Made by a program: the position numbers and the translations under genes
The notes under the pieces: model-generated
Database searches by the model: none
Told to the model about the DNA's origin: nothing
What the model saw: the letters and a program-made list of their open reading frames with translations, nothing else
NCBI GenBank assembly: GCA_016931085.1
Contig: JAFGFO010000457.1
Location: 1-35,205 of the forward strand
Origin: Thermoflexales bacterium
GTDB taxonomy: Bacteria > Chloroflexota > Anaerolineae > Fen-1058
Length of the DNA: 35,205 nt
Direction: 5' to 3'
Shown: one piece after another, positions 1 through 35,205 of the stretch
How positions within the stretch are numbered: position 1 is the first letter of the stretch
Layout of the letters: every line of letters starts with the position of its first letter

Positions 1-1
1 C

Positions 2-85
2 ATGAGCTTAACTTCATTCGATGAGCACACCTTCCATATTTGTTCTCAATGTGTCGCACTGTGTCCTTATGGTGATCCAAAATAG
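2..85 (+). CDS. Possible 3' end of a gene from the preceding cassette (partial)
   Basis: An open frame runs from the window edge to a TAG at 83-85, only seven bases before the R'' box of the attC site at 93. Genes in integron cassettes often end this close to attC. The visible 27 residues contain a Cys-x2-Cys followed by another Cys (ICSQCVALC) but match no family I recognise. There is an ATG at position 2, so this could be a chance short ORF or the tail of a longer gene that begins outside the window. Support is positional only. Confidence 0.22.
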   Translation: MSLTSFDEHTFHICSQCVALCPYGDPK

Positions 86-92
86 GAATTAC

Positions 93-220
93 GCCCAACA
101 CAGCGTGCACCCGACTGGTGGGAGTCTGCGCGTTTTTAGGTGGTTTGCGTGGCCTAGTTGGTTCCAGTAAAATAGCGTTGTCTCATCCCGCCCACCAGCG
201 GGTAACGCTCACCGTTAGAC
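93..220 (+). other. attC recombination site (integron cassette boundary) 1
   Basis: The outer boxes fit the attC consensus: GCCCAAC at 93-99 (RYYYAAC) and GTTAGAC at 214-220 (GTTRRRY). Between them the sequence folds as a typical attC hairpin. AGCGT (102-106) pairs with ACGCT (205-209). ACCCG (109-113) pairs with CGGGT (199-203). CTGGTGGG (115-122) pairs with CCCACCAG (191-198). A114 is left unpaired on one side, like the extrahelical bases that orient cleavage by the integron integrase. The loop is about 68 bases, giving a 128-bp site, long but within the known attC range. Exchange would be expected between G214 and T215, making 215 the first base of the next cassette. Confidence 0.82.
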
Positions 221-247
221 GGCTTGTCGTGAAGATGCAACGCCAAA

Positions 248-275
248 TTGACTTGTTACAATTTCTGGCTATAAT
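248..275 (+). promoter_or_regulatory. Cassette-internal promoter for the toxin-antitoxin pair
   Basis: TTGACT (248-253) and TATAAT (270-275) are separated by 16 bases. The predicted transcript start, about seven bases after the -10 box, falls at roughly 282, almost on the toxin ATG at 285. No ribosome-binding sequence precedes that ATG, so the message is probably leaderless or nearly so. Most integron cassettes lack promoters, but toxin-antitoxin cassettes are known to carry their own. Confidence 0.75.
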
Positions 276-284
276 ATAGCTACA

Positions 285-575
285 ATGAGATACGAGATTG
301 TCTTTTCACCTGAAGCAATTGAAGACTTGCGTGACCTGAGAGCGAATTGGCGGGCCAAAGTGCGGGATGCGATTGAGGCACATTTGCGCCACGCGCCTAC
401 TCGGGCGAGCAAGAGCCGCATCAAACGGCTGCGCGGCTTATCACGTCCGCAATATCGGCTAAGGGTAGATGATATTCGAGTGTATTATGATGTATCAGAA
501 CAGGCGGTAGAGATTTTAGCCATCGTGCCAAAGTCAGAAGCCGAAGAATGGTTGGGAAAGGTAGGGCAGAAATGA
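285..575 (+). CDS. RelE/ParE-family toxin
   Basis: This 96-residue protein has the size and pattern of the RelE/ParE superfamily. The N-terminal strand (YEIVFSPEA) is followed by two helices, with a basic central stretch (KSRIKRLRGL, about residues 43-52), then RLRVDDIRVYYDV and a C-terminal strand EILAIVPK. In RelE-type members such proteins cut mRNA on the ribosome; ParE-type members poison gyrase, and the sequence alone does not separate the two. The gene is the first of two, overlapping the antitoxin start by ATGA. Toxin-first order is less common than antitoxin-first. The start is the first ATG after a strong promoter and has no Shine-Dalgarno motif. It sits in an attC-bounded cassette. 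Confidence 0.85.
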   Translation: MRYEIVFSPEAIEDLRDLRANWRAKVRDAIEAHLRHAPTRASKSRIKRLRGLSRPQYRLRVDDIRVYYDVSEQAVEILAIVPKSEAEEWLGKVGQK

Positions 576-817
576 GACAGGTAGCTTTGTCCGAAATAAA
601 AGATGATTTGTCTAAATATCTTCGGTTGGCCGAAAAAGAACAGATCGTTATTACTCGGCATGGCAAGCCCGCTGGCGTGTTGGTTGGTTTTCGTTCCGAG
701 GAGGATTGGTTCGATTATCGGCTTGAACACGATCCGCGTTTTTTGCAGCGGGTCGAAGCCGCCAGGCAGAGCTTGCACTTGGGACGTGGTGTAAAACTGG
801 AAGAGATTGAGGACTAG
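572..817 (+). CDS. Phd/YefM-type antitoxin
   Basis: This 81-residue partner of the toxin has the N-terminal Phd/YefM DNA-binding fold. The pattern is MRQVALSEIKDDLSKYLRLAEKE followed by IVITRHGKPAGVLV, typical of antitoxins that bind their own operator and wrap the toxin with an acidic C-terminal tail (here ending LEEIED). I chose the ATG at 572 rather than 548. It overlaps the toxin stop as ATGA, which implies translational coupling, and it places MRQV at the family's usual N-terminus. The antitoxin is made second, so coupling may set the toxin:antitoxin ratio. Confidence 0.83.
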   Translation: MRQVALSEIKDDLSKYLRLAEKEQIVITRHGKPAGVLVGFRSEEDWFDYRLEHDPRFLQRVEAARQSLHLGRGVKLEEIED

Positions 818-1126
818 ACAGCTGTGTCAGCCAAGTAGTCAAGGCGGGTTTGGAAAAGCGGGTGATAGGCAAGAACTCGTGCTATTGGTGCGAAAACGCC
901 TACCAGGGCATACTAAGAAACCCTGTTGCAGAGCTGTTTTGGGCTGGTGCAGGGGTCACTCTGGCCTGGGGCTTAAATACCATCGTCCCAACTGGCGTCG
1001 GGCTATAGAGAACATAGATTCTTTTTGTCGCCCCCGCCCATTCTGACTCAAAATAAGTGGCATACTAAACGGGGTCGAGACAAGCTCGCCGCCAATGTCG
1101 GAATCACGCTGGAATGGGGACCAGAT
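818..1126 (+). other. Gene-free stretch in cassette 2
   Basis: About 350 bases separate the antitoxin stop from the next start at 1174. I see no convincing gene; the short open frames have no recognisable product or ribosome-binding site. The 3' part may contain a degenerate attC site (next entry). The rest shows no clear structure. Confidence 0.5.
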
Positions 1127-1133
1127 GTTAGGT
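986..1133 (+). other. Possible degenerate attC site 2
   Basis: GTTAGGT at 1127-1133 fits the GTTRRRY box and lies 41 bases before the next gene, the spacing seen for the other cassettes. Upstream, TCCCAAC (986-992) resembles RYYYAAC except for its first base. GCGT (995-998) could pair with ACGC (1106-1109). The inner arms do not pair convincingly, and the gap between ACGCT and the R' box is 16 bases instead of the four seen in sites 1 and 3. It is either a decayed site or chance. Confidence 0.25.
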
Positions 1134-1173
1134 GCTCCCGCCAGAGTAAAAACTAGATCATCCGAGGACAAAG

Positions 1174-1557
1174 ATGGGCATGTCAGCAATTGAGGTAGTC
1201 ACAGAATTCTACAGGCGGATGAATACCAATGACTTTCATTTTGCCGGTCAGATGCTCAGTGATAGTTACATCCTTGAGTGGCCTCAAACAAAGGAACGAA
1301 TCCGCGGTAGAGATAACTTCGTAGCAGTGAACAAAGAATACCCTGCTAATGGTCGCTGGCTGTTCACAATAAACAGAATAGTTGGAAATATAACGGAAGC
1401 TGTAAGCGATGTTTCCGTCACCGATGGAACCCAAGTAGCAAGGGCAATTACTTTTACAACTGTTCAAGACGGCAAGATCGTTAAGCAAGTTGAGTTCTGG
1501 CCTGACAACTATGATGCACCTGAGAATCGCAAGCATCTTGTTGAGATGTTGGAATAA
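1174..1557 (+). CDS. NTF2/SnoaL-like small protein
   Basis: This 127-residue protein has the SnoaL/NTF2-like cone fold pattern: an N-terminal helix (VVTEFYRRMNTNDF), a short loop and strand (YILEWPQTKERIRGRDNF), and C-terminal strands (ARAITFTTVQDGKIVKQVEFW). The family includes isomerases, cyclases, hydrolases and pure binding proteins. The catalytic residues are too variable to name a substrate. A GAGGA motif at 1164-1168 lies five bases before the first ATG and supports this start over the second ATG at 1180. The gene stands alone in a probable integron cassette. NTF2-like proteins are a recurrent cassette class. Confidence 0.75.
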   Translation: MGMSAIEVVTEFYRRMNTNDFHFAGQMLSDSYILEWPQTKERIRGRDNFVAVNKEYPANGRWLFTINRIVGNITEAVSDVSVTDGTQVARAITFTTVQDGKIVKQVEFWPDNYDAPENRKHLVEMLE

Positions 1558-1724
1558 AGTATGGAGACTATCACAACAACAGGCGGTGTTTACCACCTGG
1601 GTCGTGAAACACCACATCTAGAAGCTAAATGCGCTTGACGTCGGTAGACCACAAGAAATTGCCATTCGCCACAAACTGGCGCATTGCTGTATATCTTGTC
1701 ATGACTATTGTTGTGTAAACAGGC

Positions 1725-1821
1725 ACCTAACAAGTGCGTGCAGCCGACCGCGCCCGCGGCGCGCGGCTTCGATGCGGATGTGGATGTCGATGGGCGCGGC
1801 GGCTGACGCTGGTCGTTGGAC
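1725..1821 (+). other. attC recombination site (integron cassette boundary) 3
   Basis: This is a textbook attC layout of 97 bp. The R'' box is ACCTAAC (1725-1731) and the R' box is GTTGGAC (1815-1821). GCGT (1736-1739) pairs with ACGC (1806-1809). CAGCCG (1741-1746) pairs with CGGCTG (1800-1805). CCGCGCCC (1748-1755) pairs with GGGCGCGG (1792-1799). A1747 is the single unpaired base, at the same structural place as A114 in site 1. The loop is GC-rich. The cut is expected between G1815 and T1816, so the membrane-protein cassette begins at 1816. Confidence 0.88.
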
Positions 1822-1865
1822 GGCCACATTGACCATTCATCAGACAAAGGAAAGGATAGCTGAAA

Positions 1866-2618
1866 ATGACGAGTCAAGTTGCTAATGCCGAAACCGTCGA
1901 CTCGACCTATCAGAACCTCTACAAAATTGGCGGCGTAGCGGCCTTGATCGCGGCAGCGTTAGTCTTGGGTGATGTTGTAGTTCTTGCCATCTACCCACAA
2001 CCTAACACGATAAGTGACTGGTTCATGCTGTTCCCAAGCAATAGCATCGTTGGACTTGTGGATTTTTGGGGGTTGGAAGTTCCGATGTACTTGATGTTCA
2101 TTATGATGTTTCTCGCCCTCTACATGGTGCTCAGGAAAATCAATCAAAGCCTAATGGTAATCGCTCTGACCTTTGCCCTTCTGGGGATTGGGGTTTTCCT
2201 CGCAACGAATAATCCTTACTCCATGCTTTCCCTCAGCAACCAGTACGCGACTGCGACGACGGACGCGGAAAGATCGATGATCCTGGCAGCAGGACAGGCG
2301 CTGTTGTCCAATACGAACCAGCGCGCCGTTGGTGGTTTCAACATGGGACTCTTCCTGGTGTCTGCTGCGGGTCTGATGGTTTCTTCAGTCATGCTCCAGA
2401 GCACTTACTTCAGCAGGTCAACTGCCTTCGTGGGAATTCTGGCACATGGGCTGTCATTAGCTGATTATCTCAGACAGGCTCTAACGTCATCCGCAATTGT
2501 TGCGCTGCTCGTGATCCTGCCAAATGCCCTGTTCCTGGTGATATGGTATGTCCTGGTCGGACGACGGCTCTACCAGTTGGGGCATGCTGAAAGGAAAATG
2601 TTTCTCCAACAATCGTAA
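1866..2618 (+). CDS. Multi-spanning membrane protein, DUF4386-like
   Basis: The 250-residue product is very hydrophobic, with about six predicted membrane segments at roughly residues 21-43, 61-89, 96-113, 154-177, 186-200 and 211-232. Its pattern resembles DUF4386-type integral membrane proteins of unknown function; I assign this family from general appearance, not from a diagnostic motif. An AAAGGAAAGGA stretch shortly upstream of the ATG can serve as a ribosome-binding site. The gene begins 50 bases after the R' box of attC site 3. No attC follows it, so this cassette seems to have lost its 3' end. Confidence 0.7.
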   Translation: MTSQVANAETVDSTYQNLYKIGGVAALIAAALVLGDVVVLAIYPQPNTISDWFMLFPSNSIVGLVDFWGLEVPMYLMFIMMFLALYMVLRKINQSLMVIALTFALLGIGVFLATNNPYSMLSLSNQYATATTDAERSMILAAGQALLSNTNQRAVGGFNMGLFLVSAAGLMVSSVMLQSTYFSRSTAFVGILAHGLSLADYLRQALTSSAIVALLVILPNALFLVIWYVLVGRRLYQLGHAERKMFLQQS

Positions 2619-2660
2619 TCGGAAGCGTTGGCGTGGATGACGCGCTGAAACGAGACAACC

Positions 2661-2822
2661 TTGTCATCTTTGATTCTTGTGGGGTACGCAACACGTTACG
2701 GCTCAACACAGGAAGTTGCCGAGACGGTCGCGGCAACGTTACGAGAATGTGGGCTTGAAGTAGATGTTCAGCCTCTGCGTAAAGTTGGTACACTCGCAAA
2801 GTACAGCGGCGTGGTGTTTTAA
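2661..2822 (+). pseudogene. Truncated flavodoxin-domain gene (N-terminal fragment)
   Basis: From a TTG at 2661 or 2670 the frame encodes a classic flavodoxin N-terminus. Strand 1 and the FMN phosphate loop read ILVGYATRYGSTQEVAE, then a helix (TVAATLRECG), strand 2 (LEVDVQPL) and the start of strand 3 (YSGVVF). It stops there at TAA 2820-2822. Full flavodoxin or HemG-like domains run about 140-175 residues, so only about a third remains. The stop overlaps the stop codon of the convergent LysM/CAP gene. The break therefore coincides with the junction between the cassette region and the backbone. There is no ribosome-binding site and no valid ATG. Confidence 0.7.
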
Positions 2823-3937
2823 CGCATTCCAAAATCGGCGATAAAGTAGTAGCCGTTGCTGGCTGGCGCGATGCCCACGCCGATCTCGCCGTAGCGCGTG
2901 TTGAGGATGTTCTTGCGGTGCGGGTCGTTGGGCGGCGTCTCGTTGTACCACCACGTCACAGCCTTGGCCGGGTCGAGCGCCTGCACCCAGTTTTCCCCTA
3001 CAGTCTGGGCGCTGTAGCTGGCACGCTGCACCCGCGTCAACAGGCTGGCGCCATCGGAGCCGGTGTGACTGCCCCAGCCACGCTTTGAGCAGTCGTTGGC
3101 GTGGGCCTGGGCCGCGTTCATCAGCTCCGGTGCGATGCTCAAGACCGGCAGGCCGTGTGCCAGGCGTTGCTGGTTGATCAAGTCGACCACCTGGCCAGCC
3201 CAGGCCGATAGCTCGGCCGGCACGGTCGGCAACGGCGGGGGTGTTGGCTGGGCGGTGGGCGCGGATGAGGTAGAGAGAGGGGCGGGGGTCAGCGTGGCTT
3301 GGGTGCCGCTGACATGCCTGGTGGGCGTGGCGGCCGGGGTGGAAGTCGAGGTGGGCAGCGGCGTGGAGGTGGGCAGGGGCGTCGGCGCTTGCGCGATGAC
3401 CAGGTTGCCCGCCGGGATGACGATCAACTGCCCGATCCCAATCAGGGCCGGGTCGGCCACGGCGTTGACCCGCAAGAGCTCGTCAACGCTCGTGCCATAA
3501 GCCTCGGCAATCTTGAACAACGATTCGCCGGACTGAACGACGTGAACGATCCAATACGGCGTTTCGTCTGCGCCCAGGGCCGAGGGGATGATCAGCGTTT
3601 GTCCCAGTTTAACGATGGTCGAGTCGCCCATGCCGTTGATTAATTGGATGGCTGCCATAGAGACGTGGTACTGTAAGGCTATGCCCAACAAAGTATCCCC
3701 CGCCTGGACGACGTACTGGGCGGATTCGTCGGGCGCAAATGGGGTCGGCACCGCTGGAGGCATCTCGGCCGACACTGGCGTGCTGCCAGGCAGTGGCAGG
3801 GGGGGGGCCGTCAGCATCATCACGGCCATGTCAGTGGTTGGCGTGGCCTGGATGGGTTGGGGCAGGGGGCCACAACCGGCCAGCAGGATGGCCAGGCAGC
3901 CGGCCACGAGTAACAAATGTGACCTGTAACTACTCAT
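2819..3937 (-). CDS. Lipoprotein with two LysM repeats and a CAP/SCP domain
   Basis: The 372-residue protein begins with a lipoprotein signal ending LLAGC (Cys22). Two LysM repeats follow (about 75-118, YVVQAGDTL, and 131-175, VHVVQSGESL), then a Thr/Pro-rich linker (about 183-240) and a C-terminal CAP domain (about 243-372). The CAP domain shows its signature residues His291 (SHTGSDG), Glu315 (GENW) and His340 (DPHRKNIL). LysM repeats bind peptidoglycan or related glycans; CAP domains of this bacterial type are of uncertain biochemistry. The ATG at 3937 is chosen because it starts the signal peptide; the upstream open frame is repeat DNA. It is an envelope protein exposed outside the membrane. 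Confidence 0.88.
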   Translation of the reverse strand: MSSYRSHLLLVAGCLAILLAGCGPLPQPIQATPTTDMAVMMLTAPPLPLPGSTPVSAEMPPAVPTPFAPDESAQYVVQAGDTLLGIALQYHVSMAAIQLINGMGDSTIVKLGQTLIIPSALGADETPYWIVHVVQSGESLFKIAEAYGTSVDELLRVNAVADPALIGIGQLIVIPAGNLVIAQAPTPLPTSTPLPTSTSTPAATPTRHVSGTQATLTPAPLSTSSAPTAQPTPPPLPTVPAELSAWAGQVVDLINQQRLAHGLPVLSIAPELMNAAQAHANDCSKRGWGSHTGSDGASLLTRVQRASYSAQTVGENWVQALDPAKAVTWWYNETPPNDPHRKNILNTRYGEIGVGIAPASNGYYFIADFGMR

Positions 3938-4030
3938 GTCAAAGATACACTGAGCAAGCACAGACGCGAAGCGCGCAGGGAAAATCGAGCTTTTTAAAGC
4001 CTTTGTGTCCTTGTATCTTCGCAAAATGTA

Positions 4031-4053
4031 GGGGCAACCACAGGGGGTTGCCC
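4031..4053. repeat. Short hairpin repeat
   Basis: GGGCAACC (4032-4039) and GGTTGCCC (4046-4053) form an 8-bp stem. The surrounding 3955-4080 is gene-free and repeat-like. It lies between the divergent-facing LysM/CAP start and the thiolase stop, and may be a dispersed element or thiolase terminator. Confidence 0.5.
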
Positions 4054-4150
4054 TTGAGGGCAAGCGCGGGGGCCTGTCCCTCCCCCGCATTATTGAGAAG
4101 ATACGTGTCCTTCGGAAAAAAATGTGCCAGGCTGGGTGGTTACTATGGCC

Positions 4151-5350
4151 TCACATCCTCTCAATCGATAGGGCCACGGCCTCTCCGCCGCCCAGGCACA
4201 ACGTTGCCAGGCCGCTTTTCAAGCCGTGATCTTGCAGGGCGTACAGTAGCGTGACCAGCACGCGCGTCCCACTGGCGCCGATGGGGTGCCCCAGGGCGAT
4301 CGCGCCGCCGTTCACATTGACGCGCCCGGCATCCCAGCCCAGGCCCTGGCCATCGGCCAGGCATTGGGCCGCGAACGCTTCGTTAGCCTCGATGAGATCA
4401 TAATCATCGATGCACCGGCCAGCCTTGTCCATCAAGCGCCTGACGGCAAAAATGGGGGCGCTAAAGATCTCCATCGGCTTGACGCCCGCCTGGTCGTAGC
4501 CCGTGATGCGCCCCAGTGGCGTGATGCCGAGTTGCTCGGCCTTGCGCAGGCTCATGATCACCACCGCCGCCGCCCCGTCGGTGATGCCCGGGGCGTTGCC
4601 GGCCGTGACGCTGCCGCTTGGCTCAAAGGCTGGCTTGAGCCTGGCCAGCGCTTCCAGCGAAGTGTCGCGGCGGGGGCACTCGTCAACCTCAAAGAGGGTG
4701 GGGGGTCCCTTTTTGGCCGGGATCTCGACCGCCACGATTTCGGCCTTGAACTTGCCGGTGTCTTGGGCCGCGATGGCCTTCTGGTGGCTGTGGTAGGCGT
4801 ACTCGTCTTGCGCCTGGCGGGTGATGTTGTAGGCGCGCGCGATCCACTCGGCCGAACTGCCCATGTGGTGGTTTTCGAACGCGCACCACAGTCCATCCGA
4901 GATCATGCTGTCGATCAGCTCGCCATGTCCCATGCGATACCCGGTGCGGGCGCGTGCGAGCAGGTAGGGGCACATGTTCATGTTCTCCATCCCGCCGGCC
5001 ACGATGATCTCGGCGTCGCCGGCCCGGATCATCGCTGCTCCCAGCATGACGGCCTTGAGGCTCGAGCCACAAACTTTGTTGATGGCTGTGGCGCGCACGC
5101 CCTCGGCCGGAAGACCTCCGGCGATCGCCGCCTGGCGGGCCGGCGCCTGGCCCAGTCCGGCCGAGACGACGTTGCCCATCATGACTTCGTCCACGGCGGC
5201 CGGGTCTAGGCCAGCCCGGCGCAGCGCTTCGCGGACGACGACCCCGCCCAGTTGTGGCGCTGGCATCGTCGAGAGCGCCCCGCCAAACTTGCCGATGGCG
5301 GTCCGGCATGCACTGACAATCACGACTTGAGACTCTTTGTTAGTTGACAT
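4151..5350 (-). CDS. Acetyl-CoA C-acetyltransferase (thiolase)
   Basis: This 399-residue thiolase II-type enzyme catalyses reversible condensation of two acetyl-CoA to acetoacetyl-CoA, or thiolysis of 3-ketoacyl-CoA. All catalytic elements are present: Cys94 in INKVCGSS (acyl-enzyme nucleophile), His355 in GGAIALGHPIGASG, and Cys385 in TLCLGGGEA. Length is typical (390-400). It stands alone, with no adjacent hydroxyacyl-CoA dehydrogenase or HMG-CoA synthase, so the pathway (isoprenoid entry, polyhydroxyalkanoate or fatty acid oxidation) cannot be fixed. The start ATG begins the usual N-terminus VVIVSACRTAIGKFGG. The upstream ribosome-binding site is weak. Confidence 0.95.
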   Translation of the reverse strand: MSTNKESQVVIVSACRTAIGKFGGALSTMPAPQLGGVVVREALRRAGLDPAAVDEVMMGNVVSAGLGQAPARQAAIAGGLPAEGVRATAINKVCGSSLKAVMLGAAMIRAGDAEIIVAGGMENMNMCPYLLARARTGYRMGHGELIDSMISDGLWCAFENHHMGSSAEWIARAYNITRQAQDEYAYHSHQKAIAAQDTGKFKAEIVAVEIPAKKGPPTLFEVDECPRRDTSLEALARLKPAFEPSGSVTAGNAPGITDGAAAVVIMSLRKAEQLGITPLGRITGYDQAGVKPMEIFSAPIFAVRRLMDKAGRCIDDYDLIEANEAFAAQCLADGQGLGWDAGRVNVNGGAIALGHPIGASGTRVLVTLLYALQDHGLKSGLATLCLGGGEAVALSIERM

Positions 5351-5403
5351 TTGCTCTTTGCTCTTCGATTTGCTCGTCTCTTCATTTTACCACACTTGGC
5401 TCT

Positions 5404-6309
5404 CTACGCCACGCCGCTGAACAAGTCGTTTTCCCGAGTGTGACGATCGGCCGGTGGGTGAACGCGGGTAAAGCTTTCGCGTCCCATCAGCATGCGGCGC
5501 AGCGGCAGGGGCATCCAGCCAAACATACCGCCCGGGCCGCTCTGGCTGCGGTGGCAGTTGGCGGCTTGCTCCTTGCGCTCCAGATAGCGGCCGATGTCTA
5601 GGCGGGTCGTGATGGCTTGCTCGTGGGCCGCGATCTCGGTTAGGTTGATGTCCTGGTTGCGCCCGAATTTGGTCGGGTCCTTTCCCATCACACGTATCCC
5701 GATCAAGGCCATGCGGAGTATGGTCTTGGGGAAGGCTGTATAGTAGAGCTTGTGTGGCGTGTACGCTTCCAGCCCAACCTCGATTTGTTCGGGATATTGG
5801 TCGGGGCTGCCGGCAGCAAGGAAGGCCGCCTGGGTAGCGCGATGGATGGCGATGTGGTCGGGATGGCCATAACCGCCATAGGGGTCGAAGGTCAGCACCA
5901 CTTGGGGGTGCAGCCAGCGGATGAGCGCGACCAGTTGGCCTACCAGCCTGGTGAAATTGGCTTGAAACAAGGCTTGGGGGTGGGCGTTATCCGGCGAGCC
6001 TGGCATGCCGCTGTCACGGTAACCCAAATAGTGCAGTCCGGTCAGGTCCAGGCAATGCAGGGCACATTCCAGCTCGTGCCAGCGCAGGTCCCCCAGAGAG
6101 GTAAAGCCTTCGAGCAACTTGGGGGAGGCCTGCCCTACTTCCCCGCGCGTGGCGCAGGCGTAATGCACGGCTGCACCCTCGGCCGAGTATTTGGCCAACG
6201 CCCCGCCAGGGCCAAAGCTTTCGTCGTCCGGGTGCGCAAAGGCGGCCAGCAGTGTCCTGGAGGAGCCAGCTGCCTCGGGCTTGAGCCAGGTGGATTGAAT
6301 GCCGTACAT
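5404..6309 (-). CDS. PIG-L/LmbE-family N-acetylglucosaminyl deacetylase
   Basis: This 301-residue zinc-dependent deacetylase has the family's metal motif AHPDDE (residues 25-30) and the second HPDH motif (149-152). Relatives include MshB and Mca of mycothiol metabolism, BshB of bacillithiol metabolism and LmbE. The length and the C-terminal tail (HPPADRHTRENDLFSGV) look Mca-like, but no mycothiol genes are near and the substrate is inferred only as an N-acylated amino sugar or conjugate. No signal peptide is visible, so it is cytoplasmic. A 13-bp perfect palindrome lies between this gene and ppk2. Confidence 0.9.
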   Translation of the reverse strand: MYGIQSTWLKPEAAGSSRTLLAAFAHPDDESFGPGGALAKYSAEGAAVHYACATRGEVGQASPKLLEGFTSLGDLRWHELECALHCLDLTGLHYLGYRDSGMPGSPDNAHPQALFQANFTRLVGQLVALIRWLHPQVVLTFDPYGGYGHPDHIAIHRATQAAFLAAGSPDQYPEQIEVGLEAYTPHKLYYTAFPKTILRMALIGIRVMGKDPTKFGRNQDINLTEIAAHEQAITTRLDIGRYLERKEQAANCHRSQSGPGGMFGWMPLPLRRMLMGRESFTRVHPPADRHTRENDLFSGVA

Positions 6310-6332
6310 TCTGCTTCGAACACAACCATCAG

Positions 6333-6362
6333 GTAGAGACGCCCCGCCGGGGGCGTCTCTAC
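6333..6362. repeat. Perfect 13-bp palindrome
   Basis: GTAGAGACGCCCC (6333-6345) and its exact reverse complement (6350-6362) flank a GCCG loop. It sits just after the ppk2 stop and before the deacetylase start. It may be a dispersed repeat acting as a terminator; there is no T tract. Confidence 0.7.
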
Positions 6363-6364
6363 GA

Positions 6365-7183
6365 TTATGCTATCACGATCTCGACCGGGTCAAAGCTCGG
6401 TTCCGGGTAGCGCATATCCAGGCGCTTGAGCGCCTCGATGATCGTCGTGGCGATCACCAGGTTGCGATACCATTTGCGGTTGGCCGGCACGACGTACCAC
6501 GGCGCCCAGGCCGTGCTGGTCTTGCTGATCGCGTCTTCGTAGGCTTGCATGTAGTTGGGCCACAGCTTACGCTCGTCGAGGTCGCCGGGGCTGAATTTCC
6601 AATGCTTGGCCGGTTCGTCCAGGCGGGCTTGCAAGCGCTCTTTTTGCTCATCCAGGTCTATGTGCAAGAAGAACTTTAAAATCGTCGTGCCCTCGCTGGC
6701 CAGCATGCGCTCAAAATCGTTGATGTGCTTGTAGCGTTTCGCCCACGTCGCTTCTGGAACCAATTCGTGCACTCGCACCACCAGTACATCCTCGTAATGG
6801 CTGCGGTTAAAGATCACGATTTCGCCTTTGCTGGGCGTCTGCTTGTGGATTCGCCACAAAAAGTCGTGATCCAATTCCTCCGGTGTGGGCTGCTTGAAGC
6901 TGGCGACCCGCACGCCTTGTGGATTGGCTCCCTCAAAGACCTGGCGAATGACACCGTCTTTCCCGCCTGTGTCCATGGCTTGCAGAATGACCAATACCTT
7001 GTGCTTGTGCTCGGCGTACAGCAGCTCTTGGAGTGCCTCTAGGCTCTCGTTAAGCTCCAAGAGCCGTTTTTGCCCCTTCTTTTTCCCGCCTTGAAAAAGG
7101 CTCGCGTCGTTTGGATCCCACTTGCTCAGGTCAAGCTTGCTGCCTGGCTTGACGCGATAACGATTCAGTTCTGACAGTTTCAT
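6365..7183 (-). CDS. ppk2: Polyphosphate kinase 2, class III-like
   Basis: The 272-residue protein uses polyphosphate to phosphorylate nucleotides. It has the Walker A-like loop QAMDTGGKDG and the Walker B/lid signature FNRSHYEDVL, plus the C-terminal WYVVPAN-KWYRN stretch. Its length and N-terminus (YRVKPGSKLDLSKWDP) closely resemble what I recall of the Meiothermus class III PPK2, which converts AMP and ADP up to ATP; the class call is from memory. I chose the ATG at 7183 (MKLSELNRY) because AGGAGG lies seven bases upstream and it fits the family N-terminus. With PpgK elsewhere in the window, it points to polyphosphate as an energy store. Confidence 0.93.
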   Translation of the reverse strand: MKLSELNRYRVKPGSKLDLSKWDPNDASLFQGGKKKGQKRLLELNESLEALQELLYAEHKHKVLVILQAMDTGGKDGVIRQVFEGANPQGVRVASFKQPTPEELDHDFLWRIHKQTPSKGEIVIFNRSHYEDVLVVRVHELVPEATWAKRYKHINDFERMLASEGTTILKFFLHIDLDEQKERLQARLDEPAKHWKFSPGDLDERKLWPNYMQAYEDAISKTSTAWAPWYVVPANRKWYRNLVIATTIIEALKRLDMRYPEPSFDPVEIVIA

Positions 7184-7280
7184 CCCATGCCTCCTTTGTG
7201 TGTCGTGTTGGTCAAGTGTCTTTAGATCATTATACACCCACTTGTAAAATATGTGTTCATCCGTGTCCAATTTAGCAATG

Positions 7281-7309
7281 TTGCCTTTTCCGCAAAAACG
7301 CGCTATAAT
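7281..7309 (+). promoter_or_regulatory. Promoter for the S1-protein gene
   Basis: TTGCCT (7281-7286) and TATAAT (7304-7309) are 17 bases apart, a near-consensus housekeeping promoter. The predicted transcript start near 7316 gives a leader of about 25 bases containing GGGAGAAG before the ATG at 7341. Confidence 0.78.
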
Positions 7310-7340
7310 GGCCTCATCTTATTGTTGGGAGAAGAAGTGA

Positions 7341-8735
7341 ATGAACGAGCAGATTCAGACAGCGAGTAACAGCCAGGTTATCCAGGCTCCTGGCGAACCT
7401 AACCCCATGCAGCAATTGCTTGGCGAAGACTTTTCGATCGAGCAGCCTAAGCGAGGGGAGATTCGGACTGGCACAGTGGCGGCGGTGACGTCGCACGAGA
7501 TCCTGATCGACGTCGGATACAAGTCAGAGGGTGTGATTGCCGGCCGTGAACTGGAAGGTATCCCACCCGAAATCCGATCTGAGTTGAAGGTCGGTGACGC
7601 GATCTTGACTTACGTCGTCACTCCTGAGGATCGGAATGGCAATCTCATCTTGTCGTTTTCCCGCGCCCAGGCTGAGCAGGACTGGCGCGATGCCGAGTCC
7701 ATCTATGATCAGCAAGAAACGTTCGAGGGACTGGTGGCCGGTTTCAACAAGGGCGGTTTGATTGTCAAGATGGGCAAGGTGCGTGGCTTCGTCCCCGCCT
7801 CGCAATTGGTTAGCATGCACAGCCGGCAAGAGATGCTGGGAGATGAAGAGGACGAGGTTTTGGAGGAGCTTCAGCCTGGAGAACGCCCCCAGGATCGTTG
7901 GCAGCAGTTGGTCGGTAAAAAGCTGCGACTCAAGGTCATCGAGATCGACCGCGCACGCAACCGCCTGATCCTCTCGGAACGAGCGGCCATGCGCGAGTGG
8001 CGCAAGGTCCAGAAGGAAAAGCTGCTTTCCGAGCTGCACGAGGGCATGCAACTGAAGGGCACAGTCATCAGCCTGGCGGACTTTGGCGCGTTTGTCGATC
8101 TGGGCGGAGCTGACGGCCTGGTGCACTTGTCCGAATTGTCGTGGAAGCGTGTCGCGCACCCGCGCGAGGTACTCCGCGTCGGGCAGGAGGTTGATGTCGA
8201 GGTGCTGAGCGTTGACCGTGACCGCAAGCGTATCGCCTTGAGCCTGAAGCGCACGGAACAGGATCCCTGGGGTGGTGTGGAAAACCATTACAAGATCGGC
8301 CAATTGGTTGAAGGTGTGATTACCAAGTTGGTCAAGTTCGGCGCGTTTGCCCGCATCGTGGGCGATGAGGATATCGAGGGCTTGATTCACGTCTCCGAGC
8401 TGTCCGAAGGCCGCGTCAACCATCCCAAGGAGGTCGTGCACGAGGGCCAGACACTGACATTGCGTATTATCAAGATCGATGCTGGTCGCCGCCGCTTGGG
8501 CCTGAGCCTCAAGCGAGTGGATAGCGCCGAGTATGCTGAAGAAGACTGGCAGCGTGGATTGGCCGACGCGATGCAGGACATAGACGAGTTGGCTGCTGAG
8601 GCCGAAGATGCGGAAGAGGCGGCTTACGAGAGCGTTGAGCAAGTGGCCGAGCTGGCCCAGGAGATCGGCCAAGTGGCTGAAGACGTGGTCGAAATGGCTC
8701 AGCCGCTCGAGCCAGCCGCAGTAGTGAATGAGTAA
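7341..8735 (+). CDS. rpsA: S1 RNA-binding domain protein, ribosomal protein S1-like
   Basis: The 464-residue protein carries four S1 (OB-fold) RNA-binding repeats, at about 38-107, 125-214, 234-303 and 319-391. The last two are the most canonical (GTVISLADFGAFVDLGGADGLVHLSEL-type). It ends in a long acidic tail of about 65 residues. Ribosomal protein S1 helps the 30S subunit engage mRNA; four-domain forms are usual outside Proteobacteria, where six is the norm. Because several ORFs here are leaderless or weakly preceded by ribosome-binding motifs, S1-type help is plausible. It has its own promoter and a GGGAGAAG site. Confidence 0.9.
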   Translation: MNEQIQTASNSQVIQAPGEPNPMQQLLGEDFSIEQPKRGEIRTGTVAAVTSHEILIDVGYKSEGVIAGRELEGIPPEIRSELKVGDAILTYVVTPEDRNGNLILSFSRAQAEQDWRDAESIYDQQETFEGLVAGFNKGGLIVKMGKVRGFVPASQLVSMHSRQEMLGDEEDEVLEELQPGERPQDRWQQLVGKKLRLKVIEIDRARNRLILSERAAMREWRKVQKEKLLSELHEGMQLKGTVISLADFGAFVDLGGADGLVHLSELSWKRVAHPREVLRVGQEVDVEVLSVDRDRKRIALSLKRTEQDPWGGVENHYKIGQLVEGVITKLVKFGAFARIVGDEDIEGLIHVSELSEGRVNHPKEVVHEGQTLTLRIIKIDAGRRRLGLSLKRVDSAEYAEEDWQRGLADAMQDIDELAAEAEDAEEAAYESVEQVAELAQEIGQVAEDVVEMAQPLEPAAVVNE

Positions 8736-8799
8736 ACAATCTGTGCGCGGTCGGGCCCTGACATCCTAAAAAGACTAGCGCCCATTTTGGGCGAAAATG

Positions 8800-8808
8800 T
8801 GGTATACT
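8800..8808 (+). promoter_or_regulatory. Extended -10 promoter upstream of the first clpC
   Basis: TGGTATACT is an extended -10 element (TG plus one base plus TATACT). No good -35 is present, as often with extended -10 promoters. A CGCCCA/TGGGCG hairpin lies just upstream. The expected start near 8815 would place a 10-bp hairpin at the very 5' end of the message. Confidence 0.5.
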
Positions 8809-8809
8809 G

Positions 8810-8847
8810 AAAGGGAGCGTCAACGGTGATGAGGCCGCGCTCCCTTT
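8810..8847 (+). promoter_or_regulatory. Leader hairpin before clpC (or terminator of the S1 gene)
   Basis: AAAGGGAGCG (8810-8819) pairs exactly with CGCTCCCTTT (8838-8847) around an 18-base loop, followed by CTTATTT. It could end transcription from the S1 gene or be a 5' structure of the clpC message. Confidence 0.5.
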
Positions 8848-8927
8848 CTTATTTGCCTTGCTCCGCTGAGACGGTGGGCTCGGCAAGAACGCTAGAATGA
8901 GTGACGATATGCGAATAGGAGGTTAGA

Positions 8928-11444
8928 GTGTCTGACCGAAGTCGCTTTACCAGACGTGCTCAACGTGTGCTGGTGCTGGCTCAAGAAGTAGCCGAACAAT
9001 TTAGCCACAGTTATGTGGGCACCGAGCACTTGTTGATTGGATTGCTGAGAGAAGAGGGCGGCATTGCCAGCCAGGTATTGATCAAGTTGGGCGTGCGGCT
9101 CGAGCGTGTCGAGTCGATGGTCCAGCAAATCAAGGCCCCCGGGCGACGTATGCCCTTTAGCAAGCTTGAATTGACCCCTCGCACGCGGCGTGTGGTTGAG
9201 ATGGCTGTCGAGGAGGCGCGCCGCCTGAGCCACCATTACATCGGCACCGAGCACTTGTTGCTGGGATTGCTGCGCCAGGGTGAGGGTGTGGCCGTGGATA
9301 TCTTGCGCCAGTTGGGCGTTTCGCTGGAGCACATCCGCCGTGACACACAAAAAGCCATCAATGAGGAGCAGATGGTGCCGGCTGGAGCGGGCCAAGAGCC
9401 ACAGGCTGGCGCTGCTCCACGACGCAGCCGCAGCAAAACACCCCTGGTCGACACGCTGGCAATTGACCTGACGGCCCGCGCTGAAGAAGGCAAGCTGGAC
9501 CCCGTGATCGGCCGGAAAACTGAAATCGAGCGCGTGATCCAAACTCTGTCCCGGCGCACCAAGAACAACCCGGCCTTGATCGGCGAGCCGGGGGTGGGCA
9601 AGACGGCGATTGTGGAAGGCCTGGCCCAGCAAATTGTCTGCGGTGACGTGCCCGAGCCGCTGCTCAACAAGCGCCTGCTTCAACTGGATGTGGGCAGCCT
9701 GGTGGCTGGCACGATGTATCGCGGCCAATTCGAGGAACGCCTCAAGCGCGTGATCGAAGAGCTGAGGAACTCGGACAACATCTTGTTCATTGACGAGGTG
9801 CACATGCTGGTGGGCGCGGGCGCTGCCGGCAGCGCGGTGGATGCGGCGAATATCCTCAAGCCAGCCTTGTCGCGCGGCGAGTTGCAATGCATCGGCGCGA
9901 CAACGCTTGAAGAGTATCGCAAGCATATCGAGAGCGACGCGGCGCTCGAACGTCGCTTTCAGCCGGTCTTGGTGGATGAACCGAGCGTCGAGGAAACGAT
10001 CGAGATCCTCAGAGGTATCCGCAGTCGTTACGAAGAGCATCACAGCCTCAAGATCACGGACGAGGCCCTTGAGGCGTCGGCTCGCCTGGCGGCGCGTTAT
10101 GTGCCCGATCGCTTTTTGCCGGATAAGGCGATTGACCTGGTCGACGAGTCGTCGGCCAGGGTGCGTATGTACAAATCGCCGCGTCGCATCAACCTCAAGC
10201 AGACGATGGAGGCCCTCAAGCTCGTCCAGCAAGAGCGCCAGGAGGCGGTGGCCCACGATCGCATGCAGGACATCCCATCCCTGCGCCAGCGCGAGACAGA
10301 ACTAGAGACTCGCTTGGAAGAACTTCGCGTGGCCCAGCAGGGCGAGCCAGAAAATCTGCGGGTGATCCCGGACGACATCGCTGAGGTGGTCTCGATGTTG
10401 ACCGGCATACCCGTCATGCGCATCGCCGGCGAAGAGTCCGAGCGCTTGCTTCATATGGAAGAAGGCATGCACAAGCGGATCGTCGGCCAGGACGAGGCCA
10501 TCACGACGATTTCCAAGGCCGTGCGCCGCAGCCGCTCTGGTCTCAAAGACCCCAAGCGCCCGATTGGCTCGTTTGTGTTCCTGGGGCCGACCGGTGTGGG
10601 CAAGACCGAGCTGTGCAAGGCCTTGGCCGAGTTTTTGTTCGGCAGCGAAGAAGCGATCATCCAATTGGATATGTCTGAATTCATGGAGCGGCATTCGACG
10701 GCTCGTCTGGTAGGCGCCCCGCCGGGCTACATTGGCTACGATGACGCCGGCCAATTGACCGAAACGCTCCGCCGTCGCCCTTACTCGGTGGTGGTCTTTG
10801 ACGAGATCGAAAAAGCCCATCCAGACGTGTTCAATATGCTGCTCCAGATCATGGAGGAGGGGCACCTGGCGGATGCGCGCGGCCGCAAGGTGGACTTTCG
10901 CAACGCCATCATCGTCATGACCTCGAATATCGGCGCGGATATGATCAAGCGCAACACCGCCCTGGGCTTTGCCGTCCAGCACGACGAGGCCAAGAACGCC
11001 CGGGAAGCGTACGAGAAGATGAAGGAAAAGCTGTTAGCTGAACTCAAGCGGACCTTCCGTCCCGAATTCCTCAATCGCCTGGATGGCGTGATTGTCTTCA
11101 CGTCGCTTTCGAAGGACGAGATCAAGCATATTGTCGATCTCGAGTTGGAGAAAGTGAACGTGCGTCTCGTCGATCAGGGGGTCAAGCTGCAGGTGACCGA
11201 AGCCGCCAAGGGCTTTTTGGCTGACAAGGGCTACGATCCCGAGTTTGGCGCGCGCCCTCTGCGGAGGGTGGTACAGAACCAGGTCGAAGACGTGATGTCA
11301 GATGGCTTGCTGTCTGGCCGCTTCCGCACCGGAGACGTGGTGGTGATCGATTTATTGGAAGGCAACCTGGATTTCCAGGCTCGCCGGCCCGATCTGCCGC
11401 AGCCCGGCTTGGCCTTGGAGCTACCACTGGCCATGCCGGCGTGA
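8928..11444 (+). CDS. clpC: ATP-dependent unfoldase ClpC (first copy)
   Basis: The 838-residue Hsp100 protein unfolds substrates for the ClpP protease. Order: two Clp-N repeats (about 1-145, each with GTEHLLxGLL), AAA1 with Walker A GEPGVGKT (219-226) and Walker B ILFIDE (285-290), a middle coiled segment (about 430-470) with only a degenerate UVR-like motif, and AAA2 with Walker A GPTGVGKT (553-560) and [11 protein letters not shown]. An LGF tripeptide (679-681) in AAA2 matches the ClpP-docking loop. The GTG start is preceded by AGGAGG. Adaptor or McsB/CtsR partners are not nearby. Its paralogue lies 3.8 kb downstream. Confidence 0.95.
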
Positions 11445-11448
11445 ATTG

Positions 11449-11488
11449 CCCCCTCGCCCCAGAGGGGAGAGGGCTAGGGTGAGGGGGG
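11449..11488. repeat. GC-rich interspersed repeat
   Basis: A C-rich arm and a G-rich arm (GGGCTAGGGTGAGGGG) form a hairpin directly after the clpC stop. This resembles the widespread CCCTCACCCTAACCC-type interspersed sequences seen in many environmental genomes. It could aid termination. Confidence 0.55.
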
Positions 11489-11533
11489 ATCGCGCCATCG
11501 CAATATTGCCATTCTTCAAAATAGGAGAAACAC

Positions 11534-12586
11534 ATGGATATCGGTCCTGGCTTTACTTTGCTAGGTTGGGCCTTGCTGCTCGGCCTGGTCGTTTACGTGG
11601 CCAACGTGCTGGCCCAACGCGCACAGCGGCGCGACGCCAGGGTCAGCCTGGTGCTGGTGGCCGCGTTGTTGGTCGGTGGGCTAGTCGCCAGCACCCTGGG
11701 TGCCGGCCTGGTTTTTGTCAATCCAGAAGAGCGCGGGGTGGTGCTTAGTATGCTATCGCCGAGTGGCTATCGCTCGCAGGCACTCCAGCCTGGCCTGAAC
11801 TGGATCGTGCCCTATTTTGAAAAGTTGACGCGGCGCTATTCCATCTCGCGTCAGACCTACACGATGTCGATCGTTCCCCAGGCGGGGCAAGCCCAGGGCG
11901 ACGATTCGATCCTGGCTCGCACGATAGATGGGCAAGAGGTGACGGTCGACGCATCTGTGATTTTTACCATCGACCCGGCCAAGGTGTTGGACGTTCACAT
12001 CCGCTGGCAAGATCGCTACATCGATGGCCTGGTGCGGCCACTGGCACGTGGCGTGATCCGTGACGCGGTGGCCATGTACAAGGTCGAGGAGGTGGTCAGC
12101 ACCGAGCGGCTCAAAATGACCGACGGCATTTTTGAAGAGATGAGCCGGCGGATGGGCAATGAAGGCTTTGTCGTCGTTGACTTTATCTTGCGCAACATCA
12201 CCTTCTCCGACGAGTATGCCGCCTCGGTCGAGCGCAAGCAGATCGCCCAGCAGGAAGCCGAGCAGGCCAAGTACCTGGTGCAAAAGCAGGAGCAAGAGGC
12301 CGCGCGGATGCGTGTGGAGGCTGAAGGTGTGCGCGACGCGGCCATCACCCGCGCCGAGGGCGAGGCTCGGGCGCAGGTGGTCCGCGCCGAGGCGGATGCC
12401 GAGGCGCTGCGCCTGATCAGCCAGGCGTTGGAGGAGAACCCTGATTTGTTGACCTATCGCTATATTGAAAAACTGGCGCCCAACGTGGGCGTGATGATCC
12501 TGCCGGCCGGCGGCTCGAGCGGCACGCCGTTTATCATCGACCTCAAGCAAATGTTGCCTGAGTCAATTTCTCCGACGGCGCCTTGA
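11534..12586 (+). CDS. SPFH/band-7 (prohibitin/stomatin-like) membrane protein
   Basis: The 350-residue protein has two N-terminal membrane segments (about 8-26 and 39-61) followed by an SPFH domain (about 62-230; VNPEERGVVL, QPGLNWIVPYFEKL) and a long alanine/glutamate-rich coiled coil (about 235-300, EAEQAKYLVQKQEQEAAR). Such proteins form oligomeric rings or cages and organise membrane microdomains or regulate membrane proteases such as FtsH. TAGGAGAAAC upstream of the ATG is a good ribosome-binding site. Position between ClpC and an HtrA protease suggests a part in protein quality control, but that is inference from neighbours. Confidence 0.88.
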   Translation: MDIGPGFTLLGWALLLGLVVYVANVLAQRAQRRDARVSLVLVAALLVGGLVASTLGAGLVFVNPEERGVVLSMLSPSGYRSQALQPGLNWIVPYFEKLTRRYSISRQTYTMSIVPQAGQAQGDDSILARTIDGQEVTVDASVIFTIDPAKVLDVHIRWQDRYIDGLVRPLARGVIRDAVAMYKVEEVVSTERLKMTDGIFEEMSRRMGNEGFVVVDFILRNITFSDEYAASVERKQIAQQEAEQAKYLVQKQEQEAARMRVEAEGVRDAAITRAEGEARAQVVRAEADAEALRLISQALEENPDLLTYRYIEKLAPNVGVMILPAGGSSGTPFIIDLKQMLPESISPTAP

Positions 12587-12683
12587 TATAGTTTTTGTGA
12601 ACATACGTTCTATGCCAGGGACAAAATTTTTCATCACGAATGTCAACAATTGGACGATAGCCCCCTTCAGGGCTCCGAAGCGG

Positions 12684-12750
12684 ATGACACGAATGTGGTT
12701 CGTGAAAACTTGTCCTGAGCAAAGTCGAAGGATTCGTATATTCGTGTGCA
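12684..12750. repeat. Compound interspersed repeat between band-7 and HtrA genes
   Basis: GACACGAAT and the roughly complementary ATTCGTGTGC form outer arms around CTTGTCCTGAGCAAAGTCGA, a motif that recurs in many Chloroflexota intergenic regions in my recollection. The 206-base gap 12587-12792 holds no gene. Confidence 0.5.
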
Positions 12751-12792
12751 AGGCGTCGTGATCTATTTTTGGGGTAGGGGGGGAGGAATAAC

Positions 12793-13950
12793 GTGAAGCG
12801 GATTGGGTTGTTGGTCGTGATATGTGCGATGGCGAGCCTGGCGTGCAGCATGGGCAGATCCGTGACCCCGGCCAAGCAAGCTACGAGCACGCCTGCGCCC
12901 GTGGTACCCAAGACGGCGACCGCTGTGCCGTTGGCGGGCGCCGACGAAGAGGAGTCGCTGCTCGTTGCTCTCTATGAGCGAGCTAACCCAGCTGTGGTGA
13001 ACATTGACGTGGCGGATGCCACACAGACTGGGCTGACTGACCTGGGATCGGGATCGGGCTTTGTGCTTGACACACAGGGGCACATCGTGACGAACAATCA
13101 CGTCGTGGCCGATGCGGACGACATTCGCGTCACGTTCTGGGATGGCCGGGTGGCCAAGGCCAGCTTGGTGGGGAGCGATCCCTACAGCGATCTGGCGGTG
13201 ATCAAGGTGGACGCACCGGCCGGTTGGCTATCGCCGCTGGCGTTGGGCGACAGCTCTGCGCTGCGTGTTGGCCAGCGTGTGGTGGCCATTGGCAATCCCT
13301 TTGGCTTGAAAGGCAGCATGACGGTTGGCATCGTGAGCGCGTTGGGCCGCTCGCTGCCGGCTACTTCTACCAGCGAAGCCGGGCGCTTTCAGAACCCGGA
13401 CATTATCCAAACCGACGCGGCGATCAACCCCGGCAACTCGGGCGGGCCTCTCCTCAACATGCAGGGTGAGGTGGTGGGCATCAACAGCGCCATCCGCACC
13501 GAAGGACTCATGGCTTCCAATTCGGGTGTCGGCTTTGCCGTATCGTCAAACACCGTCAAGCGCGTGGCGCCCCAATTGATCCAAAAAGGCACCGCGTCTT
13601 ATCCGTACATGGGAATCTCGGTGGACAGAAACTTTAGCCTGGCCGAGCTGGCCGCCGAAGTGGACATGCCCGTGGAGCTCGGCGTGCTCGTCGACAGCGT
13701 GCTGCCGGGCGAAGCGGCTGACCGCGCCGGCCTGCGCGGCAGCACGCGTGAGGTGACCGTGCGCGGTGTGCCGGTGAGAATCGGCGGCGATATCATCATC
13801 GCTATTGACGATGTGCCGCTGCGCGACTTTGACGAAATGATCATCTATTTGACCAGCAAGACCGAAGTAGGCCAGAAGGTGACCCTGACGGTCATGCGGG
13901 GAAACACGGAAACGAAAATCACGCTTGAACTAGGTGCAAGACCTCAATAG
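12793..13950 (+). CDS. HtrA/DegP-like serine protease, lipoprotein, one PDZ domain
   Basis: This 385-residue protease has a complete trypsin-type triad: His103 (TNNHVVADAD), Asp133 (DPYSDLAVIKV) and Ser216 (NPGNSGGPL). A single PDZ domain follows (about 275-385). The N-terminus is a lipoprotein signal ending SLAC (Cys18), then a Thr/Pro-rich spacer, so it should be anchored on the outer face of the membrane. HtrA enzymes degrade or refold damaged envelope proteins. The GTG start is preceded by GGGAGGAATAA. A tight hairpin at 13955-13975 directly follows the stop. Confidence 0.93.
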   Translation: MKRIGLLVVICAMASLACSMGRSVTPAKQATSTPAPVVPKTATAVPLAGADEEESLLVALYERANPAVVNIDVADATQTGLTDLGSGSGFVLDTQGHIVTNNHVVADADDIRVTFWDGRVAKASLVGSDPYSDLAVIKVDAPAGWLSPLALGDSSALRVGQRVVAIGNPFGLKGSMTVGIVSALGRSLPATSTSEAGRFQNPDIIQTDAAINPGNSGGPLLNMQGEVVGINSAIRTEGLMASNSGVGFAVSSNTVKRVAPQLIQKGTASYPYMGISVDRNFSLAELAAEVDMPVELGVLVDSVLPGEAADRAGLRGSTREVTVRGVPVRIGGDIIIAIDDVPLRDFDEMIIYLTSKTEVGQKVTLTVMRGNTETKITLELGARPQ

Positions 13951-13954
13951 TAGA

Positions 13955-13975
13955 ATTTAGGCTGAAAACCTAAAT
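13955..13975 (+). terminator. Hairpin after the htrA-like gene
   Basis: ATTTAGG (13955-13961) and CCTAAAT (13969-13975) form a 7-bp stem with a 7-base loop five bases after the stop codon. There is no clear T tract, so termination strength is uncertain. Confidence 0.5.
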
Positions 13976-14034
13976 CCTTAAGAGAAACCGGGCTATCGGA
14001 ATAGCCTCCCGGTTTCTCCATAATTCTTAAGGAG
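13976..14034. repeat. Large imperfect palindrome before the baeRF gene
   Basis: GAGAAACCGGG (13982-13992) and CCCGGTTTCTC (14008-14018) form an 11-bp stem, extended inward by CTA/TAG. TCCTTAA and TTAAGGA lie outside, with an 8-base bulge on the right arm. The right end supplies the AAGGAG ribosome-binding site of the next gene, so the fold could hide it. Confidence 0.6.
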
Positions 14035-14039
14035 AAACA

Positions 14040-15155
14040 ATGTTTAACCGACAGGAATTGCAAGAATTGGCTGCTTACTCCAGTAGTAACGGCGCGATCC
14101 TCAGTGTTTACTTGAATGTCGATCCGACTCGGCACACGCGGGATGAATACAAGCTGGCGCTGCGCGGGCTGCTGCGCAAAGCGGCTGGCCTGGGGGCCGC
14201 AGAGGAAGACATTGCCGCCGTAGAACGATTTTTTGAGCTAGAATATGATTGGAGCGGGCGCGGTGTGGTCGTGTTTTCGTGTGCGGCAGATGATTTCTGG
14301 AAAGACTACTCGTTGTCGGTGCCTCTGGAAAATCACGTTTTTGTGTGGAGCAAGCCTTATATCACGCCGCTGGCGGAGGCGTGGGACACCTACGGGCGGT
14401 GTGTGCTGGGCCTGGTCGACCGGCAGGGCGCCAAGTTGATGCTGTACCAGTTGGGTGAGCTGGTCAAGGCAGAGGGTGTCATGGGAGAGGAGGTGCGTCA
14501 TATCAAGGCCGGAGGCGGCTCGTCGGCCGCCGGGCGGCGCGGCGGCACGGCTACGCGCTCGTCTAAACGTGAGGGTGAAGCGACCGTGCGTAACCTCAAG
14601 GAGGCCGCCGAGTTGATGGTGGCGTTTTGCGAGACCCACCAGCCGCGCAATGTGCTGCTGGCCGGCGAGCGTGAGACCCTCAAGCAGTTCAGGACCCGCC
14701 TGCCGCGCGTGTGGGCGGATCGCGTGATCGGCACTTTTGCCGCCGATATGACCACGGCTGAAATCGACTTGCGTGACAAGGTGTTTACCATCCTGGAAAA
14801 AGTCGAACGAGAGCACGAGGTGGCCTTGACGGACGCGATCATCACGGCGGCCGGCAAAGGCCGGGGAGGCGTCATTACCCTGGATCAGACGCTTAGCGCT
14901 GCTCACGGTGGCCAGATCCAAACTCTGGTGGTCGCCGAAGACTATCACGCGGAAGGCTTTCAATGTCAGGGCTGTAGCTATGTGACGGCCCAAGACTTGG
15001 GGACCTGCCCGTTTTGCGGTGGCCAGATGATCAGTATCCCCGATGCAGTCGAGGCGATTATTGGGCAGGTCCTGGAGATGGGGGGCCATGTCGAGGTGGT
15101 GGAGGGCCACGCGGAATTGAACGCGGCTGGCATTGGGGCTTTGTTGAGATATTGA
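14040..15155 (+). CDS. Bacterial eRF1-like (baeRF) protein with C-terminal zinc ribbon
   Basis: The 371-residue protein matches the baeRF group, bacterial relatives of archaeo-eukaryotic release factor 1. The N-terminus SVYLNVDP, the middle CVLGLVDRQGAKLML, and the domain-3-like stretch (EAAELMVAFCETHQPRNVLLAGERE, then TLDQTLSAAHGGQIQTLVVAED) are characteristic. It ends with a zinc ribbon, CQGC and CPFC. The loop expected to hold the catalytic GGQ is Gly/Ser/Arg-rich (GGGSSAAGRRGG) with no GGQ. Such proteins are proposed to release stalled peptides or act in ribosome rescue, by analogy with eRF1, Pelota and Vms1; the exact activity is unknown. AAGGAG precedes the ATG. The neighbours are two ClpC genes. 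Confidence 0.8.
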   Translation: MFNRQELQELAAYSSSNGAILSVYLNVDPTRHTRDEYKLALRGLLRKAAGLGAAEEDIAAVERFFELEYDWSGRGVVVFSCAADDFWKDYSLSVPLENHVFVWSKPYITPLAEAWDTYGRCVLGLVDRQGAKLMLYQLGELVKAEGVMGEEVRHIKAGGGSSAAGRRGGTATRSSKREGEATVRNLKEAAELMVAFCETHQPRNVLLAGERETLKQFRTRLPRVWADRVIGTFAADMTTAEIDLRDKVFTILEKVEREHEVALTDAIITAAGKGRGGVITLDQTLSAAHGGQIQTLVVAEDYHAEGFQCQGCSYVTAQDLGTCPFCGGQMISIPDAVEAIIGQVLEMGGHVEVVEGHAELNAAGIGALLRY

Positions 15156-15160
15156 TGTGT

Positions 15161-15207
15161 CATACGCTATACGGAATACGTATTGCGTATTCCGTATTCC
15201 GTATGTG
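15161..15207. repeat. Palindromic TACGxAATACG repeat
   Basis: ACGGAATACG and CGTATTCCGT pair around a short loop, with CATACG/CGTATG outside. It fills the gap between the baeRF gene and the second clpC. No clear promoter is visible. Confidence 0.55.
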
Positions 15208-15221
15208 AGGTAGAGTGATCC

Positions 15222-17684
15222 ATGATGCGATTTGACCGCTTTACCGAGCGCGCCCAGGAAGCGGCGGCTCGTTCGTACGAGGTTTTGCAGCGCTACAGCC
15301 ATACCCAGGTGGATACTGAGCACCTCCTGCTCGCCCTGCTGGAACAGACGGATGGGGTCGTGCATCAACTGCTCGAGCGGCTAGGGGTGGACACGCACGT
15401 TATGCGTAGCCGCCTGGACGAGGTGCTGCGCATGAGCCCCAAGTCATCCATCTACGGCGCGGGTGGCACCGGCCAGGTGTTTATTACACCTCGCCTCAAG
15501 CGTGTGATCGACCTGGCGAACGAGGAGGCCTCGCGCCTGAAGGACGACTATATCTCTACTGAGCACATCTTCCTGGCCATCGCTACCGAGCGTAATACAG
15601 CCGCCGCCCGTATCCTGGCCGAGGCGGGCGTGACCAAGGACCGTGTGTACGAAGCGATCAAGGAAGTGCGCGGCGGGCAGCGGGTGACCGATCCTAAGGC
15701 TGAAAGTCGCTATCGCACCCTGGAAAAGTACAGCCGCGATTTGACCCGCCTGGCGCGCGAGGGCAAACTGGACCCGGTGATCGGGCGCGACGATGAAATC
15801 TTGCGTGTCGTGCAGGTGCTCAGCCGCCGTACCAAGAACAACCCGGTGCTCATCGGTGAGGCTGGCGTGGGCAAGACGGCGATTGTCGAAGGACTGGCCC
15901 AAAAAGTCGCCGTCAACGACGTGCCAGAGATCCTCATGGGCCGGCGGGTCGTGTCGCTTGACTTGGCCGGCATGGTGGCCGGCTCGCGCTTCCGGGGCGA
16001 TTTTGAGGAACGGCTCAAGGCGGTGATGGAAGAGATCCAGCGCAGTGAGGGCGAAATCATCTTGTTCATTGACGAGCTGCACAATGTGGTCGGCGCCGGT
16101 GCCTCTTCGGGCGCGCTGGATGCCAGTTCGATGATGAAACCGGCCCTGGCGCGCGGGGAGTTGCAGTGCGTGGGAGCCACTACTTTGGACGAGTATCGCA
16201 AGTATATCGAGCGAGATTCGGCGCTGGAGCGGCGTTTTGCCCCTGTCTTTGTTGATGAGCCAAACGTAGATGAAACGATCCAGATGCTGCATGGCTTGCG
16301 GGACCGCTACGAGGCGCACCACAAAGTCCACTTTTCGGACCAAGCCCTGGTGGCGGCCGCCCGGCTGAGCGCGCGTTACGTGACCGACCGCCATTTGCCC
16401 GACAAGGCCATCGACCTAGTCGATGAGGCCGCCGCCAAGCTGCGTGTGGCGTTGTATACTTTGCCGCCCGAACTCAAGCAGATGAAAACCGAGCTGGATC
16501 GCCTCCTGGCTGAAGAGGAAGCCGCCGGTGTCGCGCGGGAGTACGAGCGCGCTGCCAAGCTCAAGTCGGAACGGCTGCGCTTGCAACAAGAATTCGACGG
16601 CAAGCGCGAAACCTGGCAACGCTCCAAAGACCTGGATGAGATCGTAGACGTGAATGACATTGCCGGCGTGGTGGCAGCCTGGACGGGGATCCCGCTCACG
16701 CAGATCATGCAGACCGAGGCCGAAAAGCTGCTACACATGGAGGAACGCCTGCACGAGCGCATCATCGGCCAGGACGAAGCGATCGAGGCCTTGTCGGACT
16801 CGGTCCGCCGCGCCCGCTCTGGCCTCAAGGATCCCGAGCGTCCGGTGGGCAGTTTTATCTTCCTGGGCAGCTCTGGTGTCGGCAAGACTGAGTTAGCCAA
16901 GGCTTTGGCCTGGTTCTTGTTTGATGACGAGGACGCTCTGTTGCGTATCGACATGAGCGAGTACCACGAGTCGCATACCGTGTCACGTTTGTTTGGAGCG
17001 CCGCCCGGCTACGTGGGTTACGAGGAGGGTGGGCAGTTGACCGAGTCGGTGCGCCGCCGGCCTTACCAGGTGGTGTTGTTTGACGAGGTTGAAAAAGCAC
17101 ATCCTGATGTGTGGAATGCCCTGCTGCAAATCCTGGATGACGGGCGGCTGACCGATGGCCAGGGGCGCACGGTGGATTTCCGCAACACGGTGCTGATCAT
17201 GACCAGCAACCTGGGCACCGAATATGCCCGCAAGGGAGGCGCGTTAGGCTTTATGCGCCCGGGCGAGTCGAGCGACGACCAAAACGCTGAGCACAAAAAG
17301 ATCGAGGATGCGCTCAAAAAGGCCTTTCGCCCCGAGTTCCTTAACCGCATCGACGAGATCATCATCTTTAACGTCTTGAGCCTGGAGGACGTGGTCAAGA
17401 TGGTGGACCTGCAAATGAAAGAGGTAGGTGGGCGGCTGACCGAGTTGGGCCTGACCACCGATTTGACAGACGCGGCACGCCAGTGGCTGGCTCGCCAGGG
17501 CTATGACCCGCAGTTTGGCGCCCGGCCCCTGCGCCGCGCGATTCAAAAGTACGTCGAAAGCCCCCTGTCAGTCAGGCTGCTCAGGGGTGAGTTCGCCCGC
17601 GGCGAGTGTGTGATCGTCGATACCCAAAATGGCGAGCTGATCTTTACCCGCAAAGAGCAAGCCGCTCCGGAGACAGAGTCTTAA
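15222..17684 (+). CDS. clpC: ATP-dependent unfoldase ClpC (second copy)
   Basis: This 820-residue paralogue has two Clp-N repeats (about 1-145), AAA1 with Walker A GEAGVGKT (212-219) and Walker B ILFIDE (280-285), a clear UVR-like middle segment (about 417-455, [17 protein letters not shown]), and AAA2 with Walker A GSSGVGKT (549-556). An LGF tripeptide in AAA2 (ALGFMRPGE) suggests ClpP docking. It differs from the first copy in a better UVR motif and a shorter C-terminus. UVR segments contact adaptors such as McsB, so the two copies may use different adaptors. The start is one of two adjacent ATGs after GAGGTAGAG. The 3' end is 14 bases from the convergent nfnB stop. Confidence 0.94.
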
Positions 17685-17698
17685 ACCTACTCCCTACT

Positions 17699-19144
17699 TC
17701 ACCACTCGCCGGTCTTGAGGTACTCGTCGATGGCCTTGGAGGCCAGCTTGGCCTGCCCCATGGCCAGGATGACGGTCGCCCCACCGGTGGCCACGTCACC
17801 ACCGGCAAATACGCCTTTCTTGGAGGTCTTCATGGTCTTGTCGTCGACCACGACGATGCCATGCCGGGCGGTCTTGAGATCGGGCGTAGTCTTGGGGATG
17901 ATGGGGCTGGGACTTTGGCCGATGGCGACGATGACGATGTCGGTCGGGATGCGAAAGTTGGAGCCTTCCACGGGTACGGGCCGCCTACGGCCTGAGGCGT
18001 CGGGCGCGCCTAGCTCGTTCTGCAAACACTCCAGCTCTTGGACCTCCCCTTTGTCGTTGCCGTGAATGGCCACCGGCGAGGTCAACAGCTTGAACTGGAT
18101 GCCCTCTTGCTCGGCGTGATGGATCTCTTCGGCGCGAGCTGGCATTTCATCGCGCGAGCGACGGTAGACGATGATAGATTCTTCCGCGCCCAAGCGCAGG
18201 GCAGTCCGTGAGGAGTCCATCGCCACGTTCCCGCCGCCGATGGTGATCACACGCCGCCCACGCGCGATGGGAGTATCGTACTCCGGGAAGCGGTAGGCTT
18301 TCATCAGATTGGCGCGGGTCAGGTACTCGTTGGCCGAATAGACACCGCTCAGGTTCTCTCCGGGGATGTTCAGGAACCACGGTAGCCCCGCCCCCGATCC
18401 CAGGAAAATGGCCTCAAACTCTTCCAGCAGCTCGTCCAGCGTGGCCGAATTGCCCACGACAAAGTCCTTGACTAGCTTGACACCCAGGCTGCACACGTAT
18501 TCCACCTCGCGCCGGACGATGGCCTTGGGTAGGCGAAACTCGGGGATGCCGTATACCAACACGCCGCCGGCCTCGTGCAGAGCCTCCAAAATCGTGACGT
18601 GATGGCCCAGCCTGGCCAGGTCGGCGGCCACCGTCAAGCCGGCCGGCCCCGCGCCGACGACGGCCACTTTTTTGCCTGTCGGCGCAGGCAGCTCGGGCGC
18701 GCTTGCTTCAAGCGCCCTGGTCTGGTCCAGTTCAGCTTGGGCTAGCTCGGCCTGAACTGCCTGGGCTTCCCAATCGGCCACGAAACGTTCGAGGCGGCCG
18801 ATGGCCACGGGCTCGTGTTTTTTGCCTAAGGTGCACAGCGCTTCACACTGGGTTTCTTGGGGACACACGCGCCCGGTGATAGCTGGCAACGCGTTGGTGG
18901 CCTTGATCAGGTTGAGCGCCCCGCGAAAGTCCCCCAAGGCTACTAACTGGATAAAGCCGGGGATGTTGATGTTGACCGGGCAGCCTTCCATGCACTTGGG
19001 CCGTCCGCACTGCAGGCAACGCTGCGCTTCGGCCATCGCTTGCTCGGCCGTGTAGCCGTACGGGACTTCATTGTAATTCTTGATGCGCTCGGCCGGTGTC
19101 TGTTCCGGCATGGGCGTCTTGGTGGGAATGATTTTCTTTGCCAC
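17699..19144 (-). CDS. nfnB: NADPH-dependent glutamate-synthase-type flavoprotein, NfnB-like
   Basis: The 481-residue protein has an N-terminal iron-sulfur domain with Cys43, 46, 51, 55 and Cys94, 100, 104. A Rossmann FAD site follows (GAGPAGL, 164-170), then an NADPH site with GGGNVAMDS (about 303-311). This is the glutamate synthase small-subunit fold, also used as NfnB, the large subunit of NADH-dependent ferredoxin:NADP+ oxidoreductase. The preceding gene encodes an NfnA-like partner, so a bifurcating transhydrogenase is the best reading. Annotation as gltA/gltD is the alternative, but no glutamate synthase large subunit is near. Confidence 0.88.
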   Translation of the reverse strand: MAKKIIPTKTPMPEQTPAERIKNYNEVPYGYTAEQAMAEAQRCLQCGRPKCMEGCPVNINIPGFIQLVALGDFRGALNLIKATNALPAITGRVCPQETQCEALCTLGKKHEPVAIGRLERFVADWEAQAVQAELAQAELDQTRALEASAPELPAPTGKKVAVVGAGPAGLTVAADLARLGHHVTILEALHEAGGVLVYGIPEFRLPKAIVRREVEYVCSLGVKLVKDFVVGNSATLDELLEEFEAIFLGSGAGLPWFLNIPGENLSGVYSANEYLTRANLMKAYRFPEYDTPIARGRRVITIGGGNVAMDSSRTALRLGAEESIIVYRRSRDEMPARAEEIHHAEQEGIQFKLLTSPVAIHGNDKGEVQELECLQNELGAPDASGRRRPVPVEGSNFRIPTDIVIVAIGQSPSPIIPKTTPDLKTARHGIVVVDDKTMKTSKKGVFAGGDVATGGATVILAMGQAKLASKAIDEYLKTGEW

Positions 19145-19159
19145 GTTTTTCCCCTTGTA

Positions 19160-19233
19160 TTATCCGCGAATCTGCGCGAATCTCAAGAATTATTTATAGA
19201 AATTGGTGAAAACTCGCGTGAATTCGCGGATAA
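19160..19233. repeat. Inverted repeat between nfnA and nfnB
   Basis: Arms TTATCCGCGAATCTGCGCGA (19160-19179) and its near-complement (19214-19233) flank an AT-rich loop. It separates two genes expected to be co-transcribed, so it may be a readthrough or mRNA processing structure, or simply a dispersed palindrome. Confidence 0.65.
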
Positions 19234-19249
19234 ATTTATTGCACGCCAT

Positions 19250-20098
19250 TTAAGACGCGTCATCCAGTTTGCATGTGTGCTGCCAACGTTCGACAGCCTC
19301 TTGCTCCTGGTCACGATAATAGCGCAGCCTGGACATCAAGATGTCCCAATTGACCTTGTGAGCGTCAAACTCCGGCCCGTCCACGCACACGAACTGGGCG
19401 CCATCTTCCAGCACCACCCGGCAGCCACCGCACATTCCCGTGCCGTCGATCATGATAGTGTTCAAGCTGACGATGGTCGGCACTTTGTACGGCAGGGTGG
19501 CCAGCGAGGCGAATTTCATCATGATGGCCGGCCCGATGGCCCACACTTTGGCAATATCCTGGCTGCGCGCCTCCAATAGTTCTTTGAGCGGGTCGGTGAT
19601 CAGCCCCTTGCGTCCCCATGATCCGTCGTCGGTGCAGACGGTCAGCTCGTCCGATACTTGCCTCATCCGCTCTTCCCAAAACAGCAGCGCCTTGGTGCGG
19701 GCCGCGATGATGGAAATCACCGTGTTGCCGGCTTCTTTGAGAGCGCGGGCGATGGGGAAGAGTGGGGCGATGCCCACGCCGCCGCCCAGGCAGGCCACTG
19801 TCCCAAAGTTGGCGATCTCGGTCGCGTGTCCCAGCGGGCCAGCGACGGTGGCCAGCGTATCGCCCACTTCCAGCCCGCCCATTTGCATAGTGCTTTTGCC
19901 GACTTCTTGAAAGATGAGCGTGATGGCTTGCCGGTCTCGATCGTAGTCGGCGATAGTCAATGGGATGCGTTCGCCTCGCTCGTCGACGCGGACGATGACG
20001 AATTGTCCGGCCTGGGCCTTGCGCGCCACCTGGGGTGCTTCGACGACCATGAGCTTGACGGCCTCACTCAGTACTTGTTTTTCTAGTATCTTGTACAT
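19250..20098 (-). CDS. nfnA: Ferredoxin-NADP reductase-like subunit, NfnA-like
   Basis: This 282-residue flavoprotein has an N-terminal FAD-binding beta barrel (RIPLTIADYD), an NAD-binding lobe (CLGGGVGIAPLFPIARAL) and a C-terminal [2Fe-2S] motif (DGTGMCGGC with a further Cys in FVCVDGPEFDAHKV). In characterised NfnA the cluster is held by three cysteines and one aspartate, consistent with what is visible. It resembles the dihydroorotate-dehydrogenase electron-transfer subunit family. The ATG at 20098 is chosen because AGAGGAAAGAT precedes it; the longer upstream frame has no family similarity. The nfnB gene follows after a 105-base gap with a palindrome. Confidence 0.9.
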   Translation of the reverse strand: MYKILEKQVLSEAVKLMVVEAPQVARKAQAGQFVIVRVDERGERIPLTIADYDRDRQAITLIFQEVGKSTMQMGGLEVGDTLATVAGPLGHATEIANFGTVACLGGGVGIAPLFPIARALKEAGNTVISIIAARTKALLFWEERMRQVSDELTVCTDDGSWGRKGLITDPLKELLEARSQDIAKVWAIGPAIMMKFASLATLPYKVPTIVSLNTIMIDGTGMCGGCRVVLEDGAQFVCVDGPEFDAHKVNWDILMSRLRYYRDQEQEAVERWQHTCKLDDAS

Positions 20099-20228
20099 AT
20101 CTTTCCTCTTTATAGTACATGATTGCTCGCAAGGCAAGGTGTAGGTGCAGGCTGCACTTGGGCTAAACAAGTTCCTGCCTCTTGCGTATGATGCCGATAA
20201 ATGCGGGAAACCATATTTCCATGCGTCC

Positions 20229-21425
20229 TTAGGGCGTCTGGGTGGGTGTAACTGATGCCGTCGGGACAGACTCAGCCGTGGCTGTGGCCGTGGGCGGCGG
20301 CTGTACCCACCAAAACGTGCGACTGTCACCCGGCAGGCTGGCCTGTTCGTAGGCCGGCGTATCGTTCGTTTGACGGACGATATCGACCCGCCACTTGAAC
20401 AGGCGTTGCTTCTCGGCCTGGGTCGGGTATAACTCGACCGGCACGCGCAGCGAAGAACTTTTGGTCGTCAGGCTCAGTAGTTGCTGGTCGCTGCCGGCAA
20501 TTTGTTCTATCGTGACCTGGTACCATTCGTCCGGGTGCAGTATGGTGGTGGCTGCCCATTGCAGTAAAATGGCGGCCTCGGCGCCGGCAAATTCCGCCCT
20601 CTCGAGCGGCGACAGCAGCGGCGGAGACGGGTACTTGGGCACTGGCGTGGGCGTGGGAGATGGGCCACTGGTGGCCGTCGCGGTCGGACCGATCGGAATG
20701 TAGAGTTGCTGCCCTTCCTTGATCATCTCAGGATCATCGATGTCGTTGAGCTGCTGGATGACCGACAGACGTACGTCGTAGCGTTGGGCGATGCCGAGCA
20801 GCGTTTCGCCGGCCTGCACGACGTGGATGATTCTATCCCCGCCTGTCGACGGGATGGGTGTAAAGAGTGTCGCCGCCGTTGCGCCGGCAGCCGGCATCAG
20901 CAGGACCTGGCCGACCTGGATGATATCACTGTCTAGATTGTTGAACTTTATGATCAATTCGACGGTTGTGTCGTATTCACGGGCCAGGACAGACAGGGTG
21001 TCGCCGGCTTGGACCTTGTGTTCTATGGGCGGCAGTGGAGTTGCTCGCGGATCTGGGGTGGGGGTGGCGGTAGGCGTGCCAGTCGGCGTAAAAGTGGGCA
21101 GTAGGAGGGGCGTGGGAGACAGGGTAGGTGTTACGGTGGGCGCACGCTGGCTGGCGCCTTGGACGATCGTCATAAAACCCAACACGATACCGGCTAGCAA
21201 GCCCAGCCCCAGGACAGTCAGCACGAACTGGATGACGATGTTCTTGAGGCTCACCGGCGGCTTGACCGGCACTTGTGGCTCTTCCTCGACGACGGGGGCG
21301 AGGGAGATTTCCAGGTCGATGCCGCACAGCGTGCATGTCTTGGCGCGCGAAGAAACCTTGCCCCCGCAACTGGGACACACGCGCGGTTGGGTGTCGCCGA
21401 GTTTTACTTGCGCTTGTTCTTCCAT
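20229..21425 (-). CDS. Zinc-ribbon, single-pass membrane protein with two LysM repeats
   Basis: The 398-residue protein has an unusual order. A short N-terminal zinc ribbon (Cys17, 20, 31, 34; CPSCGG, CTLCG) precedes one membrane helix (about 62-86). A Thr/Pro-rich linker follows, then LysM repeats at about 135-178 and 199-244, and a Pro-rich region leading to a beta-rich C-terminal domain (about 275-370, WYQVTIEQIA) and a TPT tail. The ribbon should be cytoplasmic and the LysM part outside. GGAGG seven bases before the ATG at 21425 supports this start. That start codon lies inside the repeat at 21422-21550. Function is unknown. Confidence 0.82.
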   Translation of the reverse strand: MEEQAQVKLGDTQPRVCPSCGGKVSSRAKTCTLCGIDLEISLAPVVEEEPQVPVKPPVSLKNIVIQFVLTVLGLGLLAGIVLGFMTIVQGASQRAPTVTPTLSPTPLLLPTFTPTGTPTATPTPDPRATPLPPIEHKVQAGDTLSVLAREYDTTVELIIKFNNLDSDIIQVGQVLLMPAAGATAATLFTPIPSTGGDRIIHVVQAGETLLGIAQRYDVRLSVIQQLNDIDDPEMIKEGQQLYIPIGPTATATSGPSPTPTPVPKYPSPPLLSPLERAEFAGAEAAILLQWAATTILHPDEWYQVTIEQIAGSDQQLLSLTTKSSSLRVPVELYPTQAEKQRLFKWRVDIVRQTNDTPAYEQASLPGDSRTFWWVQPPPTATATAESVPTASVTPTQTP

Positions 21426-21550
21426 AGCGCGGCCTCCTGCCGCAACCAAAACGCTTTCACCGCAGAGATCGCAAAGAACGCCGAGAAGAATTTATAAAAA
21501 ATCTCTGCGCTCTCGGCGTGCTCTGCGCGCAAGCGAAAATCTTTGCGATT
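21422..21550. repeat. Dispersed palindromic repeat, copy A
   Basis: About 129 bp here and 130 bp at 33801-33930 share long matching stretches, including CCATAGCGCGGC, CCGCAACCAAAACGCTTTCA and GTGCTCTGCGCGCAAGCGAA. Arms rich in CNGAG and CTCTGCG pair with each other. Copy A covers the start codon and ribosome-binding site of the LysM gene. Confidence 0.85.
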
Positions 21551-21572
21551 GTGATAGTTTTTCGCGGGTAAT

Positions 21573-21600
21573 ATTATACTGCGGCTCCTGCCCGTGTCTT
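21573..21600 (-). promoter_or_regulatory. Possible promoter for the zinc-ribbon LysM gene
   Basis: Read on the - strand, AAGACA and TATAAT are 16 bases apart, with the -10 at 21573-21578. The leader of about 135 bases would contain repeat copy A. The -35 is poor. Confidence 0.4.
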
Positions 21601-21638
21601 AATCATACCACAGCCCGTCTAAAAATGCCATTAGCCTT

Positions 21639-21726
21639 CTGGAAACCGAGTTTTCCCCCCCTGTGGGGTGCAAGGCAAACCTCCTACGCTTCGCTTGGAG
21701 GTGCTTTGCAAAAACTCGGTTTCTGG
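21639..21726. repeat. Large inverted repeat after nadE
   Basis: CTGGAAACCGAGTTTT (21639-21654) and AAAACTCGGTTTCTGG (21711-21726) pair with one mismatch around an inner imperfect hairpin. It lies 12 bases beyond the nadE stop and could end that operon. Confidence 0.7.
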
Positions 21727-21737
21727 CCTGCTGTGTT

Positions 21738-23273
21738 CTACCTACGCGTGACAGGGACCAGGCGGCCAGTGCCGAAGGCTTTTTGGCTGACTTTGAGGAT
21801 GATGCCCATTTGCCAGCGCTTGTGCTCGGAGCGCCGCAGGGCCGCATCGCTGCGATTGGCCTGCACGAGTTGCTCCATCGCCGGCGACACTCGTTCGTAA
21901 TCGAAAGGATCGATCTGGTCTGGCCGCAGCTCGGCCGAAGGTGGCCGATCTAGCGTAAAGGCTGGGATCACGCCGCGCCTGGTGTTGATCCACCGCGCCA
22001 GGGCAATCACCTCTAGCTTGGTCAGGTCGGCGATTGGGCACAGTGTGCCAGCCATGTCGCCGTACAGGGTGGCATAACCCAATGACAGCTCTGTCTTGTT
22101 GCTAGCATTCAGTAGCATGCCCCCGTGACGATTGACGAAACTCATCAAGATCATCGCTCGCAGCCGGGCCTGGACATTTTCGGCTGCCGTCCCGTGCGCC
22201 AAGTCGCCAAGCGTGGCCTCGGCCGCCGCGTGTACCTGCTCGAGAGCGACCACTTCGAAACCGATCCCCAAGGCTTGCGCCAGTTCCCGTGCGCAGGTGG
22301 TGGATGCGGGCGCGGTGTAGCGAGAGGGGATGGCCACCGCCGTCACGCGTTCCGGCCCCAGAGCCTCGGCCGCCAGCACCGCCACGACGGCCGAGTCCAC
22401 GCCTCCAGACAGCCCCAGGAAGGCGCGTTGGAGATGGTTCTTGCAGGCAAAATCTCGTATGCCCAGCACAAGTGCCCGGTAGAGTGTCTCTTCCAGGGAA
22501 ACGCTGGCGGCTGGCGTCGCCGGGCCAGGTGTCTTGTTGAGGTCGATGACGCGTGTCTCTTCCTCAAAGGCTGCCAATTGAGCGATGTAATTGCCATCCC
22601 CATCCAGCGCAAAACTCTCCCCGTCGAAAATCAACTCGTCGTTTGCCCCGCATAGATTGACGTATACCAAGGGGCAGGCGGGGCGGCTGGCGTGCGCCAG
22701 CCGCAGCGTCTCGATCCCCTGCCGGTAGGGCGAGGCGGATAGGCAGACGAGCAGCTCCGCCCCGGCGCTCACCAGCGCGGCCGGCGGGTGAACGGTGTGC
22801 CCCTCGTCCCACAGATCCTCGCAGACCAGGAAGCCTACCTGCCGGCCGGCAAGCGTCAAGGGGGGTAGGGGAGGGCCGGGCAGGAACCAACGCGGCTCGA
22901 AAAAGACGTCGTAGGCCGGCAGCAATTGCTTGGCCGCCGCCAGGCGCGCTTCCCCACCGTCCAGCAAAATGGCCGCGTTGTACAGCCCTGGGTGATCGAG
23001 CGGGCGATGAGCGGCCGGCCACAGGCTGCCCACCACGACTGGCGGCCCGCCGGCCGCGCGACGGGCCAGGTCGCGCGTGGCCTCGAATACCGCTTCGTCG
23101 AAAGATGGGTCGAACAAGATATCGCGCGGCGGGTAACCGGGGATCGCCATCTCGGGCAGGACGACCAGCTCGGCCTCGTTGTGCCTGGCCGCCTCGACGG
23201 CGGCCAGGCAGCGCTCGACGTTGCCTTCCAGATCGCCGATGCAGGTGTTGATCTGGGCCAGGGCTATTCTCAT
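21738..23273 (-). CDS. nadE: Glutamine-dependent NAD+ synthetase
   Basis: This 511-residue two-domain enzyme makes NAD+ from deamido-NAD+, ATP and glutamine-derived ammonia. The N-terminal nitrilase-type glutaminase has the triad Glu41 (LPEMAIPGYPPRD), Lys115 (KQLLPAYDVF) and Cys151 (LVCEDLWD). The C-terminal synthetase has the PP-loop SGGVDS (289-294) and the substrate region LLNASNKTELSLGYATLYGD. Its start overlaps the stop of the upstream pyruvate-kinase-like gene as ATGA, implying translational coupling. With nadM at the head of the same gene run, it supports an NAD biosynthesis operon. Confidence 0.95.
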   Translation of the reverse strand: MRIALAQINTCIGDLEGNVERCLAAVEAARHNEAELVVLPEMAIPGYPPRDILFDPSFDEAVFEATRDLARRAAGGPPVVVGSLWPAAHRPLDHPGLYNAAILLDGGEARLAAAKQLLPAYDVFFEPRWFLPGPPLPPLTLAGRQVGFLVCEDLWDEGHTVHPPAALVSAGAELLVCLSASPYRQGIETLRLAHASRPACPLVYVNLCGANDELIFDGESFALDGDGNYIAQLAAFEEETRVIDLNKTPGPATPAASVSLEETLYRALVLGIRDFACKNHLQRAFLGLSGGVDSAVVAVLAAEALGPERVTAVAIPSRYTAPASTTCARELAQALGIGFEVVALEQVHAAAEATLGDLAHGTAAENVQARLRAMILMSFVNRHGGMLLNASNKTELSLGYATLYGDMAGTLCPIADLTKLEVIALARWINTRRGVIPAFTLDRPPSAELRPDQIDPFDYERVSPAMEQLVQANRSDAALRRSEHKRWQMGIILKVSQKAFGTGRLVPVTRR

Positions 23274-24163
23274 CGAAATTCCCCCGCGATCGCCTCGAGC
23301 AGATTGAGCGCCTCCAACATCGAGTCGCGCCGCAAGCAGGTGACGTCGCCCAGCATGAAGGTGCGGTAGCCCAGGCAGAGCAAAAAGGCCACGTCGCCGA
23401 TATCTGCGCTGGCCGGCACGGCTTGACCGGCCAGCGAGTCGAACAGGCGGCTGGCGACCACTGCGTCTGGATCGGCCGCGATGATATCGCGCAGCGCGCC
23501 GACGACGCGGTGCGGCCGCAGCACTTCCACGTACAGATCGCCGCGAGCGGCCATCAAGCGCCCGTGCGCGTTCCCGTGCTGGCGGGCGTAGGCCAGCCCA
23601 CGCTGGGTCTCAATCTTGAGCATCACTTCGGCGCCCGGCAGCAAGCTGCGCACTTCTTCGGCGTCGGATGGATCTTGTACGTATGACAGCATGACGCGCT
23701 TGAGCTGCACGGCTTGCATGGCGGCCAGGTAGGCGCGGTCTGTCTCGGTCAGCGTGCCCTCTATTTTTAGCGAGGGGTGTACGATGTTGACCGACTCGCC
23801 AGGCCCGATGAGGCGGCGCGGCCCATCCTCCAGGATGAGCCGGTCGCCGTCGACGGCTGCCACCCGAACACATTCGTTCCCATCTGAGAAAAAGGCCTCG
23901 ACCGGCGTCTCGACCTGGATGCGGTGGCTCAGGTGTACCTCGGTGTAGGGTGGGATGGCCGCGCCCACCACCCGTAATTGCCGCCCTTTGAGATCGACCC
24001 ACACCGGCTGGCCAAAAGACCGCAGCCGCTCGAGTGCCTCGGCCGGCTCCTCTCGCAGCGGCATCACCGTATTCAGGCGAAAACCGCACACCAAGGGGTG
24101 GCGGGCTACCTCGTCGAGAAAGGGCGCGTATGGCGGCGTGGTGACAATGGCACGAATGGTCAT
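23270..24163 (-). CDS. Pyruvate-kinase-like protein lacking the C-terminal domain
   Basis: The 297-residue protein follows the pyruvate kinase barrel. It has FRLNT, DLKGRQLRV (family DTKGPEIR), a B-domain-like insert (about 67-136), TETDRAYLAAMQ (family LTxKD), MLKIETQRGL with Lys183 and Glu185, and AARGDLYVEV with Asp209. The late motif SETAxG is replaced by GDVTCLRRDS, and the C-terminal regulatory domain is absent; normal enzymes are about 470 residues or more. Catalytic Lys and metal ligands are kept, so phosphoryl chemistry is possible with an unknown substrate. GGGG precedes the ATG at 24163. It overlaps nadE by four bases. Confidence 0.8.
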   Translation of the reverse strand: MTIRAIVTTPPYAPFLDEVARHPLVCGFRLNTVMPLREEPAEALERLRSFGQPVWVDLKGRQLRVVGAAIPPYTEVHLSHRIQVETPVEAFFSDGNECVRVAAVDGDRLILEDGPRRLIGPGESVNIVHPSLKIEGTLTETDRAYLAAMQAVQLKRVMLSYVQDPSDAEEVRSLLPGAEVMLKIETQRGLAYARQHGNAHGRLMAARGDLYVEVLRPHRVVGALRDIIAADPDAVVASRLFDSLAGQAVPASADIGDVAFLLCLGYRTFMLGDVTCLRRDSMLEALNLLEAIAGEFR

Positions 24164-24177
24164 AAGATACCCCATAA

Positions 24178-24196
24178 GACGTAGCATTGCTACGTC
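24178..24196. repeat. Short palindrome within the NAD operon
   Basis: GACGTAGC and GCTACGTC flank ATT, followed by repeated ACGTCTCTAC. It lies in the 42-base gap between the VWA and pyruvate-kinase-like genes. Confidence 0.5.
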
Positions 24197-24205
24197 TCTA
24201 CGTCT

Positions 24206-25168
24206 CTACAATTTCAACGTCATGCCGCAGTAGCCGCAGCTAAACATCCCCGTCGCTCCCACTGGGATCGGGCTGCCGCAGCGGGGACACACGAGCGCGA
24301 TCGGCTGGCTGACCTCGGCCACCTTGTCCTCGCTCTGGCGGGCGCGCATGTTGTCCTGAAAATTCTCGAAATGCCCCCAGGCGCGGGCGACCAGCCCCAT
24401 CGCATAGTCCACCGCGCGCTGCTCGTCCTGGATGTGGAAAATCTTTTGCTCGCTGATCGCTTTGCCCCACTGCGTGTCGACGTGGTCGCCCGGCCGGCCG
24501 GTTGGCCGGCGCAGGAACCACGTGTTCCAGTTCTTGCATACTTGCTGCCAGGCCTTGATCGCGTCAACATCGTGGCCTACCTCGTCGCCCAGGTAGTGGG
24601 CGATCTGGCCTTGAGGGATACCGGGATGCATGGGCGCGTCCCCAAACACGATCAGGAAGGGCGTCTCGCTCGCGTTGGGAACCTCGACGTGGGTGTTGAC
24701 CCAGTGGGCGAACAGGCCGTAGCTTTCCGGCGCGTCACCACCGGCGCCCTCGCCGTACAGCGAGCCTAGCAACTGCTCCAGATCGTAGCCGCTGGCAAAG
24801 TCCGTCACCTGCAGCGGCCAGTCGTCACAATTGGCGTCGCCGATGGCCGCAAAGCAGACCTGCAGGTCTTCTCGATACTGGGAGAGTGTATTGTAGAGTA
24901 GGGGCAAGCGGTCGAAAATCTCGCCCGGCCAATGGGCCATCGAGCCGGTCACGTCGACGGCGATGACGAGCGGATTGCTCGACTCGCTACGGGCGCGCTT
25001 GCGCGGGTCGATGATTTTCTCGTTGGGACCGCCCTTCTTTTCATACGTGCGCGGCCCGTGCTCCCGCTCCTTCTCGCCGGCCGCCCTGCGCTTGTCCGCG
25101 CCGGCTCTGCCGTAACGATACTCGCCTGAACCATACCACTTGCTGGTGTCTTCATCCCACGAATACAT
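24206..25168 (-). CDS. VWA-domain protein with C-terminal zinc ribbon
   Basis: The 320-residue protein has a charged N-terminus rich in Arg/Lys/Glu (about 20-62), a von Willebrand A-like domain with a MIDAS-type motif DVTGSM (Asp72, Thr74, Ser76), and further acidic loops (AIGDANCDDW, GEGAGGDAPESY). A C-terminal zinc ribbon follows (CPRCGSP and CGYCG). The canonical DxSxS is DxTxS here. No signal peptide or membrane segment is visible, so it is cytoplasmic. VWA domains scaffold protein contacts through a bound metal. Its place between nadM and the pyruvate-kinase-like gene is notable, but its role is unknown. Confidence 0.8.
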   Translation of the reverse strand: MYSWDEDTSKWYGSGEYRYGRAGADKRRAAGEKEREHGPRTYEKKGGPNEKIIDPRKRARSESSNPLVIAVDVTGSMAHWPGEIFDRLPLLYNTLSQYREDLQVCFAAIGDANCDDWPLQVTDFASGYDLEQLLGSLYGEGAGGDAPESYGLFAHWVNTHVEVPNASETPFLIVFGDAPMHPGIPQGQIAHYLGDEVGHDVDAIKAWQQVCKNWNTWFLRRPTGRPGDHVDTQWGKAISEQKIFHIQDEQRAVDYAMGLVARAWGHFENFQDNMRARQSEDKVAEVSQPIALVCPRCGSPIPVGATGMFSCGYCGMTLKL

Positions 25169-25198
25169 GTGAACCTCCTAAAAGTTTTCTGTGTCCAA

Positions 25199-25747
25199 TT
25201 ACAATGTATCTAGCGCAAGCGTTTGCAATCCGAACTCGCGGCGAAAACGCTCGTCGAGCTTGTTCGCTGTGATATACTCTGCGACGGCTGGAGGGACCAG
25301 GCTCTGCCAGGCGTCCCCCCGAGCCATCTCTCTGCGCACCATGCGACCCTCGATCGCGATCTTTTCGTCTTGGGCCAAGAGCTCGACCGGCCGGATGACG
25401 TTGTAATCCTCGGCCAGCAAGCTGGCAACGTAAGGGTTGGCGGTCACAAAGCAGTCGAGCCGGCCAAACAGCCCGAGTATCATCTCGCGCCAACGCGGCC
25501 CATCGTCCAGGTCGGGCACGTCGATCAGGCGATAGTGTTCCCGCCCGGCCAACACCAGCTCGATCATGGCAGTTGCTTCTTTGGACGTAAAAGGATTGCG
25601 CAGGTCGTATTTGTTCGTGCTCCCAATCCCGACGAGCGCCAGCTCGGCGTGCTCGCACAACGCCCGCAGCACCGGCGCGTGCCCCAGGTGGACCGGCCGC
25701 CAGCGAGCCACCATCCCGATGCGCTCAAATCGCTTGTCTGTTGCCAT
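25199..25747 (-). CDS. nadM: Nicotinamide/nicotinate mononucleotide adenylyltransferase, NadM-type
   Basis: This 182-residue nucleotidyltransferase has the GxxxPxHxGH site (GMVARWRPVHLGHAPVL), the family motif GIGSTNKYDLRNPFTSKE, and a C-terminal region (EGRMVRREMARGDAWQSLVPPAV) matching the archaeal-type NadM pattern. It transfers AMP from ATP to NMN or NaMN. The open frame extends upstream to 25840, but the archaeal-type proteins begin close to the nucleotide site, so I chose the ATG at 25747; 25765 is the alternative. No strong ribosome-binding site helps decide. It heads the run nadM, VWA, PK-like, nadE, supplying NaAD or NAD for the next step. Confidence 0.85.
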   Translation of the reverse strand: MATDKRFERIGMVARWRPVHLGHAPVLRALCEHAELALVGIGSTNKYDLRNPFTSKEATAMIELVLAGREHYRLIDVPDLDDGPRWREMILGLFGRLDCFVTANPYVASLLAEDYNVIRPVELLAQDEKIAIEGRMVRREMARGDAWQSLVPPAVAEYITANKLDERFRREFGLQTLALDTL

Positions 25748-25845
25748 ATCTGAAGATGATACCATATTATTTGGAAAATGGTTTAAGGTTTCAGCGTTCA
25801 AGAGCTCAGGTACAAATTTGAATTCTTGTATTTTGTACACTATCT

Positions 25846-25862
25846 TTGTGTATTATACACAA
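25846..25862. promoter_or_regulatory. Candidate operator palindrome over the nadM promoter
   Basis: TTGTGTATTATACACAA is an 8-bp perfect inverted repeat around one central base. It covers the -10 box of the nadM promoter. A GTACAAAT/ATTTTGTAC near-repeat lies nearby (about 25810-25839). A repressor sensing NAD state is a fair guess; NrtR or NiaR sites cannot be confirmed from one site. Confidence 0.5.
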
Positions 25863-25880
25863 TAATTGCGGATTTGTCAA
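25852..25880 (-). promoter_or_regulatory. Consensus promoter for the NAD operon
   Basis: On the - strand TTGACA (25875-25880) and TATAAT (25852-25857) are exactly 17 bases apart, a perfect housekeeping consensus. The transcript should begin near 25845, about 100 bases before the chosen nadM start. Such a strong promoter needs repression, consistent with the overlapping palindrome. Confidence 0.85.
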
Positions 25881-25899
25881 GAGGGAATTTTTCGAGGTG

Positions 25900-25928
25900 T
25901 TGCGTTCGAGGCCTATTTGGGGTATACT
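25900..25928 (+). promoter_or_regulatory. Promoter for the beta-propeller lipoprotein gene
   Basis: TTGCGT (25900-25905) and TATACT (25923-25928) are 17 bases apart on the + strand. It is divergent from the nadM promoter, so an operator between them might affect both. Confidence 0.65.
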
Positions 25929-26005
25929 GGAGCGCAAATGCGGCGTTTCCCTAGCTTTTGGCGTTCTTGAACCTGAAACTCTTGACCCTTCAACCTGAAA
26001 CCCTT

Positions 26006-27280
26006 ATGGCTGATCGCAAGCAGATCGAACAATCGATTGCGAAGCAGATGAGGCTACTGAAAGGGTGTATCCCTTCAGTGTTTTCAGTGCTCTTTCAGCG
26101 CCTCCCCGTCCTGTCGGCCTGGGCAGGCAGTGATTCCAGGGCGGCGTGGGCGCTTGCCATCGCCCTGGCGCTTGGCGCGTGTGTGGGCCAGCCGGCGCCT
26201 TCTCGGCCTGCGTCGTCTCCCCCCAGCGTAACTGCGCCGGCTGGCGCAAGTCCTACCTTACCGCCGGCCTCGACCGCCACGCCCGTGCTCACGCTGACCC
26301 CTGTGCCGGTTCCTACTGCGACGCCATCTCCCACGCTGCGCCGCTTGACCGAGCCGGGCTGCTGCACGCAGCCGGCCTGGTCGGGAGACAGCCGGCAGGT
26401 GATCTTTTTGGACAAGCCTTCGCCTCAGTCGCCGGCCGGTTTTTATGCCGTGGACGTGACCCAGCCGGGCAGCGCCCCTGTGCTGCTGACCGAGCGTGTC
26501 CTCACCTATTCACCGGATTGGCGGGCGGCCGCCTACGTCGAGGGGGGGCTGACAGTCGTCGAGCGTGTGGACACCGGCCAGCGTTGGAGCCTGGACACGC
26601 ACGGTAACCCTCCCGCGCTTTCGCCGGACAACTTGCAGTTGATTTGGCAAGAGTCGGCCGATTATGGGCCGTACGAGGCTCGCCGCACCGATGTATGGCT
26701 GGCCGATTTACGTGGCGCAGAGGCCTCCGAGCCGGAGCTGGCCCTGTCGCTTTACGGGGGCAGTGTCTTGGCCTGGTTCCCCGACAGCCAGCGATGGCTG
26801 ATTTCTGCCAGTCCGGCGCTCACCGTCGAAGAGCGCGTGTTGTCGGTTTTTTCGTTGGCCGATGGCTCCACGATCGAGCTGGCGCGTGCCGAGCGCATCA
26901 GCCGGGTCGAGATTTCGAGCGGCGGGACGTGGGTGGCCTATTTCGTATCCTTCGCGCCCGACTCGCCCCAGAATGGCGTGTGGATCGCGCGCAGTGACGG
27001 TGCACCATTAAGAAATGGTGTGCTGCGGCACAAGCTGGACTGGTTCGGCGCCTACCAGTGGCGTGACGACGAGCGTTTGCTGGTCGTGCCGATGGAGCTG
27101 GGCGCTGCCTCCCACGTGGTCTGGCAAGTGGAGGCTGGCAGCGGGGATGCTGTGCGCTTGACCGACCCGGGCCTCCTTCCGTTCAAGATCGCCGGCGGGG
27201 ATTGGCGCGTCTCGCCCGACGGCCGGCAGATCGTCTTTGTCAATGCCGGGGATCACGCGCTGTGGCTCCTCACCTTGTGA
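26006..27280 (+). CDS. Beta-propeller (TolB-like) lipoprotein
   Basis: The 424-residue product has a lipobox-like stretch ALAIALALGAC with Cys59, a Thr/Pro-rich linker (about 60-120), and repeated WD/TolB-like blades (QPAWSGDSRQVIFLD, PALSPDNLQLIWQ, WRVSPDGRQIVFVN). It probably sits on the outer face of the membrane. The lipobox is unusually far from the N-terminus. The preceding 35 or so residues contain a palindromic stretch at 26056-26079 that looks inserted. The open frame extends to a TTG at 25958, but that part is short direct repeats (AACCTGAAAC), so I prefer the ATG at 26006. The true start is uncertain. Confidence 0.65.
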   Translation: MADRKQIEQSIAKQMRLLKGCIPSVFSVLFQRLPVLSAWAGSDSRAAWALAIALALGACVGQPAPSRPASSPPSVTAPAGASPTLPPASTATPVLTLTPVPVPTATPSPTLRRLTEPGCCTQPAWSGDSRQVIFLDKPSPQSPAGFYAVDVTQPGSAPVLLTERVLTYSPDWRAAAYVEGGLTVVERVDTGQRWSLDTHGNPPALSPDNLQLIWQESADYGPYEARRTDVWLADLRGAEASEPELALSLYGGSVLAWFPDSQRWLISASPALTVEERVLSVFSLADGSTIELARAERISRVEISSGGTWVAYFVSFAPDSPQNGVWIARSDGAPLRNGVLRHKLDWFGAYQWRDDERLLVVPMELGAASHVVWQVEAGSGDAVRLTDPGLLPFKIAGGDWRVSPDGRQIVFVNAGDHALWLLTL

Positions 27281-27317
27281 GGCCCTCACCTTGTTTTGAC
27301 TTTTTTAGGAAACAGCT

Positions 27318-27809
27318 ATGAAAAAGTACACCTTTTGTGTAGCCAGGGATGCTGAGCAGCACCGGATCGAGCTGCGTGCCGACCAGACCTTGGCGGATCT
27401 GCACGAGGCTATCCAGGCTGCCTACGGGCGAGAGGCCGCACAGGCGCGATCGAGCAGGCGCAGCTACTCGTTTTTTGTGAGTGGCCAGGCTTGGGATGAA
27501 AGCAGCGAGTACACTGTGCTCCGCGAGGGTCGTTGGGCCAAGACATACGAGAAAGCTGTCCTGCCGCCGCTGGACGAGCGGCAGCGCGCCAGCATCGAGT
27601 GGCGGTTGGCCAAAAAGTTTGGCACCACACCCGATATCACGGATGAGGTGTTGGCAGCTCTCCAAAAGCCGGTTGATGGCCCAGGCGACGTGCGCACGAC
27701 GCGCATCGCCGACCTGGGCTTGGAGCTGGGGCAAGAGTTTTTGTACTTGTTTGATTATGCCGACGAGCAGCGCTTTGTCGTGCGCGTTGAGGCTGTCGAA
27801 GACAGATAG
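27318..27809 (+). CDS. pRiA4b ORF-3-like protein
   Basis: This 163-residue protein matches the plasmid pRiA4b ORF-3 / IS1096 passenger-type family. The N-terminus is a ubiquitin-like strand pattern (KYTFCVARDAEQHRIELRADQTLADLHEAIQAAYG), then a loop with YSFFVSGQAWDES, and a C-terminal YLFDYADEQRFVVRVE, where the family usually has YDFGDxWxxxxxxE. The function is unknown, and family members are found on both mobile elements and chromosomes. No transposase is nearby. AGGAAACAGCT precedes the ATG. It follows the beta-propeller gene by 37 bases and precedes ppgK by 41, so co-transcription is likely. Confidence 0.8.
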   Translation: MKKYTFCVARDAEQHRIELRADQTLADLHEAIQAAYGREAAQARSSRRSYSFFVSGQAWDESSEYTVLREGRWAKTYEKAVLPPLDERQRASIEWRLAKKFGTTPDITDEVLAALQKPVDGPGDVRTTRIADLGLELGQEFLYLFDYADEQRFVVRVEAVEDR

Positions 27810-27850
27810 AGAGGACAGAGCGCTCAGATAGAGAGAGAAAGGAGGGGCGT

Positions 27851-28594
27851 GTGGAAATTCTGGGCATTGATATTGGAGGCACGGGCATCAAGGGGGCGTT
27901 GGTCGAGGTTGAGACGGGGCGTATAGCCGCTGAGCGCTACCGGCTTCTCACGCCTCAACCGTCTGTGCCCAAGGCCGTGGTCAATACGGTGGCCAAGGTT
28001 ACCCGGCACTTTGAGTGGAAAGGGCCGCTCGGCTGCACTTTCCCGGCCGTGGTCAGGCATGGGGTGGTGTACTCGGCGGCTAACGTCGACAAGTCGTGGA
28101 TTGGCGTCAATGGCCAGGAGCTGCTCGAGCGCAAGACGGGTTGCCCGGTGGTGTTGCTCAACGATGCCGACGCCGCCGGCATCGCCGAAATGGAGTTGGG
28201 CGCCGGCAAGGGGCAAAGCGGCGTGGTCATCGTGCTCACGCTGGGAACGGGCATTGGCAGCGCTGTTTTCATCGACGGGCGCTTGCTGCCCAACACCGAG
28301 CTGGGTCACATCGAAGTGGGCGGCCAAGACGCCGAGCTGCGTGCCTCCGACCGCGCCCGCCAGGAGAAAGCGTTTTCCTGGAAAAAGTGGGCCAAGCACC
28401 TGAACAGGTACATGGGGCGATTGGAGATGCTCCTGTCTCCAGATCTTTTCATCGTCGGTGGTGGGGTCAGCAAAAAGCACGAGCATTTTCTGCCGTTGTT
28501 GGAAACCGTTGCTCCGATTGTGCCGGCTCGCTTGCTCAACGAAGCTGGCATCGTCGGCGCTGCCATGGCGGCCCGTAACCTGGCGGTGGAATAG
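27851..28594 (+). CDS. ppgK: Polyphosphate glucokinase
   Basis: This 247-residue ROK-family kinase phosphorylates glucose using polyphosphate, and often ATP too. Motifs include the first phosphate loop DIGGTGIKGA (7-16), TFPAVVRHGVV, LNDADAAGIAEMELG and the second loop LTLGTGIGSAVF. It lacks the CxCGxxGC zinc motif of many ROK sugar kinases, as PpgK does. The GTG start is preceded by AAAGGAGGGG. Glucose-6-phosphate would enter glycolysis without using ATP. A polyphosphate kinase (PPK2) is elsewhere in this window. Confidence 0.93.
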   Translation: MEILGIDIGGTGIKGALVEVETGRIAAERYRLLTPQPSVPKAVVNTVAKVTRHFEWKGPLGCTFPAVVRHGVVYSAANVDKSWIGVNGQELLERKTGCPVVLLNDADAAGIAEMELGAGKGQSGVVIVLTLGTGIGSAVFIDGRLLPNTELGHIEVGGQDAELRASDRARQEKAFSWKKWAKHLNRYMGRLEMLLSPDLFIVGGGVSKKHEHFLPLLETVAPIVPARLLNEAGIVGAAMAARNLAVE

Positions 28595-28614
28595 GGGCGG
28601 AAAATCTTTCGCCC
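28595..28614. terminator. Bidirectional hairpin between convergent genes
   Basis: GGGCGGAAA and TTTCGCCC form a GC-rich stem with a bulged G between the ppgK stop and the convergent signalling gene stop. It can serve both directions. There is no long T run. Confidence 0.55.
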
Positions 28615-28622
28615 GTACATCT

Positions 28623-30230
28623 CTAATGCCCCAGCATGCGGGTGCCGCCAGGTCGATGCCCGCTCAACTGGGCTGGGAGGCTTCTTTCCCCTTCCTCCAG
28701 CAAGTTGGCGATGAGGTCGAGCAGGTGCGCCAGCCGCCGCACGTGAATCTGGGTCAAGGTCAATGAGCCTTTGTCGGCCTGCTTGAGCACGTCGTCCATT
28801 TGGACGGTCAGCTTGTGGATCTCGACCTGCTGCATGGTCAGGGCATTACCTTTGAGAGTATGGCTGGTGCGATGGGCGACTTCGATGAGTTGCTGGTCTT
28901 GGGGTTTAAAGTACAGGCCAGAGATGGCGTTTTGCAGGCTGCGGATCTGCCCGCGGGACTCGTCAAAAAAGAGGCGGGTCAGTTCCGGGTCTTGTACCGG
29001 GGCAAGCGGCAGGCCTGGCTCCTCCTGGGGGAGAAGCTCGGGTGTTGTAGGGGGTACCGGCGCCTCGCGGCTGTCCTCGCTGGGAGGCTGGGGCGGCGCG
29101 CTTTCCACGTCGAGCGCCAGGCTGATCACAAAAGTTGCCCCTTTGCCTTCCACGTCCTCGGATTCGGCGCTGAGCGTTCCTCTGTGAGCCTCGACAATCT
29201 TTTTGGCGATCAACAGCCCGCTGCCCGTGTTTTCAAGCTCGTCTTGCGACTGACGGCGCTCGCTTCGCTCGCTGAACAAGCTTGACATCCGCTCGGGTGG
29301 GATGCCGGCCCCGGTGTCGCTTACGCGGAGCACAGCTCGTCCCTGGTCGGCCTGCAAGTGGACTGTGACATGTCCGCCTTCTGGCGTGTAGGTGATGGCG
29401 TTAGAAATCAGGTTATCGAGCGCCTGCACCAAGCGCTCGATGTCGGCGCGAACGTGCACGGCTTGAGAAGGTAGGCCGAGCGCCAGCACCTGGCTTTTAG
29501 CCCGGGCTTGCAGCACAAAGATAGGGGCGCTGGCCTTGATGACCTCGCGCAGATCGACCCGCTCGAGCTCGAGCTTGAGCTGATCGCTGCCAGGTGGGAT
29601 GTGGTTGAGATAGTGACTCAGGTTGGCCAGGCGTTGGGCCGCGATGTGAGCGATGGTGATAAACTGCTGCTGTTCCGGCGAAAGCTCCCCCATGTCACCC
29701 TGGCTCAATATCTCGGTGGCCGTAAGCACGGCGACGGCCGGGTCGTGCAGGTCGTGGATGGCCATGGCTTGCGGGCTGGCGGCAAGGACAGCTTGCTTAC
29801 GGGCCAGTTGGCTGGCGCGATGATTCGACGCTTGCTTGATCAGTTTCAAGAACTCGGCCCGGTCACCCGAGGCCGGGAATTCTTGCTTTTCAAGATAGCT
29901 GTCTGCGCCTTTCTGCATGGCAGCCACAGCCGACTTGGTGCTGCCAAAGCTGGTGAGGATGATGATCGTGCTGTGCTCGTTCTTGGTGCGGATTTGCTGG
30001 AGCACGTGCATGCCGTCCGTATCGGGCAGGAGCAGATCGAGGAAGATAAGCTGATAGTCTGCCTGGACGCTTTTATCTAGTCCTTCCTGCCCGGTGGCGG
30101 CACCGTCCACTGCGGCGCCCAGGGGGGTTAGGATGCTGTGCAGGTAGGCCCGCACGGTGTCGGAATCATCTATGACCAGGATGCGTGTATCTTTGAGTAT
30201 CGTTTGTTTGTACGTTTTCAAAAGCGTCAT
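28623..30230 (-). CDS. Hybrid signalling protein: REC, histidine kinase, Hpt
   Basis: The 535-residue protein has an N-terminal receiver (acid pair Asp21/22, phospho-acceptor Asp65 in FLDLLLPD, Thr93, Lys115), then a HisKA-like helix with His159 (IHDLHDPAV). A HATPase domain follows (N box NLISNAITY, G1 DTGAGIPP, G2 GSGLLIAKK), then a Pro-rich linker (about 375-415) and an Hpt domain with His457 (SHTLKGNAL). Receiver-first order suggests it is driven by another kinase or Hpt. It lies four bases after the preceding stop; AAGGTGA provides a ribosome-binding site. No membrane segment, so it is cytoplasmic. Confidence 0.88.
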   Translation of the reverse strand: MTLLKTYKQTILKDTRILVIDDSDTVRAYLHSILTPLGAAVDGAATGQEGLDKSVQADYQLIFLDLLLPDTDGMHVLQQIRTKNEHSTIIILTSFGSTKSAVAAMQKGADSYLEKQEFPASGDRAEFLKLIKQASNHRASQLARKQAVLAASPQAMAIHDLHDPAVAVLTATEILSQGDMGELSPEQQQFITIAHIAAQRLANLSHYLNHIPPGSDQLKLELERVDLREVIKASAPIFVLQARAKSQVLALGLPSQAVHVRADIERLVQALDNLISNAITYTPEGGHVTVHLQADQGRAVLRVSDTGAGIPPERMSSLFSERSERRQSQDELENTGSGLLIAKKIVEAHRGTLSAESEDVEGKGATFVISLALDVESAPPQPPSEDSREAPVPPTTPELLPQEEPGLPLAPVQDPELTRLFFDESRGQIRSLQNAISGLYFKPQDQQLIEVAHRTSHTLKGNALTMQQVEIHKLTVQMDDVLKQADKGSLTLTQIHVRRLAHLLDLIANLLEEGERSLPAQLSGHRPGGTRMLGH

Positions 30231-30234
30231 CGAG

Positions 30235-31485
30235 TCACCTTGTCGCTTTTTTTTGTCGCTGCTGCAAGCGCTGAACGATCCGTTTCCAGCTTTTGCTTGG
30301 CGCGTCCGGGCGCTTGTTGCGGTGCTCGTCCTTGCTGAGTTGAAAGACCCAATCTTCTAGCAAAGCGACCAGGGGGGCGTGGGCAGCGCCCAGGACGGGC
30401 GGCACGCCCAGGTTGATGGCTTGGACAAAGGCGTCTGGCGCGAAGGGGATGGTCAGTTTGAGGGGGCGCCGGATGGCGTCTTCGATCACCTGTGTTGTCA
30501 GTCCGTTGTTTTGGATCGTTTGATTGAGCGCCAGGCGAATGCGTTCGGGTGGGTAGCCCAAGTTGTCGAATACGTCAAGTGCGGACGACACGGCCAGCAC
30601 CGAGGCCAGCTCAGGCGCCAGGGGGACGATGATCTCGTGCGCGGCATCCAGGCCGGCCAGGGTGATGGCGCTAAAATCGTGGGGCAGGTCGAGGACGATG
30701 TAGTGATAACGCTCGTTGAGCAGCTTCAAGACGCGCGAGACCTTGTCGGCCGTGAGCAACTCGCTGTGTTCAGGCCGGCGTGGGGCGGCCAGGACGAGGG
30801 TCTTGCTGGAGTGGGGCAAGAGCACACTGGCGATTAGGTCGGCGTCGATTTCCTCGATGGGGATTTGGGTCAGGTCGGCCCATGTGCGGCGCGGCGCCAG
30901 GTTGAGCATGAGCGCGCTGTGGCCGGCTGTCAGGGCCAGATCGACCAGCACAGTCGGCTCGTCCCACACTTGGGCCAGGCCGCTCGCCATGTTGGCTGCC
31001 AGGCTGGAAACGCCTACGCCACCTCTCAACGAAAAGACGGCGATGGTTTTGCCTTGGAGGGCTGGTGCTTGTGCTTTTGCCTGTTCCTTGGCTGGTGACT
31101 CGATTTGGAGAGGGGCGGCGCGCCGCAGCAGGACTTTGACGTGGGCGAGCAGCTCGGTCGGCTGGAAGGGCTTGATCATATAATCGTCGGCGCCGGCCTC
31201 AAAGCCCATGATTTTCTCTTCCAGCGTGTCTTGCGCGGTGAGCATCATGATGGGCAGGTGGGCTGTGCCAGCTTTGTGGCGCAAGCGACGGCAGACCTCG
31301 TAGCCGTCCATTTCGGGCATCATCACGTCCAAGATGATCAATTGAGCTTGCACCTGATCGACTTGCATCAAGGCCTCTAGCCCATTGCGGGCCGAGACGA
31401 TCTCGTAACCTGCCTGGGATAGGGTGTCATAGGTTATTTTCAAGCTGAGCGCGCTATCGTCCACAACTAGAATGCGTGTCGTCAT
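30235..31485 (-). CDS. Receiver domain fused to a MinD/CpaE-like ATPase
   Basis: The 416-residue protein has a complete receiver (Asp9/10, phospho-acceptor Asp53, Lys105). A linker follows, then a ParA/MinD-superfamily domain with the deviant P-loop FSLRGGVGVSS (about 151-161) and DLALTAGHSALMLNL. Canonical KGGVGKT lysines are both absent (Arg and Val), as in some CpaE/TadZ proteins that position pili or signalling complexes. ATP use is therefore doubtful. The ATG at 31485 overlaps the previous stop as ATGA. An upstream in-frame ATG exists at 31515. No pilus genes are in the window, so the localisation target is unknown. Confidence 0.85.
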   Translation of the reverse strand: MTTRILVVDDSALSLKITYDTLSQAGYEIVSARNGLEALMQVDQVQAQLIILDVMMPEMDGYEVCRRLRHKAGTAHLPIMMLTAQDTLEEKIMGFEAGADDYMIKPFQPTELLAHVKVLLRRAAPLQIESPAKEQAKAQAPALQGKTIAVFSLRGGVGVSSLAANMASGLAQVWDEPTVLVDLALTAGHSALMLNLAPRRTWADLTQIPIEEIDADLIASVLLPHSSKTLVLAAPRRPEHSELLTADKVSRVLKLLNERYHYIVLDLPHDFSAITLAGLDAAHEIIVPLAPELASVLAVSSALDVFDNLGYPPERIRLALNQTIQNNGLTTQVIEDAIRRPLKLTIPFAPDAFVQAINLGVPPVLGAAHAPLVALLEDWVFQLSKDEHRNKRPDAPSKSWKRIVQRLQQRQKKATR

Positions 31486-33182
31486 GGTTGTGCCGTTCCA
31501 CTTTGACCACTCCAATCGCTTTGAGTAATCACGATCGATTGGGATAGCTCTTGGCTGGGCAGAGTGAAGCTAAAGGTGCTGCCTTGGCCAGGCTGGCTCT
31601 CGATGCCAACCCGTCCGCCGAGCTTGTCGGTGATTCGTCGCACGATGGACAGCCCCAAGCCCTGCCCTTCGCCTTTGAATTGGTGGAGTCGCTCGAAAGG
31701 CATAAACAAGCGTTGTTGGTCCCCCTGCACAAGCCCTTCGCCGTTGTCGTGCACCCAAAAGCATGTCATGCCATCCTCCTGAAGTGTAGCGCCCAATTCC
31801 ACTCGCGGCGGCTGGCCACCGTACTTGATGGCATTGCTGATGTAGTTGACCCAGATCTCTTCGACCCACGGACCGTAGCCCAAGGCCACCGGCCATTCGT
31901 CAGGCGAAATGATTTCGGCCTGGGATTCGTCTATCGTATACGCCAGTCGATCCCGGGCGTGGTCCACAATGCTTGCCATATCCAGGGCATGCATTTCTAC
32001 AACCTCCATCTTGCGCACACTGGTCAGCAGCAGCAGCTCGTCGACGACACTGGCCATTCTGTACCCGCTCTGTGAAACCATCTGGAGGCTGAGCGTGCGC
32101 TGATCTTCCGACATGCGGTGATAATTGTCCTTGACCATATCAGCATAGCCGGTGATGTTATTGATCGCTCCCTTGAGATCGTGAGCGACCGTGTGGGCGA
32201 ATGCGTCGAGCTCTTCGTTGCGCGCTTTGAGCTCGTTGACGAGCTGGCGGCGGGCATCGAACAAGACGGCGTTGTCGATGGCGATAGCTGCCGACACGGC
32301 CAGGGTTTCAACCAGGGTCAGGTCGTCGGAATTGAAATCGCCCTGCAGCTTGTTGACGATTTCCAACACGCCTATGACGGCGTAATGGACCCGCAGGGGG
32401 ACGGCCAGCAGCGACGTCGTTTGGAAGCCAGTTTGTTCGTCGATGCCGGCAAAGAAGCGCTGGTCCTGGTAGGTGTTGGGTACGACGATGCTTTGCCCGT
32501 GATGGGCGACCCAGCCGGCCACACCCTCGCCGGGGCGCAAGCTCAGATTAAGCAGCGCGGAGGGTGCCAGGCCAGGATGGTGCACGGCCCGGCAGATCAA
32601 CCAGCCCTCGCGCTGCTCGTCCCATAACCAGAGTGAGGCGCCTTGGGCGCCGATGATTTCGGCTGTGGCGCGCGGCAAGTGCCGCGTGATTTGCGGCATG
32701 TCCAGCATGGCCGAGAGCTGCTGCCCCAAGCGGTTGAGCTCGCTGAGCGCGCTGTTGTGTTGTTGCAATTGTCTAAAGTAGGCCCGCTCCTGATCGTGCA
32801 GCCGCTTCTTTTCCAGGCAGACGCCAACTCGGGCTTGCAGCAGCACGGGGTCGAAGGGCTTGATCAGGTAATCTTCCGCTCCCATCTCGATGCATTTGAC
32901 GATGCTGTCCATCTCGTCTACGACCGAGATCACGACCACCGGCAGCTCGCGCAAGGTGTTGTGGTTTTGGAGATACTCCAATACCTGGTAGCCGTCCATC
33001 TCTGGCATCATGATGTCCAGCAGGAGCATGTCGAACGCCTGGCTTTGAACTAGCTCTAGTACTTGCCGCCCGTCGGCTGCCAAGGTGACCGAGTGTCCTT
33101 GTTGCTCCAGGCCACGCGCCAACATGGTGCGATTCAGTTGGCTGTCCTCCGCCACCAATATGCGAGCACGATTGTAAATCAT
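31482..33182 (-). CDS. Hybrid histidine kinase: REC, GAF, HisKA, HATPase
   Basis: This 566-residue cytoplasmic kinase starts with a receiver (Asp56 in LLDIMMPE, Lys108), then a coiled segment and a GAF sensor domain (about 155-315; RPGEGVAGWVA, LLAVPLRV). A HisKA helix with His334 (AHTVAHDLKG) and a HATPase with N box NYISNAIKY, DNGEGL and GQGLGLSIVRR follow. GAF domains bind small ligands or chromophores, and the conserved residues do not identify one. The start overlaps the Hpt stop as ATGA and the end overlaps the next start, so translation is likely coupled through the operon. Confidence 0.9.
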   Translation of the reverse strand: MIYNRARILVAEDSQLNRTMLARGLEQQGHSVTLAADGRQVLELVQSQAFDMLLLDIMMPEMDGYQVLEYLQNHNTLRELPVVVISVVDEMDSIVKCIEMGAEDYLIKPFDPVLLQARVGVCLEKKRLHDQERAYFRQLQQHNSALSELNRLGQQLSAMLDMPQITRHLPRATAEIIGAQGASLWLWDEQREGWLICRAVHHPGLAPSALLNLSLRPGEGVAGWVAHHGQSIVVPNTYQDQRFFAGIDEQTGFQTTSLLAVPLRVHYAVIGVLEIVNKLQGDFNSDDLTLVETLAVSAAIAIDNAVLFDARRQLVNELKARNEELDAFAHTVAHDLKGAINNITGYADMVKDNYHRMSEDQRTLSLQMVSQSGYRMASVVDELLLLTSVRKMEVVEMHALDMASIVDHARDRLAYTIDESQAEIISPDEWPVALGYGPWVEEIWVNYISNAIKYGGQPPRVELGATLQEDGMTCFWVHDNGEGLVQGDQQRLFMPFERLHQFKGEGQGLGLSIVRRITDKLGGRVGIESQPGQGSTFSFTLPSQELSQSIVITQSDWSGQSGTAQP

Positions 33183-33643
33183 AGCGCGCCTCCTTGTCTG
33201 TCGAGTGCGTGTTTCTCGTATGGACAGGGCGGGGGGGAGCCCAGACTTGATTGTTCCACATCGATCATCTTGGCCTGGTGGGAGCTTAGTGCTTGCGCGG
33301 CTCGCTCGAGTTCGCGCCCCAGGCTGGCCAGCAGCGTTTCGGCTTCGTCGAGCGAGCCGTGGCGGCCTTTTGCCTCCAACGCTTCACATAAATTCGCTAC
33401 CTGGAGCACGCCCAGGTTTTTGCTATTGCCTTTGAGTGTATGGGCGACTTGTCTCAGTCTGCCCGCATCCCCACTCGTTACAGCTTGCTGGATGGCGTTC
33501 AGCAGGGGGGACGCCTCGGCCAGGTACAGCTCGATCATTTCTTGAACAAAGTTGGCCTCGCCTTCTGCCTGTGCCTGCCGCCACCGGTCGAGGACGCTCC
33601 AATCGACAATCCTATCTAGCGATTGATCTAGTGAATTTGCCAT
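33179..33643 (-). CDS. Hpt (histidine phosphotransfer) domain protein
   Basis: The 154-residue protein is essentially a single Hpt four-helix domain, with phospho-accepting His68 in VAHTLKGNSKNLG. The N-terminal helices read LDRWRQ and FVQEMIELYL. It carries phosphate between receivers. The C-terminal 30 residues are Pro/Ser-rich and unlike the rest of the domain. It heads the operon and overlaps the hybrid kinase by ATGA. An AAGGTGAG motif lies just before the ATG, and a second Hpt lies at the end of the last gene. Confidence 0.88.
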   Translation of the reverse strand: MANSLDQSLDRIVDWSVLDRWRQAQAEGEANFVQEMIELYLAEASPLLNAIQQAVTSGDAGRLRQVAHTLKGNSKNLGVLQVANLCEALEAKGRHGSLDEAETLLASLGRELERAAQALSSHQAKMIDVEQSSLGSPPPCPYEKHALDRQGGAL

Positions 33644-33651
33644 CTCACCTT

Positions 33652-33680
33652 ATTTTACCATTGGAATGGATTACACACAA
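33652..33680 (-). promoter_or_regulatory. Possible promoter of the signalling operon
   Basis: On the - strand TTGTGT and TAAAAT are 17 bases apart. The predicted start would nearly coincide with the ATG at 33643 and would lose the AAGGTGAG site, so either the message is near-leaderless or this is not the real promoter. Confidence 0.35.
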
Positions 33681-33768
33681 CACCGTCATGTGATGGGGTT
33701 GTTGCAAAGTTGCTTGGCAAAGTCCTACCAAGTTGTGCAGCGCCCCTTGGGTTGTCATCCTGAGCGCA

Positions 33769-33797
33769 TTGACTTTTTTGACTGATCTCATTATACT
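33769..33797 (+). promoter_or_regulatory. Promoter of the dehydrogenase gene
   Basis: TTGACT (33769-33774) and TATACT (33792-33797) are 17 bases apart. The transcript start near 33804 would fall at the start of repeat copy B, giving a leader of nearly 190 bases that contains the whole repeat. Confidence 0.72.
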
Positions 33798-33800
33798 GTA

Positions 33801-33930
33801 CCATAGCGCGGCACGCTTCGCGCCGCAACCAAAACGCTTTCACCGCCGAGAGCGCCGAGGCCGCCGAGAAGAATTTAAAAAACTCTGCGCTCTCTGCGTG
33901 CTCTGCGCGCAAGCGAAAATCTTCGCGATT
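33801..33930. repeat. Dispersed palindromic repeat, copy B
   Basis: Matches copy A (21422-21550) over almost its full length, in the same window orientation. An additional small hairpin GCGGCACGCTTCGCGCCGC is present near its left end. It forms most of the predicted leader of the dehydrogenase message. Confidence 0.85.
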
Positions 33931-33991
33931 ATAGATCCCGCATTCTACGATTGGCTTTTGCAGCACCAGAGACAATAAAAGGATTGACAAG

Positions 33992-35113
33992 ATGTCGACA
34001 AAACAAGATTCGTTCGATACCGTTTACATCTCTGTGGGCGTTATCCAGGATTTTATGTTGGCCGTTTTTGAGGGCTTGGGCGTGCCCCGGGAGGACGCGC
34101 GCATTTGCGCCGAGGTGTTGATCACCTCGGATCTGCGCGGCATCGAGTCGCACGGCGTGGGCCGCCTCAAGTACTATTACGATCGCATCAAGGCCGGCGT
34201 CCAATCGCCCCGGACTGAGCCAGAGCTTGTCAAAGAGACCGAGACAACCGCCTTGCTGGACGGCCATCACGGCATGGGACACGTGATTGCCCATCGTGCC
34301 ATGCGGGCCGCGATGGATAAGGCCAGGCAGCACGGTTTGGGCGCGGTGGCTGTGCGCGACAGCACCCATTTTGGAATCGCTGGCTATTATCCCCTTATGG
34401 CGGTCCAGGAGGGCATGATGGGGCTGACGGTCACCAACGCCCGGCCGTCCATCGCGCCTACCTTTGGCGCCGAGCCGATGCTGGGCACCAATCCCATCGC
34501 TTTTGCTGCCCCTTCCGATATGCCTTATCCCTTTTGCTTTGACGGTGCCACGTCTATTTCCCAACGGGGCAAAATCGAGGTGGCCGCCCGGGCGGAAAAG
34601 CCAGTGCCCGCAGGCTGGGTGATCGACGCGCAGGGAGAAACGCTCACCGACCCGGCTCAAATTTTGGCCGGCCTCGACACGGCTGCCGCGGCCTTGCTGC
34701 CGCTGGGTGGCGCGGGTGAGCTGTTTGCCGGCTACAAGGGCTATGACCTGGCGGCGATGGTCGAGATTCTGTCGGCCTCGTTGTGCGGCGGTGCGTTTAT
34801 GAAAGACCTGTTGGGCTTTGCCCCGGATGGTTCGCGTCGCCCGTATATGCTCGGTCACTTTTTCATGGCGATCGACGTCGAGCATTTTATCCCGCTTGAG
34901 CTGTCTCGCCGCATCACGGGCCAGATCATGCGCGCCCTGCAAGATTCGCGCAAGGCATTGGACCAGGGGCGGATTTACGTCGCTGGGGAGAAAGAATACG
35001 AACATGAAAAGCTCGTTCGCGAGCTTGGCGTGCCGGTCAATCGCAGCCTGCGGAGTGAGCTGCAAGCCATGCGCGATGCGCTAAACCTCTCCGGCTTTGA
35101 GACCTATTTTTGA
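33992..35113 (+). CDS. LDH2/malate dehydrogenase family NAD(P)-dependent oxidoreductase
   Basis: This 373-residue enzyme belongs to the malate/L-lactate dehydrogenase 2 family, distinct from classical Rossmann LDH/MDH. It shows ESHGVGRLKYY (His54), the catalytic-type RDSTHFGIAGYY (His126), TNARPSIAPTFGAEPMLGTNPIAFA for cofactor and substrate binding, and GYKGYDLAAMVEIL. Members oxidise 2-hydroxy acids such as malate, lactate, sulfolactate or ureidoglycolate, so the substrate is open. Length is in the family range. AAAGGA lies nine bases before the ATG. It has its own promoter and is probably monocistronic, ending just before a large palindrome. Confidence 0.92.
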   Translation: MSTKQDSFDTVYISVGVIQDFMLAVFEGLGVPREDARICAEVLITSDLRGIESHGVGRLKYYYDRIKAGVQSPRTEPELVKETETTALLDGHHGMGHVIAHRAMRAAMDKARQHGLGAVAVRDSTHFGIAGYYPLMAVQEGMMGLTVTNARPSIAPTFGAEPMLGTNPIAFAAPSDMPYPFCFDGATSISQRGKIEVAARAEKPVPAGWVIDAQGETLTDPAQILAGLDTAAAALLPLGGAGELFAGYKGYDLAAMVEILSASLCGGAFMKDLLGFAPDGSRRPYMLGHFFMAIDVEHFIPLELSRRITGQIMRALQDSRKALDQGRIYVAGEKEYEHEKLVRELGVPVNRSLRSELQAMRDALNLSGFETYF

Positions 35114-35129
35114 GATTTCTAGCAGGCTG

Positions 35130-35205
35130 TCGGAGAGAGCGATTGTCCACCTTCCCGAAAGCTCCGAGCTTTCGGGAAGGTAAGCGCGACATGTCGTCTC
35201 TCCGA
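35130..35205. repeat. Large nested palindrome at the window end
   Basis: Inner arms ACCTTCCCGAAAGCT (35149-35163) and their exact complement (35167-35181) form a 15-bp stem with a CCG loop. Outer arms TCGGAGAGA (35130-35138) and TCTCTCCGA (35197-35205) also pair, with partial pairing between. It may be the dehydrogenase terminator or a small non-autonomous mobile element. Confidence 0.75.

Follow-up and report, generated by a model that had tools for sequence, protein, structure and literature searches.

The left end of a bacterial contig (JAFGFO010000457.1) carries two palindromic sites with genes between and behind them, and raises the question of whether these are parts of an integron and, if so, whether the element belongs to its host or reached it recently. 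Integrons are natural systems by which bacteria collect genes. Their integrases insert cassettes as circles, recombining the folded bottom strand of the attC site, and the attC of a cassette pairs, at its left end, with the cassette's own first bases. The stretch analysed (35,205 nucleotides, here called the window) is the entire contig, and its left edge cuts the array. A preliminary description had read the locus as an integron cassette array; this reading is supported, and a signal spotted by eye in raw sequence has been borne out. It fairly remarked that integrons are known above all from Proteobacteria, though their presence in Chloroflexota is already in print: a passage of PMC2426708 reported intI in Chloroflexi in 2008, and passages of PMC8618304 and PMC9668308 list Chloroflexota among the integron-bearing phyla. 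A literature search, with most subscription journals outside its scope, found no paper titled on integrons of Chloroflexota. The array is a real but ordinary example, since integrons were already known in the phylum, and it extends a known system where few arrays have been described. Bases 1 to about 2,820 probably form the distal end of a sedentary integron that resides in the chromosome of a Chloroflexota bacterium related to Anaerolineae.

Identification of the attC Sites

Site 1 (93..220, + strand) is bounded by the boxes GCCCAAC (R'', 93-99) and GTTAGAC (R', 214-220), its inner arms GCGT (103-106) and ACGC (205-208) facing each other with A114 unpaired. Site 2 (1725..1821, + strand) has the boxes ACCTAAC (R'', 1725-1731) and GTTGGAC (R', 1815-1821), which agree at 4 of 7 positions only, inner arms GCGT (1736-1739) and ACGC (1806-1809), and A1747 unpaired. 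The R'' (RYYYAAC) and R' (GTTRRRY) boxes are present at the ends of both sites, and A114 and A1747 are also unpaired in the covariance-model alignment; the paired arms, single unpaired adenines and terminal boxes of the preliminary description are thus all in place. Both sites lie on the + strand with 1,504 bases between them, and the intervening genes are also on the + strand, which is the arrangement defining a cassette array (at least two attC less than 4 kb apart, in one orientation, with genes between them).

Such palindromes could also arise by chance, or belong to another kind of repeat (a terminator, a REP element or a transposon end). Five places in the window have a pair of R boxes separated by 40-200 bp, so the boxes are weak evidence by themselves, and minimum-free-energy folding is likewise weak as a test, with z values of -1.10 (- strand) and -2.04 (+ strand) for site 1 and of -2.04 (- strand) and -1.57 (+ strand) for site 2. 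When boxes and inner arms were scored together, sites 1 and 2 reached 28 and 31, and one other place reached 18 (88 loci).

Two attC covariance models were built in the present analysis: R1, from 15 attC sites of 7 Chloroflexota array regions (20 fetched) with the window excluded, and R2, from 37 sites with the window and the loci L136 and L141 excluded, L141 being the locus where site 1 has its nearest relative. Some dependence of R2 on these two loci persists, because the fit of R1 had taken in both. With R1, site 1 scored 53.7 bits (E 5.5e-11) and site 2 scored 49.1 bits (E 7e-10), both as + strand matches; no further place in the window exceeded 16.9 bits, and the control maximum was 18.0 bits in 664,295 bases (38 of 80 thiolase loci, all Chloroflexota-named). 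With R2, the sites scored 47.3 and 50.0 bits, against a control maximum of 18.7 in the same 38 loci. The preliminary description had chosen covariance-model scores as the test of its reading, and by both models its two sites lie about 30 bits over any control place. Covariation points the same way in alignment A3 (37 sites), although this alignment was fitted to the structure through model R1: 92.5% of cells were paired (shuffled mean 76.2), and 108 cells were changed on both sides (shuffled mean 33.9). A scan of the window against Rfam gave no match at the gathering threshold. Sites 1 and 2 are confirmed as genuine attC sites. Besides the 30-bit distance from any control place, the common orientation, the gene-sized spacing, the complementary cassette ends (see below) and a near relative of site 1 inside an integron speak against a chance repeat, whose probability we regard as negligible.

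This near relative lies in L141, where bases 7845-7883 match site 1 at 87.5% over 40 bp and bases 7884-7933 at 88% over 50 bp. L141 comes from a genome (G352) of the same class as the Caldilineales record G002, and combines intI and an attC array on a contig of 3.97 Mb, a span that makes a binning error unlikely; its integrase (465 bits) is about 6 kb from the relative of site 1. The L141 site (7846-7935) has an enlarged bulge, and was not recovered by R2 at E <= 10.

Cassettes and Their Junctions

The preliminary description had attC sites separating cassettes for a toxin-antitoxin pair, a SnoaL-like protein and a membrane protein, all in one orientation, and the sites and genes do lie together on the + strand. 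Left of site 1, a cassette truncated by the contig edge retains its 3' end (1..92, + strand). The toxin-antitoxin cassette would run from the core of site 1 to the next core (215..1127, + strand), its own attC being missing. It holds a ParE-type toxin gene (285..575, + strand; PF05016, 35.4 bits, cut-off 23) followed by a Phd/YefM antitoxin gene (572..817, + strand; PF02604, 43.8 bits, cut-off 29.8; TIGR01552), whose ATG at 572 overlaps the toxin stop, an alternative in-frame ATG at 548 being possible. Ahead of the pair lies a promoter-like TTGACT-16-TATAAT sequence (248..275, + strand) with 11 of 12 consensus bases; bases 1-3000 contain five promoter-like sites, against 2.5 +/- 1.6 in shuffles.

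On its sequence, the lone core site (R') GTTAGGTGC at 1127..1135 (+ strand), which lacks the left attC half, is a third cassette junction absent from the preliminary description. It is the complement of GCACCTAAC (1723-1731), the left end of site 2, and the match is 9/10 over the extended boxes. These complementary ends at 1127 and 1731 suggest a SnoaL cassette of about 1128..1815 (+ strand), separate from the toxin-antitoxin cassette before it. In six Chloroflexota arrays, end complementarity of at least 9/10 was found in 14 of 26 neighbouring sites vs 19 of 162 other pairings, a few counts being lowered by model-derived site ends that are off by one to three bases. The toxin-antitoxin and DUF4386 cassettes showed no partner with complementary ends (best 6/10 and 7/10, respectively). 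In an unfiltered model search of 800-2900, site 2 was the sole confident match, with no attC at 1127, from which we infer that the attC of the toxin-antitoxin cassette is gone.

The SnoaL-like gene (1174..1557, + strand; PF12680, 40.4 bits, cut-off 27) encodes a protein with 1461 relatives at E <= 0.001, 14 of them full-length, 85-90% identical and located on contigs of 0.9-15 kb. Among sister genomes, 5 of 396 have relatives at E <= 1e-30 (50-58% identity), and as a test of shared origin no attC was found within the fetched flanks of these five.

Immediately left of the lone core, bases 1066-1123 resemble bases 5699-5755 of L136 (79% over 58 bp, E about 3e-6). The L136 match adjoins an IS110-family transposase fragment in another integron, and the window copy stops just before the 1127 core. 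An IS110-type insertion was considered as the destroyer of the middle attC and rejected. No copy of the stretch was seen next to 17 further IS110-type loci scoring above 29 bits, nor in 150 genomes, a sample holding no positive control; of 30 chosen genomes, G305, from which L136 comes, has it, G331 has it weakly, and no other does. An exact 18-mer of the stretch in a viral contig was also discarded, as the match did not extend.

Distal End of the Array

The array continues past 1821 and ends at about 2.8 kb against housekeeping-type genes. Its last complete cassette gene encodes a DUF4386 membrane protein (1866..2618, + strand; PF14329, 35.2 bits, cut-off 27.6), and a possible collapsed attC of this cassette, a weak candidate, is seen at 2604..2633 (+ strand), with 9.9 bits under R2 and an E of 0.11 for an unfiltered search of 2.1 kb. 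At the chromosome boundary stands a truncated flavodoxin-domain gene (2670..2822, + strand; PF12724, 29.0 bits) that covers positions 1-49 of the 145 in the profile; it breaks off after some 50 residues, exactly at the end of the LysM-CAP gene, and is probably what is left of a further cassette. The gene for a LysM and CAP domain protein (2819..4090, - strand; PF01476, PF00188), taken as the listed open reading frame, although its true start may be further in, is the first of the flanking chromosome, and beyond about 2.8 kb it is followed by other housekeeping-type genes. G+C climbs at this gene from 49-53% to 60% and more; over the contig, the array has 49-53% and the sequence beyond it 53-67%, and the array lies about 10 points under its flank.

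These features can be joined into one proposed history. Each cassette would have been inserted as a circle by an integron integrase, one attC being left behind each gene, and the cassettes so acquired hold the ParE/Phd pair with its own promoter-like sequence, the SnoaL-like protein and the DUF4386 membrane protein. Erosion of the far end would account for the attC behind the toxin-antitoxin cassette, of which the core alone is left, for the want of a clear attC in the last cassette and for the truncation of the flavodoxin gene at the chromosomal boundary.

Host of the Contig

The preliminary description spoke of a Chloroflexota-like genome, and the flanking genes agree with it. The neighbouring thiolase has 11 records with Chloroflexota names (64-70% identity) among its 12 best matches, and the remaining one is Spirochaetes-labelled, on a contig of 3 kb. 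For the protein encoded at 14040-15152, all six organism names given among the 120 relatives listed are Anaerolineae, Anaerolineaceae or Chloroflexi; these six relatives are 52-54% identical, while the closest listed, outside those six, reach 89-90%, and the closest genome in the class sample of G002 stands at 55%. The class name for the genomes around G002 was taken from G003-G006 (labelled Chloroflexi, Anaerolineae and Anaerolineales), which fall within it. No common neighbour order was seen between the window and the nearest thiolase loci. Judged from these proteins, the host looks like a Chloroflexota bacterium related to Anaerolineae.

Integrases and attC Sites in Related Genomes

The search for integron integrases, with TIGR02249 at its curated cut-off, covered genomes around the closest relatives of the thiolase as well as the class of G002; in this class, 96 of the 396 genomes sampled were positive, against 0 of 14 control genomes. 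The L136 integrase matches the integrases of all 23 fetched loci, with 59-75% identity for the near-full-length ones. For attC, scoring was limited to the best 20, 40 and 27 first-look candidates of each genome in the G002, Rummeliibacillus and Chloroflexus classes, respectively, and the tallies are therefore rough: attC matches were found in 105 of 199 genomes of G002's class (74 with at least two and 31 with a single match), in 1 of 101 genomes of the Rummeliibacillus class, and, with R1, in 39 of the 150 genomes searched in the Chloroflexus class (the class of G401), 28 of them with at least two. The Chloroflexus class had been tried as a G+C-matched negative control for R1, and was rejected with these 39 positives; some of its genomes have 10 or more matches. 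In addition, one of six single genomes gave an attC match.

Among the 105 attC-positive genomes of G002's class, 44 are also integrase-positive and 61 are outside the list of 96, and attC clusters lacking an integrase look common in this class. Some genomes, e.g., G138 (18 matches) and G153 (11), have many attC matches and no integrase over the cut-off. On a second contig of G002 (L121, G002:C81), the integrase match comes in two pieces, as if from a decayed intI, and an attC scoring 46.0 bits is close by. In L136, a gene with a serine beta-lactamase-type domain (3063-4313; PF00144) ends inside the cassette attC; its product could be an esterase or a peptidase of that fold.

Origin of the Array

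By the orientation rule of integron arrays, the integrase is expected left of base 1. The integrase and attI of the present element would therefore lie beyond the contig edge, and the array may be, or may have been, active in recombination with them. In the window, integrase matches did not improve on E 0.45, the contig ending on the expected side, and no attI was found, the place for one being off the contig. A passage of the IntegronFinder 2.0 paper (PMC9024848) describes cassette arrays of draft genomes as split at contig borders; among sister contigs, 7 of 20 end within 1.1 kb of intI on the array side and 11 of 20 within 4 kb, so that a break inside the array is usual.

The same observations could be read as a CALIN, i.e., an attC cluster in a genome that is integrase-less (through integrase loss, rearrangement or off-target insertion), no longer gaining cassettes itself. 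The window yields no integrase, and the 61 of 105 attC-positive genomes outside the integrase list (36 of 74 among those with at least two matches) make this a serious rival, to which the distal erosion (the missing attC and the truncated flavodoxin gene) would also fit. Nonetheless, the array runs off the contig on the very side where an integrase is expected, the genomes with no detected integrase include fragmented ones, and distal erosion would be expected in complete integrons too, so we consider a CALIN unlikely, if well worth weighing.

A mobile element might instead have brought the array in recently, as one block from another lineage, and its G+C, about 10 points under the flank, might point to such an origin; however, low G+C is usual in cassette genes, and both attC sites match the kind known from Chloroflexota integrons. 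Searches with blastn of bases 1-3000 and 1130-1830 against 72,556 plasmid records gave no match, nor did site 1 against phages, and the open reading frames scanned (a subset of those of the window) showed neither a transposase nor another mobility gene. We regard this origin as very improbable. The preliminary description had offered two alternatives, a resident array lacking a nearby integrase and a recent import. The former is the better supported, by the integrases (96/396) and attC matches (105/199) of sister genomes, by the close counterpart that site 1 has on the 3.97-Mb Chloroflexota contig, next to an integrase gene, and by the lack of a plasmid match and, for site 1, of a phage match. 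A recent import from another Chloroflexota is possible, and the array is most likely resident. Against the reading as the distal end of a resident integron it counts that the complete element is not seen in the window and that the middle attC is missing.

Broadly, the class frequencies (integrases in 96/396, attC in 105/199) suggest that both are frequent there, at a level comparable to the 20% given for Gammaproteobacteria genomes in a passage of PMC9668308, a figure from another data set and method. The frequency of integrons in Chloroflexota may be new, as a rough side result. It is conceivable, though we stop short of calling it probable, that sedentary integrons have a major, under-described home in Anaerolineae and other Chloroflexota, with an attC type of their own, a Gammaproteobacteria-like integrase frequency per species and many integrase-less clusters, the left end of the window being the eroding distal end of one such integron; if so, its contig would show the way in which arrays decay into chromosomal sequence. 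Passages of PMC8352920 name 11 taxon-specific attC models, none of them for Chloroflexota, and cassettes from the phylum could consequently go unassigned. Furthermore, the Chloroflexi origin suggested for the mobile gene sul4 in a passage of PMC5732528 gives the cassette traffic of the phylum some practical interest.

Comparison With Known Systems

The array resembles a CALIN in having two attC 1.5 kb apart and no integrase on the contig, a passage of PMC9668308 giving a spacing of two attC below 4 kb as the usual mark of a CALIN; it differs in that the contig ends inside the array, with the integrase side cut off. Unlike a plasmid-borne or mobile integron, it has no plasmid match and a flank of housekeeping-type genes. 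Toxin-antitoxin cassettes occur in large sedentary integrons such as that of Vibrio cholerae, with which the window shares a toxin-antitoxin pair with its own promoter-like sequence inside the array; on the other hand, in the window the host phylum is another, the toxin gene comes first and the attC of the toxin-antitoxin cassette has been lost. The chromosomal Chloroflexota integron of L141 differs from the window in its three-base bulge, where the window has a single unpaired A, in the loop of site 1, which is longer in the window, and in its intI, neither intI nor attI being seen in the window; nonetheless, its attC are of the same kind as those described here.
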